NCBI GenBank assembly: GCA_001769535.1
Contig: MEOH01000010.1
Span: forward strand, 440,414 to 504,413
Source of the DNA: Bacteroidetes bacterium GWF2_38_335
Lineage (GTDB): Bacteria; Bacteroidota; Bacteroidia; Bacteroidales; GWF2-38-335
DNA length: 64,000 nt
Direction of reading: 5' to 3'
The position numbers and the translations under genes were made by a program. The notes beneath the pieces are model-generated. The model was given only the letters and a program-made list of their open reading frames with translations, searched no databases and was not told where the DNA came from. Positions 1-64,000 of the stretch are shown one piece after another (the first letter of the stretch is position 1; each line of letters begins with the position of its first letter).

Positions 1-1
1 T

Positions 2-790
2 TTATTGGATATTGAAGCGGCCGTAAATCTTATTGCAGAATTTTCTGAACCTGCTTTTGCGGTTCTCAAACATAACAATGCCTGTGGAATTTCGAGTAAA
101 CCTGATTTGCATACAGCATGGAATGAGGCTTTGGCTGCCGATCCGGTTTCAGCATTTGGAGGAATACTGATTACAAACAGAAATATATACAAAGAGGTTG
201 CTGAGGAATTAAATAAATTGTTTTGTGAGGAGGTAATTGCGCCATCATACGATACCGATGCCCTTGAAGTATTGAAACAAAAGAAAAACAGGATTATTCT
301 TGTACAGAAAAAATTTGATTTCCCGGGGAAACAATTCCGCTCATTATTGAATGGAGTATTGGTTCAGGACCGGGATTTGAAATCAGAAACAAAGGCCGAT
401 CTTAAAACAGTTACCAAAACTGCTCCGTCCGAAAAAGAAACCGAAGATCTGTTATTTGCTGCCAAAATTTGCAAACACACTAAGTCAAATACCATTGTTC
501 TGGTAAAAAATACTCAGTTACTTGCCAGTGGTGTCGGCCAAACTTCAAGGGTTGATGCGCTGAAACAGGCCATCGAAAAGGCACATAGTTTCGGATTCGA
601 CCTCAAAGGAGCTGTAATGGCCTCTGATGCTTTTTTTCCTTTCCCCGATTGTGTCGAGATCGCTCATAATGCAGGAATAACAGCTGTTATTCAGCCCGGA
701 GGATCAGTAAAAGATCAGGATTCCATTGATTTTTGTGACAAAAAGGGAATGAGCATGGTATTTACAGGTTTTCGTCATTTTAAACATTAA
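2..790 (+). CDS. purH: Bifunctional purine biosynthesis protein PurH, C-terminal part (truncated by the window edge)
   Basis: This is the AICAR transformylase half of PurH, which formylates AICAR and, in the full enzyme, closes the ring to IMP. Only about 262 residues are present, roughly half of the usual 500 or so; the N-terminal IMP cyclohydrolase half lies upstream of the window. Seen in the sequence: KHNNACG (the catalytic Lys-His pair of the transformylase), DPVSAFGGI, SGVGQTSRVDA, the ASDAFFPFPD stretch and the terminal PGGSVKDQD...FTGFRHFKH block typical of the PurH C-terminus. The frame is open to the left edge, so the TTG at position 5 is not a real start. mreB follows on the same strand after 87 bases. 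Family assignment is firm. Confidence 0.95.
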   Translation, partial: LLDIEAAVNLIAEFSEPAFAVLKHNNACGISSKPDLHTAWNEALAADPVSAFGGILITNRNIYKEVAEELNKLFCEEVIAPSYDTDALEVLKQKKNRIILVQKKFDFPGKQFRSLLNGVLVQDRDLKSETKADLKTVTKTAPSEKETEDLLFAAKICKHTKSNTIVLVKNTQLLASGVGQTSRVDALKQAIEKAHSFGFDLKGAVMASDAFFPFPDCVEIAHNAGITAVIQPGGSVKDQDSIDFCDKKGMSMVFTGFRHFKH

Positions 791-829
791 TAATTTTTTT
801 TCAACAGTCAATAATATATCTAAAGTAAT

Positions 830-848
830 GCGCTATATTTGTTAGCGC
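830..848 (+). promoter_or_regulatory. Inverted repeat overlapping a TAnnTTTG -7 box upstream of mreB
   Basis: Bases 834-841 read TATATTTG, an exact match to the Bacteroidota -7 consensus TAnnTTTG, 36 bases before the mreB ATG. The box sits inside a perfect 6-bp inverted repeat (GCGCTA at 830-835, TAGCGC at 843-848, 7-base loop). No TTTG/TTG -33 element is seen at the usual spacing, so this may be a promoter with an overlapping operator, or only a weak promoter. There is no T-run after the repeat, so it does not look like a purH terminator. Confidence 0.4.
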
Positions 849-877
849 TTTGGAAACAATAAATTAAACTTGAACGA

Positions 878-1900
878 ATGGGATTATTTTCTTTTTTAAC
901 GCAGGAAATAGCGATAGATTTAGGAACAGCAAACACAATAATAATTCACAACGATAAAATAGTCGTTGACGAACCTTCGATTGTTGCAATTGATAAAAAT
1001 ACCAATAAACTTATTGCCATTGGCGAAAAAGCCAGGCAGATGCATGGAAAAACACACGAAAACATAAAAACCATCAGACCTTTAAGAGATGGTGTTATCG
1101 CCGACTTCGATGCTGCCGAAAAAATGGTCAGGGGAATGATAAAAATGATTAATCCGAAAGGCCGATTGTTTACCCCGTCTTTAAGAATTGTTATCTGTAT
1201 TCCCTCTGGAAGTACTGAGGTTGAAATCCGTGCTGTACGCGACTCTTCTGAACACGCCGGAGCCAGGGATGTTTATATGATTTATGAACCAATGGCTGCT
1301 GCACTGGGTATAGGTATTGATGTTGAAGCTCCCGAAGGAAGCATGATTGTTGATATTGGTGGTGGTACCACTGAAATTGCTGTTATTGCTCTTGGCGGAA
1401 TTGTATGTAATAAATCCATCCGTATAGCCGGTGATGATTTTACCAATGACATACAGGAATATATGAGGCATCAGCACAATGTCAGAATTGGCGAAAGAAC
1501 TGCTGAAGATATTAAAATAAATGTGGGATCTGCCTTGCCCGACCTTGATGATCCACCAGCTGATTATATGGTTCGTGGGCCACACCAGATGACTGCCCTG
1601 CCTATTGAAATTCCGGTTAGTTATCAGGAAATAGCTCATTGCCTTGACAGATCAATTACCAAAATCGAAGCCGCTGTGCTGGATACGTTGGAACAAACTC
1701 CTCCCGAACTCTATGCGGATATTTTCAATAAAGGAATTTATCTTGCCGGTGGTGGCGCATTGCTCCGTGGTCTGGATAAACGTTTATCCGAAAAGCACAA
1801 CATTCCGGTTCAGGTAGCTGAAGATCCTTTGCACGCTGTGGCTCGCGGAACAGGTATTGCTCTCAAAAATGTTGGTAAATTCCAGTTTTTAATGAGATAA
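878..1900 (+). CDS. mreB: Rod shape-determining actin-like protein MreB
   Basis: MreB forms membrane-bound filaments that orient the lateral-wall elongation machinery. The 340-residue length is normal. The actin-fold nucleotide-binding motifs are visible: phosphate-1 IDLGTANT (about residues 13-20), phosphate-2 IVDIGGGTTE (157-166) and the adenosine motif LAGGGALLRG (about 289-298). The start ATG is preceded by a -7 box 36 bases upstream and no Shine-Dalgarno sequence. It heads a compact cluster mreB-mreC-mreD-mrdA-rodA in which later genes overlap, so the whole set is probably co-transcribed and supplies the elongasome. Confidence 0.97.
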   Translation: MGLFSFLTQEIAIDLGTANTIIIHNDKIVVDEPSIVAIDKNTNKLIAIGEKARQMHGKTHENIKTIRPLRDGVIADFDAAEKMVRGMIKMINPKGRLFTPSLRIVICIPSGSTEVEIRAVRDSSEHAGARDVYMIYEPMAAALGIGIDVEAPEGSMIVDIGGGTTEIAVIALGGIVCNKSIRIAGDDFTNDIQEYMRHQHNVRIGERTAEDIKINVGSALPDLDDPPADYMVRGPHQMTALPIEIPVSYQEIAHCLDRSITKIEAAVLDTLEQTPPELYADIFNKGIYLAGGGALLRGLDKRLSEKHNIPVQVAEDPLHAVARGTGIALKNVGKFQFLMR

Positions 1901-1925
1901 AACACTTTGACAATTGAAATTATAA

Positions 1926-2756
1926 GTGAAAAGTTTAGTCAGGTTTATAATAAGGTACCATTTTGTATTTCTTTTTTTAATACTTGAGATAGCAGCTTTC
2001 TCACTTGTGGTAACATATAACAAAGATCAAAGGGAAAGTTTTGCAAACTCATCCAGCTACGTTTCCGGTGTTATTTACGATGCATATTCATCTATTACCG
2101 AATATTTTTCTCTTAAGGAAGAAAATCGCGAATTGGCACGAGAAAATGCCTTGCTGCACAATGCTATGAAAGATTCCTATTATTTTAATGAAGAATTCTT
2201 CAAAAAAGTGAATGATTCGGTTTATCTGCAACAATATGAATATATGAATGTCAGGGTAATCAATAACTCTGTGAATAAAAAGTACAATTATATTACAATT
2301 AATAAAGGACGGCTTCATGGTGTTTATCCGGATATGGCACTGGTTTCTCCTGCAGGCATTGCCGGTATTATCGTGAATTCCTCCGACCATTTTGCAACTG
2401 CCATTTCGGTATTAAATTCAAATTTTAAAGTAAGCGCACTTCATAAAAAAACAAATTATTTTGGATCACTTGTTTGGGAAGCTACAGGAAGCAATACTGC
2501 TACCCTTTACGAGATTCCCTCTCATGTTAAGCTGGAAGTCGGTGATACCATTGTTACCAGTGGTTTCTCATCGATTTTTCCACAGGGTACCATGATCGGA
2601 GTGATATCCTCTTTTGAGAAAAAAATGAGTGAAAGTTTTTTCATTGTTGAGGTGAAACTGGCAACTAATTTCAGCAACCTGTCGCAAATGTATGTGGTTA
2701 AAAATCTTATGAAAAAGGAACAGGTCGAACTTGAAAAACTGACTGAGCATGATTAA
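1926..2756 (+). CDS. mreC: Rod shape-determining protein MreC
   Basis: MreC is the bitopic scaffold linking MreB filaments to PBP2 in the periplasm. The 276-residue product has one N-terminal membrane helix (about residues 9-31), a short coiled coil (about 60-82, LKEENRELARENALL) and the beta-rich MreC domain after it. The start is GTG at 1926, 25 bases after mreB; no better in-frame ATG precedes the membrane helix. Its 3' end overlaps mreD by 8 bases, consistent with translational coupling. Identity rests on architecture and position in the operon; the core domain also reads as MreC (for example VNKKYNYITINKG). Confidence 0.93.
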   Translation: MKSLVRFIIRYHFVFLFLILEIAAFSLVVTYNKDQRESFANSSSYVSGVIYDAYSSITEYFSLKEENRELARENALLHNAMKDSYYFNEEFFKKVNDSVYLQQYEYMNVRVINNSVNKKYNYITINKGRLHGVYPDMALVSPAGIAGIIVNSSDHFATAISVLNSNFKVSALHKKTNYFGSLVWEATGSNTATLYEIPSHVKLEVGDTIVTSGFSSIFPQGTMIGVISSFEKKMSESFFIVEVKLATNFSNLSQMYVVKNLMKKEQVELEKLTEHD

Positions 2757-3255
2757 GGAATTTTTAAAATATACAGGAATTTTTATTTTTCTTGTCCTGC
2801 TCCAGGTGCTGGTTCTCAACAGAATTCAGTTTAGCGGTTATGTCAATCCATACTTTTATGTTCTGCTGATTTTAATATTACCTTTCGAAATACCGCTTTG
2901 GTCACTTCTTTTTATTGGTTTTTTTCTGGGATTTTCCATTGATGCGTTTTCAAATACTTTGGGAATGCACACTTCAGCAACTGTTTTTATGGCTTTTATG
3001 AGACCTGTGGTTCTTGCTTTGATTGCCCCGCGCGACGGGTATGAAATTGGTACCATGCCAAGAGTACATTATTTTGGTTTCTCATGGTATATGCGGTACG
3101 CTGCAAGTCTGATTTTATTGCATCATTTTTTCTATTTTTATGTTGAAGCATTTACTTTCAGCGGTTTCTTTGAAACTTTTGTCAGAGTGATTTTCAGCTT
3201 TGCTTTTACCCTTCTTCTGGTTTTGATAGGTCAACTTTTTGTATATAAAAAATAA
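2749..3255 (+). CDS. mreD: Rod shape-determining protein MreD-like membrane protein
   Basis: A 168-residue, strongly hydrophobic protein with about five predicted membrane helices, matching MreD in size, topology and position between mreC and mrdA. MreD is thought to assist the MreC-PBP2-RodA complex; it has no catalytic motif to check. It overlaps mreC by 8 bases at its start, and its stop codon shares one base with the next start (TAATG). Sequence conservation in MreD is low, so operon position is the main support. Confidence 0.88.
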   Translation: MIKEFLKYTGIFIFLVLLQVLVLNRIQFSGYVNPYFYVLLILILPFEIPLWSLLFIGFFLGFSIDAFSNTLGMHTSATVFMAFMRPVVLALIAPRDGYEIGTMPRVHYFGFSWYMRYAASLILLHHFFYFYVEAFTFSGFFETFVRVIFSFAFTLLLVLIGQLFVYKK

Positions 3256-5105
3256 TGGATTCATTTGCGCAAAGGAAATATATTATCGGTGCATTGATAT
3301 TGTTGATGCTCCTAACCTTTGTTATTCGCCTTTTTTATCTGCAGATTATTAATGAAGAGTATAAAATATCTGCCGAAAACAACTCCCGAAGATACGTTGT
3401 TCAGTATCCATCAAGAGGTCTTGTTTATGATCGAAATGGAAAACTGCTTGTGGAAAATCAAGCTGCTTATGATATAATGGTTATTCCCCGACAAATAAAG
3501 GATCTCGATACTTTTGCCCTTTGTCAATTAATGGATGTGGACATTGAATATGCACGGAAATTTTTCAGGAGGGAAAAGAACAGTTATAAACCGGTTGTGT
3601 TTATTCCTCAGCTTTCGCTTGAAAAATTTGCTGCTATTCAGGACCATCTTTTTAAATTCCCTGATTTTTACCCTCAAACCCGTTCGCTTCGAAAATATCC
3701 TTTTCCAAATGCAGCCCATGTGCTTGGTTATATTGGTGAAGTTGATTCATCAATAATATCTAAGAATCCATATTATAAAATGGGTGATTATATTGGTATA
3801 AGTGGAATTGAAAAATCATATGAGGATGAGCTCAGGGGCAGAAAGGGAGTTAAAATATTTCTGGTGGATGTGCATAACCGCATAAAGGAAAATTTTGAAA
3901 ACGGGAAATATGATACTGCAGCTATTGTAGGAAATGACATTACCACAACTTTGGATATTGAACTTCAGAAATATGGTGAATTGCTGATGGCTAATAAACG
4001 GGGAGGGATTGTTGCTATTGAACCCTCAACAGGTGAGATACTTGCTTTGGTATCAAGTCCGTCTTATGATCCAAATCTCCTGGTTGGTCGGGCACGATCA
4101 AAAAATTATCCGGTTCTTAATGCAGATATAGAAATGAAACCTCTGTTTAACAGGGCTATCATGTCGTCACAAACTCCTCCGGGTTCTACCTTTAAACTGG
4201 TCAATGCTCTTGTTGGATTGCAGGAAGGTGTAATTACAAGGGAATCACGTTTCAGTTGCTCTGCTGGATATATTATTGGCAGTTTTAAAGTCGGGTGCCA
4301 CGCTCATGCATCTCCCCTTGATCTTGAAAATTCAATTGGTAATTCATGCAATGCATACTATTGTAATGTTTTCAGAAAAATAGTGGATAACCGTAAATAT
4401 AAATCTGTCAGAAAAGGTTATGAGGTGTGGCGAAGACATGTTAATTCTTTCGGATTGGGAACGGTAATTGATACCGATTTGCCAATGAGTAAAAGTTACA
4501 GTGGTACCATAGGAAACCCTGACCGGTGGGATAAAATCCACGGAAAAGGCAAGTGGAAATCGCTTTCTATAATCTCCTTGGCAATTGGACAAGGTGAGGT
4601 TGGTGCTTCTCCTTTTCAGCTTGCTAATTTAGTATCGGCAATTGCCAACAGAGGGTATTTTTACATTCCGCATATTGTTAAAAAAATTGCCGGAAACAGA
4701 AAAGTTGATAAAAAATATCTGAAAAAGGTATTTACTACAGTTGAATCACGGCATTTTGAACCTGTGATAAATGGCATGGAACTGGCAGTTTATGGTCCCG
4801 GTGGTACAGCTCACATTGCTCAGATTGAAGGCATCAGGGTTTGCGGAAAAACAGGGACAGCTCAAAATCCGCATGGCGAAAACCATTCTCTTTTTGTGGC
4901 TTTTGCTCCTAAGGAAAATCCGAAAATTGCTATTGCTGTTCTAGTTGAAAACGGCGGTTACGGCGGTACATGGGCGGCTCCAATCGCAAGTCTGATGATG
5001 GAAAAATATTTGAAAGATTCAATTTCCGGTCCCTTGAGAAAAGACCTTGAAAAAAGAATGATCGAAGGTGATTTGATACACAAAAATAATGAGGCGCAAC
5101 ATTAA
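3255..5105 (+). CDS. mrdA: Penicillin-binding protein 2 (elongation-specific transpeptidase)
   Basis: PBP2 cross-links new peptidoglycan during lateral growth, working with RodA. The 616-residue protein has an N-terminal membrane helix (about residues 9-28), a PBP dimerisation region (about 50-200, SRGLVYDRNG) and a C-terminal transpeptidase domain. All three active-site motifs are present: STFK with the acyl-serine at 311, SCN at 364-366 and KTGT at 522-525. The start overlaps the mreD stop by one base and the 3' end overlaps rodA by 17 bases. Everything looks intact. Confidence 0.96.
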   Translation: MDSFAQRKYIIGALILLMLLTFVIRLFYLQIINEEYKISAENNSRRYVVQYPSRGLVYDRNGKLLVENQAAYDIMVIPRQIKDLDTFALCQLMDVDIEYARKFFRREKNSYKPVVFIPQLSLEKFAAIQDHLFKFPDFYPQTRSLRKYPFPNAAHVLGYIGEVDSSIISKNPYYKMGDYIGISGIEKSYEDELRGRKGVKIFLVDVHNRIKENFENGKYDTAAIVGNDITTTLDIELQKYGELLMANKRGGIVAIEPSTGEILALVSSPSYDPNLLVGRARSKNYPVLNADIEMKPLFNRAIMSSQTPPGSTFKLVNALVGLQEGVITRESRFSCSAGYIIGSFKVGCHAHASPLDLENSIGNSCNAYYCNVFRKIVDNRKYKSVRKGYEVWRRHVNSFGLGTVIDTDLPMSKSYSGTIGNPDRWDKIHGKGKWKSLSIISLAIGQGEVGASPFQLANLVSAIANRGYFYIPHIVKKIAGNRKVDKKYLKKVFTTVESRHFEPVINGMELAVYGPGGTAHIAQIEGIRVCGKTGTAQNPHGENHSLFVAFAPKENPKIAIAVLVENGGYGGTWAAPIASLMMEKYLKDSISGPLRKDLEKRMIEGDLIHKNNEAQH

Positions 5106-6510
5106 TGTAATTACCAGTGTTGACTGGTTAACGATTTTCCTTTATTTGCTCCTGGTGCTTCTGGGGTGGATCAATATTTATTCTGCTGTTTATGATGATG
5201 AGCATAAAAGTATTTTTGATTTTACCCAACGCTACGGAAAGCAGATTATTTTTATTGCTGCTGCAGTTTTTATTGCCGTTTGCCTGCTTATAATTGAAAG
5301 TAATTTTTATTCTTTGTTTGCATACGGTATCTACGCCTTGATGATTTTGCTTCTTATCTCGGTCTTGTTTCTTGGAAAAGAAGTAAATGGTTCCAGATCA
5401 TGGTTTGAAATGGGTGAAGTGCGGCTGCAACCGGCCGAATTTGCAAAGTTTGCAACATGCCTGGCACTTGCGCGATTGCTGAGCGACCATAATTTCAGGT
5501 TTCGTGACAGAAAATTTGTTGCCAGAATTATTCTGATAATTATGCTGCCAGTCGGACTGATACTCCTGCAGCGCGATGCCGGTTCGGCATTGGTGTATTA
5601 TTTGTTTATAATTGTTTTATATCGTGAAGGAATGCCTGCTTTGATTTTTTTCCTTGGTCTTGCAATTCCTGTTCTATTCGTTGTGACTTTGCTCTTTGAT
5701 AAAATTTATCTTTTTGTTTTCCTGCTTTCTTTATTTTATATTTTTTTCTATGCCATGTACCTGAATCTGAAACACCTTGGGATTTCATTGGCTATTTTTA
5801 CAGGATCAGTATTGCTGGCAATTTCCTATTTCTTTATTAATAATCAGGAAACAGATTGGTCCTATGTTTTGCTGGTTTCTTTTGGTTTGTCAAGTCTTGT
5901 TTATTTTTTCCTTGAATTCAGGTATAAACTCAGAAATGCCTTTATTATTAATATGATTGTCCTTTGTTCAATTGGATTTACTTTTACAGTTGACTATGTA
6001 TATAATAATGTATTGCATAAACATCAGAAAATAAGAATTGATGTGCTTCTCGGACTTGATCAGGATGTTAAGGGAGTTGGCTATAATGTTAACCAGTCAA
6101 TGATCGCAATTGGTTCAGGTGGGCCGTTTGGAAAGGGTTTTTTACATGGCACTCAAACAAAACTGAATTATGTGCCCGAACAGGATACCGATTTTATTTT
6201 CTGCACTGTGGGCGAAGAATGGGGGTTCACAGGATCAGTTTTTGTTTTGCTTTTATTTGCGTTTTTACTTATCAGACTCATTTACCTTGCTGAAAGGCAG
6301 CGGTCTGTTTTTAGCCGTGTGTACGGGTATGGGGTGGTTGCGATTTTGTTTTTTCACCTGGCGATCAACATCGGAATGACAATTGGATTGGCTCCCGTAA
6401 TAGGTATTCCTTTGCCTTTTTTTAGTTATGGCGGCTCTTCTCTTTGGGCTTTTACAATTCTGATTTTTATTTTTTTAAGACTTGATTCGAGCAGAATGCA
6501 ATTACTTTGA
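5089..6510 (+). CDS. rodA: SEDS-family peptidoglycan glycosyltransferase RodA
   Basis: RodA polymerises lipid II into glycan strands as partner of PBP2. The 473-residue polytopic protein carries the SEDS hallmarks: GSRSWFEMG...LQPAEFAK (about residues 100-120), LLQRDAGSALVY (about 158-169), VPEQDTDFIFCTVGEEWG (about 362-379) and the C-terminal GLAPVIGIPLPFFSYGGSS block. It is longer than proteobacterial RodA because of extra hydrophobic sequence around residues 200-300. It overlaps mrdA by 17 bases and ends the mre/mrd run. Confidence 0.95.
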   Translation: MRRNINVITSVDWLTIFLYLLLVLLGWINIYSAVYDDEHKSIFDFTQRYGKQIIFIAAAVFIAVCLLIIESNFYSLFAYGIYALMILLLISVLFLGKEVNGSRSWFEMGEVRLQPAEFAKFATCLALARLLSDHNFRFRDRKFVARIILIIMLPVGLILLQRDAGSALVYYLFIIVLYREGMPALIFFLGLAIPVLFVVTLLFDKIYLFVFLLSLFYIFFYAMYLNLKHLGISLAIFTGSVLLAISYFFINNQETDWSYVLLVSFGLSSLVYFFLEFRYKLRNAFIINMIVLCSIGFTFTVDYVYNNVLHKHQKIRIDVLLGLDQDVKGVGYNVNQSMIAIGSGGPFGKGFLHGTQTKLNYVPEQDTDFIFCTVGEEWGFTGSVFVLLLFAFLLIRLIYLAERQRSVFSRVYGYGVVAILFFHLAINIGMTIGLAPVIGIPLPFFSYGGSSLWAFTILIFIFLRLDSSRMQLL

Positions 6511-6549
6511 TTAACTTTATATTTTGTTAGTTGACTTATTGAATATACT

Positions 6550-7734
6550 ATGAATACAATACTTTTTGACGACTCCAGATGGGAAAGTTTACTTCCCTTA
6601 ACCTTTACAAAACCTGTTTCATATCTGCGTACAGGTATTCTGACTTTCAAAGAAAGATGGGAAAAATCACTGAAACACAAAGTTTCATGCCTGTCAAAAG
6701 ACTATCTGGCTGAAAAATTTCCTGTATGTGCCGAGGATGTTAACCTGCTCATCAATTCAGGTGTATTTCCGGAATCAGGTTTGATTAAGGAAATTAAACA
6801 ATTAAAGATAAATGAAGTATTGGTTTCAGATAATGTTATTTTGGCTGCTGTACTCGAGAAAAGGGATATCTTAAAACTTTCCCGTTCCAATCTCGATGGA
6901 CTGTCAATTAAAAATACCAGTCCTGTATTGCAAATAAGAAACACATGGGATCTTTTTAAAATTAATGGTGACGCAATAAAATTTGATTATAAATTGCTGA
7001 CCAGAGCCAGGAAATCTGAAAAAATTTCAAAAACAAACAGGTTGGTCAATGCAAAGAATATTTTTATTGAAAAAGGAGCAAAAGTTGAGTTTGCTGTGAT
7101 CAATGCTGAAGCCGGACCAGTATATATTGGAAAAGAGGCAGAGATTATGGAGGGTTCATTGATCAGGGGACCGTTTGCCCTTTGTGAGCATGCAGTTGTG
7201 AAAATGGGAGCCAAAATATATGGCCCAACCACAATTGGTCCGCATTCTAAAGTAGGTGGTGAAATAAATAATTCTGTTATTTCAGCATATTCGAATAAAG
7301 CACATGATGGATTTCTTGGTAATTCAGTACTTGGCGAATGGTGTAATCTGGGAGCAGATACAAATAACTCAAACCTGAAAAACAATTATGCCGAGGTAAA
7401 ACTCTGGAGCTATGAAAGCGAGAGGTTTGAAAAAACCGGATTGCAGTTTTGTGGCCTCATTATGGGCGATCATTCTAAATGCGGTATCAATACAATGTTC
7501 AACACAGGAACAGTTGTGGGAATTTGCTCAAATTTATTCGGTGATGGCTTTATGCGAAATTTTATCCCTTCATTTTCCTGGGGTGGCGCATCTGGATTTA
7601 CAGTATTCACCCTGCCGAAAGTATTTGAAGTTGCAAGTATTGTGATGGCGCGCAGAGAAATAAACCTTGATGAAGCGGATAAAAAAATTATTGCTCAGGT
7701 TTTTGATGCAACTAAAAAGTACCGGCAATTTTAA
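6550..7734 (+). CDS. GlmU-like sugar nucleotidyltransferase (Bacteroidota-type UDP-GlcNAc diphosphorylase family)
   Basis: A 394-residue protein of the GlmU-like family common in Bacteroidota, thought to make nucleotide-activated amino sugars for the cell wall. The N-terminus (MNTILFDDSRWESLLPLTFT) is typical of this family, not of classical GlmU, which begins with an LAAGxGTRM-type loop. The middle and C-terminal parts (about residues 165-340) form hexapeptide repeats of a left-handed beta helix (for example IGKEAEIMEGSLIRGPF, GPTTIGPHSKVGGE). It follows rodA by 39 bases and may belong to the same transcript, fitting a peptidoglycan-precursor role. The exact substrate is inferred from the family. 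Confidence 0.85.
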   Translation: MNTILFDDSRWESLLPLTFTKPVSYLRTGILTFKERWEKSLKHKVSCLSKDYLAEKFPVCAEDVNLLINSGVFPESGLIKEIKQLKINEVLVSDNVILAAVLEKRDILKLSRSNLDGLSIKNTSPVLQIRNTWDLFKINGDAIKFDYKLLTRARKSEKISKTNRLVNAKNIFIEKGAKVEFAVINAEAGPVYIGKEAEIMEGSLIRGPFALCEHAVVKMGAKIYGPTTIGPHSKVGGEINNSVISAYSNKAHDGFLGNSVLGEWCNLGADTNNSNLKNNYAEVKLWSYESERFEKTGLQFCGLIMGDHSKCGINTMFNTGTVVGICSNLFGDGFMRNFIPSFSWGGASGFTVFTLPKVFEVASIVMARREINLDEADKKIIAQVFDATKKYRQF

Positions 7735-7807
7735 AATGCCCGAAGAATCTTGGCACAGCTATTGCCTATTTATTATCCCAAAAAAAAATTAATCAATAAC
7801 TGACAAA

Positions 7808-10270
7808 ATGTCGGTTGCAAAATATTCAGAAATGTTAAAGTTTACAGATATAGAAAATTTCAGGGCCATAGAAGAAGAAACAGAATTCATACCGCTGGTG
7901 ACCGATGAAGATGAAGATTCCATAATAAGTATGAATGTGCCGGGATCAATGCCGGTGCTGCCATTGCGAAATACTGTGCTGTTCCCGGGTGTGGTTATCC
8001 CAATTACAGTGGGAAGAGAAAAATCAGTTAAATTAATCAAGGATGCCAATAATGGCGACAAGCTAATTGCAACTGTTGCACAGTTAGATCCAAAAACCGA
8101 GGAACCCGGATTTGATGATATGTATAAACTGGGAACTGTGGCAAGAATTGTTAAAGTTCTTAGAATGCCCGACGATTCAACTACAGTTATTATTCAGGGA
8201 AGAAAACGGTTTGTGCTGAATGGAATAGTTAGCTCAGATCCTTATTACATGGGAGATATCACCGGAATAGAAGAAACAAAACCATTGGAAATAGACAATG
8301 AATATGAAGCCTTGATTGCTGCGCTCAAAGAAATGTCAATCAAAATCATCAAGTTGTCCTCAAGTATTCCAAACGAAGCCACCTTTGCAGTTAAAAACAT
8401 CGAAAACGCTTCTTTTCTGATCAATTTTATCTGTTCAAACAGCAATCTTTCAGTTTCGGAAAAACAAAAACTTCTTGAATTCAATGATCAGAGAGACAGG
8501 GCTCTAAAACTTTTGGAACACCTTGCTGTGGAAGTCAAGAAGCTGGAACTGAAGCACGAAATTCAGTCTAAGGTAAAAATAGACCTGGATAAACAGCAAA
8601 AGGAATTTTTCCTCCACCAGCAAATGAAAACCATTCAGGAGGAACTGGGAGGAAACCCCATGGATCAGGAAATCCAGAATATGAAAAAAAGATCCAAGAA
8701 AAAGCAATGGAACAAAGCCGTTGAGGATGTGTTTAAAAGGGAAATCGAAAAACTTCAGCGGTTAAATCCTGCTGCAGGCGAATATTCGGTTCAGTTAAAT
8801 TACCTGAACACCATACTTGATCTGCCATGGGATGAGAATACCACTGATGTTTTTGATTTGAAAAATGCCCAAAAAGTTTTGGATAAGGATCATTACGGAC
8901 TGGAAAAAGTCAAGGAACGCATACTTGAGCATCTGGCTGTGCTTAAGCTTAAGGGAGATCTTAAATCGCCCATTCTTTGTCTTTATGGCCCCCCCGGCGT
9001 TGGAAAAACATCATTGGGAAAATCCATTGCCGAAGCACTTGGCAGAAAATATGTCAGAATGTCGCTGGGTGGATTGCATGATGAAGCCGAAATCAGAGGA
9101 CACAGGAAAACTTATATTGGAGCAATGCCCGGCAGAATTATACAGAACATCAAAAAGGCAAAATCTTCAAATCCGGTGTTTATTCTGGATGAAATTGATA
9201 AAGTAGGGAATGATTATAAAGGCGATCCATCATCGGCATTGCTCGAAGTACTCGATCCTGAGCAAAACTCAGCTTTTTATGACAATTATCTTGAACTTGA
9301 ATATGATTTATCCAAAGTTTTGTTTATTGCAACCGCAAATAACATTGCAACCATAAATCCAGCACTCAGGGACAGAATGGAGATGATCCATGTAAGCGGG
9401 TATGTTGTTGAAGAAAAAGTTGAAATAGCCCGAAAACATCTGGTGAAAAAACAACTGGATAACCATGGAGTGAAAAATGAACAAGCTGATTTTTCAAAGA
9501 AAGTAATCGAACTTATTATTGAGGACTACACCCGCGAATCAGGTGTGCGTGAACTAGACAAGAAAATAGCAAAAATCACCCGTAATTTGGCCAGAAAAGT
9601 TGCTTTTGATGAAGATTATAATCCCAAACTGACTCCTGAAGATGTAAGAAAAATTCTTGGTCCGGTCGAATATCTAAAAGATAAATATCAGGGTAATGAT
9701 ATTGCCGGAGTGGTTACCGGTTTAGCCTGGACTTCAGCCGGGGGAGATATCCTCTTTATCGAAACAAGTCTGAGCCGCGGAAAAGGTAGGCTTACACTTA
9801 CCGGGAATCTTGGTGAGGTAATGAAAGAATCAGCCATAATTGCCCTGGAATATTTAAAAGCACACGCCGATTATTTCAAAATAAATCCGGATAGTTTTGA
9901 CAATTGGAACGTGCATGTTCATGTTCCCGAAGGTTCAATACCCAAAGATGGTCCTTCGGCCGGAGTAACAATTGCAAGTTCTCTGGCATCGGCTTTTACT
10001 CAAAGAAAGGTAAGAAAAAATATTGCCATGACCGGCGAAATTACTCTGAGAGGAAAAGTACTTGCTGTTGGAGGGATTAAGGAAAAAATTCTGGCCGCTA
10101 AAAGAGCCAGTATAAAGGAAATTATATTACCAGCAGACAATAAAAAAGACATTGAAGAAATTAATGAGTTGTATATTAAAGGATTGATATTTCACTTTGT
10201 GAATAATATTCATGAAGTTTTCGATTTGGCTATTTTGGACCAAAAAGTGAAAGATGCGAAAGAAATTTAA
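7808..10270 (+). CDS. lon: ATP-dependent protease Lon (LonA type)
   Basis: Lon degrades misfolded and regulatory proteins in the cytoplasm. The 820-residue protein shows the full LonA layout: an N-terminal substrate-recognition domain (from about residue 46, LPLRNTVLFPG), a coiled helical region (about 220-330), an AAA+ module with Walker A GPPGVGKT (394-401) and Walker B FILDEIDK (458-465), and a C-terminal serine protease domain with KDGPSAGV (Ser717) and the partner Lys760 in GGIKEK. A 40-residue acidic lead precedes the LON domain. A T-tailed hairpin follows 77 bases after the stop. Confidence 0.97.
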   Translation: MSVAKYSEMLKFTDIENFRAIEEETEFIPLVTDEDEDSIISMNVPGSMPVLPLRNTVLFPGVVIPITVGREKSVKLIKDANNGDKLIATVAQLDPKTEEPGFDDMYKLGTVARIVKVLRMPDDSTTVIIQGRKRFVLNGIVSSDPYYMGDITGIEETKPLEIDNEYEALIAALKEMSIKIIKLSSSIPNEATFAVKNIENASFLINFICSNSNLSVSEKQKLLEFNDQRDRALKLLEHLAVEVKKLELKHEIQSKVKIDLDKQQKEFFLHQQMKTIQEELGGNPMDQEIQNMKKRSKKKQWNKAVEDVFKREIEKLQRLNPAAGEYSVQLNYLNTILDLPWDENTTDVFDLKNAQKVLDKDHYGLEKVKERILEHLAVLKLKGDLKSPILCLYGPPGVGKTSLGKSIAEALGRKYVRMSLGGLHDEAEIRGHRKTYIGAMPGRIIQNIKKAKSSNPVFILDEIDKVGNDYKGDPSSALLEVLDPEQNSAFYDNYLELEYDLSKVLFIATANNIATINPALRDRMEMIHVSGYVVEEKVEIARKHLVKKQLDNHGVKNEQADFSKKVIELIIEDYTRESGVRELDKKIAKITRNLARKVAFDEDYNPKLTPEDVRKILGPVEYLKDKYQGNDIAGVVTGLAWTSAGGDILFIETSLSRGKGRLTLTGNLGEVMKESAIIALEYLKAHADYFKINPDSFDNWNVHVHVPEGSIPKDGPSAGVTIASSLASAFTQRKVRKNIAMTGEITLRGKVLAVGGIKEKILAAKRASIKEIILPADNKKDIEEINELYIKGLIFHFVNNIHEVFDLAILDQKVKDAKEI

Positions 10271-10347
10271 TTCTTTGTTAAAAATTCGTAAAAATTACAT
10301 GTTTCAAATTCTGCAGTTTATTATAAGTTTTTTTTATAATCAGGGAT

Positions 10348-10377
10348 AAAAATGGCTTAAACAGCCATTTTTTTTTT
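10348..10377 (+). terminator. Rho-independent terminator after lon
   Basis: Perfect stem AATGGCT (10351-10357) / AGCCATT (10363-10369) with a 5-base loop, followed by a run of T. The A-run before and T-run after extend the stem. It sits in the 251-base gap between lon and the small lipoprotein gene; the rest of that gap is A/T-rich with a promoter near its right end. Confidence 0.8.
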
Positions 10378-10448
10378 GTAAATGGTTTTTTTAATGCAGT
10401 TTTTAGAGCAAAAAAAAACAGTAATATTTTTTTTGGACTAAAAACCAC

Positions 10449-10479
10449 TTGCTTTATTAATTTCTTTTTTTTAATATTG
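10449..10479 (+). promoter_or_regulatory. Putative promoter of the small lipoprotein gene
   Basis: TTG at 10449-10451 and TAATATTG at 10472-10479 are separated by 20 bases. The second element differs from TAnnTTTG at one position. The ATG of the lipoprotein gene is 42 bases after the box. Confidence 0.4.
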
Positions 10480-10521
10480 CCAATAGTAAACTATAATTAA
10501 TAATCAATTTAATCAACAATT

Positions 10522-10773
10522 ATGAAAAATTTAAAAATTACTGCAATTGCCCTTTTCTTAGGAGCTTTCGTTTTTTCATCATGCGGCCCAAGTCTTTGCG
10601 ACTGTGTTAATGGTGATCCAGATGATAAAGACTTAGAAAAAAAATGTAAAGAAAAATACGAGCCTGCAAAAGACGCTAGCAAAGAAGATCTTGAAGATTT
10701 CTACAAAAAAGTAGAAGAATGCCAGAAAGAAAAAGATGGTGAGAAAAAAGACGAAGAAAAGAAAGAAGAATAG
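10522..10773 (+). CDS. Small lipoprotein with a lysine/glutamate-rich tail
   Basis: I do not recognise a family. The 83-residue product has a signal peptide ending in a lipobox-like FSSC with the lipidated Cys at 20, then a short Cys-containing segment (PSLCDCVNGDPDD, third Cys in KKCKEKY) and an Asp/Glu/Lys tail predicted to be one long helix. The gene stands alone, with a promoter-like element upstream, a terminator just downstream and another terminator isolating it from lon. It is probably an abundant envelope lipoprotein, but that is an inference from its transcription unit, not from homology. Confidence 0.8.
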   Translation: MKNLKITAIALFLGAFVFSSCGPSLCDCVNGDPDDKDLEKKCKEKYEPAKDASKEDLEDFYKKVEECQKEKDGEKKDEEKKEE

Positions 10774-10792
10774 GCATTTTCAGAATGATTTT

Positions 10793-10824
10793 AAAAGGGG
10801 AAAAGAAATTTTCCCTTTTTTTTT
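10793..10824 (+). terminator. Rho-independent terminator after the small lipoprotein gene
   Basis: The arms AAAAGGGGAAAA (10793-10804) and TTTTCCCTTTT (10809-10819) pair with one bulged G around a GAAA loop, followed by continuous T to 10824. It lies 20 bases after the stop codon. Confidence 0.8.
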
Positions 10825-10907
10825 GTTTTAGAAATTCAGAAAAACCGCAGTTTGTATAACTTATTTCCTAATAATTCGTAAAAAAAGCAAAATTTAAAAG
10901 CAGAACT

Positions 10908-12014
10908 TTGAATCTGAAACTTAAACATATTCTGATTTTTGCAGGAATTTCCCTCATTTGTATTTTTCTTTGGTACATAAGCACCATCGTAGCTTATGTT
11001 TTGATAGCAGCTCTTGTTTCGGTGATTGCTCAACCCGCTGTTAAGTTTATTTGCGGTTTTAAAATAGGTAAATATCATATATCCAAATCTATAGCAGCGA
11101 TTCTGATCATTATCGTTTTTTGGGCTCTATCTGTTTCTTTTTTCCGGATTTTTGTCCCCATGGTTGCCAACCAGGGTCATGAACTTTCAAAAATTAGCAG
11201 AACAGATGTGGAAAGATGCATGGAAAAACCATTAAATACTGTTGAGAGGATTTTTGGTGAATTTCATGCGGCTTCAGGAAAAAATGATTCTAATTTTAAA
11301 GAATACGCTTCTGAAAGAATTGCAAAATTGATGAATGCATCCTATTTAACTGATTTTTTCAGATTGCTTACCGGTTTAATTGGTAATATTTTTGTTGCGA
11401 TTTTCTCTATCTCTTTTATTGCGTTTTTCTTTATTAAAGACGATAAGCTTTTTACCAGTTTTATATTAACCCTAACTCCTGATAAATACCTTGAGAAAGT
11501 AACACGCGCCATGGAATCAATAAAAAAGATGTTGATTAACTATTTGTTGGGATTGATGTTGGATGTGACCTTAATCATTATTTTGATTTCGGTGGGGATG
11601 ATGATAGTCGGACTTACTTTTGAACAGGCCATGATTGTTGGATTAATTGCCGGTTTATCAAACTTTATTCCTTATATCGGACCATTAATTGGTGCAGCAT
11701 TTGGTTTGCTTTTAGGCGTCGCAGTTAACATCAATGGCGATTTTGATACTGTAATTCTTCCGCAATTGATTTATATGTTGATTGTTTTTGTTATAGTTAA
11801 TTTATCCGACGGGATGCTTTTGCAACCACTGATTTTTTCAAATTCAGTGAAAGCTCATCCGCTGGAAATATTTTTGGTCATCATGATTGCAGGAACATTG
11901 GCAGGAATTCCAGGTATGGTTTTAGCTATTCCGGTCTATACTATTTTAAGGGTAATTGCCAAAGAGTTTTTTTATCAGTTTAAGGTTGTTAAAAAAATTA
12001 CTGAAAACATTTAA
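10908..12014 (+). CDS. AI-2E family transporter-like permease
   Basis: A 368-residue polytopic protein of the AI-2E transporter (formerly UPF0118/PerM) family. Members have been linked to autoinducer or ion/proton export, so the substrate here is unknown. Features: paired N-terminal helices (about residues 5-50), a further helix near 60-80, a hydrophilic stretch (about 90-150), then C-terminal helices containing the family-typical GLIAGLSNFIPYIGPLIGA and AGIPGMVLAIPVY. The only plausible start is TTG at 10908; no in-frame ATG exists before the first membrane helix. No clear promoter box is seen in the 83 bases after the preceding terminator. Confidence 0.88.
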   Translation: MNLKLKHILIFAGISLICIFLWYISTIVAYVLIAALVSVIAQPAVKFICGFKIGKYHISKSIAAILIIIVFWALSVSFFRIFVPMVANQGHELSKISRTDVERCMEKPLNTVERIFGEFHAASGKNDSNFKEYASERIAKLMNASYLTDFFRLLTGLIGNIFVAIFSISFIAFFFIKDDKLFTSFILTLTPDKYLEKVTRAMESIKKMLINYLLGLMLDVTLIIILISVGMMIVGLTFEQAMIVGLIAGLSNFIPYIGPLIGAAFGLLLGVAVNINGDFDTVILPQLIYMLIVFVIVNLSDGMLLQPLIFSNSVKAHPLEIFLVIMIAGTLAGIPGMVLAIPVYTILRVIAKEFFYQFKVVKKITENI

Positions 12015-12045
12015 TGAACAAGCGTTTTAGTGATACGATATTATA

Positions 12046-12053
12046 TATTTTTG
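12046..12053 (+). promoter_or_regulatory. Putative -7 box before the PKD/gliding-CTD gene
   Basis: TATTTTTG is an exact TAnnTTTG match, 14 bases upstream of the TTG start at 12068, which would give a leader of only a few bases. No TTTG is present at the -33 position; the nearest is TTTT at 12025-12028. Confidence 0.35.
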
Positions 12054-12067
12054 TTTAAATAAGTATT

Positions 12068-12925
12068 TTGAGAAAAAAAATTTACATATCAGTATTTTCA
12101 TTCCTGCTTTGGTTTGGCACAGCTACAGCACAGCCGGAAGCTTATTTTTCTGCTGATACCCTCACCGGTTGCGGGAGTCTGACCGTACAATTCACCGATA
12201 CCTCATCGGGTGCGGGAATAATTAGTTGGGATTGGGACTTTAACAATGACGGTACTGTTGATTCAAATGTTGAAAACCCATCATGGACTTATGCTGGCCC
12301 GGGTTCTTACTCAGTCAGACTGGTTATAGGCGATGGCACCGATACCGATGTTTTGATCAAAAATGACTATATTGTTGTTTACCAATTGCCAAATGCTGAA
12401 TTTACCTCCGATGATTCAATTTATTATCACAGCTCATTCGGAGTTATGTTCTCGGATGCATCTTCCTATGTGCCGGGATATTCTTATACCACCACCTGGA
12501 ATTTTGGCGACGGTGACTCGCTTGTTACCGATTCTTCATTTGTATATCATGTTTTTAACCATGAGGGAACATTCAATGTCCATCTGACTATTGAAGACAA
12601 TCATGGTTGTTTTGACTCCATTTCCCATACGGTTACTCTTACTGATCTGTTAAAAGTTCCAAATGTATTTACCCCAAACGGGGATGGTATCAATGATGAA
12701 TTTATCGTTGTTACCAACGGTGAAACAATATTTGAATTTGTTGTTTACTCAAGATGGGGGATGATTTTATTTAAATCAATTGGAAAGCAGATTATCTGGG
12801 ACGGGAGAACATCTGCAGGGGTTGAGCTTAACACAGGAACATATTTTTATACCATCCGCTCAGTTTCAAATGAGGAAAAATATGTGAAAAACAGCTCTTT
12901 GCAGCTTGTCCGTACAAAAGAGTAA
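12068..12925 (+). CDS. Secreted protein with two PKD domains and a gliding motility-type C-terminal domain
   Basis: A 285-residue T9SS cargo candidate. It begins with a signal peptide (residues 1-21, ending ATAQ) and carries two PKD domains (about 25-105, [13 protein letters not shown]; about 108-190, [10 protein letters not shown]). It ends with the roughly 85-residue gliding motility-associated domain of the CHU_C / type B sorting class (from [16 protein letters not shown] at about 198 to the C-terminus). Type B domains are usually exported with a PorP/SprF-like partner; none is adjacent here, but one lies at 60965-61948. The start is TTG, chosen because it begins the signal peptide. Its specific ligand is unknown. 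Confidence 0.87.
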
Positions 12926-12939
12926 TAAATCATTTTTTT

Positions 12940-13926
12940 ATGGCCGATAGTAATTTTGTAGATTATGTGAAAATCTTTTGCCGTTCAGGTAAAGGAGGAG
13001 GAGGATCAGTGCATATGCGCCGCGAGAAATTTGTTCAGATGGGTGGCCCGGATGGTGGTGACGGTGGAAGAGGAGGTCATGTTATCCTAAAGGGGAATAA
13101 GCAACTTTGGACGCTTATTCATCTAAAATACCAGAAACATAATTTTGCCGGTGACGGCGAACATGGCTCCAAACAAAACAGAAAGGGAGCTGATGGCAAT
13201 GATAAGATCATAGAGGTTCCTCTTGGTACGGTAGCCAAAAGACCTGAAACTTTTGACGTACTTTTTGAAATAACCGAACATGACCAGGAAATAATCCTTT
13301 ACAAAGGGGGGCGTGGCGGTTTGGGTAACACAAATTTTAAAACTTCCACAAATCAGACACCCAGGTATGCACAACCCGGAGAAGATGGTTTTGAAGACTG
13401 GGTGATACTTGAACTAAAAATCCTTGCTGATGTTGGTCTTGTAGGTTTTCCAAATGCAGGTAAATCAACACTGCTTTCGGTTGTAAGTGCTGCTAAACCA
13501 AAAATTGCCGATTATGCATTTACCACGTTGACTCCAAATTTGGGAATTGTTGCTTACCGCGACAACCACTCGTTTGTGATGGCTGATATCCCCGGAATCA
13601 TTGAGGGAGCACATGAAGGCAGAGGTCTGGGATTAAGGTTTTTAAGGCATATTGAACGAAACTCAACCCTTCTTTTTATGGTGCCGGCTGACAGCAAGGA
13701 TATTCATGAAGAGTACAAAATATTGCTAAAGGAGCTTGAATTGTTCAATCCCGAACTGTTGGATAAAAACAGGGTGCTGGCTGTTACCAAATGCGACCTT
13801 GCTGATGAAGAGCTGATTGCGGAAATGAAAACTAATTTGCCGGATATTCCCTGTACCTTTATTTCTGCACTTACCGGTTACGGTATTACCGAATTGAAAG
13901 ATGTACTCTGGAAAGCACTAAATTAA
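12940..13926 (+). CDS. obgE: GTPase Obg/CgtA
   Basis: Obg is a GTPase that binds the 50S ribosomal subunit and supports ribosome assembly and stress control. The 328-residue protein has the glycine-rich Obg fold (about residues 6-160, many GG turns) followed by the G domain: G1 GFPNAGKST (169-177), G3 DIPG (216-219), G4 TKCD (283-286) and G5 SA (309-310). It lacks the extra C-terminal domain of some Obg proteins. It starts 14 bases after the PKD protein gene and ends 5 bases before the PAP2 gene, so these may be co-transcribed. Confidence 0.96.
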
Positions 13927-13931
13927 TTGGT

Positions 13932-14501
13932 TTGGCTTTTATAGAATCAATAGAAAAAATTGACACAGATCTTTTTACTGCCATAAACGGCAGCCATTCT
14001 CCATTTTGGGATCAGGTGATGTATGCTGTTTCCGGAACTTTTTTCTGGATTCCGCTTTATTTGCTGGTAATTTTTCTTGTAATAAAAAAATACAAACGTT
14101 CAGCAGTCATTCCTATTTTATTAATGATTGTAGGAGTAATTATTACTGATCAGTTATCAGTCCACCTGTTCAAAGATGTTTTCGAGCGGTTCAGACCTTG
14201 TCACAACCTCGAATTGAAGGATTCAGTTCATTTGGTAAATGGAAAATGTGGAGGGCAATTTGGGTTTGTGAGCTCACATGCAGCAAATACATTTATGTTT
14301 GCTTTATTGTCGTCAATGATACTGAAAATCAGAATTTATTACTTTCTGATATTTTTTTGGGCTGCCTTTATTTCTTATTCCAGAATATATCTTGGTGTCC
14401 ACTTTCCTGCCGATATTGCTGTTGGAGCTTTATTAGGCATGATAATCGCATTAATATTGTTTTTTTTAAGAATGAAGTTACAAAAGATCAAAAAAGAGTA
14501 A
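13932..14501 (+). CDS. PAP2 superfamily membrane phosphatase
   Basis: A 189-residue integral membrane phosphatase of the PAP2 / undecaprenyl-pyrophosphate phosphatase type. All three catalytic motifs are visible: KDVFERFRP (81-89), SSHA (114-117, with His116) and SRIYLGVHFPAD (150-161). It has about five membrane helices. Likely substrates are lipid phosphates such as undecaprenyl pyrophosphate or phosphatidate; the sequence does not decide which. The start is TTG at 13932, five bases after obgE. Its stop codon abuts the stop codon of the convergent gene with no spacer. Confidence 0.9.
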   Translation: MAFIESIEKIDTDLFTAINGSHSPFWDQVMYAVSGTFFWIPLYLLVIFLVIKKYKRSAVIPILLMIVGVIITDQLSVHLFKDVFERFRPCHNLELKDSVHLVNGKCGGQFGFVSSHAANTFMFALLSSMILKIRIYYFLIFFWAAFISYSRIYLGVHFPADIAVGALLGMIIALILFFLRMKLQKIKKE

Positions 14502-15953
14502 TTATTTATTTTCCTCATTAACCAACCACTCTGCATCAATTTTGATCATTTCATCAAGCGAAATATTTCTTTGACTGGCTTTAATTTTAACTTGATTTAA
14601 CCATTCAGGATTGTTTCTGATTTCGTTCATTACATTCTGAATTTTCTCCTCGCGTGTCATTGGTCTTTTCTTTTTTTTCATGCTTTCCTGTAAAGTCCAT
14701 TTAGCATGTTTTTCAAGAACCTTTTCCAGAGGTTGCTTGGTTTCTCTTGCTTCTTTTTTAATGATAGAATACCATTTGCGGTCAGATTTTATATTATTTT
14801 TCACAAATAGTATATTGTATTCCTCCGGTATATCAAATTCTGTATAGAAAAGATTGAATGCTTCATTGATAAAATCTCGTCCGAGATCCATGATATTGTG
14901 CTCAGAGGCCATTAAAATAATGATATCTGTTTTTTTAATTTCTTCCTTTAGGTTGATATCTGCCCTGGTTTTGTAATCCCAACCATAAATAAATTGTTTA
15001 TAGTAAAACCAGAAGGTGTTGTAGTTAAATATTTTACTTGAAACACCATCTCCGTATATGCCCCAATAAAAACTGTCGGAAATGACTATGGCATTTGGTT
15101 TGGTTTTATTTTTCTCATCAATAATCAATTCGGGATAAGCAAGTATTTCATTTGAAAATGGAAAAATGAGGTTCATTCCTTCTTCAAGATCACCATCACG
15201 TTTTTTTGCAGTAGACAATTCGATTTTTCCGAATGAAATCTCAGGCATGTTATAATTGAAGTTTTTATTCATGAAATTGACCATTGAATCAAGCGCATAA
15301 TATTCACCATAGTTGCTCCAATGTATTCCACCCTTAGGGAAAAGTTTATAGGGTGCACTGTTTTTAATTTTAAGAAAATGGCTGTTGAAATTGATATAGG
15401 GAAGGCCATAAACCTTAAAAAATTTCTCGTAAATCATCCCATTGGTGGTATCAGATTTTCTAACGTACCGGTCAGGAATATATTCGGGATAAAAAGTTGC
15501 TTTGCCCGGGGCCATCACAATCATCAATTGTTTATTCATTGCATTGAGGGTGTCCCGAAGCATTTTAAGCTTATAAACCTTTTCTTTTATCTTGTCCTCA
15601 CCTATGAAATCATATCCGTAATAGGCATAGATATATTCTTTTTCATAAACGAAATTTTCTTTACCAACAACAACCCTGTTTGCTTTTGCCTGATTATAAA
15701 AATCAAAATAAATCTGATTGTTTAGTCTTACATACCAGTTTCTGAACCCGAATTCCTGATTCAGGTAAGCATCTGTTTTTTCCTGATACGATTTGTCAAA
15801 CCAGAAAATAAAATCAAATTTTGGTTTTTCGAGTACGGTGATGTATCCTTTCAGACTTCTGACAAACACCATTCCGGTTATTTGCTGAAACATGTGAATG
15901 AACAGAAAACCTATAATTATGCTGAATAACAGATATTTAATTGACTTTTTCAT
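14502..15953 (-). CDS. AlgX/AlgJ-like SGNH acyltransferase-type protein, copy 1
   Basis: A 483-residue periplasmic, N-terminally anchored protein (one helix, about residues 5-25) of the SGNH/DHHW group that acts with MBOAT proteins in polysaccharide O-acetylation. Seen: the Ser block ISDSFYW (Ser292/Ser294 with Asp293) and the His block GGIHWSNYG (His211). The residue two before that His is Gly, where P. aeruginosa AlgX has the catalytic Asp of DxHW. The C-terminus carries a short repeated helical motif (residues 391-422 degenerate, 445-481 clear) also found in the 20.5 kb paralogue and the 28.1 kb lipoprotein. I chose the ATG at 15953, not a start further upstream, because it begins the membrane helix and overlaps the MBOAT stop as TGATG. 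Confidence 0.85.
   Translation of the reverse strand: MKKSIKYLLFSIIIGFLFIHMFQQITGMVFVRSLKGYITVLEKPKFDFIFWFDKSYQEKTDAYLNQEFGFRNWYVRLNNQIYFDFYNQAKANRVVVGKENFVYEKEYIYAYYGYDFIGEDKIKEKVYKLKMLRDTLNAMNKQLMIVMAPGKATFYPEYIPDRYVRKSDTTNGMIYEKFFKVYGLPYINFNSHFLKIKNSAPYKLFPKGGIHWSNYGEYYALDSMVNFMNKNFNYNMPEISFGKIELSTAKKRDGDLEEGMNLIFPFSNEILAYPELIIDEKNKTKPNAIVISDSFYWGIYGDGVSSKIFNYNTFWFYYKQFIYGWDYKTRADINLKEEIKKTDIIILMASEHNIMDLGRDFINEAFNLFYTEFDIPEEYNILFVKNNIKSDRKWYSIIKKEARETKQPLEKVLEKHAKWTLQESMKKKKRPMTREEKIQNVMNEIRNNPEWLNQVKIKASQRNISLDEMIKIDAEWLVNEENK
14511..14621 (-). repeat. About 37-residue helical motif, AlgX-like copy 1 (motif copy A2)
   Basis: Encodes residues 445-481. Key positions are I-R-N-N-P-E-W-L, then K-A about 8 residues later, then N-I-S-L-D-E-M-I and D-A-E-W. 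A degenerate relative lies just upstream at residues 391-422 (bases 14688-14783). The same pattern occurs at 20552-20656, 20732-20842 and 29513-29635. Confidence 0.8.
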
Positions 15954-15988
15954 CAGAATCGGAAATAAATAAACGGGTTGAAACCAGA
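15951..15988 (-). repeat. 38-base near-identical junction shared by the two MBOAT/AlgX cassettes (copy 1)
   Basis: Covers the last codons of the MBOAT gene (ending FNPFIYFRF), its stop and the overlapping start of the AlgX-like gene. It matches 22199-22236 at 37 of 38 positions, while the surrounding coding DNA of the paralogues is clearly diverged. Confidence 0.85.
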
Positions 15989-17380
15989 AGCTGTAATTGA
16001 AGCAGTACAAATAATCAGGAGTAGCAATGAAGTGAAGGTTGCGGCAACGTGCTGACCGATTTTATATTCGCCGAAAAATATTTTATTTTGAAAATTCAAA
16101 CCGGGTTTTAAAGCAGCAAAGAAAGAAAAGAAAATAGCTACAAAAAGAATGGTAATGAAATCGAGGTTCGTGGAAATCTCAAAATAATCAAATTTGAATT
16201 CAAACATTTTGCCGTAGTATTGCCATACGTAATCGAGGTTTTCAATTCTGAAAATTACCCAGCCCAAAATAGAAAAGAAGAAAGTCAGTAAAATACTTGG
16301 CCACTTGCCTATGAAATTTAGGAATTTCAAGAGGAATATTCTGTCCAGAATGAGAAATGTGCCGTGAAAGGCACCCCAGATAACGAAATTCCATGAGGCG
16401 CCGTGCCAGAGGCCTGAGACAAGAAAGACAAACCCAAGGTTGAAATACAGTCGCCGTATATTTGAAACTTTGTTTCCTCCCAGCGGTATATAGAGATAAT
16501 TTTTCATCCACCGGCCCAGAGTTATGTGCCAGCGCCGCCAAAATTCGGAGATGCTTTGTGAAATGTAAGGATTGTCGAAATTTTCAGGAAATTTGAATCC
16601 CATCATCTTTCCCATCCCAATAGCCATATCTGAATACCCTGAAAAATCAAAATATATCTGAAAGGTATATGCTAAAATTCCGATCCATGCATCGGTGGTG
16701 TCGATCATGGCGGGATTCAGACTCATTATTTCATCGGCCTTTGCGCCCATGGTGTTGGCAATAAGAACTTTTTTTGACAAACCGATGATAAATCTGTAAA
16801 AACCCGCAAGCCGGTTGTCAATCGTTTCATTTGCCGACCTGTCTGTAATCTGATCGGCCAGTTCGTGGTATCTGATAATGGGACCGGCAATCAGTTTTGG
16901 AAACAGTATGATGTAAGTTTGATAGTCCCAGAAGTTATTCAGGGGTTTATGTACTTTTCTGTAAACATCAACAACGTAGGTAATCGTTTCGAAAGTATAA
17001 AATGAAATACCAATGGGAAGAATCAGTTCGGTCCATTGAATAGAACCGCCTCCAAATACAGAAAGCGCTGCATTTACGTTCTCAATAAAGAAATTGCAAT
17101 ACTTAAAATAGAAAAGCAGTCCCAGATTTACAGAAACCGAAAGTGCCAGCATCAAACGGCGGTGCGTTACGTTGGTTCTCGAGTTCATCCATTTTACCAG
17201 ATGAAAATCAAGCAAAGTAGTTCCTAAAATAACAAAAATGAACAATGGGGCGCCCCACGCATAAAAGAATGCACTCCCGATTAAAATGACAAAATTCTTA
17301 TGCTCTTTTGCTGCAAGATAATATAGCAATAAAAAAAGCGGGAAGAAATAATATAAAAAAGTGATGCTGCTGAATACCAT
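15953..17380 (-). CDS. MBOAT family membrane O-acyltransferase (AlgI-like), copy 1
   Basis: A 475-residue polytopic protein of the membrane-bound O-acyltransferase family. AlgI-type members pass acetyl groups across the inner membrane to a periplasmic AlgX/J-type partner. The invariant His is seen at 326 in SGLWHGASWNF, with a second conserved block SISEFWRRWHITLGRW (His285) and DFSGYSDMAIG. It overlaps the downstream AlgX-like gene by one base (TGATG), the typical two-gene acetylation unit. The response regulator gene ends 53 bases upstream on the same strand. The polysaccharide being modified is unknown; no polymer synthase is adjacent. Confidence 0.92.
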   Translation of the reverse strand: MVFSSITFLYYFFPLFLLLYYLAAKEHKNFVILIGSAFFYAWGAPLFIFVILGTTLLDFHLVKWMNSRTNVTHRRLMLALSVSVNLGLLFYFKYCNFFIENVNAALSVFGGGSIQWTELILPIGISFYTFETITYVVDVYRKVHKPLNNFWDYQTYIILFPKLIAGPIIRYHELADQITDRSANETIDNRLAGFYRFIIGLSKKVLIANTMGAKADEIMSLNPAMIDTTDAWIGILAYTFQIYFDFSGYSDMAIGMGKMMGFKFPENFDNPYISQSISEFWRRWHITLGRWMKNYLYIPLGGNKVSNIRRLYFNLGFVFLVSGLWHGASWNFVIWGAFHGTFLILDRIFLLKFLNFIGKWPSILLTFFFSILGWVIFRIENLDYVWQYYGKMFEFKFDYFEISTNLDFITILFVAIFFSFFAALKPGLNFQNKIFFGEYKIGQHVAATFTSLLLLIICTASITASGFNPFIYFRF

Positions 17381-17433
17381 AATCTACATTTAATACCGTT
17401 AAGACTATCCGGACAATAATTTGGTTGCAGGGG

Positions 17434-18585
17434 TTATAAAAAATCTTTTATATCCTGTGCGGTTATTTTTTCTTTACTCAGTATTATCAACCTTTCAATG
17501 ACATTTCTGAATTCACGGATATTTCCTCTCCAGTTAATATTTGCCAGTTCGGCCAGGGCATCCTTATTTATTTCTTTCTTTTGAATTCCATAATCTGTGC
17601 AAATACTTGTGATAAAGTGATCTGCGAGCGAAGGAATATCCTCTTTCCGGTCATTTAATGAGGGAATGTGCATCAGGATAACGCTTAAACGGTGGTAAAG
17701 GTCCTCTCTGAATCTGTTTTCATCAATTTCCTGACGGATATTTTTATTTGTTGCTGCAATAATTCTGACGTTTACGCTGATATCCTTGTCGCTGCCTACG
17801 CGACATATTTTACTTTCCTGTAATGCCCTCAGAACTTTTGCCTGGGCAGACAGACTCATATCGCCAATTTCATCGAGAAAAAGTGTTCCTCCGGTTGCCT
17901 GTTCAAATTTTCCGATTCTTTGTTTGATGGCCGATGTAAAAGCGCCTTTTTCATGACCGAAAAGTTCGCTTTCGATAAGTTCGGAAGGAATGGCGGCGCA
18001 GTTAACTTCGACGAACGGACCATTTGCCCGATTGCTTTGCTCGTGGATCCAGCGGGCAGCAACTTCCTTTCCTGTTCCATTTTCGCCAGTGATGAGCACA
18101 CGTGCTTCGGTGGGGGCAATTTTTTCAATCATTTGTTTGATCTTTGTAATTGCCGGTGAATTGCCCACCATTTCATATTTTTTGTTTATTTTTTTCTTCA
18201 GGACTTTTGTTTCTTCAACAAGAGCGGTTTTGTCAAGAGCGTTTTTTATTGTCACCAGAATTCTGTTCAGATCAAGTGGTTTTTCAATAAAATCAAAAGC
18301 TCCTTTTTTTATGCAATCAACAGCAGTATCAATGTTTCCGTGTCCGGAAATCATGACAACCGGAATTCCGGTAAATTCTGCAGTAATTTTTTCAAGAACC
18401 TCGGTTCCGTCCATTTCTGGCATCTTGATATCGCAAAAAACAAGATCAAACTCTTTTGTCCTTAGCAGTTCCAAACCCTTTGGACCATTTTCGGCTACTT
18501 CAACAGTATGTTTTTCATACTCAATAATCTCTTTCAGACTGTTTCGTATGCTGCGTTCATCATCTATAATTAAAATACTACTCAT
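17434..18585 (-). CDS. Response regulator with sigma-54-type AAA+ domain, lacking a C-terminal HTH
   Basis: A 383-residue NtrC-like regulator: receiver domain (residues 1-120, acidic pair Asp8/Asp9 and phospho-acceptor Asp52), then an AAA+ domain with Walker A GENGTGKE (167-174) and Walker B FLDEIGD (236-242). Two oddities: the sigma-54 contact loop reads GAFTSA (214-219), not the consensus GAFTGA, and the protein stops right after the AAA+ lid (NWRGNIREFRNVIERL... to residue 383), with no Fis-type helix-turn-helix. No sensor kinase is adjacent. It could activate from solution or act without direct DNA binding. It is followed after 53 bases by the MBOAT/AlgX cassette on the same strand, which may be its target or operon mate. 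Confidence 0.9.
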   Translation of the reverse strand: MSSILIIDDERSIRNSLKEIIEYEKHTVEVAENGPKGLELLRTKEFDLVFCDIKMPEMDGTEVLEKITAEFTGIPVVMISGHGNIDTAVDCIKKGAFDFIEKPLDLNRILVTIKNALDKTALVEETKVLKKKINKKYEMVGNSPAITKIKQMIEKIAPTEARVLITGENGTGKEVAARWIHEQSNRANGPFVEVNCAAIPSELIESELFGHEKGAFTSAIKQRIGKFEQATGGTLFLDEIGDMSLSAQAKVLRALQESKICRVGSDKDISVNVRIIAATNKNIRQEIDENRFREDLYHRLSVILMHIPSLNDRKEDIPSLADHFITSICTDYGIQKKEINKDALAELANINWRGNIREFRNVIERLIILSKEKITAQDIKDFL

Positions 18586-18630
18586 GTTAAATGATTTAAA
18601 GTGGTAAAATAAACTGTTTTTTTTTAATTT

Positions 18631-18664
18631 TTTGATGTTTTATGCAACTGTTTGCATATTTTTG
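18631..18664 (+). promoter_or_regulatory. Putative promoter of the DUF6056-like gene, with a small inverted repeat
   Basis: TTTG (18631-18634), 22 bases, then TATTTTTG (18657-18664), an exact -7 consensus 16 bases before the ATG. The spacer contains the inverted repeat ATGCAA (18642-18647) / TTGCAT (18652-18657), a possible operator. Confidence 0.5.
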
Positions 18665-18680
18665 AAGTCTTAATACCGTC

Positions 18681-20486
18681 ATGAGAAAAATAGAGTTTAA
18701 CAAAAAGACTGTTTTTGGCATATTATTACTTTTGGTAATTACTTTGCCTTTCCTTTTAATTGTTCAGTATATTTATCCAACAGCTGATGATGGTTGCCGG
18801 GCAAATTTAGCTGACTTTAATGATTTTTATACCAGAATAAGCGATTGGTACAATTTGCTTAATGGCAGGTATTTTAATGCGTTAATAAGTTTTATCCCTG
18901 TATATAATATTAATATCTATAGATTTTTGCCATTATTTTTTATGCTGATTTTCTTCTTATCAGTCAGGTTTGCCTTTATTAATATTTTACGTCGATTTGA
19001 TATTTCAGGCTCATCTGTCTTTTTATTGAGTGTCGGTTTTTTTGTGTTTTTTATGGCAACATTACCTGATCACAGTCAGTTTTTTTATTGGTATGCAGCA
19101 GCATCAGCATATGTTTTATCTTTTTCTTTCTTTTTGTTTTTGCTGGGCTATTTGGTGAAATTTTATCAATCGGGTGAAACAAAAACAAAAGACATAATTA
19201 TTTCATCGTTATTGATAACTGCAATTAATGGCAATCAGGAAATGGCCATGTCGAGTGTTAATCTTATATTGGTGTTTTTTATTGGGGCTGTTTTTTATTA
19301 TAAGTTAAAACCTATTAGAAATGGACTGTTAATATTACTTACTGTCAGTATAATTTCTACTTTATTTCTGGTGTTGGCACCAGGGTCAATGAACAGAGCA
19401 AATGCGGTCGATGGCAATATGGATTTTCATTTATCATTACAACAATCATTTGTTGTTTTAAATGAATATCTGGCACATTATTTTACAAGTAATATCATGC
19501 TGATACTACTTGTTTTTATAGTATTTCTGGTGGTTTTTCATCTTAAAAAGCAAAATTTGCAGATAAAACCAGTAAATGCTGTTTGGCTTGCTTTGACTTC
19601 TTTTTTGATTTTATGGGGGATGTTTTTCATCATTTATTATTCCTTTGGGGATATAAATCCTTATAGTATCAGGATTGGAAATATGTTTTATTGCTATCTG
19701 ATTTTCTTCTTAACAATTAATGCGATAAACCTTGGGATAATTATTAAAAACAATATTGAAACCTTAAACCTGAAAGTTGCCAAAATTGTAATTAACATTC
19801 TGATTTTTTATCTTGTCTTTTGGATTTTTTCAAGCAGTGTAAACTACAAGAGGGTATGGTCAGAGTACTATTACGGCTATGCAAGCCAATATAAAAGGGA
19901 AATTCAGTTAAGAAAAGAATATATAAATAAGCAAAAAACAACTGATATTGTTTTATTGGATCCGTTAAGAACAAAGCCGGCAACTTTTTTTGTAATTGAC
20001 GTTGCTGAAGCTCCTAATTCATGGCAAAACTATTGCTATTCAGGGGTCTTTTCTGAGAATAACCATATGATGGCCCTAAATTCAAATATAAATTTAAAAA
20101 ATCAATTGTTGTGGACAGTTAATGAGATGAATTACGATACAGCATTCAATAATTCAGGATTCACATATTTTTATGATAGCATTAGAAGAAATTTAGTGTT
20201 TATAGCAAAAAAGGATACAGCAAGTTTTGTCAGATCTGGTTTTTATATTTACGTTCATCCGTTTAAAAACAGCGATTTACCATTTTCAATTCGCAAATCA
20301 GGAGTTGAATCATTAAATTTTGAATGGCATGGTAATGACGGGTGCAGTATTGAAAAAAATGGTATTTTGTATTATATTGTAAAAATGCCATTATACCCTA
20401 TCCAAAAGATTTTCTTTGGTCAGTATTACATGGAAAATGGTGCCTGGCATTCTTTATGGGATGAACAACTTTTTTTTAAAGAATGA
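18681..20486 (+). CDS. Polytopic membrane protein, DUF6056-like
   Basis: A 601-residue protein with about 10-12 hydrophobic helices in the first 400 residues, followed by a soluble C-terminal region of about 200 residues. The first extracytoplasmic loop has TADDGC (Asp36-Asp37) and NGRYFNAL, a pattern I associate with DUF6056 and, more loosely, with GT-C-type glycosyltransferases that use polyprenyl-linked sugars. The function is not established. It sits between the two MBOAT/AlgX cassettes, transcribed in the opposite direction, so a role in the same surface polysaccharide is plausible but only inferred. Confidence 0.72.
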   Translation: MRKIEFNKKTVFGILLLLVITLPFLLIVQYIYPTADDGCRANLADFNDFYTRISDWYNLLNGRYFNALISFIPVYNINIYRFLPLFFMLIFFLSVRFAFINILRRFDISGSSVFLLSVGFFVFFMATLPDHSQFFYWYAAASAYVLSFSFFLFLLGYLVKFYQSGETKTKDIIISSLLITAINGNQEMAMSSVNLILVFFIGAVFYYKLKPIRNGLLILLTVSIISTLFLVLAPGSMNRANAVDGNMDFHLSLQQSFVVLNEYLAHYFTSNIMLILLVFIVFLVVFHLKKQNLQIKPVNAVWLALTSFLILWGMFFIIYYSFGDINPYSIRIGNMFYCYLIFFLTINAINLGIIIKNNIETLNLKVAKIVINILIFYLVFWIFSSSVNYKRVWSEYYYGYASQYKREIQLRKEYINKQKTTDIVLLDPLRTKPATFFVIDVAEAPNSWQNYCYSGVFSENNHMMALNSNINLKNQLLWTVNEMNYDTAFNNSGFTYFYDSIRRNLVFIAKKDTASFVRSGFYIYVHPFKNSDLPFSIRKSGVESLNFEWHGNDGCSIEKNGILYYIVKMPLYPIQKIFFGQYYMENGAWHSLWDEQLFFKE

Positions 20487-20527
20487 TCACTAATGAGAAT
20501 TAGAATTGTTGTTGTAAAGTAAATACA

Positions 20528-22201
20528 CTATTCCTTAATATTGTTCCTTTTATTAAACTCCCATTCTGCATCAGTTCTAATCATTTCATCAAGTGGAACA
20601 TTGTTGCTTTTTGCTTTATCTTCGATATATTTTAACCACTTTGGGTTATTCTTAATTTCATCAATTATTTTCAGGATACCGGCTTCTTTCTCATCAACTG
20701 CCAATATAATTTTTATTTTTCCTGCTTTAAGATCTTCATTTACGCACCACTCGGCGTCTTTTTTAACCATTTCTTCGACAGGGATATTTTCATTTTTAGC
20801 TTTTTCAGCTACCTTTTTCAGCCATTTTGGAGTCGATTTTATTTTGGAAATATAAATATTGATCCATTCGGCTTTTGTTTTTGTCTGAATTTTTGCAGGG
20901 TCGGTAACCGGACCATTTTTTGAATTCACTGTAAAAACGGCATGGTCTTTAATTAATTGGGCAAATGATTTGTTTTCTTTTTTGGACTGCTTATAAATAG
21001 TATTGAACCATTTGTCGTATCCTGTAATTTCCCATATCTGATCGTAAACGGGATCGGCAACGTAATCGGGTTTGAAAATGGAGTATAAAAGGTCGGCTTT
21101 TCTCCACCAGGCACGATGCATAAACCTTCCGGTTACCATTAAAAGGATAACATTTTTTTCTAACACCGTTTTCTTAACATTCAGGTCTTTTACATTGGTT
21201 TCTTTTGACCAGCTTTCGGGATATACTTTTGCTCCGAAATACCAGAATGACTCATTATTAAAGATTATGGAGAAGATTTTTGAGTTATAAATGTTCCAGT
21301 AATAGCTGTCGGCAATAGCAAGCAAGTTTGGCCTTACCTTGGCTTTATTTCTTTCAATCAGAGCAATCGGGTAAGCAAGTCCTTCACTGTTATGATTCCA
21401 AAGAAGGTTTAAGGCATCCCCAACATCATAATCTGTTTTTTCGGGTTTTGTGGTTACCTTATCAATTTCCCAGGCAAGATCAAGCAAATCATAGCCGCTG
21501 TTTTTCTCGATAAATTTAACCAATGTGTCGGCCGATAATGCCATGCCATATTCACTCCAGTGAATACCATAAACAGGGTAAATGGGGTATGAAACAGTAT
21601 CTTTTATCTCAATGAAAAACTGATTCAAATCGAGATGTTTGACTTTTTGCCTTTTGCACTCCTCTACAAAACAATTGTAGTTGGATTTCTTTTTGCCATT
21701 TGAAAGGAAATAATCCGGGATATATTCGGGATATACCTCAGCTTTTGATGGTTCAAATACTACCAACAGAGTAATGTTGTGTTTTTCTTTTAAAAAGTCC
21801 TGTAAGAATTTTACCCGTTCGATTTTTTTTGTAATAAATTCTTTTCCAATGAAATAATCACCATTATATTCGAGGATGTAATCGAGTTCAAACATATGGT
21901 TGTTTTTTCCAATTACTATTCCCTCGGCATGTGCTTTTCTGAAAATTGAAAAGTCAATCTGGTTATTTACTCTGATAAAGAAGTCTTTAAAACCAATTTT
22001 TTTATTTGTATAGGTAATCAGATCTTCCTGATATTTGCCGCTAAACCATTTTTTATAGGAAAAATATGTTTTTTTTATGGTATCCTCAGTGAATGCCCCG
22101 TTTAGCGGTTTTATTTCAAACACCTCATATTTTTGCTGAATCATGGGCAAAAAAAGGAGTCCGATAATGACCAAATATAATATGTACTTAATTGCTTTCA
22201 T
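20528..22201 (-). CDS. AlgX/AlgJ-like SGNH acyltransferase-type protein, copy 2, with repeated C-terminal motifs
   Basis: A 557-residue paralogue of the 14.5 kb protein. It has one N-terminal membrane helix (about residues 5-22), a His block YGIHWSEYG (His214, again with Gly two residues before it) and a Ser block IADSYYW (Asp298-Ser299). Its C-terminal third carries one degenerate (395-427) and two clear (454-490, 516-550) copies of the roughly 37-residue helical motif, one clear copy more than its paralogue, which accounts for most of the extra length. The start overlaps the upstream MBOAT stop as TGATG. Its likely job is periplasmic acetyl transfer to a polysaccharide, with the MBOAT partner supplying acetyl groups. 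Its 3' end converges on the DUF6056-like gene with 41 bases between them. Confidence 0.85.
   Translation of the reverse strand: MKAIKYILYLVIIGLLFLPMIQQKYEVFEIKPLNGAFTEDTIKKTYFSYKKWFSGKYQEDLITYTNKKIGFKDFFIRVNNQIDFSIFRKAHAEGIVIGKNNHMFELDYILEYNGDYFIGKEFITKKIERVKFLQDFLKEKHNITLLVVFEPSKAEVYPEYIPDYFLSNGKKKSNYNCFVEECKRQKVKHLDLNQFFIEIKDTVSYPIYPVYGIHWSEYGMALSADTLVKFIEKNSGYDLLDLAWEIDKVTTKPEKTDYDVGDALNLLWNHNSEGLAYPIALIERNKAKVRPNLLAIADSYYWNIYNSKIFSIIFNNESFWYFGAKVYPESWSKETNVKDLNVKKTVLEKNVILLMVTGRFMHRAWWRKADLLYSIFKPDYVADPVYDQIWEITGYDKWFNTIYKQSKKENKSFAQLIKDHAVFTVNSKNGPVTDPAKIQTKTKAEWINIYISKIKSTPKWLKKVAEKAKNENIPVEEMVKKDAEWCVNEDLKAGKIKIILAVDEKEAGILKIIDEIKNNPKWLKYIEDKAKSNNVPLDEMIRTDAEWEFNKRNNIKE
20552..20656 (-). 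repeat. About 37-residue helical motif, AlgX-like copy 2 (motif copy B3)
   Basis: Encodes residues 516-550. Key positions I-K-N-N-P-K-W-L, K-A-K, N-V-P-L-D-E-M-I, D-A-E-W. Closest relative is copy A2 at 14511-14621. Confidence 0.8.
20732..20842 (-). repeat. About 37-residue helical motif, AlgX-like copy 2 (motif copy B2)
   Basis: Encodes residues 454-490: I-K-S-T-P-K-W-L, K-A-K, N-I-P-V-E-E-M-V, D-A-E-W. A degenerate copy lies at 20921-21019 (residues 395-427). Confidence 0.8.
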
Positions 22202-22236
22202 CAGAATCGGAAATAAATAAACGGGTTAAAACCAGA
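22199..22236 (-). repeat. 38-base near-identical junction shared by the two MBOAT/AlgX cassettes (copy 2)
   Basis: Matches 15951-15988 with one mismatch. It encodes the last MBOAT residues FNPFIYFRF, the stop and the overlapping ATG. Confidence 0.85.
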
Positions 22237-23622
22237 TGATGATAATACAGATGCAGAAACAAATACAAGGAAAATTGCAGCAAATGACATTAATAAAATA
22301 GTATGATTCTTTTGTTTTTCATGGAAAACTCTGATTTGCCATTTTTCGGTACCGGGTAAAACAGCATAAAATGAAAAAATAATGGCTGCAATGAGTATCA
22401 TATAAAATTTGGTATCGAAAAGATACCTGAAGCTTACAAGTTCAAAGCTGAACATTTTAACCAGATAGGCATTTGCATAGGAAAGGGAATCGGCCCTAAA
22501 GTAAACCCAACCCACCAGGGTAATGATAAAAGTGATAAAAATACTGGGATATTTGCCTATGAATGCATAAAATTTAAGAAGAAACATCCGGTCGGCAATC
22601 AGAAAAAATCCATGGAAAGCACCCCAGATAATAAAGTTCCAGGCGGCACCGTGCCAAAATCCTGAAATTAAAAAAACAATCCACAGATTAATATACATTC
22701 TTTTTACGGATACTTTGCTTCCGCCCAGCGGGATGTAGAGATAATCCCTCATCCACCGGCCAAGGGTCATGTGCCATCTTCTCCAGAATTCTGATATGCT
22801 TTGCGAGATATAGGGATTGTTGAAGTTTTCAGGGAAATTGAATCCCATCATCCTGCCAAGGCCTATGGCCATATCTGAATAAGCCGAGAAGTCAAAATAT
22901 ATCTGGAAAGCATAGGCAATAACTCCCATCCATGCAACCGGAGTGGTCAATTCACCCGGTTGGGTGGCGAATATTATATCAACCTGTTCGCCAAGTGTAT
23001 TTGCAATAAATACCTTTTTAGCCAAACCAACAGCAAACCTGAAGAAACCCGTAAGCTTGTTATCTATGGTTTCATTTTTTCTTCGGTCCTCAATTTCATC
23101 TGCAATTTCATTGAACCGAACAATGGGACCTGCTATTAATTGAGGAAAAATAAGAATGTACAAAGCAAAATCCCAGACATGTTTAAGCGGAGCATGAACT
23201 TTTCGATAAACATCAACGGCATAGGTCATCTTCTGGAATGAGAAAAATGAAATACCGATTGGCAAGGCAACTTTAACCCAATGGATTGAAGAAAATCCCA
23301 GGGTTTGCAGCAGGACAGAAATATTTTCAAGAAAAAAGTTACAATATTTAAAATAAAGGAGAAGTCCAATGTTTAAAGCGACACTTGCAGCCAGTAGCAG
23401 ATTTTTTTTGCGCCCCTGAGAATTTACCATGATTCTTACAAGGTAAAAATCCACAATAATTGAACCCAAAACTATAAAGATAAATGTGGGCGCACCAAAG
23501 GCGTAAAAGGCCAGACTGCCGCCAAGAGCAAAAAGATTTTTAAGCTTATGTGGACATATAAAATAGGCTATCAGGAAAACCGGCAAAAAATAAAACAAAA
23601 ACAGGTTATCACTGAAAACCAT
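22201..23622 (-). CDS. MBOAT family membrane O-acyltransferase (AlgI-like), copy 2
   Basis: A 473-residue paralogue of the 15.9 kb MBOAT protein with the same hallmarks: SGFWHGAAWNF (His324), SISEFWRRWHMTLGRW (His284), DFSAYSDMAIG and the identical C-terminal SGFNPFIYFRF. It pairs with the AlgX-like gene by a one-base overlap. The upstream peptidase gene ends 80 bases away with a terminator between, so this cassette probably has its own promoter. I found no convincing TAnnTTTG box in the 29 bases between the terminator tail and the start codon. Confidence 0.92.
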   Translation of the reverse strand: MVFSDNLFLFYFLPVFLIAYFICPHKLKNLFALGGSLAFYAFGAPTFIFIVLGSIIVDFYLVRIMVNSQGRKKNLLLAASVALNIGLLLYFKYCNFFLENISVLLQTLGFSSIHWVKVALPIGISFFSFQKMTYAVDVYRKVHAPLKHVWDFALYILIFPQLIAGPIVRFNEIADEIEDRRKNETIDNKLTGFFRFAVGLAKKVFIANTLGEQVDIIFATQPGELTTPVAWMGVIAYAFQIYFDFSAYSDMAIGLGRMMGFNFPENFNNPYISQSISEFWRRWHMTLGRWMRDYLYIPLGGSKVSVKRMYINLWIVFLISGFWHGAAWNFIIWGAFHGFFLIADRMFLLKFYAFIGKYPSIFITFIITLVGWVYFRADSLSYANAYLVKMFSFELVSFRYLFDTKFYMILIAAIIFSFYAVLPGTEKWQIRVFHEKQKNHTILLMSFAAIFLVFVSASVLSSSGFNPFIYFRF

Positions 23623-23651
23623 GGTTAATTACTGTTAGAAGTTTACAATCA

Positions 23652-23679
23652 CAAAAAATGTCAATACAACGTATTGACA
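23652..23679 (-). terminator. Rho-independent terminator after the papain-family peptidase gene
   Basis: Perfect 9-bp inverted repeat TGTCAATAC / GTATTGACA (23659-23679 with a 3-base loop). On the minus strand it is followed by TTTTTT (23653-23658). It lies 23 bases after the peptidase stop codon, in the 80-base gap before the MBOAT gene. Confidence 0.8.
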
Positions 23680-23702
23680 AATTTTGCGAAAGTTACATTT
23701 TT

Positions 23703-26700
23703 TTAATAATTAACAAAAATAATATTCCCTGTTTTACAGGTTTTGTCATTTGAATATTTGTAATAATACACCCCTTCAGCAACTCCTGATCCATTCCAGG
23801 TGAATTTGCTTATGCCCGGACTAAGGGTTCCTGAAAAGAGTGTTATGACTTTTTCTCCCAATGAGTTGTATATGGAAAGCTCAGCTTCTGTTTGTGAGGG
23901 TTCTGATATTTCAAATACTGTTATGTCGTTAAATGGGTTGGGAAAATTTTTGATGTATGAATTGTTTTCTATTTCGGGTACATTAATTTCGGTTGTTACA
24001 ATTAATGTAACAGGAAGTATAAACAAGTCATTATAAGTATTTTCTATTAAAAGGTCACAGGTGTAAGTCCCGGGTTCCATGCCATAAGTGTTAAAATTTA
24101 ACACCAAATCATTGGTGCCAAGCATGATTACACTACCTGTTTCATTATCAAGTGTAATCCATGGCTGGTTGTTGCCAAAATTTGGAACGGTAATATCACT
24201 AACAATGGTGTGCGGGTCGGCGCCGTATACTTCTCCCTGAATGGTGTACACGAAAGTAACATCTTCAGTAACTGCAGTATCAACATAAATATAAACTGTG
24301 GCTATTGCCGCTTCACTGGCATGAACAACTCCCCAACCTTCGGCATCTTCGCCATGCCAGTTGATGGTTATGTTATCTCCGGTGGTTCCGTCATAAACAA
24401 GCGGGCCGCCAGAACCGCCAACAAAGTTGGTCGCTGAATCTACCCTGATATTTTCAGGGAAATTGATGTAAAGATCTTTGAGCCACTCATTGTCCGGACT
24501 GGCATTGAAAACTCTGAAGGTTATTGCATAGGGTGTACCTGTGTAAAGATTACCATCCAGACATTCCACATAAGAGCCTGCGATACTTTTGGTGTTGCTT
24601 ATTGATTTCATCGAAGCAGAAGAAAAATCAATTAATACGTTATATTCAATTATTCCGCCTCCTATATTTGACAAGCTGATTGTATCGGAATCAATCTGAT
24701 CGGCAAGCATGGTTTTAACCACTGAGTCGGGATTGATTGAAAGTTCGGGCAGGGAATTGTTTATTGTAGGGAAGGTAATATAATCAACCCAGGCACAGTC
24801 GCTTCCGGTACTTACGCTGTAATCTTTGACATAAGCCCATTCAAAAAGGTGTACTCCGGCTGTAACAGAATAAGAAGATTCTGACCATGCAACAGTTCCG
24901 TCCCAGATACCCTTTTGAACACCGTCAATTGAGAATTTAAGAAAGTCATAGTTTTCGGATGGTCCGTCTTCGCAGGAAACTTTCTTGAAGAAAGAAATGG
25001 TGCCGGGTTGCAAAACTTCTATTGCCAGAGAAAGAACAGAGGATTCATTATCTGCTATATCTCCTGATTCAATACAATATGCTCCTTCATAGGGCAATTC
25101 ATCAGATACAAACCAGTCATTGTTTCCAGAGGTACTCCAACTGAATGCACTCATGTCCCCGGTCTCAAAATCTTCAATAATCAGACCGATTCCCAGATAC
25201 AGCAAATCATCAAATATATATCCGTAATCAGCGGTAAAATGGCTGTTGATGCCGGCAACATATCCCGAGTCAGCCGCTGCATCAATAGAGATATTGAGAA
25301 CAACAGTTTTGAGTGAATCGGGTTCAATGATAGCAAATGCTGGTGATGGGGGAGTAGTGTTAATTGTAATGTTGGGGTCAAGAGTTGAATAATCAATATT
25401 CACGTTGTAAGCAGCTGAACCGCCTGTGTTTTTGTAAGTAATCAGCAAATCGGCAGTTTCACCCGGATCGAGCAATCCATCATCACCGTCGTTGATAACC
25501 ATATTATCGAATTCGATAATCGGAGACCTTGCAGTAAGATTAATATTTCTGGTCCAATGCGAAGCACCTGAAACTACTGTTATTGATGCAGGGATGACAT
25601 GATTGTCAGGAATGTCGCCATGTATGCTAATTGCAAAAGCGTCATTAAAATCAACTTCCGTAAGGGCAGGAATTGTCCCTACTGTTTCAGTATTATCGGT
25701 GATTGTAATGTATGGATCGGTGGAGTTGATTGTAGCGACAGCTGATGTAATATCGGAAATAAAAGTATTGTGAAGACTCATGTCAAGAGTTATATTTTCA
25801 CCATAATCAATAACTGCATTTGTTCCGCAATTTGTTGCATAATCAATAATTAGTCCGTTTGATGAAATGAAAAGGGTTTTTCTGTTTTTCAGGTGGTTTT
25901 CATCCACTGCCTGAAAAATGAGAGGGACATTGAAAACAGGTTCATCCATTACTCCACTAAGTAAACCATCAACCGAAAGTTTTAATCCCATAGGATATTG
26001 CGGCCGTTCGAGTAAATAGTTTTTATTGGAAATGGCATTGAGATTTTCGGTGAATTTCACAAAGTTTCTGTGGTCACCTTCAGCTATTCCAATAATCTCA
26101 TTTAGAATGATGGATGTGCTCAAAGTACCATAGAAGAATTTAATATTTCCATTTTTAAGCAGCCTCACTGCAAATTTGACATCCGAATAATCTGAAGATT
26201 TTGACATGTCAAAAACAATGGTGATGCTGTCGGAATTCATGGTATAGGAAATTTCATCACTTTGGGATGCAAATACCGACATTAAATCAGAGAACATGGG
26301 AGCAATCATTTTATATTTATGAAAAGCAAGGATCTGTGTTTCATGGTTATATGGCCAAGGGTATAAATCTCCAATTATATGCAGACAGCCTTCATCCCTG
26401 ATTGCAATTTTATTTACATATTCATCATAATAAGGAAAATCAAATGGAAGTTCGATAACTGCATATCCTGCAGAATTGAGGGTTACAATATTGCTGCCCA
26501 TTGCCGGAAAACTTCCGGTAAACTGGGTCTTTGCATAGTCCTGAATTATATCCCAGGTGTAAGGATCATTTCCGTTTGCAGCTTCCATCTGGAAACTGTA
26601 ATCTTCATACACAGTAACATCGGGAAGATCGGTTGTTGTAATTGTGATAGTATCAAACACAACATTTTCAACAATCCCAAGATATAGGGTTCCGTTTTCA

Positions 26701-28076
26701 TTAATAGGGATATCCGAATCAGGATACACTATTTCTTCAGTTCCGGCAGTATAATTTAAAATTGAAAAGTGGTTTATCAGTCCAGTGGATGTTCCTGCAG
26801 CATCACTTTCCTGGAAAATCAGGAAATATTTCACATCCTGTCCGCTTTCAATAATGTTTAAGAAGGGAGTGATATCCAATCCAAGTTCAAGTGTGCCGTT
26901 AGCAGGAATAGTCCAGCCGCCCTGCATGTAAAAACCACCGCCCTGAAAATTAAATGCAGGAAATTCCATAACATAATCGGGAGTAGTGGCAGCGGTATTT
27001 GTTGAAAAACCGGCATATATTTTCACTCTGTTTCTCTTGTTGTGGGTAACGGTTGCTTTCAAAGTGAGTAAGGGTTGACAATCTCTTTGTGGTCTGAGTA
27101 TCTGAACGGAATGATTCCAGATTCCCCCGTTGGTAATGTCATCTGCGAGAGCTTTATAAAACATATAACAAAAACCACCGTTACCCCATGAAGGGCCTCC
27201 TGCGTATGTGTTACAGTATTTTAATCCGCCTATTTCCCAATCTCTCATGTCAACAATTCCATCAGAGTTTATGTCGATATTGTTTGTGAATTCTCCATCA
27301 CCATTGAAATCGTACCTTATTGAGTCGTTGTATCCAACAATACACATGGCATGGTTGGCGCTTGATCCCCAGGTGGGGTGGCAGTATTTGCCGGCTTCTT
27401 CGGTGCCTGCAGGTAAGGTTGCCGATGCACCGCAGCACTGTGCATAGAAAACTGCATATCCGCCGCCGGTTGATCCGTCGCAATGATCATAAATCCATCT
27501 TTTCAAAACCTCAAGTCCTTCAGGAGTTCCGGCTTCAATGGTAAAAGCTTCGGTAAGTCTGTTGTGCATGGCATGGTAATATTTATCATAGCCCGACATC
27601 CAGATGGTGTCATCGCCATTATACATACCACCATAAACAACTGAATTGGGTGTTCCGCATGCTTTCAGGACTTCAAAAGTGTGCATGTAACTTACACCGG
27701 AATATCCGGTACCGTCATTCTGAAAATTATAGGTAAAGAAAGTGGGGTATTGATTTTCGGGTAAAGATCCACTAACGCCTCTTAGAAAGTTAATTTCACT
27801 GGCAAAACAAATTCCGACTGAAGAGGCTTGTCCGCAGTCAAGACTAGATTGCGCAAAAACAGGTCTGAAATAGCTTTGCAATGAGTTGTCAACTACATAG
27901 GGCAGACTTTTGTTTTGAGAGGCCGCAGTGACATTGGCCATGGTAAATTTCGGGAGCGACTCGAAATAAACTGAATCAGCTTTTGTAAGGAAATAATCGC
28001 TGGAGTGAAATTTTTTTTCCTGTGCAAAGGAATACAAACCAAACAGCACCAGTGTAAGAATTAATAATTTTTTCAT
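23703..28076 (-). CDS. Secreted papain-family (C1) peptidase with T9SS C-terminal sorting domain
   Basis: A 1457-residue exported protein. Signal peptide residues 1-19 (ending SFAQ), then a C1 peptidase domain: Gln76 and Cys81 in QSSLDCGQA, His242 in SSANHAMCIVGYN, Asn289 and the PSWGNGG block near 296-301. The usual QGxCGSCW site is altered to Q-S-S-L-D-C-G. Between His and Asn lie two EF-hand/dockerin-like calcium loops (D256-N258-D260-G261 and D268-N270-D272-G273-D276). The long remainder is beta-rich, and the last 75 or so residues (FPNPFNDITVFEI... onward) form a type A T9SS sorting domain. I start at 28076 because the ATG 27 bases upstream lies inside the promoter. Confidence 0.88.
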   Translation of the reverse strand: MKKLLILTLVLFGLYSFAQEKKFHSSDYFLTKADSVYFESLPKFTMANVTAASQNKSLPYVVDNSLQSYFRPVFAQSSLDCGQASSVGICFASEINFLRGVSGSLPENQYPTFFTYNFQNDGTGYSGVSYMHTFEVLKACGTPNSVVYGGMYNGDDTIWMSGYDKYYHAMHNRLTEAFTIEAGTPEGLEVLKRWIYDHCDGSTGGGYAVFYAQCCGASATLPAGTEEAGKYCHPTWGSSANHAMCIVGYNDSIRYDFNGDGEFTNNIDINSDGIVDMRDWEIGGLKYCNTYAGGPSWGNGGFCYMFYKALADDITNGGIWNHSVQILRPQRDCQPLLTLKATVTHNKRNRVKIYAGFSTNTAATTPDYVMEFPAFNFQGGGFYMQGGWTIPANGTLELGLDITPFLNIIESGQDVKYFLIFQESDAAGTSTGLINHFSILNYTAGTEEIVYPDSDIPINENGTLYLGIVENVVFDTITITTTDLPDVTVYEDYSFQMEAANGNDPYTWDIIQDYAKTQFTGSFPAMGSNIVTLNSAGYAVIELPFDFPYYDEYVNKIAIRDEGCLHIIGDLYPWPYNHETQILAFHKYKMIAPMFSDLMSVFASQSDEISYTMNSDSITIVFDMSKSSDYSDVKFAVRLLKNGNIKFFYGTLSTSIILNEIIGIAEGDHRNFVKFTENLNAISNKNYLLERPQYPMGLKLSVDGLLSGVMDEPVFNVPLIFQAVDENHLKNRKTLFISSNGLIIDYATNCGTNAVIDYGENITLDMSLHNTFISDITSAVATINSTDPYITITDNTETVGTIPALTEVDFNDAFAISIHGDIPDNHVIPASITVVSGASHWTRNINLTARSPIIEFDNMVINDGDDGLLDPGETADLLITYKNTGGSAAYNVNIDYSTLDPNITINTTPPSPAFAIIEPDSLKTVVLNISIDAAADSGYVAGINSHFTADYGYIFDDLLYLGIGLIIEDFETGDMSAFSWSTSGNNDWFVSDELPYEGAYCIESGDIADNESSVLSLAIEVLQPGTISFFKKVSCEDGPSENYDFLKFSIDGVQKGIWDGTVAWSESSYSVTAGVHLFEWAYVKDYSVSTGSDCAWVDYITFPTINNSLPELSINPDSVVKTMLADQIDSDTISLSNIGGGIIEYNVLIDFSSASMKSISNTKSIAGSYVECLDGNLYTGTPYAITFRVFNASPDNEWLKDLYINFPENIRVDSATNFVGGSGGPLVYDGTTGDNITINWHGEDAEGWGVVHASEAAIATVYIYVDTAVTEDVTFVYTIQGEVYGADPHTIVSDITVPNFGNNQPWITLDNETGSVIMLGTNDLVLNFNTYGMEPGTYTCDLLIENTYNDLFILPVTLIVTTEINVPEIENNSYIKNFPNPFNDITVFEISEPSQTEAELSIYNSLGEKVITLFSGTLSPGISKFTWNGSGVAEGVYYYKYSNDKTCKTGNIIFVNY

Positions 28077-28100
28077 TCTAAGTAAGTAAAATGGTTTAAT

Positions 28101-28132
28101 CAAAGGTAAAAAATACTTACAATCAAACCAAA
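28101..28132 (-). promoter_or_regulatory. Consensus Bacteroidota promoter for the C1 peptidase gene
   Basis: On the minus strand TTTG (28132-28129), 20 bases, then TACCTTTG (28108-28101): an exact TTTG-N20-TAnnTTTG match. The start codon at 28076 is 24 bases further on. Confidence 0.65.
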
Positions 28133-28135
28133 TTA

Positions 28136-30178
28136 TTACTCAATAATAATTTCGTATAACTCACCGGTATAGTTATTTTTTGGGAACGGGATGTTTTCCT
28201 GTCTGAAAGGAGTAAGCGGCCACCATTCGGCAAGATGGAATTCCTGAGTAATAACAAGCAACATCTGGTTATTGGGAATTGCTGTAACTTTATCATTCAT
28301 ATATCCGATTATTTTCATCTTATCAGGTTCAGATCCTGCCCGCCAGATAATTTCAGTGGGTTTCCATTCGATTTCAAAATAGTAAAAATCTGATTCAAGA
28401 GCTTCTTTTTCATTTACCGGTGTTTTTATCTGCAGGGCTTTGTAATAATCATCCCAACGGTGAATGACAAATTCCTTGTCTTTGTATTTTATCTTTCTTG
28501 CTCCGATTGCATAGAATTCGGGTTCGCGGCATGCCATATCCCAGTTTGTACAGCTGATGATAATATCTTCAGGTTTGTCTTTATTCTCAGGGCGGAACAA
28601 TGAGTTTTTATATGAATTTTCGGGCCAGTCCTTACTGGTTTTTACGATTTCAATATCAATTTCAGAATATGGTAAAACATTTTTTCTTTCAGCATTTTGA
28701 CCTGTCAGGTGCTTTGGAATATAACCCGCTTTGTTACAAGGTCTTCTGTTGTTCCATTCTCCCATCTGATTAATCAGCCAAAAAGCATTTGTGATTCCAT
28801 TCCAGACATTGTCATCATTCAATAATTCGGTGAGTTTGGCTTTAATTCTGAATTTACCATATGTGAATCCATGCCGGGATTTAATTCCAACGTTTTCCTT
28901 GATGTTTTTGCCTTGGTCTGACGCAGGGTTGAACAGGGTGATTTTTTTGTTTTCCTTATCTGATTTTACAGTTTTGCAAGGACAGTTGGTATTGTAAATA
29001 TGAGTATTAACCCTTTCTTTTTCGCTAAATTTTTTGGAATTTTCCTCATACATATTAAGGGTGTAATCTGAAACAAAGATGTCTTCGGTAACCGGAATAT
29101 TGCTGATTTTGTCAATATCTTTCAGTAAGTGGAAAAACTGCTGAAAATGCGAACTTTTATAAATTTGTTCATTGTTGCCGCAGTTTTCATTGAAGTAAGA
29201 TTTGTTATATTCACTTCCAACCGTCATATCAGGATCAACATAGATTCCGGAAGCCAGATCTGGTTTTGCAAATACTTTGATTCTGTTATTGCTAAGAACC
29301 GTAATGGCATTTGGAATATTTTTACCATCGCCATAAAGAAAGTAATAATATGGATTAACAAACATACCACTGTATTGTTCGGCAATATTCTCTATATAAA
29401 TTGGAATAGTTCTTCTTAAATAATTTTTTTTATCAATTACCACGAGCATAAAGCTGTATTCACCCACCCGGGGGTTTCTTTTCCACCTTTCGTTAATTGT
29501 GAAATCATTTTTTTCTTCCCTGAATATAAAAACAGCATCTGTTTTTATCTGGCTTTCCACACTGATTTTATTGTTTTTAGCTTTCTGTTTTATATTGTCC
29601 AGCCATTCGGGTGAATTTTTAATTTGGTTAATAATTTTATTAAGATCCTCGTCGGTGGGTTCTTTTTTAATACTTCCAAAGTATCTTTTTTCATCCCTGG
29701 GGTTTCCAACGATTCTTATTTTATCTTCTATTTTATGAAACTTCCCATCATTTTTTATTGTTCCTGTAGGTTTAAAATCAATATCTGTTTCTTCCCATGA
29801 ACCGTAAAAATTCTCCTGAGCCATTGGATTCGGGTCTTTTCCGGTTTTAGTTTTTATAAATTCAGGAAATTTATAGGATTCATTCTGATAATAAATTTTA
29901 TAGAAATACTCGTTTTCCTTATCGGAATTATTTTTCAGGGAAAATTCAAAAGTAAAGTAGCCATCAGATGTTTGATTTATTGAAGGGATTACGAAACCAC
30001 TGTCTATTGCATTAAGGTAGTCAATTTCAATTGGTTTAATCTGTTTACCGGATAAATAATTGGTGCAGGCATTGAAATCTTTAATTTCAAAGGTATGAGA
30101 AGCAATTTTCTCCTCTTTTGAATCACTACAGGAATAAAAAATGATTAAAAACAGTATTAAAACAGATGTAATTCTCAT
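28136..30178 (-). CDS. Lipoprotein with a GH16-like glycoside hydrolase region
   Basis: A 680-residue lipoprotein (lipobox FYSC, Cys17). The C-terminal half resembles the GH16 jelly roll: SRHGFTYGKFRIKAKL (about 434-449), the catalytic-type signature SEIDIEIV with Glu506, Asp508 and Glu510, and YFEIEWKPTEIIWRAG later on. GH16 enzymes cut beta-1,3/1,4-glucans, galactans and similar polymers; the substrate here is unknown. The N-terminal half is unassigned and contains one copy of the roughly 37-residue motif (182-222) shared with the AlgX-like proteins. The start overlaps the stop of the Ppx gene by 4 bases (ATGA). Confidence 0.75.
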   Translation of the reverse strand: MRITSVLILFLIIFYSCSDSKEEKIASHTFEIKDFNACTNYLSGKQIKPIEIDYLNAIDSGFVIPSINQTSDGYFTFEFSLKNNSDKENEYFYKIYYQNESYKFPEFIKTKTGKDPNPMAQENFYGSWEETDIDFKPTGTIKNDGKFHKIEDKIRIVGNPRDEKRYFGSIKKEPTDEDLNKIINQIKNSPEWLDNIKQKAKNNKISVESQIKTDAVFIFREEKNDFTINERWKRNPRVGEYSFMLVVIDKKNYLRRTIPIYIENIAEQYSGMFVNPYYYFLYGDGKNIPNAITVLSNNRIKVFAKPDLASGIYVDPDMTVGSEYNKSYFNENCGNNEQIYKSSHFQQFFHLLKDIDKISNIPVTEDIFVSDYTLNMYEENSKKFSEKERVNTHIYNTNCPCKTVKSDKENKKITLFNPASDQGKNIKENVGIKSRHGFTYGKFRIKAKLTELLNDDNVWNGITNAFWLINQMGEWNNRRPCNKAGYIPKHLTGQNAERKNVLPYSEIDIEIVKTSKDWPENSYKNSLFRPENKDKPEDIIISCTNWDMACREPEFYAIGARKIKYKDKEFVIHRWDDYYKALQIKTPVNEKEALESDFYYFEIEWKPTEIIWRAGSEPDKMKIIGYMNDKVTAIPNNQMLLVITQEFHLAEWWPLTPFRQENIPFPKNNYTGELYEIIIE
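29513..29635 (-). repeat. About 37-residue helical motif inside the GH16-like lipoprotein (motif copy C)
   Basis: Encodes residues 182-222: I-K-N-S-P-E-W-L, K-A-K, K-I-S-V-E-S-Q-I, D-A-V-F. It occurs once here, between the signal region and the GH16-like half. Confidence 0.75.
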
Positions 30179-31101
30179 TTTGAAAGTAATTTAAAAATGG
30201 TTCCTTCTTTAAGTGAAAAGTCTGATTGGATGATGTTTTGAATACCTGTATTTTTTGTAATAAATTTAACCAGCAGGGCTGCCACCACAATCATTTCAAC
30301 CCTCATTGCTTCTAATCCCGGCATTTTGATCCTTTCAGAAACAGTTGATAGTATTAATTTTTCGTATAGTTTTTCAAAACTTCCTCGCGGTAATGAAAAA
30401 CTTGGTTCATTTTCTTTGGATATGGGAATGTCGCTTTCACACTTGATCATATGCACAAAGCTGTCAAATGATCCTGAAGAGCCGATCAATGTTTTGAGGG
30501 GATGTTTTTCACATTCATCAAAAAAGTCGTTCAGTTCATTTGAAAAGTATTGTTCTATCATTGAAATTTCCCAATCGGAAATGGGGTCTGATGGTCTGAA
30601 TTTTTCAATGAGCCGGGCAATGCCGATTTTATAACTTTTTTTCCAGAAAATTGTACTGTTATTAGCGATAATAAACTCAATACTTCCTCCTCCAATATCA
30701 ATAATCAGGACTTTTTCTTCACTCAGTTTTACGGCGTTCCTGACACCATGGTATATGAGTTCAGCTTCTTCATCGCCGCTGATGAGTGTTACATTCAGAT
30801 TGAACCGTTCAAACAGTTCACTAATAAACAAATCTTTATTGCTGGCACTGCGAATGGCAGATGTGGCATAGGCAAAAAGTTTATCAGGATGATATTTTTT
30901 TAAAAAAGCAAGATGTTCTTCAATGGCATTGATGCCCCTTTCGATTGCATCAGGCATCAGAAGTCCCTGGTTGATTCCGCCCTGTCCCAGTTTTACTGGT
31001 ATTTTATGTCTGAATACTATGTCAAAAGCCTTGTTGTCGTTCAGTTCGGCAACAAGAAGGTTAAATGTGTTTGTTCCAAGATCTATAACTGCAATCTTCA
31101 T
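30175..31101 (-). CDS. Ppx/GppA-type phosphatase
   Basis: A 308-residue member of the exopolyphosphatase / pppGpp phosphatase family, which hydrolyses polyphosphate ends or pppGpp. It shows both ASKHA nucleotide-fold motifs: N-terminal AVIDLGTNTFNLLVAE and IIDIGGGSIEFII (about residues 133-145), with the conserved acidic GDEEAEL just before. Length corresponds to the two catalytic domains only, without the C-terminal HD domain of E. coli Ppx/GppA. It starts one base after the ABC permease gene ends and overlaps the GH16-like gene by 4 bases, so it lies within an operon. Sequence alone does not choose between polyphosphate and pppGpp. Confidence 0.9.
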   Translation of the reverse strand: MKIAVIDLGTNTFNLLVAELNDNKAFDIVFRHKIPVKLGQGGINQGLLMPDAIERGINAIEEHLAFLKKYHPDKLFAYATSAIRSASNKDLFISELFERFNLNVTLISGDEEAELIYHGVRNAVKLSEEKVLIIDIGGGSIEFIIANNSTIFWKKSYKIGIARLIEKFRPSDPISDWEISMIEQYFSNELNDFFDECEKHPLKTLIGSSGSFDSFVHMIKCESDIPISKENEPSFSLPRGSFEKLYEKLILSTVSERIKMPGLEAMRVEMIVVAALLVKFITKNTGIQNIIQSDFSLKEGTIFKLLSK

Positions 31102-31102
31102 T

Positions 31103-32794
31103 TTAGCCTTTGTATTTTAGCCATTTCCACAATTCCTTGTAGGTAATTTTTTTCCCGTACATCAGGATTCCGGTTCTATATATTTTTGCGGAAAACCAGG
31201 TAACAAAAATAAATGTGGCAACAAGAATAACCATAGATGCATATACCTGAATCCATGGAATGCCATAAGGAATGCGCGCCATCATTGCAATTGGTGATGT
31301 AAATGGTATCATAGAAAGCCATATAGCGACTTCGCCTTCAGGGTTTTGGATGATGACCGGAACGCTGATCAGCGCTAAAATTATAGGAATAGTGATGGGC
31401 AACATGAATTGCTGCGTATCTGTTTCCGCATCAACCGCAGAGCCAACCGCAGCAAACAATGCAGCATAAAGCAGGTATCCGAAAAGGAAATAGAAAACAA
31501 AAGCAAAAATTACCTGACCAAACAAGATATTGCTAACCGCATCAATAACAGATAAAAGGTCAGCGTTTGAAACTTCGGCCTGTGGTTGTTGTTGCTGTGT
31601 TTCTGTTCCGGATTGTGTAAGTCCCTGTTCAATCTGTGTTTTTTGCGGGGCAGTTGTGATTTTAGCCGGCTCACTCAGGTAATTTTGCAATCCGTTAATC
31701 AGAATGAAAGTTAATACAACCCACATAAAAAACTGAGTGAGTCCAACGAAAGCGATTCCGACAATTTTGCCCATCATGAGTTGGAAAGGCCTTACAGACG
31801 AAACAATTATTTCCACAATACGGCTGGTTTTTTCTTCAATTACTCCGCGCATCACCTGCACACCATACATGAATATAAAAATATATATAAGAAATCCTGC
31901 AAGCCAGCCCAGTACTTGTTTTAGACCTGCCTGAGATCCTTCTTCGCCTTCTTCATTAAGAAGCACAACAGGAATGGCAATATTGCACTTTGCTGCATTA
32001 ACCATATTGATGTCAATATTCTGGCTCACCAGGGTAACCCTTTCGAGTTCCTTTTCAAGGGTGTATTTGATGTAACTGGTAACGCCAGTTGGCAGTTCCT
32101 TATGGGCAAACATCTGAACACCCGATTTGTCATCGTAAAATTCCTTGGGAATCAGGAGTATGCCGTCGAAGGTGCCTTCGCCTGATCTGACTTCTTTTTT
32201 CAGTTCCTCAATATTCGCATCTGCAAGAAAAATAAAAGTAATGTACTCATTGTCGGGGAGTACCCGGGTAAAGAATTTTTCGTTAATACAATCAATTTTA
32301 ATTTGGTTTAATGCCAAATCATAATCGCTGGCAACAACTTTTCTTAGACTGTCTTCGGGCAAACCAGATTTGCCTGCAGAAAGAACGGATTTTTCCAGCC
32401 GGTCAATTATTTTGATTGCTTTTTCGGGGATAATGAACTGACCATCGCCTGTAAATTCATTAATGAATTTTCTGAGGTAAGACATGATGTTTTTAACCGA
32501 GTCTTCAGAAAAATTATTGCCATAAGGAAGCACATCCATTGATCCTTTAAAAACAATACTTATGGTGTCGGTTTTAATATTAACATTGGGATTAAGCACT
32601 GATGAATTAAAGAACTTTGTTTCATCTATAACAGCAATGGTTTTCGGTTCTTCTTTTGAAATTTTTTCAAGCCACATTGGAATAATCAGTAAGCCTGCCA
32701 TTAAAATCGGACCAATAAAAGTCATAATGAGAAATGACTTTTTCCTTACGCGGGTAAGGTATTCCCTTTTTATAATTAGAAATATCTTGTTCAT
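31103..32794 (-). CDS. ABC-2 type transporter permease (NatB-like)
   Basis: A 563-residue permease with one N-terminal helix (about residues 20-42), a large extracytoplasmic region (about 45-290) and a C-terminal membrane block of about five helices. This is the layout of NatB-type exporters, which pump sodium or drugs. A Gln-rich stretch (near 395-415, TQQQQPQAE) lies in a loop between helices. It directly follows the ATP-binding gene (5 bases), so the two form one transporter. The substrate is not evident. Confidence 0.88.
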   Translation of the reverse strand: MNKIFLIIKREYLTRVRKKSFLIMTFIGPILMAGLLIIPMWLEKISKEEPKTIAVIDETKFFNSSVLNPNVNIKTDTISIVFKGSMDVLPYGNNFSEDSVKNIMSYLRKFINEFTGDGQFIIPEKAIKIIDRLEKSVLSAGKSGLPEDSLRKVVASDYDLALNQIKIDCINEKFFTRVLPDNEYITFIFLADANIEELKKEVRSGEGTFDGILLIPKEFYDDKSGVQMFAHKELPTGVTSYIKYTLEKELERVTLVSQNIDINMVNAAKCNIAIPVVLLNEEGEEGSQAGLKQVLGWLAGFLIYIFIFMYGVQVMRGVIEEKTSRIVEIIVSSVRPFQLMMGKIVGIAFVGLTQFFMWVVLTFILINGLQNYLSEPAKITTAPQKTQIEQGLTQSGTETQQQQPQAEVSNADLLSVIDAVSNILFGQVIFAFVFYFLFGYLLYAALFAAVGSAVDAETDTQQFMLPITIPIILALISVPVIIQNPEGEVAIWLSMIPFTSPIAMMARIPYGIPWIQVYASMVILVATFIFVTWFSAKIYRTGILMYGKKITYKELWKWLKYKG

Positions 32795-32799
32795 GTCAG

Positions 32800-33726
32800 T
32801 TAATTTAATGCGTTAGTTTCTTCAACAACTTTGATAAATACATCATTCATGTTTGGAATAACCTCGTTGAATGATATAATGTTGCCAACCTGGATCAGGT
32901 TTGAAAGAAGATCGTTGGTTTTTATATCTGAGTTTAGTTTTAATTTGAGCGAACTGATATTTTTACCAGTTTTGTGGTCAATAATTTCGTAGCTTGGTGT
33001 CAGGGTTGCCAATGGCATGTTGACTTGACCTGAAAAGCCGATCTCGAAAACATTAGATTTAAACTTTTGTTTGATTTCATTAATTTCACCCTGAAGAAGG
33101 GTTTTTGATTTATTTATTAGCGTTATGTGGTCACATAATTCTTCAACACTTGCCATATTGTGGGTTGAAAACAGTATGGTTGCACCTTCTTCTTTTAGTT
33201 TAAGAATTTCTTGTTTAATCAAATTGGCATTAATTGGATCGAATCCGCTGAAAGGTTCGTCAAATATCAGGAGTTCAGGTTTATGGAGAATGGTAATGAT
33301 AAACTGTACTTTTTGTTGCATTCCTTTGGAAAGTTCCTCGACTTTTTTATCCCACCATTGCAGAATATCAAATTTTTCAAACCAGATTCTTAACCTTCGG
33401 ATTGCCTCTTTTTTAGGCAGATCTTTTAATTGGGCAAGGTAAACAGCTTGCTCGCCAACCTTCATTTTTTTGTACAGACCTCTTTCTTCGGGAAGATATC
33501 CAATGAGCGATATATCTGATGGTTGCAACTTTCTTCCTTTTAGAAATAATTTGCCGGTGTCAGGGGCTGTAATCTGATTGATAATCCTGATTAAAGTTGT
33601 TTTGCCCGCACCGTTTGGTCCAAGCAAGCCGTAAATACTTCCTTGTGAAACAGATACGGTTACATGATCAAGAGCCAGGTGATTTGCGTACTGCTTTGAT
33701 ATATTTTCAGCCAGAAAAAGTTCCAT
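32800..33726 (-). CDS. ABC transporter ATP-binding protein (NatA-like)
   Basis: A 308-residue ATPase: Walker A GPNGAGKTT (36-44), signature LSKGMQQ (132-138, in place of LSGGQ) and Walker B LLIFDEP followed by FSGFDP (152-164). The C-terminal 80 or so residues are an accessory domain seen in many NatA-like subunits. It is the first gene of a run with the permease, Ppx and GH16-like genes. A weak promoter (33750-33782) lies upstream. Confidence 0.92.
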   Translation of the reverse strand: MELFLAENISKQYANHLALDHVTVSVSQGSIYGLLGPNGAGKTTLIRIINQITAPDTGKLFLKGRKLQPSDISLIGYLPEERGLYKKMKVGEQAVYLAQLKDLPKKEAIRRLRIWFEKFDILQWWDKKVEELSKGMQQKVQFIITILHKPELLIFDEPFSGFDPINANLIKQEILKLKEEGATILFSTHNMASVEELCDHITLINKSKTLLQGEINEIKQKFKSNVFEIGFSGQVNMPLATLTPSYEIIDHKTGKNISSLKLKLNSDIKTNDLLSNLIQVGNIISFNEVIPNMNDVFIKVVEETNALN

Positions 33727-33749
33727 TATTTCTCTTTTTAATTAGGGGG

Positions 33750-33782
33750 TAAATGTAGTAAAAAAGAGCGGTTTCAAACAAA
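33750..33782 (-). promoter_or_regulatory. Weak putative promoter before the ABC transporter genes
   Basis: Minus strand TTTG (33782-33779), 21 bases, then TACATTTA (33757-33750), one mismatch from TAnnTTTG. A 12-bp palindrome TAACAATTGTTA lies just upstream at 33792-33803. Confidence 0.35.
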
Positions 33783-33853
33783 ATTATCTGCTAACAATTG
33801 TTAACATCGGTCAGGGTTTATCAACCGGATGTTTCTGTGAAAATAGATACAGG

Positions 33854-34417
33854 TTATTTCTCGCTTTTATAAGGGATATATTCCAATCTCAATTCGATGG
33901 GAATTTCTTTTGCCACTTTGTCTTCAACCAGTTTTGGGACTTTAATATTATAATCCGAGATGTTAATTGAAAAACTGCATGTGGCAACAATTTTATTTTC
34001 TTTTACTAATAACATGGCTTTTTCCTTAATTTTTCTCGTTACGCCATGTATTTCAAGGTCTCCTTCAGCTTCAACTTCATATTTTCCTTCTTTTTTAAGA
34101 TTTACCTCACTGAAATTAAGTATTTTACCTTTAAATTTTGCATTTGGATATTTTTCAGATTCCACATAATTTTCATTGAAATGTTCTTCAGCAAGCGGTA
34201 ATTTAAATTCAAAGGCTTTCATTTTTACTCCAAAAATCATTTCGCCGGTATTGATGTTGATGAAACTGATCATTTTATCATTGGTTCCTTCTATGTTTAA
34301 AATGTCAGTTCGTGAGATAAAATAAACATGACCTGTGTTTGTATAATATTTTTCCTGTGCTCTCAGGTTTTGAACTGTAAGTGCCAATAAAAAAGTTATA
34401 ATAAAAATTCCTTTCAT
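33854..34417 (-). CDS. YceI-like periplasmic lipocalin-fold protein
   Basis: A 187-residue exported protein (signal peptide residues 1-20, ending LRAQ) with the YceI pattern: F-x-x-P-L-A-x-x-H-F with NYVESEKYPNAKFKGKI (about 78-98), then ...LEIHGVTRKIK (about 126-136). YceI proteins form a beta-barrel that binds polyprenyl or similar lipids. It ends an operon with the DUF5777-like barrel (4-base overlap, ATGA) and the CxxCH lipoprotein. Its ligand is unknown. Confidence 0.85.
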   Translation of the reverse strand: MKGIFIITFLLALTVQNLRAQEKYYTNTGHVYFISRTDILNIEGTNDKMISFININTGEMIFGVKMKAFEFKLPLAEEHFNENYVESEKYPNAKFKGKILNFSEVNLKKEGKYEVEAEGDLEIHGVTRKIKEKAMLLVKENKIVATCSFSINISDYNIKVPKLVEDKVAKEIPIELRLEYIPYKSEK

Positions 34418-35310
34418 TCTTGTTTTTTGTTTTTATTTCCACCAATGGTAAACACCCTTGTTATATTAAATCCCAGATGCAGATCTCCGTTTTTCCATTG
34501 GCCTGTTGTTTCACCCAGAAAAGTATTTTCTGTTACATTCATTGAGTTGGTCAACTGAATCTGGAAAACGTGGCCACCTGTTTCTATATCAAACCCAACT
34601 GAAAGCGGGCAGTAGGTTTCGAAAGCTGCAAGCGGGGCATCCGGAATATAGAAATATTCAACATTAACAGATGTTCTAACAGTAAGTTTATACCGTACTC
34701 CAATACCTAACGCGAAAAAGTCATTGGGTATTTCACTGTTTCCGGTAAAATTCCGGTGGCACAATGAAGGTGTCAATTGTGCTGAAAAAGAAGGGGAAAA
34801 CTTTCGGGCAATTAAAAGTTGATGCACATACGACAAACGTGAAGAAAAATAGTTTACCCTGTCAGATTCCTGCCATTTCAGTGAATTGATATACAATCCG
34901 GAAAAAAATGAAACGGAAACGGGGATGTTTTTTTGTCCCTTACACTGTCTCAGGAAGGATATTTTAAAAAAGCCATTATATGTTTTTTGATAAGTGGCAC
35001 GGCCCACTCCGGCCATCAGCCAGTCAAAAAAACCGTATTCAAGTCCCAACTGGTTGTTAGACTGGTCAAGCCCGAAAAATTCATGTGCACCGGTATTAAC
35101 TGCTCCAAACCGATGGGCAATCCTGAAATCGAGATCACCTTTCTGCATTCTTTCAATGGAGTGACATGAAATGATGCGGGTGGCTTTGAAAGTGGCCACG
35201 GTATAATCAGTTTCACCGTCAAGCTGCGAATTAAGCAAAGAGTCGAGATCCTGCGACCGGGAAAAGGTTACGGAAAGCAGAAAAAATACAAAAAAAATGT
35301 TTTTAATCAT
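34414..35310 (-). CDS. Outer membrane beta-barrel protein, DUF5777-like
   Basis: A 298-residue protein with signal peptide (MIKNIFFVFFLLSVTFSRSQ) and alternating beta-strand pattern ending in aromatic residues. The segments GDLDFRIAHRFG, GLDQSNNQLGLEYG and WLMAGVGR are what I associate with DUF5777. It overlaps the CxxCH lipoprotein gene by 8 bases and the YceI gene by 4. An ATG at 35328 is in frame but adds six residues before the signal peptide, so 35310 is preferred. Function is unknown; the three-gene set suggests a shared envelope process. Confidence 0.78.
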   Translation of the reverse strand: MIKNIFFVFFLLSVTFSRSQDLDSLLNSQLDGETDYTVATFKATRIISCHSIERMQKGDLDFRIAHRFGAVNTGAHEFFGLDQSNNQLGLEYGFFDWLMAGVGRATYQKTYNGFFKISFLRQCKGQKNIPVSVSFFSGLYINSLKWQESDRVNYFSSRLSYVHQLLIARKFSPSFSAQLTPSLCHRNFTGNSEIPNDFFALGIGVRYKLTVRTSVNVEYFYIPDAPLAAFETYCPLSVGFDIETGGHVFQIQLTNSMNVTENTFLGETTGQWKNGDLHLGFNITRVFTIGGNKNKKQE

Positions 35311-35680
35311 TTGGAGCCCCCCTTTCAATCCATGAATTTATTTTCTGAATGGTGCAGTCATCAAGTTGCCCTTCAACAGGCATTCCGATATATTCGGGAT
35401 TGTATTCTATTGATCCTCTGAATGATCCTTTATCAACATTGTACTTTATATGTGTGTAATTGTCAAGTACAATATTTTTCCCGAGTGAAGGAGCCATAAC
35501 AGCGCTGTGACAGGAATTACAATGGGTTTCAATAATCGGGTAAACGGTTCCTGTGAAGGTTACTCCTGAAGTGTCGCAATAACTGTTTGGTGAAACAGGA
35601 TACAAATCTTCTTCATTGTCATAGAAACAAGACGAAAAAAATGTCAATGTCAAAGCAGATACTATTGCGACCTTTTTCAA
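35303..35680 (-). CDS. Lipoprotein with a single c-type haem motif (CxxCH)
   Basis: A 125-residue lipoprotein: signal ending FFSSC (Cys18), then HCNSCHS with haem-attachment Cys54, Cys57 and His58, a possible distal ligand Met100 in YIGMPVEG, and a terminal INSWIERGAPN. This is the pattern of planctomycete-type cytochrome domains, where covalent haem is expected but not proven. I use the TTG start at 35680 because it begins a clean lipoprotein signal and lies 14 bases after a consensus promoter. The in-frame ATG at 35749 would place 23 unlikely residues first and would lie upstream of the promoter. It heads the operon with the DUF5777-like and YceI-like genes. Confidence 0.78.
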   Translation of the reverse strand: MKKVAIVSALTLTFFSSCFYDNEEDLYPVSPNSYCDTSGVTFTGTVYPIIETHCNSCHSAVMAPSLGKNIVLDNYTHIKYNVDKGSFRGSIEYNPEYIGMPVEGQLDDCTIQKINSWIERGAPND

Positions 35681-35694
35681 ATAATAGTTTTTTA

Positions 35695-35725
35695 CAAAAA
35701 TAACAATAATAGAAGAGTCTGCAAA
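35695..35725 (-). promoter_or_regulatory. Consensus Bacteroidota promoter for the CxxCH/DUF5777/YceI operon
   Basis: Minus strand TTTG (35725-35722), exactly 19 bases, then TATTTTTG (35702-35695): a perfect TTTG-N19-TAnnTTTG match. It lies just past the stop of the upstream BNR gene. The TTG start at 35680 would have a leader of under about 10 bases. Confidence 0.65.
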
Positions 35726-35735
35726 TGTTGAAAAA

Positions 35736-38507
35736 TCATCTTTTGACAATAAATTTTGCAGTGGTTCTGGAATTATTGACTTCTATTTTGCACAAATATT
35801 GTCCGTTTGGCAGATTTCCTGTTCCGATTTCAATTTTATTGTTCCCTTGTAATACTGTCCCCAACTGAGTTTTAAGTACCCTGCCCTCGGTATTGTACAC
35901 CGAAAGTTGGTATTTCCCGGGTTTTCGGGCATTAAATTCAAGGAAAGCCATATTATTAGCTGGATTTGGATAAAATTTACATCTCAACTCATTTTTTAAT
36001 TCATCAACAGACTCAAAAATATCAAAATAGGATGTTACATGGGTTGAAAAGATTCCGTTTCCATGGGTAGCAACCACAACCAGTCCGTCTGATTCACGTG
36101 TTTTTACCATTTCCACCACATTGTTTCCGATCAAATCTTCAGCAAGCTGGTACCATACAGTATTATGTGCGCTGTCAAGGGTATTTGTTACATACAGACC
36201 GGTGCTTGTTCCAAGAAAATAAATTGTTGAATCACCTACGGGTAATATGGATGCCCATCTGCATGATGGTCCGCTTCCTCCGCCTGTTGACGTTTCCTCA
36301 AGATTGCCGGCAACTTTGCTCCAGTTTTCACCTCCGTCTGTTGTATACCATACGCTGTACACCTTGTAATTTGTAAATACAACCATTGCTTTGTTGGCAT
36401 CCCTGGGATCAACGGCAATACAGTTTATATATCCATTTGGAAATGAATAAGAATAGGTGTCGACAAGATCGGGGTCTCCGGTATTGGCATCGGTAATTTT
36501 ATATAATTTTTTGCGACTGGTTCCGGCATATACAATATTTGCCGGTATTTTTGATGCCGCAACTGCTGTAAATACGGTAGCCGACTGGTTGGATGTATCC
36601 GAAAAATATGTCCAACCCGTTGAAATGGAGTCGTAATTTGAGGCCAGGGGAATATAATTTAAACTGTCATTTCTGTATAAGCGCCATCCGGCAGGCATAT
36701 ACATGAGGTTTGAATTATTGGGATCGACAGTAAACTGGTTAATAAACTGATATCCTGATGCCCCAATCGGGTCGATTCGTGCAAAGGCAGTGGGAATTCC
36801 ACTTTCATCAAGTGTGACTTTATAAGTTTTTCCATTTTGAATAGACAGGTAATAAGTATTTCCGCTGTTTGTAATTGCACTGTATGATCCGTCTCCGTTC
36901 AGTGGCATAGTCCAGGTGGCATAAGGATCGGATGAGTTTGTGAAATAATTTCCGTTGTCCTGGAAGCCGGCAATTAATTTATCATTTGTAGATTCTTCGT
37001 CAACTGAAAGCGTGTAAATCTGAGTAGTATAGTAACCGTTATTCAGGCTTATCCATTCCACTGTTTCCTGCAGACAGTTATTTGTGCGGTGGATTCCGCC
37101 GTCGGAAGCTGAGAACATAACATCATTGTCGGATGGCAGGAAAAACACTGAATGCAAGTCGGGATGATGATTTGGGTAAACATGAAAATCGGGAAGGGTG
37201 GTTCCGATTTCATAGCCGCCAATCTGTTTTACGTTGTCGGGAGATGTAAAACCATCAGTTGATCTGTAAAGATTTGTTCCGCCAATAAAAATAACGTTTG
37301 GTTCATCCGGTTTGACTTTAACAACGAGGTCATAGGAACCCTGGGCATAAAAGCGGTCAAAGGAACTGGCTCCGGTATTTGGTATGTTTGCCGAGAGATC
37401 TGTCCACACACCTCCGGTTCCTGTGCCGTCGCCCGAAACATAGGTATATTTCCATAAGCTATGCCATGCTTCTTCTCCGGTCCATGTATTTGAAAGTTGT
37501 CCGTAGCCCGGAGTAACCCCGAGAAAATAGACTTCGTTTTCATTAGAGGGGTTTATGCCAATGACAAATCTGTCAAAAATCAAGGGAAATGATCCCTCTG
37601 GTTGTATTTCAGTCCAGGTTACTCCGTCGGTTGTACGCCAGATTCCACCATAGATTCCGTCGCTGCTTAAGGTTGCGTAAATGGTACCATCGGAGGTGGC
37701 GACCACATCGGTATAATATGATCCTCCTGAAATAGAAGTCGTCCAGGTTTCGCCCCCGTTGGCAGACCTGTAAATTGAGCCGTAGGCAGCAGCATAGATC
37801 TCATCCTCACTGGTATTTGATGGGTCAAGTGCGATATTCCATACGATATCCCAATTTAAATCAAAAGTTTCAGGTGTACCCGATGCGGTTGAAATAATTG
37901 AACTCCATGTTAGTCCGTTATCAGTTGATTTATATAATCCGTTTCCAAGAAAGTACGCTCCGGTGGCACTTGCCGAAGCCCCATAACCTTCACCGGTACC
38001 AATGTACCAGGTGTTTGTTTTTCCTGCACGAATATCCTGTGCTATGCATGTTACATTATGCATTTCGGCACTTCCTGAAGTTTTTGACCAGCTGGCACCT
38101 CCGTTTTCTGAACGCCACATTCCGCCCGAAACGCCGCCTGCCAGAAAAATATTTTCATTTGCCACATCAATTGCAGCACCTCTGGTACGCCCGCCAACAT
38201 GAAATGGCCCACGACGGGTCCACGTCAGGTTTTTACTGAAATAGTCAGTCGCTTTTGGCATATGCTTAGCAAATTCAAGTTCCAGTTTCCTCATGTTTCG
38301 GGGGATGGTATTTGTTTCAGGATCGCATAACCGTGTAAACTCCCAATTGGTCCGGGCAGTGGGATTTTCTGCTGAGCCAATGGCATTGGGACCACCCGGA
38401 AGTTCATTTTTTCCTGCAAATGATTGCGGTTTTTTATCCTGAAAAACAAAAAATATGCATCCGATGGTGAAAATTACAATTAGCGAAGAGATCAAAATAT
38501 TTTTCAT
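35736..38507 (-). CDS. Secreted BNR/Asp-box beta-propeller protein with T9SS sorting domain
   Basis: A 923-residue exported protein. An N-terminal hydrophobic signal (residues 1-22) is followed by repeated Asp-box motifs of sortilin/sialidase-type propellers (SENGGASWSK, STDNGLTWSS, SANGGETWTT, STDGFTSPD, TTDGGENWSK). The last 75 or so residues (FYPNPANNMAFLEF... to the C-terminus) are a type A T9SS sorting domain, so surface display or release is expected. No catalytic residues of a sialidase are evident; a glycan- or protein-binding role is possible. No good promoter was found in the 258-base divergent gap. Confidence 0.85.
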   Translation of the reverse strand: MKNILISSLIVIFTIGCIFFVFQDKKPQSFAGKNELPGGPNAIGSAENPTARTNWEFTRLCDPETNTIPRNMRKLELEFAKHMPKATDYFSKNLTWTRRGPFHVGGRTRGAAIDVANENIFLAGGVSGGMWRSENGGASWSKTSGSAEMHNVTCIAQDIRAGKTNTWYIGTGEGYGASASATGAYFLGNGLYKSTDNGLTWSSIISTASGTPETFDLNWDIVWNIALDPSNTSEDEIYAAAYGSIYRSANGGETWTTSISGGSYYTDVVATSDGTIYATLSSDGIYGGIWRTTDGVTWTEIQPEGSFPLIFDRFVIGINPSNENEVYFLGVTPGYGQLSNTWTGEEAWHSLWKYTYVSGDGTGTGGVWTDLSANIPNTGASSFDRFYAQGSYDLVVKVKPDEPNVIFIGGTNLYRSTDGFTSPDNVKQIGGYEIGTTLPDFHVYPNHHPDLHSVFFLPSDNDVMFSASDGGIHRTNNCLQETVEWISLNNGYYTTQIYTLSVDEESTNDKLIAGFQDNGNYFTNSSDPYATWTMPLNGDGSYSAITNSGNTYYLSIQNGKTYKVTLDESGIPTAFARIDPIGASGYQFINQFTVDPNNSNLMYMPAGWRLYRNDSLNYIPLASNYDSISTGWTYFSDTSNQSATVFTAVAASKIPANIVYAGTSRKKLYKITDANTGDPDLVDTYSYSFPNGYINCIAVDPRDANKAMVVFTNYKVYSVWYTTDGGENWSKVAGNLEETSTGGGSGPSCRWASILPVGDSTIYFLGTSTGLYVTNTLDSAHNTVWYQLAEDLIGNNVVEMVKTRESDGLVVVATHGNGIFSTHVTSYFDIFESVDELKNELRCKFYPNPANNMAFLEFNARKPGKYQLSVYNTEGRVLKTQLGTVLQGNNKIEIGTGNLPNGQYLCKIEVNNSRTTAKFIVKR

Positions 38508-38616
38508 GTTCTTAATTATTCAATTAGAAATCTAAATTAGTAAGAAAAAATCAATTATTGAATGCGATTATGAATATTAAACTTGGGATTTGTTTGTAAT
38601 ATATTTAACAATTTAA

Positions 38617-38634
38617 AATACAAGTATTTGTATT
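38617..38634. promoter_or_regulatory. Inverted repeat in the divergent gap
   Basis: AATACAA (38617-38623) and TTGTATT (38628-38634) form a perfect 7-bp inverted repeat around GTAT. It lies about midway between the divergent genes starting at 38507 and 38766. It has no T-tail, so an operator is more likely than a terminator. The rest of the gap is A/T-rich and otherwise featureless. Confidence 0.25.
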
Positions 38635-38708
38635 GAATAATATGTGTTTTTGTTTCCGTTAAAATTCTAAAAACCGTTTTTTTTGATTAATGTTGAAAGT
38701 AAAAATGC

Positions 38709-38738
38709 TTTGAAATACCAATAAAATAGTTATTTTTG
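38709..38738 (+). promoter_or_regulatory. Putative promoter of the 38.8 kb outer-membrane-type gene
   Basis: TTTG (38709-38712), 18 bases, then TATTTTTG (38731-38738), exact at the -7 box. The ATG at 38766 is 27 bases downstream. The overlap with an in-frame TTG at 38736 argues against that TTG as the start. Confidence 0.5.
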
Positions 38739-38765
38739 AAAGTCTGTTTAATATTTTTTGAGAAA

Positions 38766-39455
38766 ATGAAGAGAATTATTTTATTATCCGTCTTTTTGCA
38801 ATTTTTTCTTTTTAATGCAAGGTCACAGTCAATGTTTACGAATCTTGATGTGCACTTATATTTGGGTGGAATCCAAAACGGATCACCGGGCTTTACAATA
38901 GGCTATGAGCACCTCAAGCCAAAGGAGCTGATCGGAGGCAGTTTTACCTATGTAATACCTTTTTCGTTTTCACAGGAAGTTGATTTATGGCCATTGTCAG
39001 AAGATACCAGGCCGGCTACTACCTATGTGAGTTATCAGATAAAGCCAAAGGATATCAGGCTTTCTTTTAAAAAGCCAATAAAAAAAGATACCAGAGATAA
39101 ATGGTTTTTATATTGGTATGCAGATGTGAATTTTAACATTACCAATGTTGTGCGTACTGTTACTGAATTTAATCACAACAAATATGATGGCCCATCAAAT
39201 ATGACTGATTCTTATATTTCATACTTTATAGGTTTGGGTATGGGCTTTGAACGTCGTTTTGGAGAAATGGCGGTTTATGGGTTTCCGGCAATAAATGTAG
39301 CTGCTACAAATGCCAATATGGGTTCTTACACCGTTGATCTTGATAGTTCCATGCCTACATTTATTACCATGACTTTCGGATTTAAAAAGTATTTTGCTGA
39401 AGACTTTAAGAAAAAATTCGGAGCACCCAAAAAAACCAGGAAGAAAAGAAGGTAG
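38766..39455 (+). CDS. Hypothetical exported protein, probable outer-membrane beta-barrel
   Basis: I do not recognise a family. The 229-residue product has a signal peptide (MKRIILLSVFLQFFLFNARSQ) and alternating strands with aromatic girdles (for example HLYLGGIQNGSPGFTIGY, WFLYWYADVNFNI, YFIGLGMGFERRFG), as in small outer-membrane barrels. It ends in a basic tail KKTRKKRR, which is odd for a barrel. I start at ATG 38766 because it begins the signal peptide and lies just downstream of a promoter. It is followed after 54 bases by the SecD-like lipoprotein gene. Confidence 0.72.
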   Translation: MKRIILLSVFLQFFLFNARSQSMFTNLDVHLYLGGIQNGSPGFTIGYEHLKPKELIGGSFTYVIPFSFSQEVDLWPLSEDTRPATTYVSYQIKPKDIRLSFKKPIKKDTRDKWFLYWYADVNFNITNVVRTVTEFNHNKYDGPSNMTDSYISYFIGLGMGFERRFGEMAVYGFPAINVAATNANMGSYTVDLDSSMPTFITMTFGFKKYFAEDFKKKFGAPKKTRKKRR

Positions 39456-39509
39456 ATTCATAATTTCATATTATATAACCTAATTGTTTATTTTATTAAA
39501 TAATTAACC

Positions 39510-40760
39510 ATGAGGAAGTTATTGCTTGTTTTTGGATTTATTCTTATTCTTTGTATTAATTTACTGGTTAGTTCCTGTAGTTTTTTTCAATCGGATGAAA
39601 AGAAAGTGGATCTTTCCATCACTATTAAAATATCCCTGACCGATGTGATTAAATCTTTCACAGTTAACCAATCTGATTCTCTTTTTAAAATGGTAATGGA
39701 TAGTGTGGAAACTAAAATTGCGAAAGGAGATGACTTTTTTGAATTACTTAAGAATGAATGGGATGGTGTTGAGGGAGAAAAGAATATGGCAGTCAGTTTT
39801 TACTCATACCAAATGCCTTTTGATACGGATCGTAATGTTAGTGAAACTGAGGTTTTGAATTTTCTTAAAACTCAAACTGACTTGGTTATAGACCAAACAA
39901 TTTCTGTTTTGGGACAAAGGCTTGAATTATATGGCTGTGAGGATTATTCAATAGAAAAAACTGATGTTCCGGGAGTGATCAATCTGGAGATTAAAGGAAT
40001 TGTGAATTCGAAAAAAATGAATTTTATTATTGAATCAAAGGGCAAAATTGAGTTTTGGGAAACCTATGAGAATATGGAAATATTTCCCTATTTAAAAGAA
40101 ATAAATGACTCTCTTAAATCGGCTAATGAAAGTGGAAGTGAAGATACTGTCGAGCAAATTGATACTGCAAATTCAGAGAGTTTTGAAGAGTTTGCCAGAA
40201 ACAACCCTTTATTTTCTGTTCTGACTCCCTGGGTAGACAGGAATAACCAACTTGGTGAAGGACCTGTAGTAGGATATGCAACAGGCAAAGATACAACTAT
40301 TATAATGCAGCATTTAAGCAAATCGGGTTGCAGAAGTATTCTCCCGGCAAAAATAAAATTTTTGTGGACTGCAAATACTTTTGATGAAGAAGGAAAGTAT
40401 TTTCAACTTATCGCAATCAAAAAAAGAATGGGAAATGAAGCTCCGATTGAGGGAAGTGTCATCTCTAATGCTTTTGCTGAATTAAATGAAGATATGGGCA
40501 CTGTTGCAGTGTATATGGAAATGACTTCAAAGGGAGCTTCTGACTGGGAGTATTTAACAAGGCAAAATATTGGAAAATCCATCGCAATTGTACTTGATGA
40601 CAAAGTATATTCATTTCCAATGGTTCAAAGTGAGATTACCAATGGAAATTCAATGATTTCCGGAAATTTTAGCAAGGAAGAGGCAAATATGCTGGCATTG
40701 ATAATTAAAATTGGAAAAATGCCGGTTAAAACAAAAATTCTCAAGATATCAGAACACTGA
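39510..40760 (+). CDS. Free-standing SecD periplasmic (P1-like) domain as a lipoprotein
   Basis: A 416-residue lipoprotein (lipobox VSSC, Cys23) whose sequence matches the periplasmic head of SecD. VLGQRLELYG (about residues 130-139) and GKIEFWETYENM (about 179-190) correspond to the region before the head, and GASDWEYLTRQNIGKSIAIV, LDDKVYSFPMVQSEI and SMISGNFSKEEA (about 344-395) to the P1 base that precedes the first inner helices of SecD. No membrane helices follow: the protein ends at about the point where SecD would enter the membrane. SecD normally pulls exported chains with proton-motive force; a detached, lipid-anchored copy cannot do that as such. Its role is unknown. Confidence 0.8.
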   Translation: MRKLLLVFGFILILCINLLVSSCSFFQSDEKKVDLSITIKISLTDVIKSFTVNQSDSLFKMVMDSVETKIAKGDDFFELLKNEWDGVEGEKNMAVSFYSYQMPFDTDRNVSETEVLNFLKTQTDLVIDQTISVLGQRLELYGCEDYSIEKTDVPGVINLEIKGIVNSKKMNFIIESKGKIEFWETYENMEIFPYLKEINDSLKSANESGSEDTVEQIDTANSESFEEFARNNPLFSVLTPWVDRNNQLGEGPVVGYATGKDTTIIMQHLSKSGCRSILPAKIKFLWTANTFDEEGKYFQLIAIKKRMGNEAPIEGSVISNAFAELNEDMGTVAVYMEMTSKGASDWEYLTRQNIGKSIAIVLDDKVYSFPMVQSEITNGNSMISGNFSKEEANMLALIIKIGKMPVKTKILKISEH

Positions 40761-40804
40761 TTTATTTGTTTTTTAAGTTTTTGTGACAGTAAATTGGTAA
40801 ATTA

Positions 40805-40836
40805 TTGACATTATTACTGCACTTTCGCTAAATTTG
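40805..40836 (+). promoter_or_regulatory. Putative promoter of the methyltransferase gene
   Basis: TTG (40805-40807), 21 bases, then TAAATTTG (40829-40836), exact at the -7 box, 31 bases before the ATG at 40868. Confidence 0.5.
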
Positions 40837-40867
40837 TCACCAATTAACCTGAACACCAATATTAATA

Positions 40868-41761
40868 ATGAAGCCCGAAATAAATCAAATACCTGATTAC
40901 GAATTAGTTGATTGTGGTAATTTTGAAAAGCTCGAACGTTTTGGTCAGTATTTTCTGATTCGCCCGGAGTCCCAGGCTATCTGGAAAAAAAGAATGGACG
41001 AAAAAGAATGGAAAAATATTGCACACGCACATTATAAACGTGAAGCTCAAAAAAATTCTTACCGGTCGGGCGATCCTGGAAATGGAGGGTGGAGTTTTTA
41101 CAAAAAAATGCCCGAAAACTGGACTATTTCCTGTCCGCTGCCCAAAGGTGACTTTAAAATGAAATTGTCATTAACTACTTTTGGTCATGTTGGTATTTTT
41201 CCGGAACAGCTTTCAAACTGGACATTTATATATAATGCAGTTAAAAGTTCAGAGGTGCAATCTCCCAAAGTACTGAATGCATTTGCGTACACCGGAGGTG
41301 CTTCTTTGGTCGCTAAGGCTGCAGGGGCTGATGTTACGCATCTGGATGCAGTTAAACAGATTGTGAACTGGGGAAAGGAGAATATGACATTAAGCGGCTT
41401 AAACGATATCAGGTGGATTGTGGATGATGCTTTGAAATTTTTGAGACGCGAGGAAAAAAGGGGTAAAATATATAATGGAATTATTCTGGATCCCCCCGCC
41501 TACGGAAGAGGTCCGAATGGTGAAAGATGGATTCTGGATGAAGGAATAAACGATGTGCTCGATGCCTGCTCAAAAATTTTATCTGCAAAAGACAGATTTC
41601 TGGTTTTGAATCTATACTCTCTTGGATATTCACCTTTAATTGCAAACAATCTGGTCGAATCATATTTTCAGTGTGCAAACAGGGAATTTGGCGAATCATT
41701 TCTGAGTTCCAAAACAGGTATTGATTTGCCGCTTGGTGTTTATGTCAGATTTAAAGACTGA
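40868..41761 (+). CDS. Class I SAM-dependent rRNA methyltransferase-like protein (RlmI/RlmK group)
   Basis: A 297-residue methyltransferase with SAM-binding NAFAYTGGASL (about residues 138-148), acidic loop HLDA (about 158-161) and the catalytic-type motif LDPPAYGRGP (about 207-216). The last is typical of the RlmI/RlmK 23S rRNA m5C/m7G family, though the N-terminal PUA domain of RlmI is missing. It ends 7 bases before the pseudouridine synthase start, giving a run of three RNA-modification genes. The precise RNA position is not determined. Confidence 0.85.
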   Translation: MKPEINQIPDYELVDCGNFEKLERFGQYFLIRPESQAIWKKRMDEKEWKNIAHAHYKREAQKNSYRSGDPGNGGWSFYKKMPENWTISCPLPKGDFKMKLSLTTFGHVGIFPEQLSNWTFIYNAVKSSEVQSPKVLNAFAYTGGASLVAKAAGADVTHLDAVKQIVNWGKENMTLSGLNDIRWIVDDALKFLRREEKRGKIYNGIILDPPAYGRGPNGERWILDEGINDVLDACSKILSAKDRFLVLNLYSLGYSPLIANNLVESYFQCANREFGESFLSSKTGIDLPLGVYVRFKD

Positions 41762-41768
41762 TGAAAAA

Positions 41769-42677
41769 ATGAAATATACTGTAAAAATAAATTCGACTCT
41801 GCTCGACGCTGTCATGATGGCTTATCATGGTGTGTCAAGGCAAAAAGCCAAACAAATTCTTGTCCACTCTGTTTTTTCAGCAAACGGAGAGAGAATAGAT
41901 AAACACCCCAATACCGAAATTCTTGCCGGAACTTTGCTCGAAATCATTCCGGCCGAAACAAACAAAGAAAAAAAGGTGCTTCCCACCAAAAAAGACGCTG
42001 CTGTTATTTATTATGAGGATGAATACCTTCTTGCCGGGTTAAAACCTGCAGGAATCCTTTCCTGTGGCAGTTGGGATGATAAAACAAACAACAACTACCA
42101 TAAATTTCTCGAAAATTATCTGGCCGAAAGGGATGAGAAAAAATTACGGCTTTGGGTAATTCACCGCCTCGACAGGGAGGTTGAAGGACTTATTCTTTTT
42201 GCCAAATCAGAGGAAATTCAGGAGTTGGTTAAGGAAAACTGGCAATCTGTAACAAAAAAATATCTGGCCCTGACCGAAAAAAAACCAGATCCTCCCACAG
42301 GAGTTATCGAAAGTTGGATAAAAGATACTTCGTCGCAGAAAGTAATATCCTACAAAAAGGAAGTTGAGGGAAGTAAATTTGCACATACCGATTACTCTTT
42401 CATCCGACAGGAAGGAAGGTATTTTCTTGTTGAGGCAGAGTTGAAAACGGGCAGAAAAAATCAGATCAGAGTACATTTTGCTCAGATTGGCTGTCCGATT
42501 ACCGGCGACCGAAAATACGGAGCTGACGGAACATTTCGAAGACAGGTAAGGCTGGCGGCTTACAAAATGGAATTTAACCATCCGGTAAAAGGAAATGTTG
42601 TGAGTTTGAATTACAGGCCTTCGGACAGGTTTTTTCGTCCCTCAGAAAAAAAAGATGAAAACTATAAAATCATTTAA
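41769..42677 (+). CDS. RluA-family pseudouridine synthase
   Basis: A 302-residue pseudouridine synthase. An N-terminal S4-like segment (VSRQKAKQILVHSVFSANG) is followed by the catalytic domain with HRLDREVEGLILFA, where the Asp is the nucleophile; the more usual sequence after it is RxTSG, replaced here by REVEG. The C-terminal motif GRKNQIRVHFAQIG and GDRKYG are canonical. I use the ATG at 41769, because a start at 41721 would overlap 41 bases of the methyltransferase gene and add 16 residues with no homologous look. Target uridine is unknown. Confidence 0.9.
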   Translation: MKYTVKINSTLLDAVMMAYHGVSRQKAKQILVHSVFSANGERIDKHPNTEILAGTLLEIIPAETNKEKKVLPTKKDAAVIYYEDEYLLAGLKPAGILSCGSWDDKTNNNYHKFLENYLAERDEKKLRLWVIHRLDREVEGLILFAKSEEIQELVKENWQSVTKKYLALTEKKPDPPTGVIESWIKDTSSQKVISYKKEVEGSKFAHTDYSFIRQEGRYFLVEAELKTGRKNQIRVHFAQIGCPITGDRKYGADGTFRRQVRLAAYKMEFNHPVKGNVVSLNYRPSDRFFRPSEKKDENYKII

Positions 42678-42687
42678 TTGACTGTTT

Positions 42688-43488
42688 ATGATTTTTGAAA
42701 CCATTACCAGCAAGCAAAATCTCAGGATAAAAAATATTATTCATCTGCAAAAACACAGCGAAAGAATTAATCAGGGGGTTTTTATTATTGAAGGTCTAAA
42801 GGAAATAGAAAAGGCGGTATTGTCAGATTATATATTTGATTCAGTGTATTTTAATGATGAAATTTTTCCGGAAGAAAAGTTAAAAGATTTTTTTGGCAAA
42901 TCACTTCCTGGAATGGTTTTTAAAGTTAGCAGCGATGTGTATTCGCGCATTGCATACAGGGAGAATCAGGGCGGACTGGTTGTTTTGGCAAAACCTAAAA
43001 CACACAAAGCCGGTATGATAAAATTTAAGGAAAACCCTTTGGTGCTTGTGGTCGAAGGAGTTGAAAAACCCGGAAACATTGGTGCCATTTTCAGAACGGC
43101 AGATGCAGCAGGCATTGACGCGGTAATGATTTGTGATCCCAAAGCAGATATTTACAACCCAAATGCAATTCGTGCATCACTGGGCTGTGTTTTTACCGTT
43201 CCTTCGGTTGTTTGTTCTTCGGATGATGGAATACAATGGCTCAAGTCCAATAATGTAAGGATCTTTTGTACCCATCTGAAAGCAGCCAAACCTTATCATG
43301 AAATGGATTTTACTAAACCATCGGCCATAGTTATGGGTACAGAAGATAAGGGATTGACTGAAATATGGACTAATGAGGCAGATGCCAATATCATCATCCC
43401 AATGTGTGGTGCAGCCGACTCAATGAATGTTTCCGTTTCAGCTGCTATTGTGATTTTTGAAGCCAAAAGACAGAGAAATTTCTTGTAG
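42688..43488 (+). CDS. TrmH/SpoU-family RNA methyltransferase
   Basis: A 266-residue SPOUT-class 2'-O-ribose methyltransferase. The trefoil-knot motifs are present: VEKPGNIGAIFRTAD (motif 1, about residues 118-132), MGTEDKGL (motif 2, about 213-220) and DSMNVSVSAAI (motif 3, about 239-249). An N-terminal substrate-binding region (LRIKNIIHLQKHSER, residues 11-25) is typical of the rRNA 23S G2251-type enzymes. It starts 10 bases after the pseudouridine synthase. The target rRNA or tRNA site is not determined. Confidence 0.9.
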   Translation: MIFETITSKQNLRIKNIIHLQKHSERINQGVFIIEGLKEIEKAVLSDYIFDSVYFNDEIFPEEKLKDFFGKSLPGMVFKVSSDVYSRIAYRENQGGLVVLAKPKTHKAGMIKFKENPLVLVVEGVEKPGNIGAIFRTADAAGIDAVMICDPKADIYNPNAIRASLGCVFTVPSVVCSSDDGIQWLKSNNVRIFCTHLKAAKPYHEMDFTKPSAIVMGTEDKGLTEIWTNEADANIIIPMCGAADSMNVSVSAAIVIFEAKRQRNFL

Positions 43489-43563
43489 ATTTTTTTTTGA
43501 TATTACAACCCTTATACTTGGTATGATTTTTGCATAAATTAACTGATTTAAAACACTGAAAAC

Positions 43564-44325
43564 ATGAAAACAACATTTACCCTATTAACAGTTCTGATAT
43601 TCTCATTTTCACTCTCAGCCCAGGATATACATCAGGTGGTGAGGCAGGGTGATGTGAATAAAATATACGATTGTCTGGTTGCCGGTGCTGATATTAATGC
43701 TCCCGATCAGTATGGCCGGACTCCGATTATGATTGCCGCTTTAATTGGAAATATGAAAGTGGTCAATTACCTCATTGAAAACAAATGTGATGTTAATGCT
43801 GCTGATTATAAGGGAAGAACTGCACTTGATTACTCAATCAGGATGAAAAATATTAAAATCACGGAGGTTTTACAAAAAAATAATGCTATTGTAGGAACTG
43901 GAATTCATGATGAATCTCCTGAAAAATCTGTAGGTTCAGATAATATCACAAAACCATATCCCGAAAAGAACATACAAGCAAATCCAAAAACTTTTGATGC
44001 TCCAAGAGCAAATTTAAAAAAAGAAGCAGAACCAAAATTTCCGGGAGGCAATGATGCTTTGCATAAATACCTGAAAAACAATGTAAAATATCCCGAAGAG
44101 GCTAAAAAAGACAGTCTGGAAGGCACAGCCCACGTGAAATTCGAGGTTACCCCTGAGGGAAATGTGGTTAACCCTGAGATTACCCGCAGCGATAACGTGG
44201 TTTTTAACGCCGAAGCACTTCGACTCATTAAGGAAATGCCAAAATGGGAGGTGGAAGGGGTTGAAAAAAACCGGGATAAAAATTTCGAGTTCAGGGTTCC
44301 GGTAAATTTCAGGTTTAAGGAATAA
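43564..44325 (+). CDS. Secreted ankyrin-repeat protein with TonB-like C-terminal domain
   Basis: A 253-residue exported protein (signal peptide residues 1-19, ending SLSAQ). It has about three ankyrin repeats (about 21-110, for example GADINAPDQYGRTPIMIAAL and DVNAADYKGRTALDYSI), a linker, and a C-terminal domain (about 160-253, FPGGNDALHKYLKNNVKYPE...GTAHVKFEVTPEGNV) of the TonB_C fold seen in Bacteroidota energy-transducer-like proteins. No membrane anchor links it to ExbBD, so it may bind TonB-dependent transporter partners or act independently. The 3' end overlaps the convergent FKBP gene by 11 bases. Confidence 0.82.
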   Translation: MKTTFTLLTVLIFSFSLSAQDIHQVVRQGDVNKIYDCLVAGADINAPDQYGRTPIMIAALIGNMKVVNYLIENKCDVNAADYKGRTALDYSIRMKNIKITEVLQKNNAIVGTGIHDESPEKSVGSDNITKPYPEKNIQANPKTFDAPRANLKKEAEPKFPGGNDALHKYLKNNVKYPEEAKKDSLEGTAHVKFEVTPEGNVVNPEITRSDNVVFNAEALRLIKEMPKWEVEGVEKNRDKNFEFRVPVNFRFKE

Positions 44326-45217
44326 CAGAATTTGGTTTCCTGGCTTTTTTCACAGAAATTATTTCAACCTCAAAAATAAGTGAAGTATATGGAGGAATTA
44401 CTCCGGCAGTGGATCCCTCTTTACCGAAACCCTTTTCGGATGGTATAATAAAAACTGTTTTTTCTCCCTCGCTCATTTCACCAATGGCTTCTTCTAATCC
44501 TTTAATTACCTGCATTTCCTGACCATAAACAAATTCAAAGGGCATTTTTCTTTTGCGGGTTGAGTCAAAAAATTTCCCGCTTAAAAATTTTCCTTCATAA
44601 TGGCAAATGATTGTATCTCCGCGTTCAATTTCAACCCCGTTTCCCTTAACCAGAATATTTTTATATAATCCGGTTGAAACAGGTTTCACTCCAATGACAT
44701 TATCATCAACATAATGGGAAAGAAGTACTTTTTCATAGTCCTTAAAATCTTTGATCCAGCTCATAAATTCAGTCTTTTCTTTTTCAAAGTCTTTATTTTT
44801 CTGGATTTTTCTCAGAAGGACTTCCACTTTCATTTTATTATCTTTTTTCAGAAATCCGGGGACAGGTGCCTCAACGGTTTTTGTAAAGAAATTATATGCA
44901 TTGATAATGAAGACAGCCGAATCGCCGGTGTGCATGAGCATAAAGCACTCATCTATTTCTCCGGGAAATGAAGGGCCGGTAAGTTTAAATTTTCTTATGC
45001 CTTTAAAAAACAGAGAGTCATTTAATGTCTTATAAGCCAGATCAACAGTGATATAATCTCCGGGAGCCGGGCTTTCGCTGTCGGCCGGACCAAGGGTTAC
45101 AAGCTTGTATTTAATACCGGTTTTGGTTATGGAAAAGTCGGCATAATCATCTGTTGCGCACGAAATAAGCACCAACAGAAAAAAAAACAGCAGCCGGTAA
45201 TGAAATTTAAAAGGCAT
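44315..45217 (-). CDS. FKBP-type peptidyl-prolyl isomerase lipoprotein with tandem FKBP-like domains
   Basis: A 300-residue lipoprotein (lipobox LISC, Cys20). The C-terminal FKBP domain is clear (about residues 196-292, GDTIICHYEGKFLSG, FVYGQEMQVIKGLEEAI, PSEKGFGKEG). An N-terminal region (about 35-135, GDYITVDLAYKTLNDS, MHTGDSAVFI) looks like a degenerate FKBP repeat. Such periplasmic or outer-membrane FKBPs fold secreted proteins. It overlaps the upstream FKBP gene by 11 bases and is convergent with the ankyrin gene. Confidence 0.87.
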   Translation of the reverse strand: MPFKFHYRLLFFFLLVLISCATDDYADFSITKTGIKYKLVTLGPADSESPAPGDYITVDLAYKTLNDSLFFKGIRKFKLTGPSFPGEIDECFMLMHTGDSAVFIINAYNFFTKTVEAPVPGFLKKDNKMKVEVLLRKIQKNKDFEKEKTEFMSWIKDFKDYEKVLLSHYVDDNVIGVKPVSTGLYKNILVKGNGVEIERGDTIICHYEGKFLSGKFFDSTRKRKMPFEFVYGQEMQVIKGLEEAIGEMSEGEKTVFIIPSEKGFGKEGSTAGVIPPYTSLIFEVEIISVKKARKPNSVIP

Positions 45218-45758
45218 CAGACAGTTTTAAAACTTCAACATAATAAACAATGATTGAAAACGGAGGAATTTTTTTGTCATCGCCCAAAACTCCCCAGGCC
45301 ATATAAGGGGGCATGATAAACCTGGCTTTGTCACCTTCTTTCAGCAGCAAAACCCCTTCCTCCAGTCCGGGTTCCACACCACCCATCCCAATTTTAAATT
45401 TTTTTGGTCCCAGTGAATCCGAGGAGTAGCATAATTGTCCGTCGAGCAGAGATAGTTTGTAATTCAGAGTAATGACCATTCCGGCTTCGGCTTTGATGCC
45501 ATCACCTTTTTTAATTATTTCGTAAAATAAGCCGGTTTCAGACTCGGTAAGATTCCATCCTCGTCTTTTAGAATAAGCCTTTATTTTTTGCGCATATTCC
45601 TTTACGAGATGTTTGTTGGTTTGGATGATTGTTTCCTTAGTTTCCTTTTTTTCTGTTTCGGTCATCAAATCCTTGTTTTTATTTTTTTCTTCCTGGCAGC
45701 TAGTCAGGATTAATAAAACAACAGATAATATAAATAATGCTTTAGCCATATTATTCAT
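45207..45758 (-). CDS. FKBP-type peptidyl-prolyl isomerase lipoprotein, GldI-like
   Basis: A 183-residue lipoprotein (lipobox ILTSC) with one FKBP domain in its C-terminal half (AGMVITLNYKLSLLDG, GGVEPGLEEGVLLLKEGD, PPYMAWGVLGDD). In gliding Bacteroidota a lipoprotein FKBP of this layout is GldI, an isomerase needed for motility/T9SS function; similarity here is by layout and size, so I do not give the symbol. The ATG at 45758 opens a clean signal peptide and overlaps the nrnA-like gene by 8 bases; a longer start at 45806 is unlikely. Confidence 0.82.
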   Translation of the reverse strand: MNNMAKALFILSVVLLILTSCQEEKNKNKDLMTETEKKETKETIIQTNKHLVKEYAQKIKAYSKRRGWNLTESETGLFYEIIKKGDGIKAEAGMVITLNYKLSLLDGQLCYSSDSLGPKKFKIGMGGVEPGLEEGVLLLKEGDKARFIMPPYMAWGVLGDDKKIPPFSIIVYYVEVLKLSDAF

Positions 45759-46767
45759 TTTTAATGTAGCGGGGCAGTAATTCCTCAAATAAACGAAGTG
45801 TTGCATTAAGATCCTTTTTTATTTCACCCCCTGCAGCATTTAAATGTCCGCCCCCTGAAAAATGTTGCCTGGCAATTTCATTTACTGCAAAAGTTCCCTT
45901 AGATCGGAATGAAACCTTGATATGGTCGCTTTTTTCGATAAACAAAACTGCAAAGACAATTCCTTTTATTGAAAGTGGCAGGTTAACAAAGCCCTCGGTG
46001 TCACCCGGTTGATAGTTAAATCTTTTTAGCTCTTCTGCGGTAATACTAATATAGGCAGTTTTCAAATCGGGAAAGACTTTCATTTTGCTTTCAAGGCAAT
46101 AGCCCATTAACCGCATTCTGTCAGCCGAATAGTTATTGTAAACTTTGTCAAAGACAGCATCTTTGTCAATTTTCAAAGACAGCAATTCTCCAACCATCGC
46201 ATAGGTTTCTGGTCCGGATGAATTAAAATTAAATGCCCCTGTATCAGTCATAACACCCGTAAACAAACATTCTGCAACGGATTTGTTGATGAATTTTTTT
46301 AGTCCGCTTTCAACAATAAACTGATATACTTTTTCAGCGGTTGAGCTAACTGAAATATCAGAGATGGTAACATCAGTAAAGTCATAGGGGTAGGGGTGGT
46401 GATCAATGAGGATTTTAAATGCCGAAGAAGCAGTCACAGGTTTTTCCATTTTAGCCAGGCGGTCGGGTTGGTTAAAATCCAAGGCGAAAATCAGGTCGCA
46501 TGAATCAATAATTTCCTTTGCCTTGCGCGTATTTGAGGTGTACCTGACAACTTTGTCATTCCCGGGAAGCCATTGCAAAAATTCAGGGTAATCATTGGGC
46601 GTCATGGTTACAACATTATACCCGGCATTTTCCAGGCACAGAGAAAGTCCCAGAGCAGATCCGATCGCATCACCATCGGGATTTGAGTGAGTAGTTATCA
46701 GTATTTTAACTGAGTTTTCAAGTTTTTTCCTGATGGTGTTTATACTTGATTTTTGAATTTTATCCAA
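45751..46767 (-). CDS. nrnA: DHH-family bifunctional oligoribonuclease/PAP phosphatase (NrnA-like)
   Basis: A 338-residue DHH/DHHA1 phosphoesterase that degrades nanoRNAs and dephosphorylates pAp. The metal-binding residues are visible: NPDGDAIGS (motif I, Asp31/Asp33), ALDFNQPDR (Asp97), LIDHHPY (122-124) and the C-terminal DHHA1 block FSGGGHLNAAGG. It starts with TTG at 46767. It lies upstream of and overlaps the FKBP lipoprotein gene, giving a three-gene unit nrnA-FKBP-FKBP. Confidence 0.9.
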   Translation of the reverse strand: MDKIQKSSINTIRKKLENSVKILITTHSNPDGDAIGSALGLSLCLENAGYNVVTMTPNDYPEFLQWLPGNDKVVRYTSNTRKAKEIIDSCDLIFALDFNQPDRLAKMEKPVTASSAFKILIDHHPYPYDFTDVTISDISVSSTAEKVYQFIVESGLKKFINKSVAECLFTGVMTDTGAFNFNSSGPETYAMVGELLSLKIDKDAVFDKVYNNYSADRMRLMGYCLESKMKVFPDLKTAYISITAEELKRFNYQPGDTEGFVNLPLSIKGIVFAVLFIEKSDHIKVSFRSKGTFAVNEIARQHFSGGGHLNAAGGEIKKDLNATLRLFEELLPRYIKNE

Positions 46768-46788
46768 TTTTTTTAGAATTTAATCAAT

Positions 46789-46796
46789 CAAAGATA
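46789..46796 (-). promoter_or_regulatory. Putative -7 box before nrnA
   Basis: Minus strand TATCTTTG, an exact TAnnTTTG match, 21 bases before the TTG start. A second TAnnTTTG-like box (TATTTTTG) lies a few bases further upstream. No -33 TTTG is seen at the right distance for either. Confidence 0.3.
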
Positions 46797-46870
46797 AGTC
46801 AAAAATAAAAAAAACTCTTCATTATAATGTATTTTGCCGAATAGATGTTATTTTTATAAAAAGTTTAGTT

Positions 46871-47611
46871 ATGAACCTGAACCTTAAGGAAATTTTCCAG
46901 ATTAAATGGAAAAAATATTTTAAAAATGCAGAACTGCCCATCACTTTTTATTATAGTGACCAAACAGGTGGTGCACTGGCAGGTTTAAAAGCAAGGGGGC
47001 ATGCTTGCATAATTGCAGAGCTTAAAAAAGTGAGGAATGGCAGATCAATTTATTATAATGAAGATAGTTTGGGTTGTGCAGGTGCAAAGCGCTATATTGG
47101 TTTTTCAAATGAAGTCAGACCCGGTTTCGAGTATTTTTTAAGTTGTGGTAACAGTAAAATTGAAGGTGAACGGTATATTAAATCGCCGAAACTTGTTAAG
47201 GAATTTCTGAAACATCATCAGGATGCAGAAATAAAAAAGAAACATATTGTATTCAAAAGATGGGATAAACTTAATGAAAGCGACCATCCCGAAGTGATTA
47301 TTTTCTTTGCACGCCCCGATATTATTTCAGCATTGTTTACCCTGGCAAACTTTGATCAGTCTGAACCAAATTCCACAATTACACCCTTTGGTGCAGGATG
47401 CAGTTCGATCATTCATTATCCTTATCTGGAAATTGCGAATAAAAGACAAAGAGCCGTAATTGGCATGTTTGATATATCAGCCCGGCCTTATGTTGAGGAA
47501 AACCTGCTTACTTTTGCAGTTCCCTTCAAAAAATTCAAGGAAATGGTATCCAATATGGATGAAAGCTTTTTGATTACTCATTCATGGGAGCTGGTTAAAA
47601 AAAGAATGTAA
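46871..47611 (+). CDS. DUF169 family protein
   Basis: A 246-residue cytoplasmic protein of the DUF169 family, whose function is not established. It contains conserved-looking Cys-containing glycine segments (GCAGAKRYIGFS, about residues 76-87; GAGCSSIIHYPYLE, about 176-189) and no signal peptide or membrane segment. It starts 103 bases from the divergent nrnA gene and is followed by a T9SS gene. The family assignment is by overall pattern. Confidence 0.78.
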   Translation: MNLNLKEIFQIKWKKYFKNAELPITFYYSDQTGGALAGLKARGHACIIAELKKVRNGRSIYYNEDSLGCAGAKRYIGFSNEVRPGFEYFLSCGNSKIEGERYIKSPKLVKEFLKHHQDAEIKKKHIVFKRWDKLNESDHPEVIIFFARPDIISALFTLANFDQSEPNSTITPFGAGCSSIIHYPYLEIANKRQRAVIGMFDISARPYVEENLLTFAVPFKKFKEMVSNMDESFLITHSWELVKKRM

Positions 47612-47661
47612 GTTCAGGCAACATTTTTTCCTGATAGTGCATTATTAGGAAAAACAATCCT

Positions 47662-48513
47662 ATGAAAACTCATTATCGAATTCTTGGTTATATTTTGGGA
47701 ACCCTTGGAATATTTCTTGGTTTTTCAAATAAAATTGCTGCCCAGTATGGTGTTTATTTTGAAAGAAACTATTTTATTTCAGGTCAGATTAAAACAGAAG
47801 AATGTCTTGAAACAGTCCCGAATGCAACAGTATTGTTAAATACACCGCAAGTCAAAACCATCAGGGAAACAAAGAGTGATGAAAATGGAATTTTCATAAT
47901 GGAAATAGATGGTAACCATGGTTCCTATTCAGTTTCAGTTATTGATTCGTCGGGCAAATTGTTGCAAAATGAAGTTCCTCTGGAAATCAATTATGATTCA
48001 TGGTATGGTACTCCCTCAGAGGGTTATTATATTGCCAGTTACCTGAGAGAACCTCTGCTTATTTTTTTGAAGCATAAAAATACTCCTCCATGTGAGGTTG
48101 TTTCGGAGCCCGAAATCAGTTTGCCAGTTGATCTGCCAATATTGTTTGAAAATGGGTTATTTATTGAGAATGCTGAAATAAGTGAAGATCCAAACGCTGT
48201 TGTACCGGAGGATTTTATTGAGGAAGATCAAGTATTGAAATTTGAAAATACTACTGAGGAAACATCCGGAAACATAATAATTTATCCAAATCCAGCCGAT
48301 AACCGTTTTACCCTGGAATTAATAAATGTCAATATTGCAGATAAGCTTATTGAAATATATGATGCTCATGGAAAAATGGTTTACCGGGAAAAAAGTATGG
48401 ATGTTACGGAAGAAAATAAAATAGAAATTACTTTAAACTGTGTTCCCGGAACTTATCTGGTGGTTATTAAGGGAAAAAATGAAGTGTATTCTGAAAAAAT
48501 AGTTATTTATTAA
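47662..48513 (+). CDS. Exported protein with Ig-like region and T9SS sorting domain
   Basis: A 283-residue exported protein: signal-like hydrophobic segment (residues 8-28), then YGVYFERNYFISGQI followed by a carboxypeptidase-regulatory/Ig-like domain (about 40-135). This resembles the start of radical-SAM-associated Bacteroidota lipoproteins, but no lipobox Cys is seen and no radical SAM gene is adjacent, so I do not assign it there. The last 75 or so residues (IIYPNPADNRFTLEL... to the end) form a type A T9SS sorting domain. Function unknown. Confidence 0.78.
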   Translation: MKTHYRILGYILGTLGIFLGFSNKIAAQYGVYFERNYFISGQIKTEECLETVPNATVLLNTPQVKTIRETKSDENGIFIMEIDGNHGSYSVSVIDSSGKLLQNEVPLEINYDSWYGTPSEGYYIASYLREPLLIFLKHKNTPPCEVVSEPEISLPVDLPILFENGLFIENAEISEDPNAVVPEDFIEEDQVLKFENTTEETSGNIIIYPNPADNRFTLELINVNIADKLIEIYDAHGKMVYREKSMDVTEENKIEITLNCVPGTYLVVIKGKNEVYSEKIVIY

Positions 48514-48528
48514 TCTGCTGATAAGCAA

Positions 48529-49536
48529 TTATTTTTGGGGCATAATATTTTCTTCTTTTTCAAGGATTTGTGATTGGTATTCCTCCACAACCATTGAAAT
48601 AAACTCAAACTGAGCCGCTAAAATAACTTGCGAATAATTTTGAGATGAATTTTTAAATTTGGCCGCATCGGTTATCCATAATTGCTTGATAAGATCAAGT
48701 CCCCCTGAGGTTGGTTTTATTACTTCGAGAGCCGCTTTCACATTGCCTGCACCCGCATGATAAACATGCATTACCAGCAATCTGAACCATATGTCGCATT
48801 CGTTATATGTGATTCCCAGAGTATCCATCATTGTTCTTGCAGATGGAATGCAAATCCTTTTTATAAGTTGAGAAGCTGCGTAAGCCGATCTTTTTAAGTC
48901 CCTTCTTTCATCGACGTAGCCATTTACCACCAAACCGTATTTTTTTGCAACACCTTTCATGAGCTGAAAAGGTCCGTAGGCACCGGCGGTGGATTTTTGC
49001 AGTTTGGCCGGACTTTCAATCAGCAAAATAGATTGCGCGTACCAGGGATCAACACCGTTTTCTGTAAAAATTGCTATGCTTGTATCGATGGAGGGCAGCA
49101 GGTTTTCAAATTTGTAAAAAAACTTTTTTCCGGTTGAGAAAAGAACCCTTGATGTGTCAGGAAACCCATAAGTCATTCTCAAACTGTCCTTGTAATTTTC
49201 TTTCGCCGAATCTGATAACTGTTTGAAAAATGAAATTGGAATTTTGTCCATGATAAACCGGCTATCCTTTTCATTCATTATTGCAGAGTCTTCATGCAGG
49301 TTCATTATTGATCGCCAAAAAATTACCTGTGACATTTCGTGACATTTAGATAAAATCAGGGAACTGTCAATGATCATACTTCTGTATACACTGTCATTGT
49401 TTAGTCTGCATTTGAACAGGTTTTTGTCAATAACACAGGGGTCATTGGAAATCAAACTGTCAGTTCTTGTTTCCTGTGAAAACAAAACTGAACTCAGCAA
49501 CATAACAAAATTAAATAGAATTATTTTTTTCATCAT
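48529..49536 (-). CDS. Lytic transglycosylase (SLT/MltD-type domain)
   Basis: A 335-residue exported protein (signal peptide MMKKIILFNFVMLLSSVLFS) with a C-terminal SLT-type lysozyme domain: catalytic Glu in ILLIESPAK, then TAGAYGPFQLM and the later HVYHAGAGNVKAAL segment. These enzymes cleave peptidoglycan glycan strands. No LysM repeats are present, unlike E. coli MltD. The ATG at 49536 is used because an ATG at 49557 would lie inside the -7 box (49544-49551). Confidence 0.85.
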   Translation of the reverse strand: MMKKIILFNFVMLLSSVLFSQETRTDSLISNDPCVIDKNLFKCRLNNDSVYRSMIIDSSLILSKCHEMSQVIFWRSIMNLHEDSAIMNEKDSRFIMDKIPISFFKQLSDSAKENYKDSLRMTYGFPDTSRVLFSTGKKFFYKFENLLPSIDTSIAIFTENGVDPWYAQSILLIESPAKLQKSTAGAYGPFQLMKGVAKKYGLVVNGYVDERRDLKRSAYAASQLIKRICIPSARTMMDTLGITYNECDIWFRLLVMHVYHAGAGNVKAALEVIKPTSGGLDLIKQLWITDAAKFKNSSQNYSQVILAAQFEFISMVVEEYQSQILEKEENIMPQK

Positions 49537-49543
49537 TTCTATA

Positions 49544-49551
49544 CAAAGATA
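49544..49551 (-). promoter_or_regulatory. Putative -7 box before the transglycosylase gene
   Basis: Minus strand TATCTTTG, exact TAnnTTTG, only 7 bases before the ATG at 49536, so a transcript would be leaderless or nearly so. A weak -33 (TTTCG) lies about 20 bases further upstream. Confidence 0.35.
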
Positions 49552-49850
49552 AACCATGATATATTCTGATAACGAAAAAAACAGGTAAAAAATTAACTTT
49601 TCGTTGTTAATTTTATCAAATATTTTATTTTATCAAAAAAAATCATTGTTGGTCATATAAAAAAGTAAAAATACACTACAAAAAAGCATGATGTAAAAAT
49701 ACGTCATGAATTATCAGATGTTTATGACTTAAAAATACTGATTGGTCATTTTTTAACAGTATTTATTAAATAGTATAATTGTCTGAAACTAAGTGCATCT
49801 GCATCCGTATAAAGTTCTAAACCCGTTTAAAAAGGCCAAAACAAGATATT
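49552..49850. other. Gene-free A/T-rich gap upstream of the giant adhesin gene
   Basis: No gene seen in this stretch (314 bases between start codons). It holds three copies of TAAAAATAC (49666-49674, 49694-49702, 49730-49738), two copies of TTGGTCAT (49649-49656, 49742-49749) and a weak 7-bp stem CATGATG/CGTCATG (49687-49693, 49702-49708). A TATAATTG box (one mismatch from TAnnTTTG) lies near 49775-49782, but without a matching -33. These direct repeats could be regulator binding sites for the adhesin gene. Confidence 0.4.
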
Positions 49851-52800
49851 ATGAAAAAACTGTTACTCCTTGCCGTATTGATTCCGTTTTTCACATACCA
49901 GGTTATGTCACAGACCGGAACGACATTTTGGTTCGCCGCACCAGAAGTTACATCAGGCCACAATGATGTGGGTCCTACCCTGAGGTTCACAAATACTTCC
50001 TCGACTTCTAATGCAACTGTGACGGTTACACAGCCAAGGAATGCAGCTTTTGTCATAACTCCAAACCCTATAGTGATTCCTGCAAATGGTACATATAGTC
50101 TGGTTTTGGATGCTGCGCCCAATAATTATAAGGCATTGATTGAAAATACACCAACCAATGCCATCCTTGACAAAGGTTTGCTGATACAGTCTGATGTGGA
50201 AATTACGGCTTATTATGAAGTAAATAACAGCAACAATAATGAAATTTTCGCATTAAAAGGAGCCAATTCATTAGGTACGGAATTTTATGTTCCGATTACT
50301 CTTAACAGTATGACAGCCAATACGCTTTATAATCAAACAGCGCTGACTCCAATTGCATTATCAACCTTTGATATTGTTGCAACTGAGGATGCCACTACTG
50401 TTCAGATTTTTTCACACACAGCTTTGGATGGCCATGCAGCCAATATTCCTTTTTCGATAACTCTTCAGCGTGGCCAGACTTATTCCGCCGGTTGGTCTGG
50501 TGCAAACTACCAGAATCCCAATACCCAGCCTGCCGGAGCTGTTATTCTTTCGGATAAGCCCATTGCAGTTACTGTTAAAGAAGATTCCAAAAGACATGCA
50601 GGACAAACTTGTTATGACCTGATCGGCGACCAGATTGTTCCGGTTAATATTGTCGGAACTGATTATGTGATTATTAAAGGACAATTAAATGCCACTGCCG
50701 GTGAAAGTTTCTTTATTCTCGCTACTCAAAATGGTACGAATGTATATGTCAATGGTGCTGCTACTCCGGTTGCCACTCTTTTTGCCGGACAAACATACTT
50801 TCAGGACAATATTACTTTGAACAGATATTATATTCACACCGACAAACCAGTTTATTGCACGCAGGTAACGGGTTTTGGCTGTGAGCTGGGTTCAGCGCTT
50901 TTGCCCCCGCTTAATTGTGCCGGATCAGAAACGGTAAGTTTTGTCAGATCTACAACAGAAGCATTTTATCTGAATATTATGGTGCGAGCAGGTAATGAGG
51001 GTAATTTCAACCTTCAGGGAGGCAGTAACCCCTTGGTTATCCAGGCAACTGATTTTGCTGTGGTGCCCGGAACAGGAGGAGAGTGGTTATCAACTTACGG
51101 TAAACAATTTACACTTCTTGAAGTTCCTCAGGGCGTAAACATGCGCCTAACCAATTCCACTGATGTTTTTGGACTTGGAATAATCAATGGCGCTGCAACA
51201 ACAGGATGCCGATATGGTTTCTTTTCTGAGTTTTCTGCAGCAATTATTGTAAATGCCGGTCCCGACCAGACAATTTGCGGAAATACTACAGCCAATCTGA
51301 CCGGAAGTGTTACAGGTGGAGCCATTTCTGGTATCTGGACAACTAGCGGAACAGGGACTTTTACTCCGTCAGCTACCGATTTGAATGCCACTTATGTTCC
51401 CGGAACATTGGACACTATTGCCGGTACTGTTACTTTAACACTGACTTCGACTAGCAACTGTTTTCCTGTTACCGATCAAATGACCATCACCATTACCGAC
51501 GCCCCGTGGATTTCAGCGGGAGCTGATGCTTCAGTGTGCCGAAACAATCCGAATTATACACTTAACGGCCATGTAACTATCGCCGGTGGTGCCCAATGGT
51601 CGGGCGGGGGAGGATCATTTGTACCCAACAACACAACTTTAAATGCTACCTATGTACCAACAGCAGGTGAACTTACTGCCGGAACGGTTACCCTTACGTT
51701 GACTTCCATTTTGAATGGAACCTGTAACCCCGTTTCAGACAATATTACAATTACCTATACCGATGCGCCAACCGCCAACGCTGGTCCGGATGTTACTGTT
51801 TGTGCAAACGATCCGAATGTTGATTTGAATGGAGCAGTTACTATTGCCACCGGAGGTTCATGGACCGGAGGTACTGGTTCCTATTTCCCCGGAAGCAATG
51901 CACTGTCAACAACTTATACCCCATCGCCCGGTGAAATAAGCGCTGGAAGTATTAACCTTACACTTACAACAACCGGAAATGGCAACTGTACTTCCGTTTC
52001 AGATGTTATTCATGTTACTATTACTGCAGCTCCGACCGCCAATGCAGGTCCCGATCAGGTGAAATGTAAAAACAACAGTGTGACTACATTGGCCGGCTCT
52101 GTAACAATTGCAACAGGAGGTGTATGGTCAGGCGGTACAGGTGTGTATTCTCCCAATAATACAACACTTGGTGCTTCATACACTCCAACCGCCGGTGAGC
52201 TGGCTGCAGGTTTTGTTACTCTTACACTTACAACAACCGGGAACGGAGATTGTTTGGCAGTTACCGACCAAATGACCATAACTTTTACTGATTCGCCAAC
52301 AGCAAATGCAGGACCCGACCAGGTTAAGTGTTCAAACAATGCTGCTACAACATTGGCCGGTTCTGTAACCGGAGTGACAGGTGGAACATGGTCGGGTGGT
52401 GCTGGAACTTACGCTCCTGGTGCCACAACACTTAATGCTGTTTATACGCCTACTGCTGCCGAAAGGACTGCCGGTTTTGTAAATCTGACTTTAACTACTA
52501 CAGGAAACGGACTTTGTAATGCTGTAACCGATCAAATGACAATTACTTTCACTCCTTCACCAACAGTTAACGCAGGAGTTGACAGATCAATTTGCTCAAA
52601 TAACCCGACCATTACCCTTAACGGATCAGTAACAGTTGCCACTGGAGGAACATGGTCAGGCGGTGGTGGAACTTTCTCTCCCAACCCCAATACTTTAAAT
52701 GCTTCCTATACCCCAACAGCTGGAGAAATTTCAACAGGATCGGTAAACCTGACTCTTACTTCAACAGGCAATGGGACTTGTAATGCCGTATCCGACAACA

Positions 52801-55800
52801 TGATAATTACATATACTGCATCCCCAACAGCCAACGCAGGCCCCGATCAGGTGAAATGTAAAAACAACAGCGTTACAACACTCGCCGGTGGAGTAACTGT
52901 TGCAACCGGAGGAACATGGACAGGTGGTATTGGCACTTATTCGCCAAACAGCAGCACATTAAATGCTGCCTATACTCCTACAGCAGGGGAACTTGCGGCT
53001 GGATTTGTGACACTCACGCTTACTACAACAGGCAACGGAACTTGTAATGCAGTTACCGACCAGATGACCATCACTTTTACCGATTCACCCACTGCAAATG
53101 CTGGCCCCGACCAGGTAAAATGTTCAAATAATGCAGCAACTACTTTGGCTGGCTCTGTAACCGGAGCGACAGGCGGAACATGGTCAGGTGGTGCCGGAAC
53201 TTATGCGCCGGGAGCAACAACATTAAACGCTGTTTATTCACCTACTGCTGCCGAAAGGACAGCTGGTTTTGTTACCCTAACCCTGACAACTACAGGGAAT
53301 GGACTATGTACAGCTGTGACCGATCAAATGACAATTACTTTTACACCTTCACCAACTGCCAATGCTGGTGTTGATAGATCAATTTGTTCAAACAATCCGA
53401 CAATAACTCTTAACGGTTCTGTAACTGTTGCAACCGGAGGAACATGGACAGGTGGTGGTGGAACATTTTCTCCAAACCCCAATACTTTAAATGCAACTTA
53501 TACTCCAACTGCAGGTGAAATTTCTACAGGATCAGTAAACCTGACTCTTACAACAACAGGGATAGGCACCTGTAATGCTGTTGCTGACAACATGATTATA
53601 ACTTACACAGCTTCACCAACAGCTAATGCTGGTCCCGATCAGGTAAAATGTAAAAATAATGCTGTAACTACACTTGCCGGAGGGATAACTGTTGCCACAG
53701 GTGGATCCTGGTCAGGTGGAACAGGTGTGTTTACACCCAATAACACAACTTTAAATGCCAGCTATACACCTACTGCAGGTGAACTTGCTGCAGGATTTGT
53801 AACATTAACTCTGACAACTACAGGAAATGGTACTTGTAATGCAGTCACCGATCAGATGACCATTACATTTACCGACTCACCAACTGCCAACGCAGGTCCG
53901 GATCAAACAAAATGCGGAAACAATGCGGTTACAACTTTAGCTGGAGCAATAACAGGAGCAACAGGCGGAACCTGGTCTGGTGGAACCGGTACTTTTTTAC
54001 CCAATGCCAGTACATTAAATGCCAGTTATACTCCGTCAGCAGCGGAAATTACTGCCGGAACAGTTACACTTACACTAAGTACCACAGGAAACGGATTATG
54101 TAATGCGGTTACAGATCAAATGATCATTACCATTACCCCGACACCTACTGTTAATGCCGGATTAAACAGATCCATCTGTTCTAATAATCCTACCATCACT
54201 TTAAGCGGAGCAATAACCGTTGCAACAGGGGGTGTTTGGACTGGAGGCAGTGGTACTTTTTCACCCAATGTTAATGCTTTAAATGCTACTTATACTCCTA
54301 CTGCTGGTGAAATTTCTGCCGGATCGGTTACTTTGACACTTACAACCACTGGCGCTGGAACATGTCTGGCTGTTTCTGATGATATGGTTATCACATATAC
54401 TCCTTCACCGACTGTTAATGCAGGAACTGACCAGATTAAATGTAAAAATAATAATGTTGCCACTCTTGCAGGTGCAATTACAGTTGCAACCGGAGGTACA
54501 TGGACAGGAGGAACCGGAGTATATACGCCTAACGCCAATACATTGAATGCTACATACACACCAACTGCAGGCGAACTGGCAACCGGGTTTGTTACTCTCA
54601 CCTTAACATCAACAGGAAATGGTACTTGTATTGCTGTTACTGACCAGATGACCATTACTTATACAAACTCACCCACTGCTGATGCAGGTCCTGATCAAAC
54701 AAAATGTGCCAATAATGCTGTGACGGCTCTTTCAGGTTCTGTTACAGGATCCTTTGGTGGTACCTGGTCAGGTGGAGCTGGTACTTTTGCTCCCAGTGCT
54801 AATTCTTTAAATGCAAATTATACTCCTACATCTGCTGAATTGGCAGCTGGAACATTAACTCTAACATTAACCACAACAGGCAATGGCTTGTGTAATCCAG
54901 AAACTGATCAGGTTGAAATAACTTTTACTCCTGCGCCAACCTCTAATGCAGGTATCGACCAGACTGTTTGTGCAAACAATGCAAATGTTACCTTGAACGG
55001 GGTTGTTACCAATGCTACCGGAGGTCAGTGGACTGGCGGTTCGGGATCATATAATCCAGGCAGCAATGCGCTGAGTATAATTTATTCTCCTTCTCCAGCC
55101 GAAATATCCTCAGGAAGTGTTACTCTTGTTTTAACCACTACCGGCATTGGAAATTGCCTTGCGGTCAGCAATGATATGGTGATCAATTTTACCCCGTCAC
55201 CGGTGACTGAAGCCGGAGCAACAACTTCTTATTGTGCTAACAATGCTGTAATTACATTAAACGGAAGTGTTTCCGGAGCAACTGGTGGCGTTTGGTCGGG
55301 TGGTTTGGGATTGTATTCTGATAACACCGATTTGCATGGCACCTATACACCTACTCTGACTGAAATTGCCTCCGGCTTTGTAACGCTAACTCTAACTTCA
55401 ACAGGTAACGGAACCTGTAATGCTGTTAGTGATGTGGTTACATATAATTTCACTGGAGGCCCCACCGTTAATGCAGATGTCAATCAAACAGTCTGCGCAA
55501 ACAACTCGGGAACTCTTTTGAACGGATCTTATTCCATTTCCACAGGTGCCGTTTGGTCAGGAGGATTGGGAACATATTCGCCCAACAATACCACCATGAA
55601 TGCAGTATATACACCCAGTGCAGCTGAAATTGCAACAGGTATTGTAAATCTTACCTTGACAACAACCGGAAATGGAACTTGCTTACCCGTTACAGATGGT
55701 ATGACCATTACCATCAATCCATCACCTATTGTTACTGCAGGTGCAAATATGAATTCATGTGTCAACAACCCTTCTGTTGTTCTTACGGGATCTGTATTAA

Positions 55801-58800
55801 ATGCTGGTGGTGGGGTTTGGACCGGAGGATTGGGTATTTTCAGTCCTAGCAATACCGCCCTTAATGCCACTTATACACCACATGCAACCGAAATTGCTGC
55901 TGGTACCGTGACTCTTACCTTGACTTCAACCGGCAATGGAAATTGTTTGCCGGTTTCAGATAATATGACAATTACAATTAATCCTGCCCCGATTGTAAAT
56001 GCAGGTACCGATCAGGTAAAATGCGCAAATAACCCTGCCATTACACTTGCCGGTTCTGTTAGCATAGCAACAGGGGGACAGTGGACAGGCGGATTGGGAA
56101 TTTTTAGCCCAAATGCAAACACCCTGAATGCTGTTTATATGCCTTCAGCCACTGAAATTGCCAATGGTTTTGTTAATCTTACATTAACTTCAACCGGAAA
56201 TGGGCAATGCAATTCTGTTACAGATGATATTACCATTACATTTACCGAGGCACCAACCGTTAATGCAGGATCAGATCAGGCAGTTTGTGCCAATAACTCC
56301 TCTGTTACTCTTAATGGTTCAGTTACTATTGCAGGTGGCGGAATTTGGTCTGGAGGAACAGGAACATACAGTCCGAACAATACAACCCTAAATGCAATTT
56401 ATACCCCAAGTATTACAGAGCTTGCAGTTGGAACAGTTAACCTTACACTAACATCTACAGGCAATGGAACTTGTATTGCAGTGCAGGATATTATGGTGGT
56501 TTCCATAGCTCCTTCTCCAATTGTTAATGCCGGGTCAGATTTAAGTTCTTGTGCAAATAATGCCAATGTTACCCTTAATGGCAATATAATGTATGCCGGT
56601 GGCGGAGTTTGGTCGGGGGGCGCTGGTTTCTTTAATCCAGCCAGTACAGCATTGAATGCTGTTTATACTCCAACCGCTTCTGAGATTTCATCAGGGCTGG
56701 TCACATTGACACTCACATCTACTGGCAACGGATCATGTACAGCAGTTACCGATAACGTGAATATTGTTATTGGATCGGCTCCAACTGTCTCAGCCGGTAC
56801 AGATTTTACAGTTTGCTCAAATAATGGCACAGTTGTTCTAAATGGTTTTGTTACTGGTGCTTCCGGAGGAGTATGGTCAGGTGGTTTAGGCATATTTAAT
56901 CCTAATAATTCTGTTTTAAATTCAACTTATACTCCGTCTGCTTCTGAAATTGCTGCCGGTTTTGTTAGCCTGACTCTGACTTCAACTGGCAATGGAAATT
57001 GCGTTGCTGTTAATGATGCAGTATTGATTAATTACACACTTGCTCCCAATGTAAGTGCCGGTGTAAATCAAACTGTTTGTGCAAATAATCCCGAAATTAC
57101 ATTGAGCGGAAGTGTAAGTGTTGCATCCGGAGGATTATGGACAGGAGGTACCGGTACTTTTATTCCAAATGCAACAACTTTGGATGCTCATTATATTCCA
57201 ACTGCCTCAGAGATAAGCTCGGGGTTTGTTGATCTGACTTTAACCTCTACCGGAAATGGATCATGTTTGGCTGTAAATGATCTGGTGCAAATAATAATTG
57301 ATCCGGCACCTTTTGTTTCTGCAGGATTAGATCAGACAATTTGTGTAGACGACCTAACAGTAATTTTAAATGGCATGGTTTCGGGGCCAATTACCAGCAC
57401 TGGGGTTTGGACTACCTCAGGATCTGGTAGTTTTGTGCCTAATACCATTACGTTAAACGGGGCTTATAATTGTAGTGTGGCCGATTCAATCGCAGGGACT
57501 GTTACCTTGTACCTGACCTCAACAAATAATGATGATTGTTTGGCGGTTACTGATTCAATGATTATTACCATACTTCCTGCTGGTACTGCGGATGCTGGTG
57601 ACGATCAGACTGTTTGCGCCAATAATTCGGCTGTTTTTCTTGAAGGGGATGTTTCGGGTGGTGCTGCAACAGGATTCTGGGTCACTTCAGGTTCCGGAGT
57701 TTTTATTCCAAATGCGACCACACTGGATGCAACCTATGTTCCTAGTAATATGGATACTTTACTGGGTACAGTCACTCTTACTCTCAATGCAAACAGTTGC
57801 AATGATGCATCTGATCAGATAGTCGTTACAATTACTCCTGCACCATTTGTTGATGCAGGTGAGGATATTGTAACCTGCGTTGACGAACTTTCAGTAGTTC
57901 TTGAAGGGGTTATAAATGGAGGAACAACTACTGGTATCTGGACAACAACCGGAACAGGCACATTCAGTCCAAACAACACAACACTTAATGCAACTTATAA
58001 CGCAAGTGCAGCAGATTCGGCAAATCAATATATAACTTTGGTTTTAACTTCTACCAATAACGGCGACTGTATTGTTGTTCAGGATTCTGTGCATCTGAGC
58101 ATACTGGATGCCGGAATTGCAAATGCTGGATTTGACCAGACATTATGTTCTAATAATGCGGTGGTTGACCTTAACGGCAGTATTACAGGTGGAGCAACTG
58201 AAGGGATATGGAGTACTTCTGGTTCGGGTGAATTTTTACCTGATAATACATCACTTATTACTACATACATTCCAAGTTCGGCAGATACAGCAACTGGTTC
58301 AGTTACTCTGGCTCTAACAGCCACCAATAGTTGTAATTTTGCCATGGATATCATTTTCATCAACTTTTCGCCTGCTCCCACTTCAAATGCAGGAATAGAC
58401 CAAACTGTTTGTGCTAATAATGCTGATGTTATACTGTCGGGGGCTGTTTCTATTGCGACGGGAGGGCAGTGGTCTACCACCGGAACAGGAACTTTCCTTC
58501 CCAATAGCACCAGCCTTAACGCCACCTATGTGCCCGGCGCACAGGATATAATTGACGGAGAAGTTGCAATTTTGCTTACTACTACCGGTAATGGTGGATG
58601 TAACCCTGTTGTGGACTCAACCATTATCACCATTACTCCGGCCCCTGTTGTATGGGCAGGCCCCGATCAGGAAGTTTGTACCTCGGCCGACTCAACCATT
58701 ATGTTGGGTAATGTGAATGGCGGAACAACAACCGGAACATGGACCAGCTCAGGTACAGGTACATTTTCAAATGCTGATGATCTTGGTGCATATTACTATT

Positions 58801-60953
58801 TTAGTCCGGCTGACGTCGCCTTTGGCTCTGTTACTCTTACATTGACCTCGACCAATAATGGAACCTGCGATGAAGTAAGCGATGATGTCATTATTTCCTT
58901 TGGAAACTCGGTTTTTGCTTTAGCAGGTGATGATGTTACGGTTTGTGCTGATAACCTTGATATTTCGCTAAGCGGATTTGTAACTGGTGGCTCCTCTACA
59001 GGGCAATGGCTGACATCCGGAACAGGTACTTTTACTCCCGATAATCAACAATTAGAAGTCACATACCATTGCAGCTCAGTGGATTCTGTGCTCGGAGAGA
59101 TAGATATAATCCTTGAAACAACTAATAACGGCGGTTGCGAAGCCGGCCATGATACCCTTACAATATTTATTGATCCGATTCCTTTTGTTGATGCCGGAGA
59201 CAATATTATTGCCTGTTTGGGGACTGACTCTATTGAACTTGCAGGGGTTGTTAACAACGCTGACGGGCAGATTTGGACTACCCTCGGTTCGGGAACTTTC
59301 TTCCCCAATGATACTGCAATCAATGTGACTTACATTGCCAGTGTTGCCGACAGCATTAACGGCTCTGTGGATATCATCCTTACTACCACAGGAAACCATT
59401 CATGCTCCGCTGTCTCAGATCAGGTAAACATCAGTTTTACTATACCTGTTGATCCTGCATTTACCAGTGCAGTATCTTGTGCCGGAAGAGAAACTGATAT
59501 AAGCGATAATTCAACTGTTACCGAAGGTACCATCACCGATTATGAATGGATGATTGATGGTGCCGATGTACTGCATGGTGCAAATATTTCCTATACCTTT
59601 GATGTCACCGGAATTCACAACATTTCACTTACTGTGTATTCCAGCTTGGGTTGTGCTTATACCGAAAACTCAACAATTTTTGTTAATCCTTTGCCGGAGC
59701 CTGCTTTTACAGCGACCACCGAGTGTTTTAGAGATGAAGTTGGGTTTACTGATGAGTCAACTATTTCATCCGGAACCATTACCGGCTGGCTGTGGTATTT
59801 TGATGATGGCGACTCAAGCCTGGTTCAGAACCCGACTCATTTATACAGTGAGGACAACGACTTTGATGTGCAATTGATTGTGTATTCAAATGTCGGATGT
59901 TCATCATCAATTACATCTGAAATAGAAGTGTATCCCGTACCAACAAGCGGTTTCACCTACCTGTTTGACTGTGGAACATCAACCGTTACATTTACCGATG
60001 CCTCTTCGGCAGAAGGTAATCTCGTTGATAGCTGGAACTGGACATTTGGTGACGGTTTGACTTCGACTGGTCAGAACCCCGTTCATCCATATGGTGCTGC
60101 CGGAGATTACACGGTGACGCTGATTTCAGGTTCATCAGTTAATTGCTCTGACACATCTGAATTATTGATCAGTCTGAATTCAATTGATGCCGGTTTCACA
60201 TTTACAAATCAATGTCCGGGCGATTCGGCTCATTTTGCTGATATTACAGACTACTCAGGCGGTGAAGGTGATTCATGGGTATGGAACTTCGGTGATGGAG
60301 GTACATCTGCCTTGCAAAACCCAGGGCATGCATATTCAGATGACGGGAATTATACCATTACACTGATTGTAACATCTGATCAGGGTTGTATTGATACACT
60401 TTCACAGAATATCACAATCTATCCGAAACCCACTGCAGGCTTTTCTTATTATGCTGAATATTATATTATAAATGAAACTGTCGAATTTACGGATGAGTCA
60501 TCCGGAGCAGGGGAGTGGTCGTGGAATTTTGGTGATTCGTTGGGCACCTCAACAATACAGAATCCCCTTTATGTCTATAACACAGTAGGTATTTTTGATA
60601 TTTATCAGCTTGTAACAAATCAATGGGGCTGTCACGATACTGCTGTGATGAATATCATTATTGAAGGACTTGAGGAAATTTATCCGCCAAAAGTCCCGAC
60701 AGGATTTACCCCAAATAATGACGGTACTAATGATATATATTACGTGCGAGGAGGGCCGTTTAGTAATCTGGAATTCAAGGTTTACAACGGGTGGGGTCAA
60801 TTACTGTTTGAAAGTTACGACCAGTCGGTTGGCTGGGATGGAACATACAAAGGAAAGGATCAACCAATCGGAGTGTATGTTTATACCATAAAAGCCACAA
60901 CGGTTGATGGAAACAATTATGAGAAAACAGGTGAAATTTCATTAATCAGATAA
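49851..60953 (+). CDS. Giant secreted repeat adhesin with gliding motility-type sorting domain (3700 residues)
   Basis: An exceptionally large T9SS cargo. Order: signal peptide (1-21); an N-terminal domain (about 25-460) resembling the IgGFc-binding-like domain (GTTFWFAAPE, KDSKRHAGQTCYDLIGDQ, VYCTQVTGFG); 31 tandem repeats of about 88 residues (468 to about 3199), each with two Cys (positions 9 and 71 of the unit) that may form a disulfide; about five PKD domains (3200 to about 3605); and a C-terminal type B (CHU_C/gliding) sorting domain starting near VPTGFTPNNDGTNDIYY. Repeats 4-12 follow a three-unit super-period (264 residues). The next gene, 11 bases on, is a PorP/SprF protein, the usual partner for type B cargo. 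It is probably a long surface adhesin, comparable in role but not in repeat type to SprB. Confidence 0.9.
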   Translation: MKKLLLLAVLIPFFTYQVMSQTGTTFWFAAPEVTSGHNDVGPTLRFTNTSSTSNATVTVTQPRNAAFVITPNPIVIPANGTYSLVLDAAPNNYKALIENTPTNAILDKGLLIQSDVEITAYYEVNNSNNNEIFALKGANSLGTEFYVPITLNSMTANTLYNQTALTPIALSTFDIVATEDATTVQIFSHTALDGHAANIPFSITLQRGQTYSAGWSGANYQNPNTQPAGAVILSDKPIAVTVKEDSKRHAGQTCYDLIGDQIVPVNIVGTDYVIIKGQLNATAGESFFILATQNGTNVYVNGAATPVATLFAGQTYFQDNITLNRYYIHTDKPVYCTQVTGFGCELGSALLPPLNCAGSETVSFVRSTTEAFYLNIMVRAGNEGNFNLQGGSNPLVIQATDFAVVPGTGGEWLSTYGKQFTLLEVPQGVNMRLTNSTDVFGLGIINGAATTGCRYGFFSEFSAAIIVNAGPDQTICGNTTANLTGSVTGGAISGIWTTSGTGTFTPSATDLNATYVPGTLDTIAGTVTLTLTSTSNCFPVTDQMTITITDAPWISAGADASVCRNNPNYTLNGHVTIAGGAQWSGGGGSFVPNNTTLNATYVPTAGELTAGTVTLTLTSILNGTCNPVSDNITITYTDAPTANAGPDVTVCANDPNVDLNGAVTIATGGSWTGGTGSYFPGSNALSTTYTPSPGEISAGSINLTLTTTGNGNCTSVSDVIHVTITAAPTANAGPDQVKCKNNSVTTLAGSVTIATGGVWSGGTGVYSPNNTTLGASYTPTAGELAAGFVTLTLTTTGNGDCLAVTDQMTITFTDSPTANAGPDQVKCSNNAATTLAGSVTGVTGGTWSGGAGTYAPGATTLNAVYTPTAAERTAGFVNLTLTTTGNGLCNAVTDQMTITFTPSPTVNAGVDRSICSNNPTITLNGSVTVATGGTWSGGGGTFSPNPNTLNASYTPTAGEISTGSVNLTLTSTGNGTCNAVSDNMIITYTASPTANAGPDQVKCKNNSVTTLAGGVTVATGGTWTGGIGTYSPNSSTLNAAYTPTAGELAAGFVTLTLTTTGNGTCNAVTDQMTITFTDSPTANAGPDQVKCSNNAATTLAGSVTGATGGTWSGGAGTYAPGATTLNAVYSPTAAERTAGFVTLTLTTTGNGLCTAVTDQMTITFTPSPTANAGVDRSICSNNPTITLNGSVTVATGGTWTGGGGTFSPNPNTLNATYTPTAGEISTGSVNLTLTTTGIGTCNAVADNMIITYTASPTANAGPDQVKCKNNAVTTLAGGITVATGGSWSGGTGVFTPNNTTLNASYTPTAGELAAGFVTLTLTTTGNGTCNAVTDQMTITFTDSPTANAGPDQTKCGNNAVTTLAGAITGATGGTWSGGTGTFLPNASTLNASYTPSAAEITAGTVTLTLSTTGNGLCNAVTDQMIITITPTPTVNAGLNRSICSNNPTITLSGAITVATGGVWTGGSGTFSPNVNALNATYTPTAGEISAGSVTLTLTTTGAGTCLAVSDDMVITYTPSPTVNAGTDQIKCKNNNVATLAGAITVATGGTWTGGTGVYTPNANTLNATYTPTAGELATGFVTLTLTSTGNGTCIAVTDQMTITYTNSPTADAGPDQTKCANNAVTALSGSVTGSFGGTWSGGAGTFAPSANSLNANYTPTSAELAAGTLTLTLTTTGNGLCNPETDQVEITFTPAPTSNAGIDQTVCANNANVTLNGVVTNATGGQWTGGSGSYNPGSNALSIIYSPSPAEISSGSVTLVLTTTGIGNCLAVSNDMVINFTPSPVTEAGATTSYCANNAVITLNGSVSGATGGVWSGGLGLYSDNTDLHGTYTPTLTEIASGFVTLTLTSTGNGTCNAVSDVVTYNFTGGPTVNADVNQTVCANNSGTLLNGSYSISTGAVWSGGLGTYSPNNTTMNAVYTPSAAEIATGIVNLTLTTTGNGTCLPVTDGMTITINPSPIVTAGANMNSCVNNPSVVLTGSVLNAGGGVWTGGLGIFSPSNTALNATYTPHATEIAAGTVTLTLTSTGNGNCLPVSDNMTITINPAPIVNAGTDQVKCANNPAITLAGSVSIATGGQWTGGLGIFSPNANTLNAVYMPSATEIANGFVNLTLTSTGNGQCNSVTDDITITFTEAPTVNAGSDQAVCANNSSVTLNGSVTIAGGGIWSGGTGTYSPNNTTLNAIYTPSITELAVGTVNLTLTSTGNGTCIAVQDIMVVSIAPSPIVNAGSDLSSCANNANVTLNGNIMYAGGGVWSGGAGFFNPASTALNAVYTPTASEISSGLVTLTLTSTGNGSCTAVTDNVNIVIGSAPTVSAGTDFTVCSNNGTVVLNGFVTGASGGVWSGGLGIFNPNNSVLNSTYTPSASEIAAGFVSLTLTSTGNGNCVAVNDAVLINYTLAPNVSAGVNQTVCANNPEITLSGSVSVASGGLWTGGTGTFIPNATTLDAHYIPTASEISSGFVDLTLTSTGNGSCLAVNDLVQIIIDPAPFVSAGLDQTICVDDLTVILNGMVSGPITSTGVWTTSGSGSFVPNTITLNGAYNCSVADSIAGTVTLYLTSTNNDDCLAVTDSMIITILPAGTADAGDDQTVCANNSAVFLEGDVSGGAATGFWVTSGSGVFIPNATTLDATYVPSNMDTLLGTVTLTLNANSCNDASDQIVVTITPAPFVDAGEDIVTCVDELSVVLEGVINGGTTTGIWTTTGTGTFSPNNTTLNATYNASAADSANQYITLVLTSTNNGDCIVVQDSVHLSILDAGIANAGFDQTLCSNNAVVDLNGSITGGATEGIWSTSGSGEFLPDNTSLITTYIPSSADTATGSVTLALTATNSCNFAMDIIFINFSPAPTSNAGIDQTVCANNADVILSGAVSIATGGQWSTTGTGTFLPNSTSLNATYVPGAQDIIDGEVAILLTTTGNGGCNPVVDSTIITITPAPVVWAGPDQEVCTSADSTIMLGNVNGGTTTGTWTSSGTGTFSNADDLGAYYYFSPADVAFGSVTLTLTSTNNGTCDEVSDDVIISFGNSVFALAGDDVTVCADNLDISLSGFVTGGSSTGQWLTSGTGTFTPDNQQLEVTYHCSSVDSVLGEIDIILETTNNGGCEAGHDTLTIFIDPIPFVDAGDNIIACLGTDSIELAGVVNNADGQIWTTLGSGTFFPNDTAINVTYIASVADSINGSVDIILTTTGNHSCSAVSDQVNISFTIPVDPAFTSAVSCAGRETDISDNSTVTEGTITDYEWMIDGADVLHGANISYTFDVTGIHNISLTVYSSLGCAYTENSTIFVNPLPEPAFTATTECFRDEVGFTDESTISSGTITGWLWYFDDGDSSLVQNPTHLYSEDNDFDVQLIVYSNVGCSSSITSEIEVYPVPTSGFTYLFDCGTSTVTFTDASSAEGNLVDSWNWTFGDGLTSTGQNPVHPYGAAGDYTVTLISGSSVNCSDTSELLISLNSIDAGFTFTNQCPGDSAHFADITDYSGGEGDSWVWNFGDGGTSALQNPGHAYSDDGNYTITLIVTSDQGCIDTLSQNITIYPKPTAGFSYYAEYYIINETVEFTDESSGAGEWSWNFGDSLGTSTIQNPLYVYNTVGIFDIYQLVTNQWGCHDTAVMNIIIEGLEEIYPPKVPTGFTPNNDGTNDIYYVRGGPFSNLEFKVYNGWGQLLFESYDQSVGWDGTYKGKDQPIGVYVYTIKATTVDGNNYEKTGEISLIR
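51252..59440 (+). repeat. 31 tandem 264-bp repeats encoding 88-residue Ig-like units
   Basis: Unit boundaries can be set at the N-A-G-P-D-Q-like start of each repeat. The span is 8188 bases, or 31 x 264. Identical points in the three-unit super-period fall at 52041, 52833, 53625 and 54417, exactly 792 bases apart. Neighbouring copies differ mostly at third codon positions while the encoded protein stays nearly the same. The last 8 copies diverge more and some carry small indels. Confidence 0.9.
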
Positions 60954-60964
60954 AAACTACTGCC

Positions 60965-61948
60965 ATGAAAACAAGAATTATAACCATCGTTACAGTACTA
61001 TTCGCAGTAGTTTTTACTCCGGATAGTATCAAATCACAAGACGCCCATCTGTCTCAGTATGATGCCGCGCCGATGATTTTGAACCCTTCTTTTACCGGTT
61101 TGTTTACCGATGCCGAATATCGGATATCTTCGCAATTTCGCAATCAGTGGGGTGCCATTGCCACTAAATACACAACATCTTCACTTGGTTACGAAATGCC
61201 AATAAAACAAAGGTTTGGTGTAGGAGGTTACCTTTTGAACGACGACGGCGCTAAAGTTTATAATGCTTTCAATTTTATCCTATCAGGTGCTTATCTGATA
61301 TCCACACCGGGATACAATGAAAGTAAGATGTCGGTGGGTATGAACATCGGTTTTATTTACAAAAGCACAAAAGTTGACCGGCTGATCTTTGACAATCAGT
61401 GGGAGGATGGAAATTTTGATCCGGATCTTCCAAGTGGAGAAGTATTTGAGAAGAACGGACTAATTATGCCCGAGGTGAGTATTGGATTTAATTATGCTTC
61501 CACAAATGATGAAAAAGATGTAAACCCCTATGGCGGTTTGGCCCTTTATCACTGCACTTTTCCGAAGGAATCATTTCTTGGTACCCAGGAAAGCAGATTG
61601 CCAATGAGGTTTGTACTCCACGGGGGAGCAAAGATAAAAACTTCGGAGCAGCTCACTGTTGATCCAAAATTTCTGATCATGAGGCAACGAAATGCTATGG
61701 AAATTACTCCGGGCGCCAGATTCAATTATGAATTACCCCAAAATAACATCATTGTGATGGGAGGAATTCACTATAGGGTTAAAGATGCTTTTATTTTTGA
61801 AGCCGGACTTGAATACCGTAACTTCATTTATAAGATGAGTTATGATTTTAACTCTTCAGCATTAAAACAATTTACCAACGGAAAAGGCGGATTGGAATTC
61901 TCCCTTATTTTTAAAGGGAGTAAGGCAGCCGGATCAAGGCTTATATAA
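60965..61948 (+). CDS. PorP/SprF-family outer membrane protein
   Basis: A 327-residue beta-barrel with signal peptide (about residues 1-24, ending IKSQ) and the family hallmark LNPSFTGLF (about 39-47), followed by alternating strands (for example YRISSQFRNQWG). PorP/SprF proteins work with T9SS to deliver or anchor cargo carrying type B sorting domains. It starts 11 bases after the giant adhesin gene, so it is very likely its dedicated partner. A strong terminator follows. Confidence 0.92.
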   Translation: MKTRIITIVTVLFAVVFTPDSIKSQDAHLSQYDAAPMILNPSFTGLFTDAEYRISSQFRNQWGAIATKYTTSSLGYEMPIKQRFGVGGYLLNDDGAKVYNAFNFILSGAYLISTPGYNESKMSVGMNIGFIYKSTKVDRLIFDNQWEDGNFDPDLPSGEVFEKNGLIMPEVSIGFNYASTNDEKDVNPYGGLALYHCTFPKESFLGTQESRLPMRFVLHGGAKIKTSEQLTVDPKFLIMRQRNAMEITPGARFNYELPQNNIIVMGGIHYRVKDAFIFEAGLEYRNFIYKMSYDFNSSALKQFTNGKGGLEFSLIFKGSKAAGSRLI

Positions 61949-61956
61949 AAGTATCA

Positions 61957-62023
61957 TAAAAAAGAAAGGCTGTTACTAAATGGGTTTGCGGAACAAAACC
62001 CATTTAGTAACAGCTTCTTTTTT
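61957..62023. terminator. Bidirectional rho-independent terminator
   Basis: Perfect 19-bp inverted repeat GCTGTTACTAAATGGGTTT (61969-61987) / AAACCCATTTAGTAACAGC (61996-62014) around an 8-base loop, flanked by A-rich DNA on the left (from 61957) and CTTTTTT on the right (to 62023). It serves both convergent genes and its right end runs into the stop codon of the PorE-like gene. Confidence 0.9.
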
Positions 62024-63977
62024 AAATTGAAACTACCTTGAATTCGGTCCTTCTGTTTTTGGCTCGGGCGGCATCAGTGTCTTCGTTTATCAAAGGAATG
62101 GAAAACCCATAACCCTTATAGGTTAATCTGGTTTTGTCGATTCCTTTCTGAACCAGATAATTATAAACAGATTTTGCCCTGTTTTCTGAAAGTTTCAGAT
62201 TGTATTCTTTTGTTCCGATATTGTCGGTATGTCCGCGTATCTCTATTTTTACATTAGGATTATTGTCCAGAAAGGATTTCAGTACATCCAGTTCTGCAAT
62301 AGATTCTCCTTTTAAAGCAAAGGAGTCTGTATCAAAGAAAATATTGTTGAGGATTACGATTTCATCTTTTTGAATAGGGGTAAGCGGAATGTTTTTTTCA
62401 AAGGGTTTTGTTGGATCTTCCTGACTTTTGAGTGAAAAGTTTTCCGAATAAAACAAATAACCGCTTTTGGAAGCTTCAAAAGCATAGCTTCGGTCAACGG
62501 GAATGCAAACCAGATATTCTCCCGTTTCCGGATAGGATTCAGATTTTGCAACAATTTTCCTTGTTTCAAGATCTATTAGATCAAAAGATGTGCTCAGGCG
62601 TTTTTTTGTTTTAGCATCATAAAAATACCCCTTCATATAGGTGACCGGTATGGGCCGGACTTCCTTATGCAGTTCAAAGCTGTAAATATCTTTTCTTTCT
62701 GAGCCCTCGCGGTCGGACGAAAACATTGCCAGTTCACCTTTTGAGTTAACAATCAAACCGATTTCATTCATATAGGTGTTTATTGGATATCCCAGATTAA
62801 CAGGTTCTGACCATGTTCCGTCAGGATTTAGACGGGTAACAAAAATATCAAACCCGCCCATTCCGGTATGTGTATCCGATGAAAAGTAAAGAGTTCGGCC
62901 ATCCGGATGGATAAATGGCGAACATTCATTTCCATAGGTGTTGACAGGTTCGCCCAGGTTTACCGGACTGCTCCATTTGCCGTCATCCGATTTATAGGCT
63001 ACCCATAAATCCTGAGTAACAATGCGTTCATTCTCCGGATCTCTTACTCCGCCAGCCCTGTTAGAAGTGAAAAACAGCGTTTTTCCGTCTGCTGAAATAC
63101 TGGGTTGAGCTTCCCATGCTGCTGAGTTAACTGGTTTTCCGAGGTTTCCCGGATTTTCCCAGAATTCACCCAGGGAACGCGAAAAATAAATATCACAGCT
63201 GCCAAAATCTTCAGGTCTTTCGCAAACGGTATAAAAGAACCACTGACCATCTGCCGAAAACGACTGAGCACCTTCATTATTGCCGGTGTTAATGGGTTTT
63301 CCCATATTTCTAATCTGTGACCATTCTCCGTCAACTTTACTGGAAATAAAAAAATCTTCCTGTGAATTCATTATCGAAATTTCGTATCTGCTGTCTTTGG
63401 GGAGCAAGACTGTTGTGGTAAGAATTTGTTCATCAGCGGTTAGTGAAGGCCAATAATCATCATATTTTGTGTTGATTAGCTTTCCGAGGTTTTTGGGATC
63501 AAAGGGTACAGGGTTTCGCATAGCGTTTATGCCAAATTCGGCCTTTTTCAGTAATTCCTGTGCCCATTCTTTAATTGTAGGATCGGTTTTTGGGGATGAG
63601 ATGCATGTGTTAACCGACTTCTTTGCATCTTCATATTTACCCATGGAAAGATACCCTGATGCCAGGAAAAAGTATATCTTACCGTCATAATCCGGTTTAA
63701 TGGAAATTACTTTTTCATAACAACCGACCATTTTTTCAAATTCCCATTTTTCATTATAAATATTGGCCATGATGAGATAAGGTTCAATAAATGCGGGATC
63801 AGTTTTAACGGCTGATTCGAAAAGTTTTAATGCCTCATCATCATTTCGGTTATTGTATTCCTCTACACCTTTATCGAAGTATTTGATTGCTTTTTTTGAT
63901 GTGGTTGAATAATCAATTTGTGAAAATGAAGAAGAAAATAAAAAAGTCAGAAATATAAATAGTGTTAAAGTTTTCAT
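62022..63977 (-). CDS. PorE-like OmpA-domain protein (TPR + PD40 propeller + OmpA)
   Basis: A 651-residue exported protein with the domain order of T9SS component PorE: N-terminal TPR repeats (about 25-130), a PD40 beta-propeller (about 165-440, for example GAQSFSADGQWFFYT, QPSISADGKTLFFTS, CSPFIHPDGRTLYFSS), a carboxypeptidase-regulatory-like segment (about 445-530, MKGYFYDAKTKKRL) and a C-terminal peptidoglycan-binding OmpA domain (IFFDTDSFALKG, IRGHTDNIGTKEYN, LSENRAKS). In Porphyromonas PorE is a lipoprotein; here the signal (MKTLTLFIFLTFLFSSSFSQ) has no lipobox Cys. Other Bacteroidota OmpA-propeller proteins share this layout, so PorE orthology is not proven. Confidence 0.85.
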   Translation of the reverse strand: MKTLTLFIFLTFLFSSSFSQIDYSTTSKKAIKYFDKGVEEYNNRNDDEALKLFESAVKTDPAFIEPYLIMANIYNEKWEFEKMVGCYEKVISIKPDYDGKIYFFLASGYLSMGKYEDAKKSVNTCISSPKTDPTIKEWAQELLKKAEFGINAMRNPVPFDPKNLGKLINTKYDDYWPSLTADEQILTTTVLLPKDSRYEISIMNSQEDFFISSKVDGEWSQIRNMGKPINTGNNEGAQSFSADGQWFFYTVCERPEDFGSCDIYFSRSLGEFWENPGNLGKPVNSAAWEAQPSISADGKTLFFTSNRAGGVRDPENERIVTQDLWVAYKSDDGKWSSPVNLGEPVNTYGNECSPFIHPDGRTLYFSSDTHTGMGGFDIFVTRLNPDGTWSEPVNLGYPINTYMNEIGLIVNSKGELAMFSSDREGSERKDIYSFELHKEVRPIPVTYMKGYFYDAKTKKRLSTSFDLIDLETRKIVAKSESYPETGEYLVCIPVDRSYAFEASKSGYLFYSENFSLKSQEDPTKPFEKNIPLTPIQKDEIVILNNIFFDTDSFALKGESIAELDVLKSFLDNNPNVKIEIRGHTDNIGTKEYNLKLSENRAKSVYNYLVQKGIDKTRLTYKGYGFSIPLINEDTDAARAKNRRTEFKVVSI

Positions 63978-64000
63978 GGTTTATGGAATTTTCATGAATT

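Follow-up and report, generated by a model that had tools for sequence, protein, structure and literature searches.

The locus raises the question of whether a SecDF P1 domain that stands alone as a lipoprotein is a gene in its own right or the remains of a broken secDF, and of what such a protein would do beside a complete SecDF. A natural protein that consists of P1 only, in a cell with an intact SecDF, would allow binding and pulling to be studied one without the other, and with them what the SecD P1 head does apart from proton-driven movement. In the window, i.e., the whole analyzed stretch of 64,000 nucleotides from Bacteroidetes bacterium GWF2_38_335, the gene occupies positions 39510-40760 of the forward strand as an uninterrupted frame of 416 codons with an ATG start. 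It is AT-richer than its surroundings, with a GC content of 0.339 compared to 0.382 for the window. Its product is referred to as P0001, and the segments of the product are listed in Table 1.

Table 1. Positions in the window of the stand-alone P1 gene, of the segments of its product P0001, and of the gene upstream
Feature	Position	Strand	Remark
Upstream gene, 229 aa	38766..39455	+	outer-membrane-like by eye; orphan in genomes searched
Stand-alone SecDF P1 gene (predicted lipoprotein)	39510..40760	+	416 aa plus stop
Lipoprotein-type signal peptide, residues 1-22	39510..39575	+	hydrophobic residues 4-22, KD 2.69; lipobox VSSC
Lipobox Cys23	39576..39578	+	invariant in all 8 aligned stand-alone forms
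First P1 strand, residues 33-41	39606..39632	+	SecDF's preceding GLDLKGGM block missing in P0001
N-terminal helices of P1, residues 43-97	39636..39800	+	
P1 base region, residues 118-182 (SecDF 246-310)	39861..40055	+	9/33 SecDF-conserved residues kept
Middle part with variable insert, residues 183-306 (SecDF 311-480)	40056..40427	+	19/20 conserved residues kept
P1 head, residues 307-405 (SecDF 481-580)	40428..40724	+	31/36 conserved residues kept
C-terminal end, residues 406-416 and stop	40725..40760	+	stop shortly before SecDF's second membrane segment

The sequence-only reading had described a detached SecD head with a lipobox at Cys23 (VSSC) and no membrane helices. Both of these features were borne out, with no hydrophobic segment found in P0001 past the signal peptide (maximum 19-residue hydropathy after residue 30 of 1.03), compared to nine segments with a hydropathy of 1.6 or more in the resident SecDF of the same genome. 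Lipobox and signal peptide together make P0001 a predicted lipoprotein. The Pfam search assigned SecDF_P1_head to residues 309-406 (E 2e-26) next to one other match at a chance-level E of 0.49, and the P1 head family PF22599 scored 92.6 bits, passing its cut-off of 27. The SecDF model NF009585 covered residues 35-411 (E 2e-75) at 254 bits, below the cut-off of 1037 bits for a full SecDF. P0001 aligned with the resident SecDF over residues 32-410 with 38% identity over 429 columns and a longer linker in SecDF; the SecD P1 match had been placed at residues 130-190 and 344-395, and its assignment to this fold stood while its extent proved broader. Both boundaries of P0001 are sharp: it begins right after the TM1/GG-motif stretch of SecDF and ends a little ahead of the second membrane segment. 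The Sec GG motif LGLDLxGG is missing in P0001, which has no match to PF07549, and the membrane domain with the proton path (PF02355) was likewise not found in it. SecD_1st (PF21760), the N-terminal part of P1, gave no match in P0001 at E<=1 although the predicted model has the base fold; the cut-off of this family was passed by the resident SecDF and by the stand-alone proteins of G526 and G723.

The structure of P0001 was predicted with AlphaFold from an alignment of 60 rows, consisting of P0001, one other stand-alone form, and 58 SecDF P1 regions, and reached a pLDDT of 86.5 and a pTM of 0.77. The first nine Foldseek matches of this model were all SecDF. VIA-align, which provided the superposition on SecD P1 that the sequence-only reading had proposed, placed the isolated P1 domain of Thermus SecDF (3aqo_C) at the top with Z 18.8 and 2.4 A over 207 residues at 28% identity, followed by four SecDF entries at Z 12.9-13.5 and the first unrelated row at Z 8.1. 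According to the model, the body of P0001 would represent nearly the whole P1 domain of SecDF, with base, insert and head all present; the earlier label of a SecD head named a part that is there and was too narrow for the whole.

A complete secDF, also anticipated from the sequence, is located elsewhere in the genome, on contig G000:C13. It encodes 1110 aa with the Pfam domains of both halves, and thus lies on a different contig from the stand-alone gene, which sits well inside its own 515-kb contig with 34 kb to the closer end. A tblastn search of the window with the membrane half of SecDF found nothing at E<=1. As the genome has a complete secDF elsewhere and the window lacks any membrane part of SecDF, the P0001 gene is a paralogue in addition to secDF rather than a broken form of it: it is closest to the cell's own SecDF, cut to the periplasmic P1, and predicted to be re-anchored via the lipobox cysteine. 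That it is a truncated secDF or the product of an assembly break was rejected on the intact ORF, the complete secDF, and the missing remnant of the membrane part. While two of the 15 stand-alone genes known to us, in G479 and G684, are damaged, as a broken secDF would be, the window's ORF is intact, carries a lipobox and lies far from the contig end, and the stand-alone genes of relatives are under purifying selection, which makes a broken gene or artefact highly improbable.

The stand-alone form recurs in other genomes. A survey, as suggested by the first reading of the sequence, detected 12 intact and two damaged stand-alone P1 genes besides that of the window, scattered through genomes of the order and the class. 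A search of 60 genomes (its own and 59 relatives) with P0001 yielded no second full stand-alone P1; the matches in these genomes were frames of SecDF length, shorter frames resembling cut or split SecDFs, and a few short head-type frames. None was found in the same-genus genome G001. When 393 genomes of the order, its own included, were searched with P0001 and a profile of eight stand-alone forms, seven further intact genes were detected (G526, G634, G411, G564, G396, G349, and G594), and the full re-search of 40 of these genomes added the intact genes of G549 and G374 and the damaged gene of G479. Stand-alone P1 forms are thus sporadic in their distribution, with at least ten intact genes (the window's included) and one damaged gene among 393 genomes of the order. 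Sampling 295 genomes of the class, its own included, added intact genes in G824, G723, and G769 and the damaged gene in G684. All these counts are lower bounds, as the large searches scored at most four or six candidates per genome with shortened lists of matches, and the full re-searches covered 40, 12, 17 and 4 genomes, partly overlapping. Each of the 15 genomes with a stand-alone gene also has a SecDF, its frame 998-1111 residues long. Of 247 genomes sampled across the phylum, 245 had a P1-head match, and more than one match occurred in the window's genome and six others only; the second matches of these six came from open frames that, at 152-348 residues, do not reach the length of the full P1 forms. 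The scan of a contig database with P0001 alone found no relative. With the alignment of stand-alone forms, the best 80 of 529 loci were analyzed, where 79 ORFs matched the profile, and among these L137 held the only matching ORF under 600 aa, a stand-alone form that is most likely the same gene as that of G526. The lipobox pattern was present in 11 of the 13 intact stand-alone proteins, and in the other two, inspected by eye, the sequence is FDSC and CLGC.

Residue retention was assessed on 117 P1 columns that are at least 90% conserved in 87 SecDFs, using 13 intact stand-alone rows with the damaged G479 and G684 omitted. P0001 keeps 65 of the 117 columns. Over the 13 stand-alone proteins, 380 of 468 conserved residues were retained in the head, 235 of 260 in the middle, 155 of 429 in the base, 50 of 104 in the N-terminal helices, 23 of 169 in the GG-motif region, and 14 of 91 at the C-edge. 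In 11 other SecDFs, which may include near relatives of the 87 references, the fractions were 0.92, 0.84, 0.90, 0.81, 0.92, and 0.82, respectively. On average, 81-90% of the conserved head and middle residues are kept in the stand-alone forms, compared to 36% in the base. The GLDL core of the GG motif (G154, L155, D156, L157) is kept in none of the 13, whereas it is present in 87 of 87 SecDFs; the two glycines after this core are still present in five of the 13. For P0001, the contrast between middle plus head (50/56) and the remaining columns (15/61) was strong (Fisher p 7e-13). It recurred in each of 11 stand-alone rows, with one of each sister pair dropped (p<=5.1e-4), and the three control SecDFs (of 11) taken through the test gave p 0.18-1.0. 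In the head, G349 deviates with 19 of 36 residues kept, and in the N-terminal helices G549, G374, and G769 keep none of the eight conserved residues. In SecDF, coupling of the head to the motor runs through the base and the GG motif. Judged from the alignment, the stand-alone forms would have retained the part credited with binding and lost the membrane-side part, and the loss of base and GG-motif residues shared by 13 proteins offers a way to tell residues likely to act in coupling from those that work for the head.

With the gene and its predicted fold well supported, we infer its function at even odds (a probability of about 0.5): P0001 would be a passive, lipid-anchored, energy-uncoupled capture and hand-off module that supplements SecDF, the kept head pointing to the binding of chains or chaperones. 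P0001 would sit on the periplasmic face of a membrane, where its head would hold emerging unfolded chains or dock PPIase chaperones of the PpiD or SurA type, and it would act without drive from proton flow. In the accessible part of PMC5080379, an acidic pair (LES-like motif) just after the lipobox cysteine marks the surface lipoproteins of Bacteroidetes. In P0001, residues +2 to +5 after Cys23 are SFFQ, without an acidic pair, and such a pair was found in none of the 11 scored stand-alone proteins and, by eye, in neither of the other two. An anchor facing the periplasm is therefore the simplest reading for the stand-alone P1 lipoproteins, as far as their predicted N-termini indicate. The available sections of PMC11470409 describe a pocket of the P1 head that binds substrate, and a contact of this head with the tethered chaperone PpiD; those of PMC9987972 present AlphaFold models that place SurA at the P1 head and agree with low-resolution EM. 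Excerpts of two further papers state that Sec components no longer shift into outer-membrane fractions once SecD lacks P1 (PMC7695460) and describe the mobility of P1 (PMC9508474). A natural link of P1 with a PPIase is provided by a 569-aa SecD of G544 (L080:814-2523, on a 3-kb contig), which contains a PPIC-type PPIase inside its P1 (Rotamase_3, E 5e-19). The ORF next to it looks like SecF by eye, and the short contig could be a contaminant.

The kept head fits chaperone-like and decoy roles alike. As a decoy or regulator, the free P1 would compete with the P1 of SecDF for chains, chaperones, or the translocon and so tune or dampen SecDF. This needs the same kept head, and the membrane-side residues for acting as a part of the motor are indeed largely lost; however, joint expression with secDF is indicated by nothing except a tandem pair in G723, and the two genes lie on different contigs in the window's genome. 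We consider such a decoy rather improbable.

Selection was assessed in two ortholog pairs of other genomes, no ortholog of P0001 being present among the genomes searched. Between the stand-alone orthologs, dN/dS was 0.19 (G634/G411) and 0.27 (G564/G396), compared to 0.047 for full SecDF in both pairs. The stand-alone genes of both pairs are maintained by purifying selection, with a constraint that is four to six times looser than that of SecDF. Together with the sporadic distribution, these ratios argue against an essential role in export. P0001 and its own SecDF differ by a pS of 0.79, where synonymous change is saturated, and a pN of 0.38.

In a tree of 33 SecDFs and P0001, the latter grouped with two SecDFs of its own genus (98/94, starred) on a branch of 2.82. 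The best tree of 11 stand-alone forms (G479 included) and 27 SecDFs had four state changes, three of which are forced by starred branches: the G549 copy paired with its own SecDF (100/99), and the copies of G564 and G396 grouped with the SecDFs of these two genomes (98/84). This tree left the position of P0001 without starred support, and a subset tree placed it with the SecDFs of its genus at 93/96, not starred. A single origin was not rejected by the AU test (p 0.10; subset p 0.074). Among 87 SecDFs, the own SecDF was the closest in four of nine testable stand-alone proteins, including P0001 (42.4%). In G723, the stand-alone P1 lies 265 bases upstream of a complete secDF on the same strand (L178:2529-7326), the layout expected of a tandem duplicate, and its own SecDF ranks only fourth of 87. 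The stand-alone genes would have arisen by duplication of a secDF, removal of the membrane half and acquisition of a lipoprotein signal, a course that was probably taken more than once in the class. Repeated birth from the resident secDF is favored over one origin, and nothing firmer is claimed because long branches are involved.

The gene neighborhood provided little that recurs. The upstream gene had been considered a possible partner; the gap of 54 bases (39456-39509) between the two genes was given correctly, but as a conserved partner the gene was rejected, since a search of 18 other genomes, among them 14 with stand-alone P1 genes, found no relative at E<=0.001. It had no Pfam or NCBIfam match, and a single-sequence model of its protein was unusable (pLDDT 40). 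Among the ORFs listed around the stand-alone loci, no recurring neighbor was seen by eye outside sister species. Some other copies do have an outer-membrane-type gene nearby, which may speak for such a partner: an OMP_b-brl_2 gene lies divergently beside the stand-alone gene of G634 with a counterpart in G411, and an OmpA-family gene two genes downstream of that of G526. In G769, the stand-alone gene is preceded on its strand by SecG, a gene that looks GroES-like by eye, and GroEL; LptE lies still further upstream. As separate observations, the window carries an FKBP-type PPIase with a lipoprotein-like start by eye (44315-45217, -), 3.5 kb downstream of the stand-alone gene, and a protein of 923 aa (35736-38507, -) that combines weak BNR repeats with the C-terminal sorting domain of a secretion system (Por_Secre_tail).

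The lack of an export neighborhood at most loci, the fast evolution of the stand-alone forms, and the many smaller P1-head proteins in other settings would suit a domain re-used outside export, e.g., in an envelope sensor or assembly lipoprotein, whose head is kept only as a stable fold. Against this, the residues kept are those that SecDF keeps, judged to be more than the fold alone requires, and the G769 locus follows SecG and GroEL, so that we regard re-use outside export as unlikely, if less so than a decoy. The preferred role in capture and hand-off is supported by the selective retention of the head, the SecDF in all 15 genomes, and the G723 and G769 loci. Counting against it are the very long branch of P0001, its AT-rich gene, the lack of a stand-alone form in the same-genus G001, the two damaged genes, the loss of head residues in G349, and the absence of a shared neighbor outside sister species. 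For the class as a whole, we tentatively suggest, at somewhat less than an even chance, that resident secDFs repeatedly gave rise to lipid-anchored P1 holdase or hand-off factors with the head under selection and the coupling base decaying.

In the parts of the open-access literature that were available, no stand-alone or lipoprotein form of SecD P1 was found, subscription journals lying mostly outside this scope. Related forms in the genomes are the smaller PF22599 proteins of Bacteroidota, which like P0001 present a stand-alone P1 head, but are shorter, lack the insert and the N-terminal helices, and in several cases are paired with a small single-TM protein. One of these, a second, smaller stand-alone SecD base and head protein of 286 aa, is encoded in the window's genome (G000:C11:80929-81789; L085:5530-6390, +) and has, like P0001, a cysteine after a hydrophobic start. 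Its gene is immediately preceded on its strand by a 133-aa ORF (L085:5066-5467) with one hydrophobic stretch and no Pfam match. A similar two-gene pair was observed at eight other loci (L071-L074 and L076-L079) with gaps of 33-179 bp, and L075 and L084, of similar size, are without it; the 286-aa P1-head gene and the 133-aa ORF look like a conserved two-gene module. Other arrangements include a 653-aa protein of G587 (L070:381-2342) with a P1-like domain and then hydrophobic stretches, where a sub-threshold double zinc ribbon match takes the place of the SecD membrane domain, and proteins of about 275 aa (L082:5992-6807 and L083:5986-6819) that end in a P1 head and whose N-terminal halves, of no recognized kind, resemble each other.

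Compared to SecDF itself, P0001 shares the P1 fold of the T. thermophilus structures (3aqo, 3aqp; 5yhf, 5xam, 5xan, and 5xap are titled SecDF), but it has no TM helices and therefore no proton path, its GLDL core is lost, and a lipobox replaces TM1. PpiD and YfgM, described in the available text of PMC9643414 and PMC11470409 as tethered helpers at the SecYEG exit, would work alike through one anchor near the exit; their anchor, however, is one TM segment and their domains differ from those of P0001, and the likeness proposed is one of working mode. SurA, which receives chains at the P1 of SecDF according to the portion of PMC9987972 at hand, is a possible partner or functional analogue, whereas it differs from P0001 as a soluble chaperone with PPIase domains. 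The SecD2/F2 of Vibrio, as portrayed in the accessible passages of PMC11470409 and PMC6028853, is likewise an extra SecDF-derived gene beside the first, yet there the whole motor is duplicated, whereas the extra gene of the window's genome comprises only P1.
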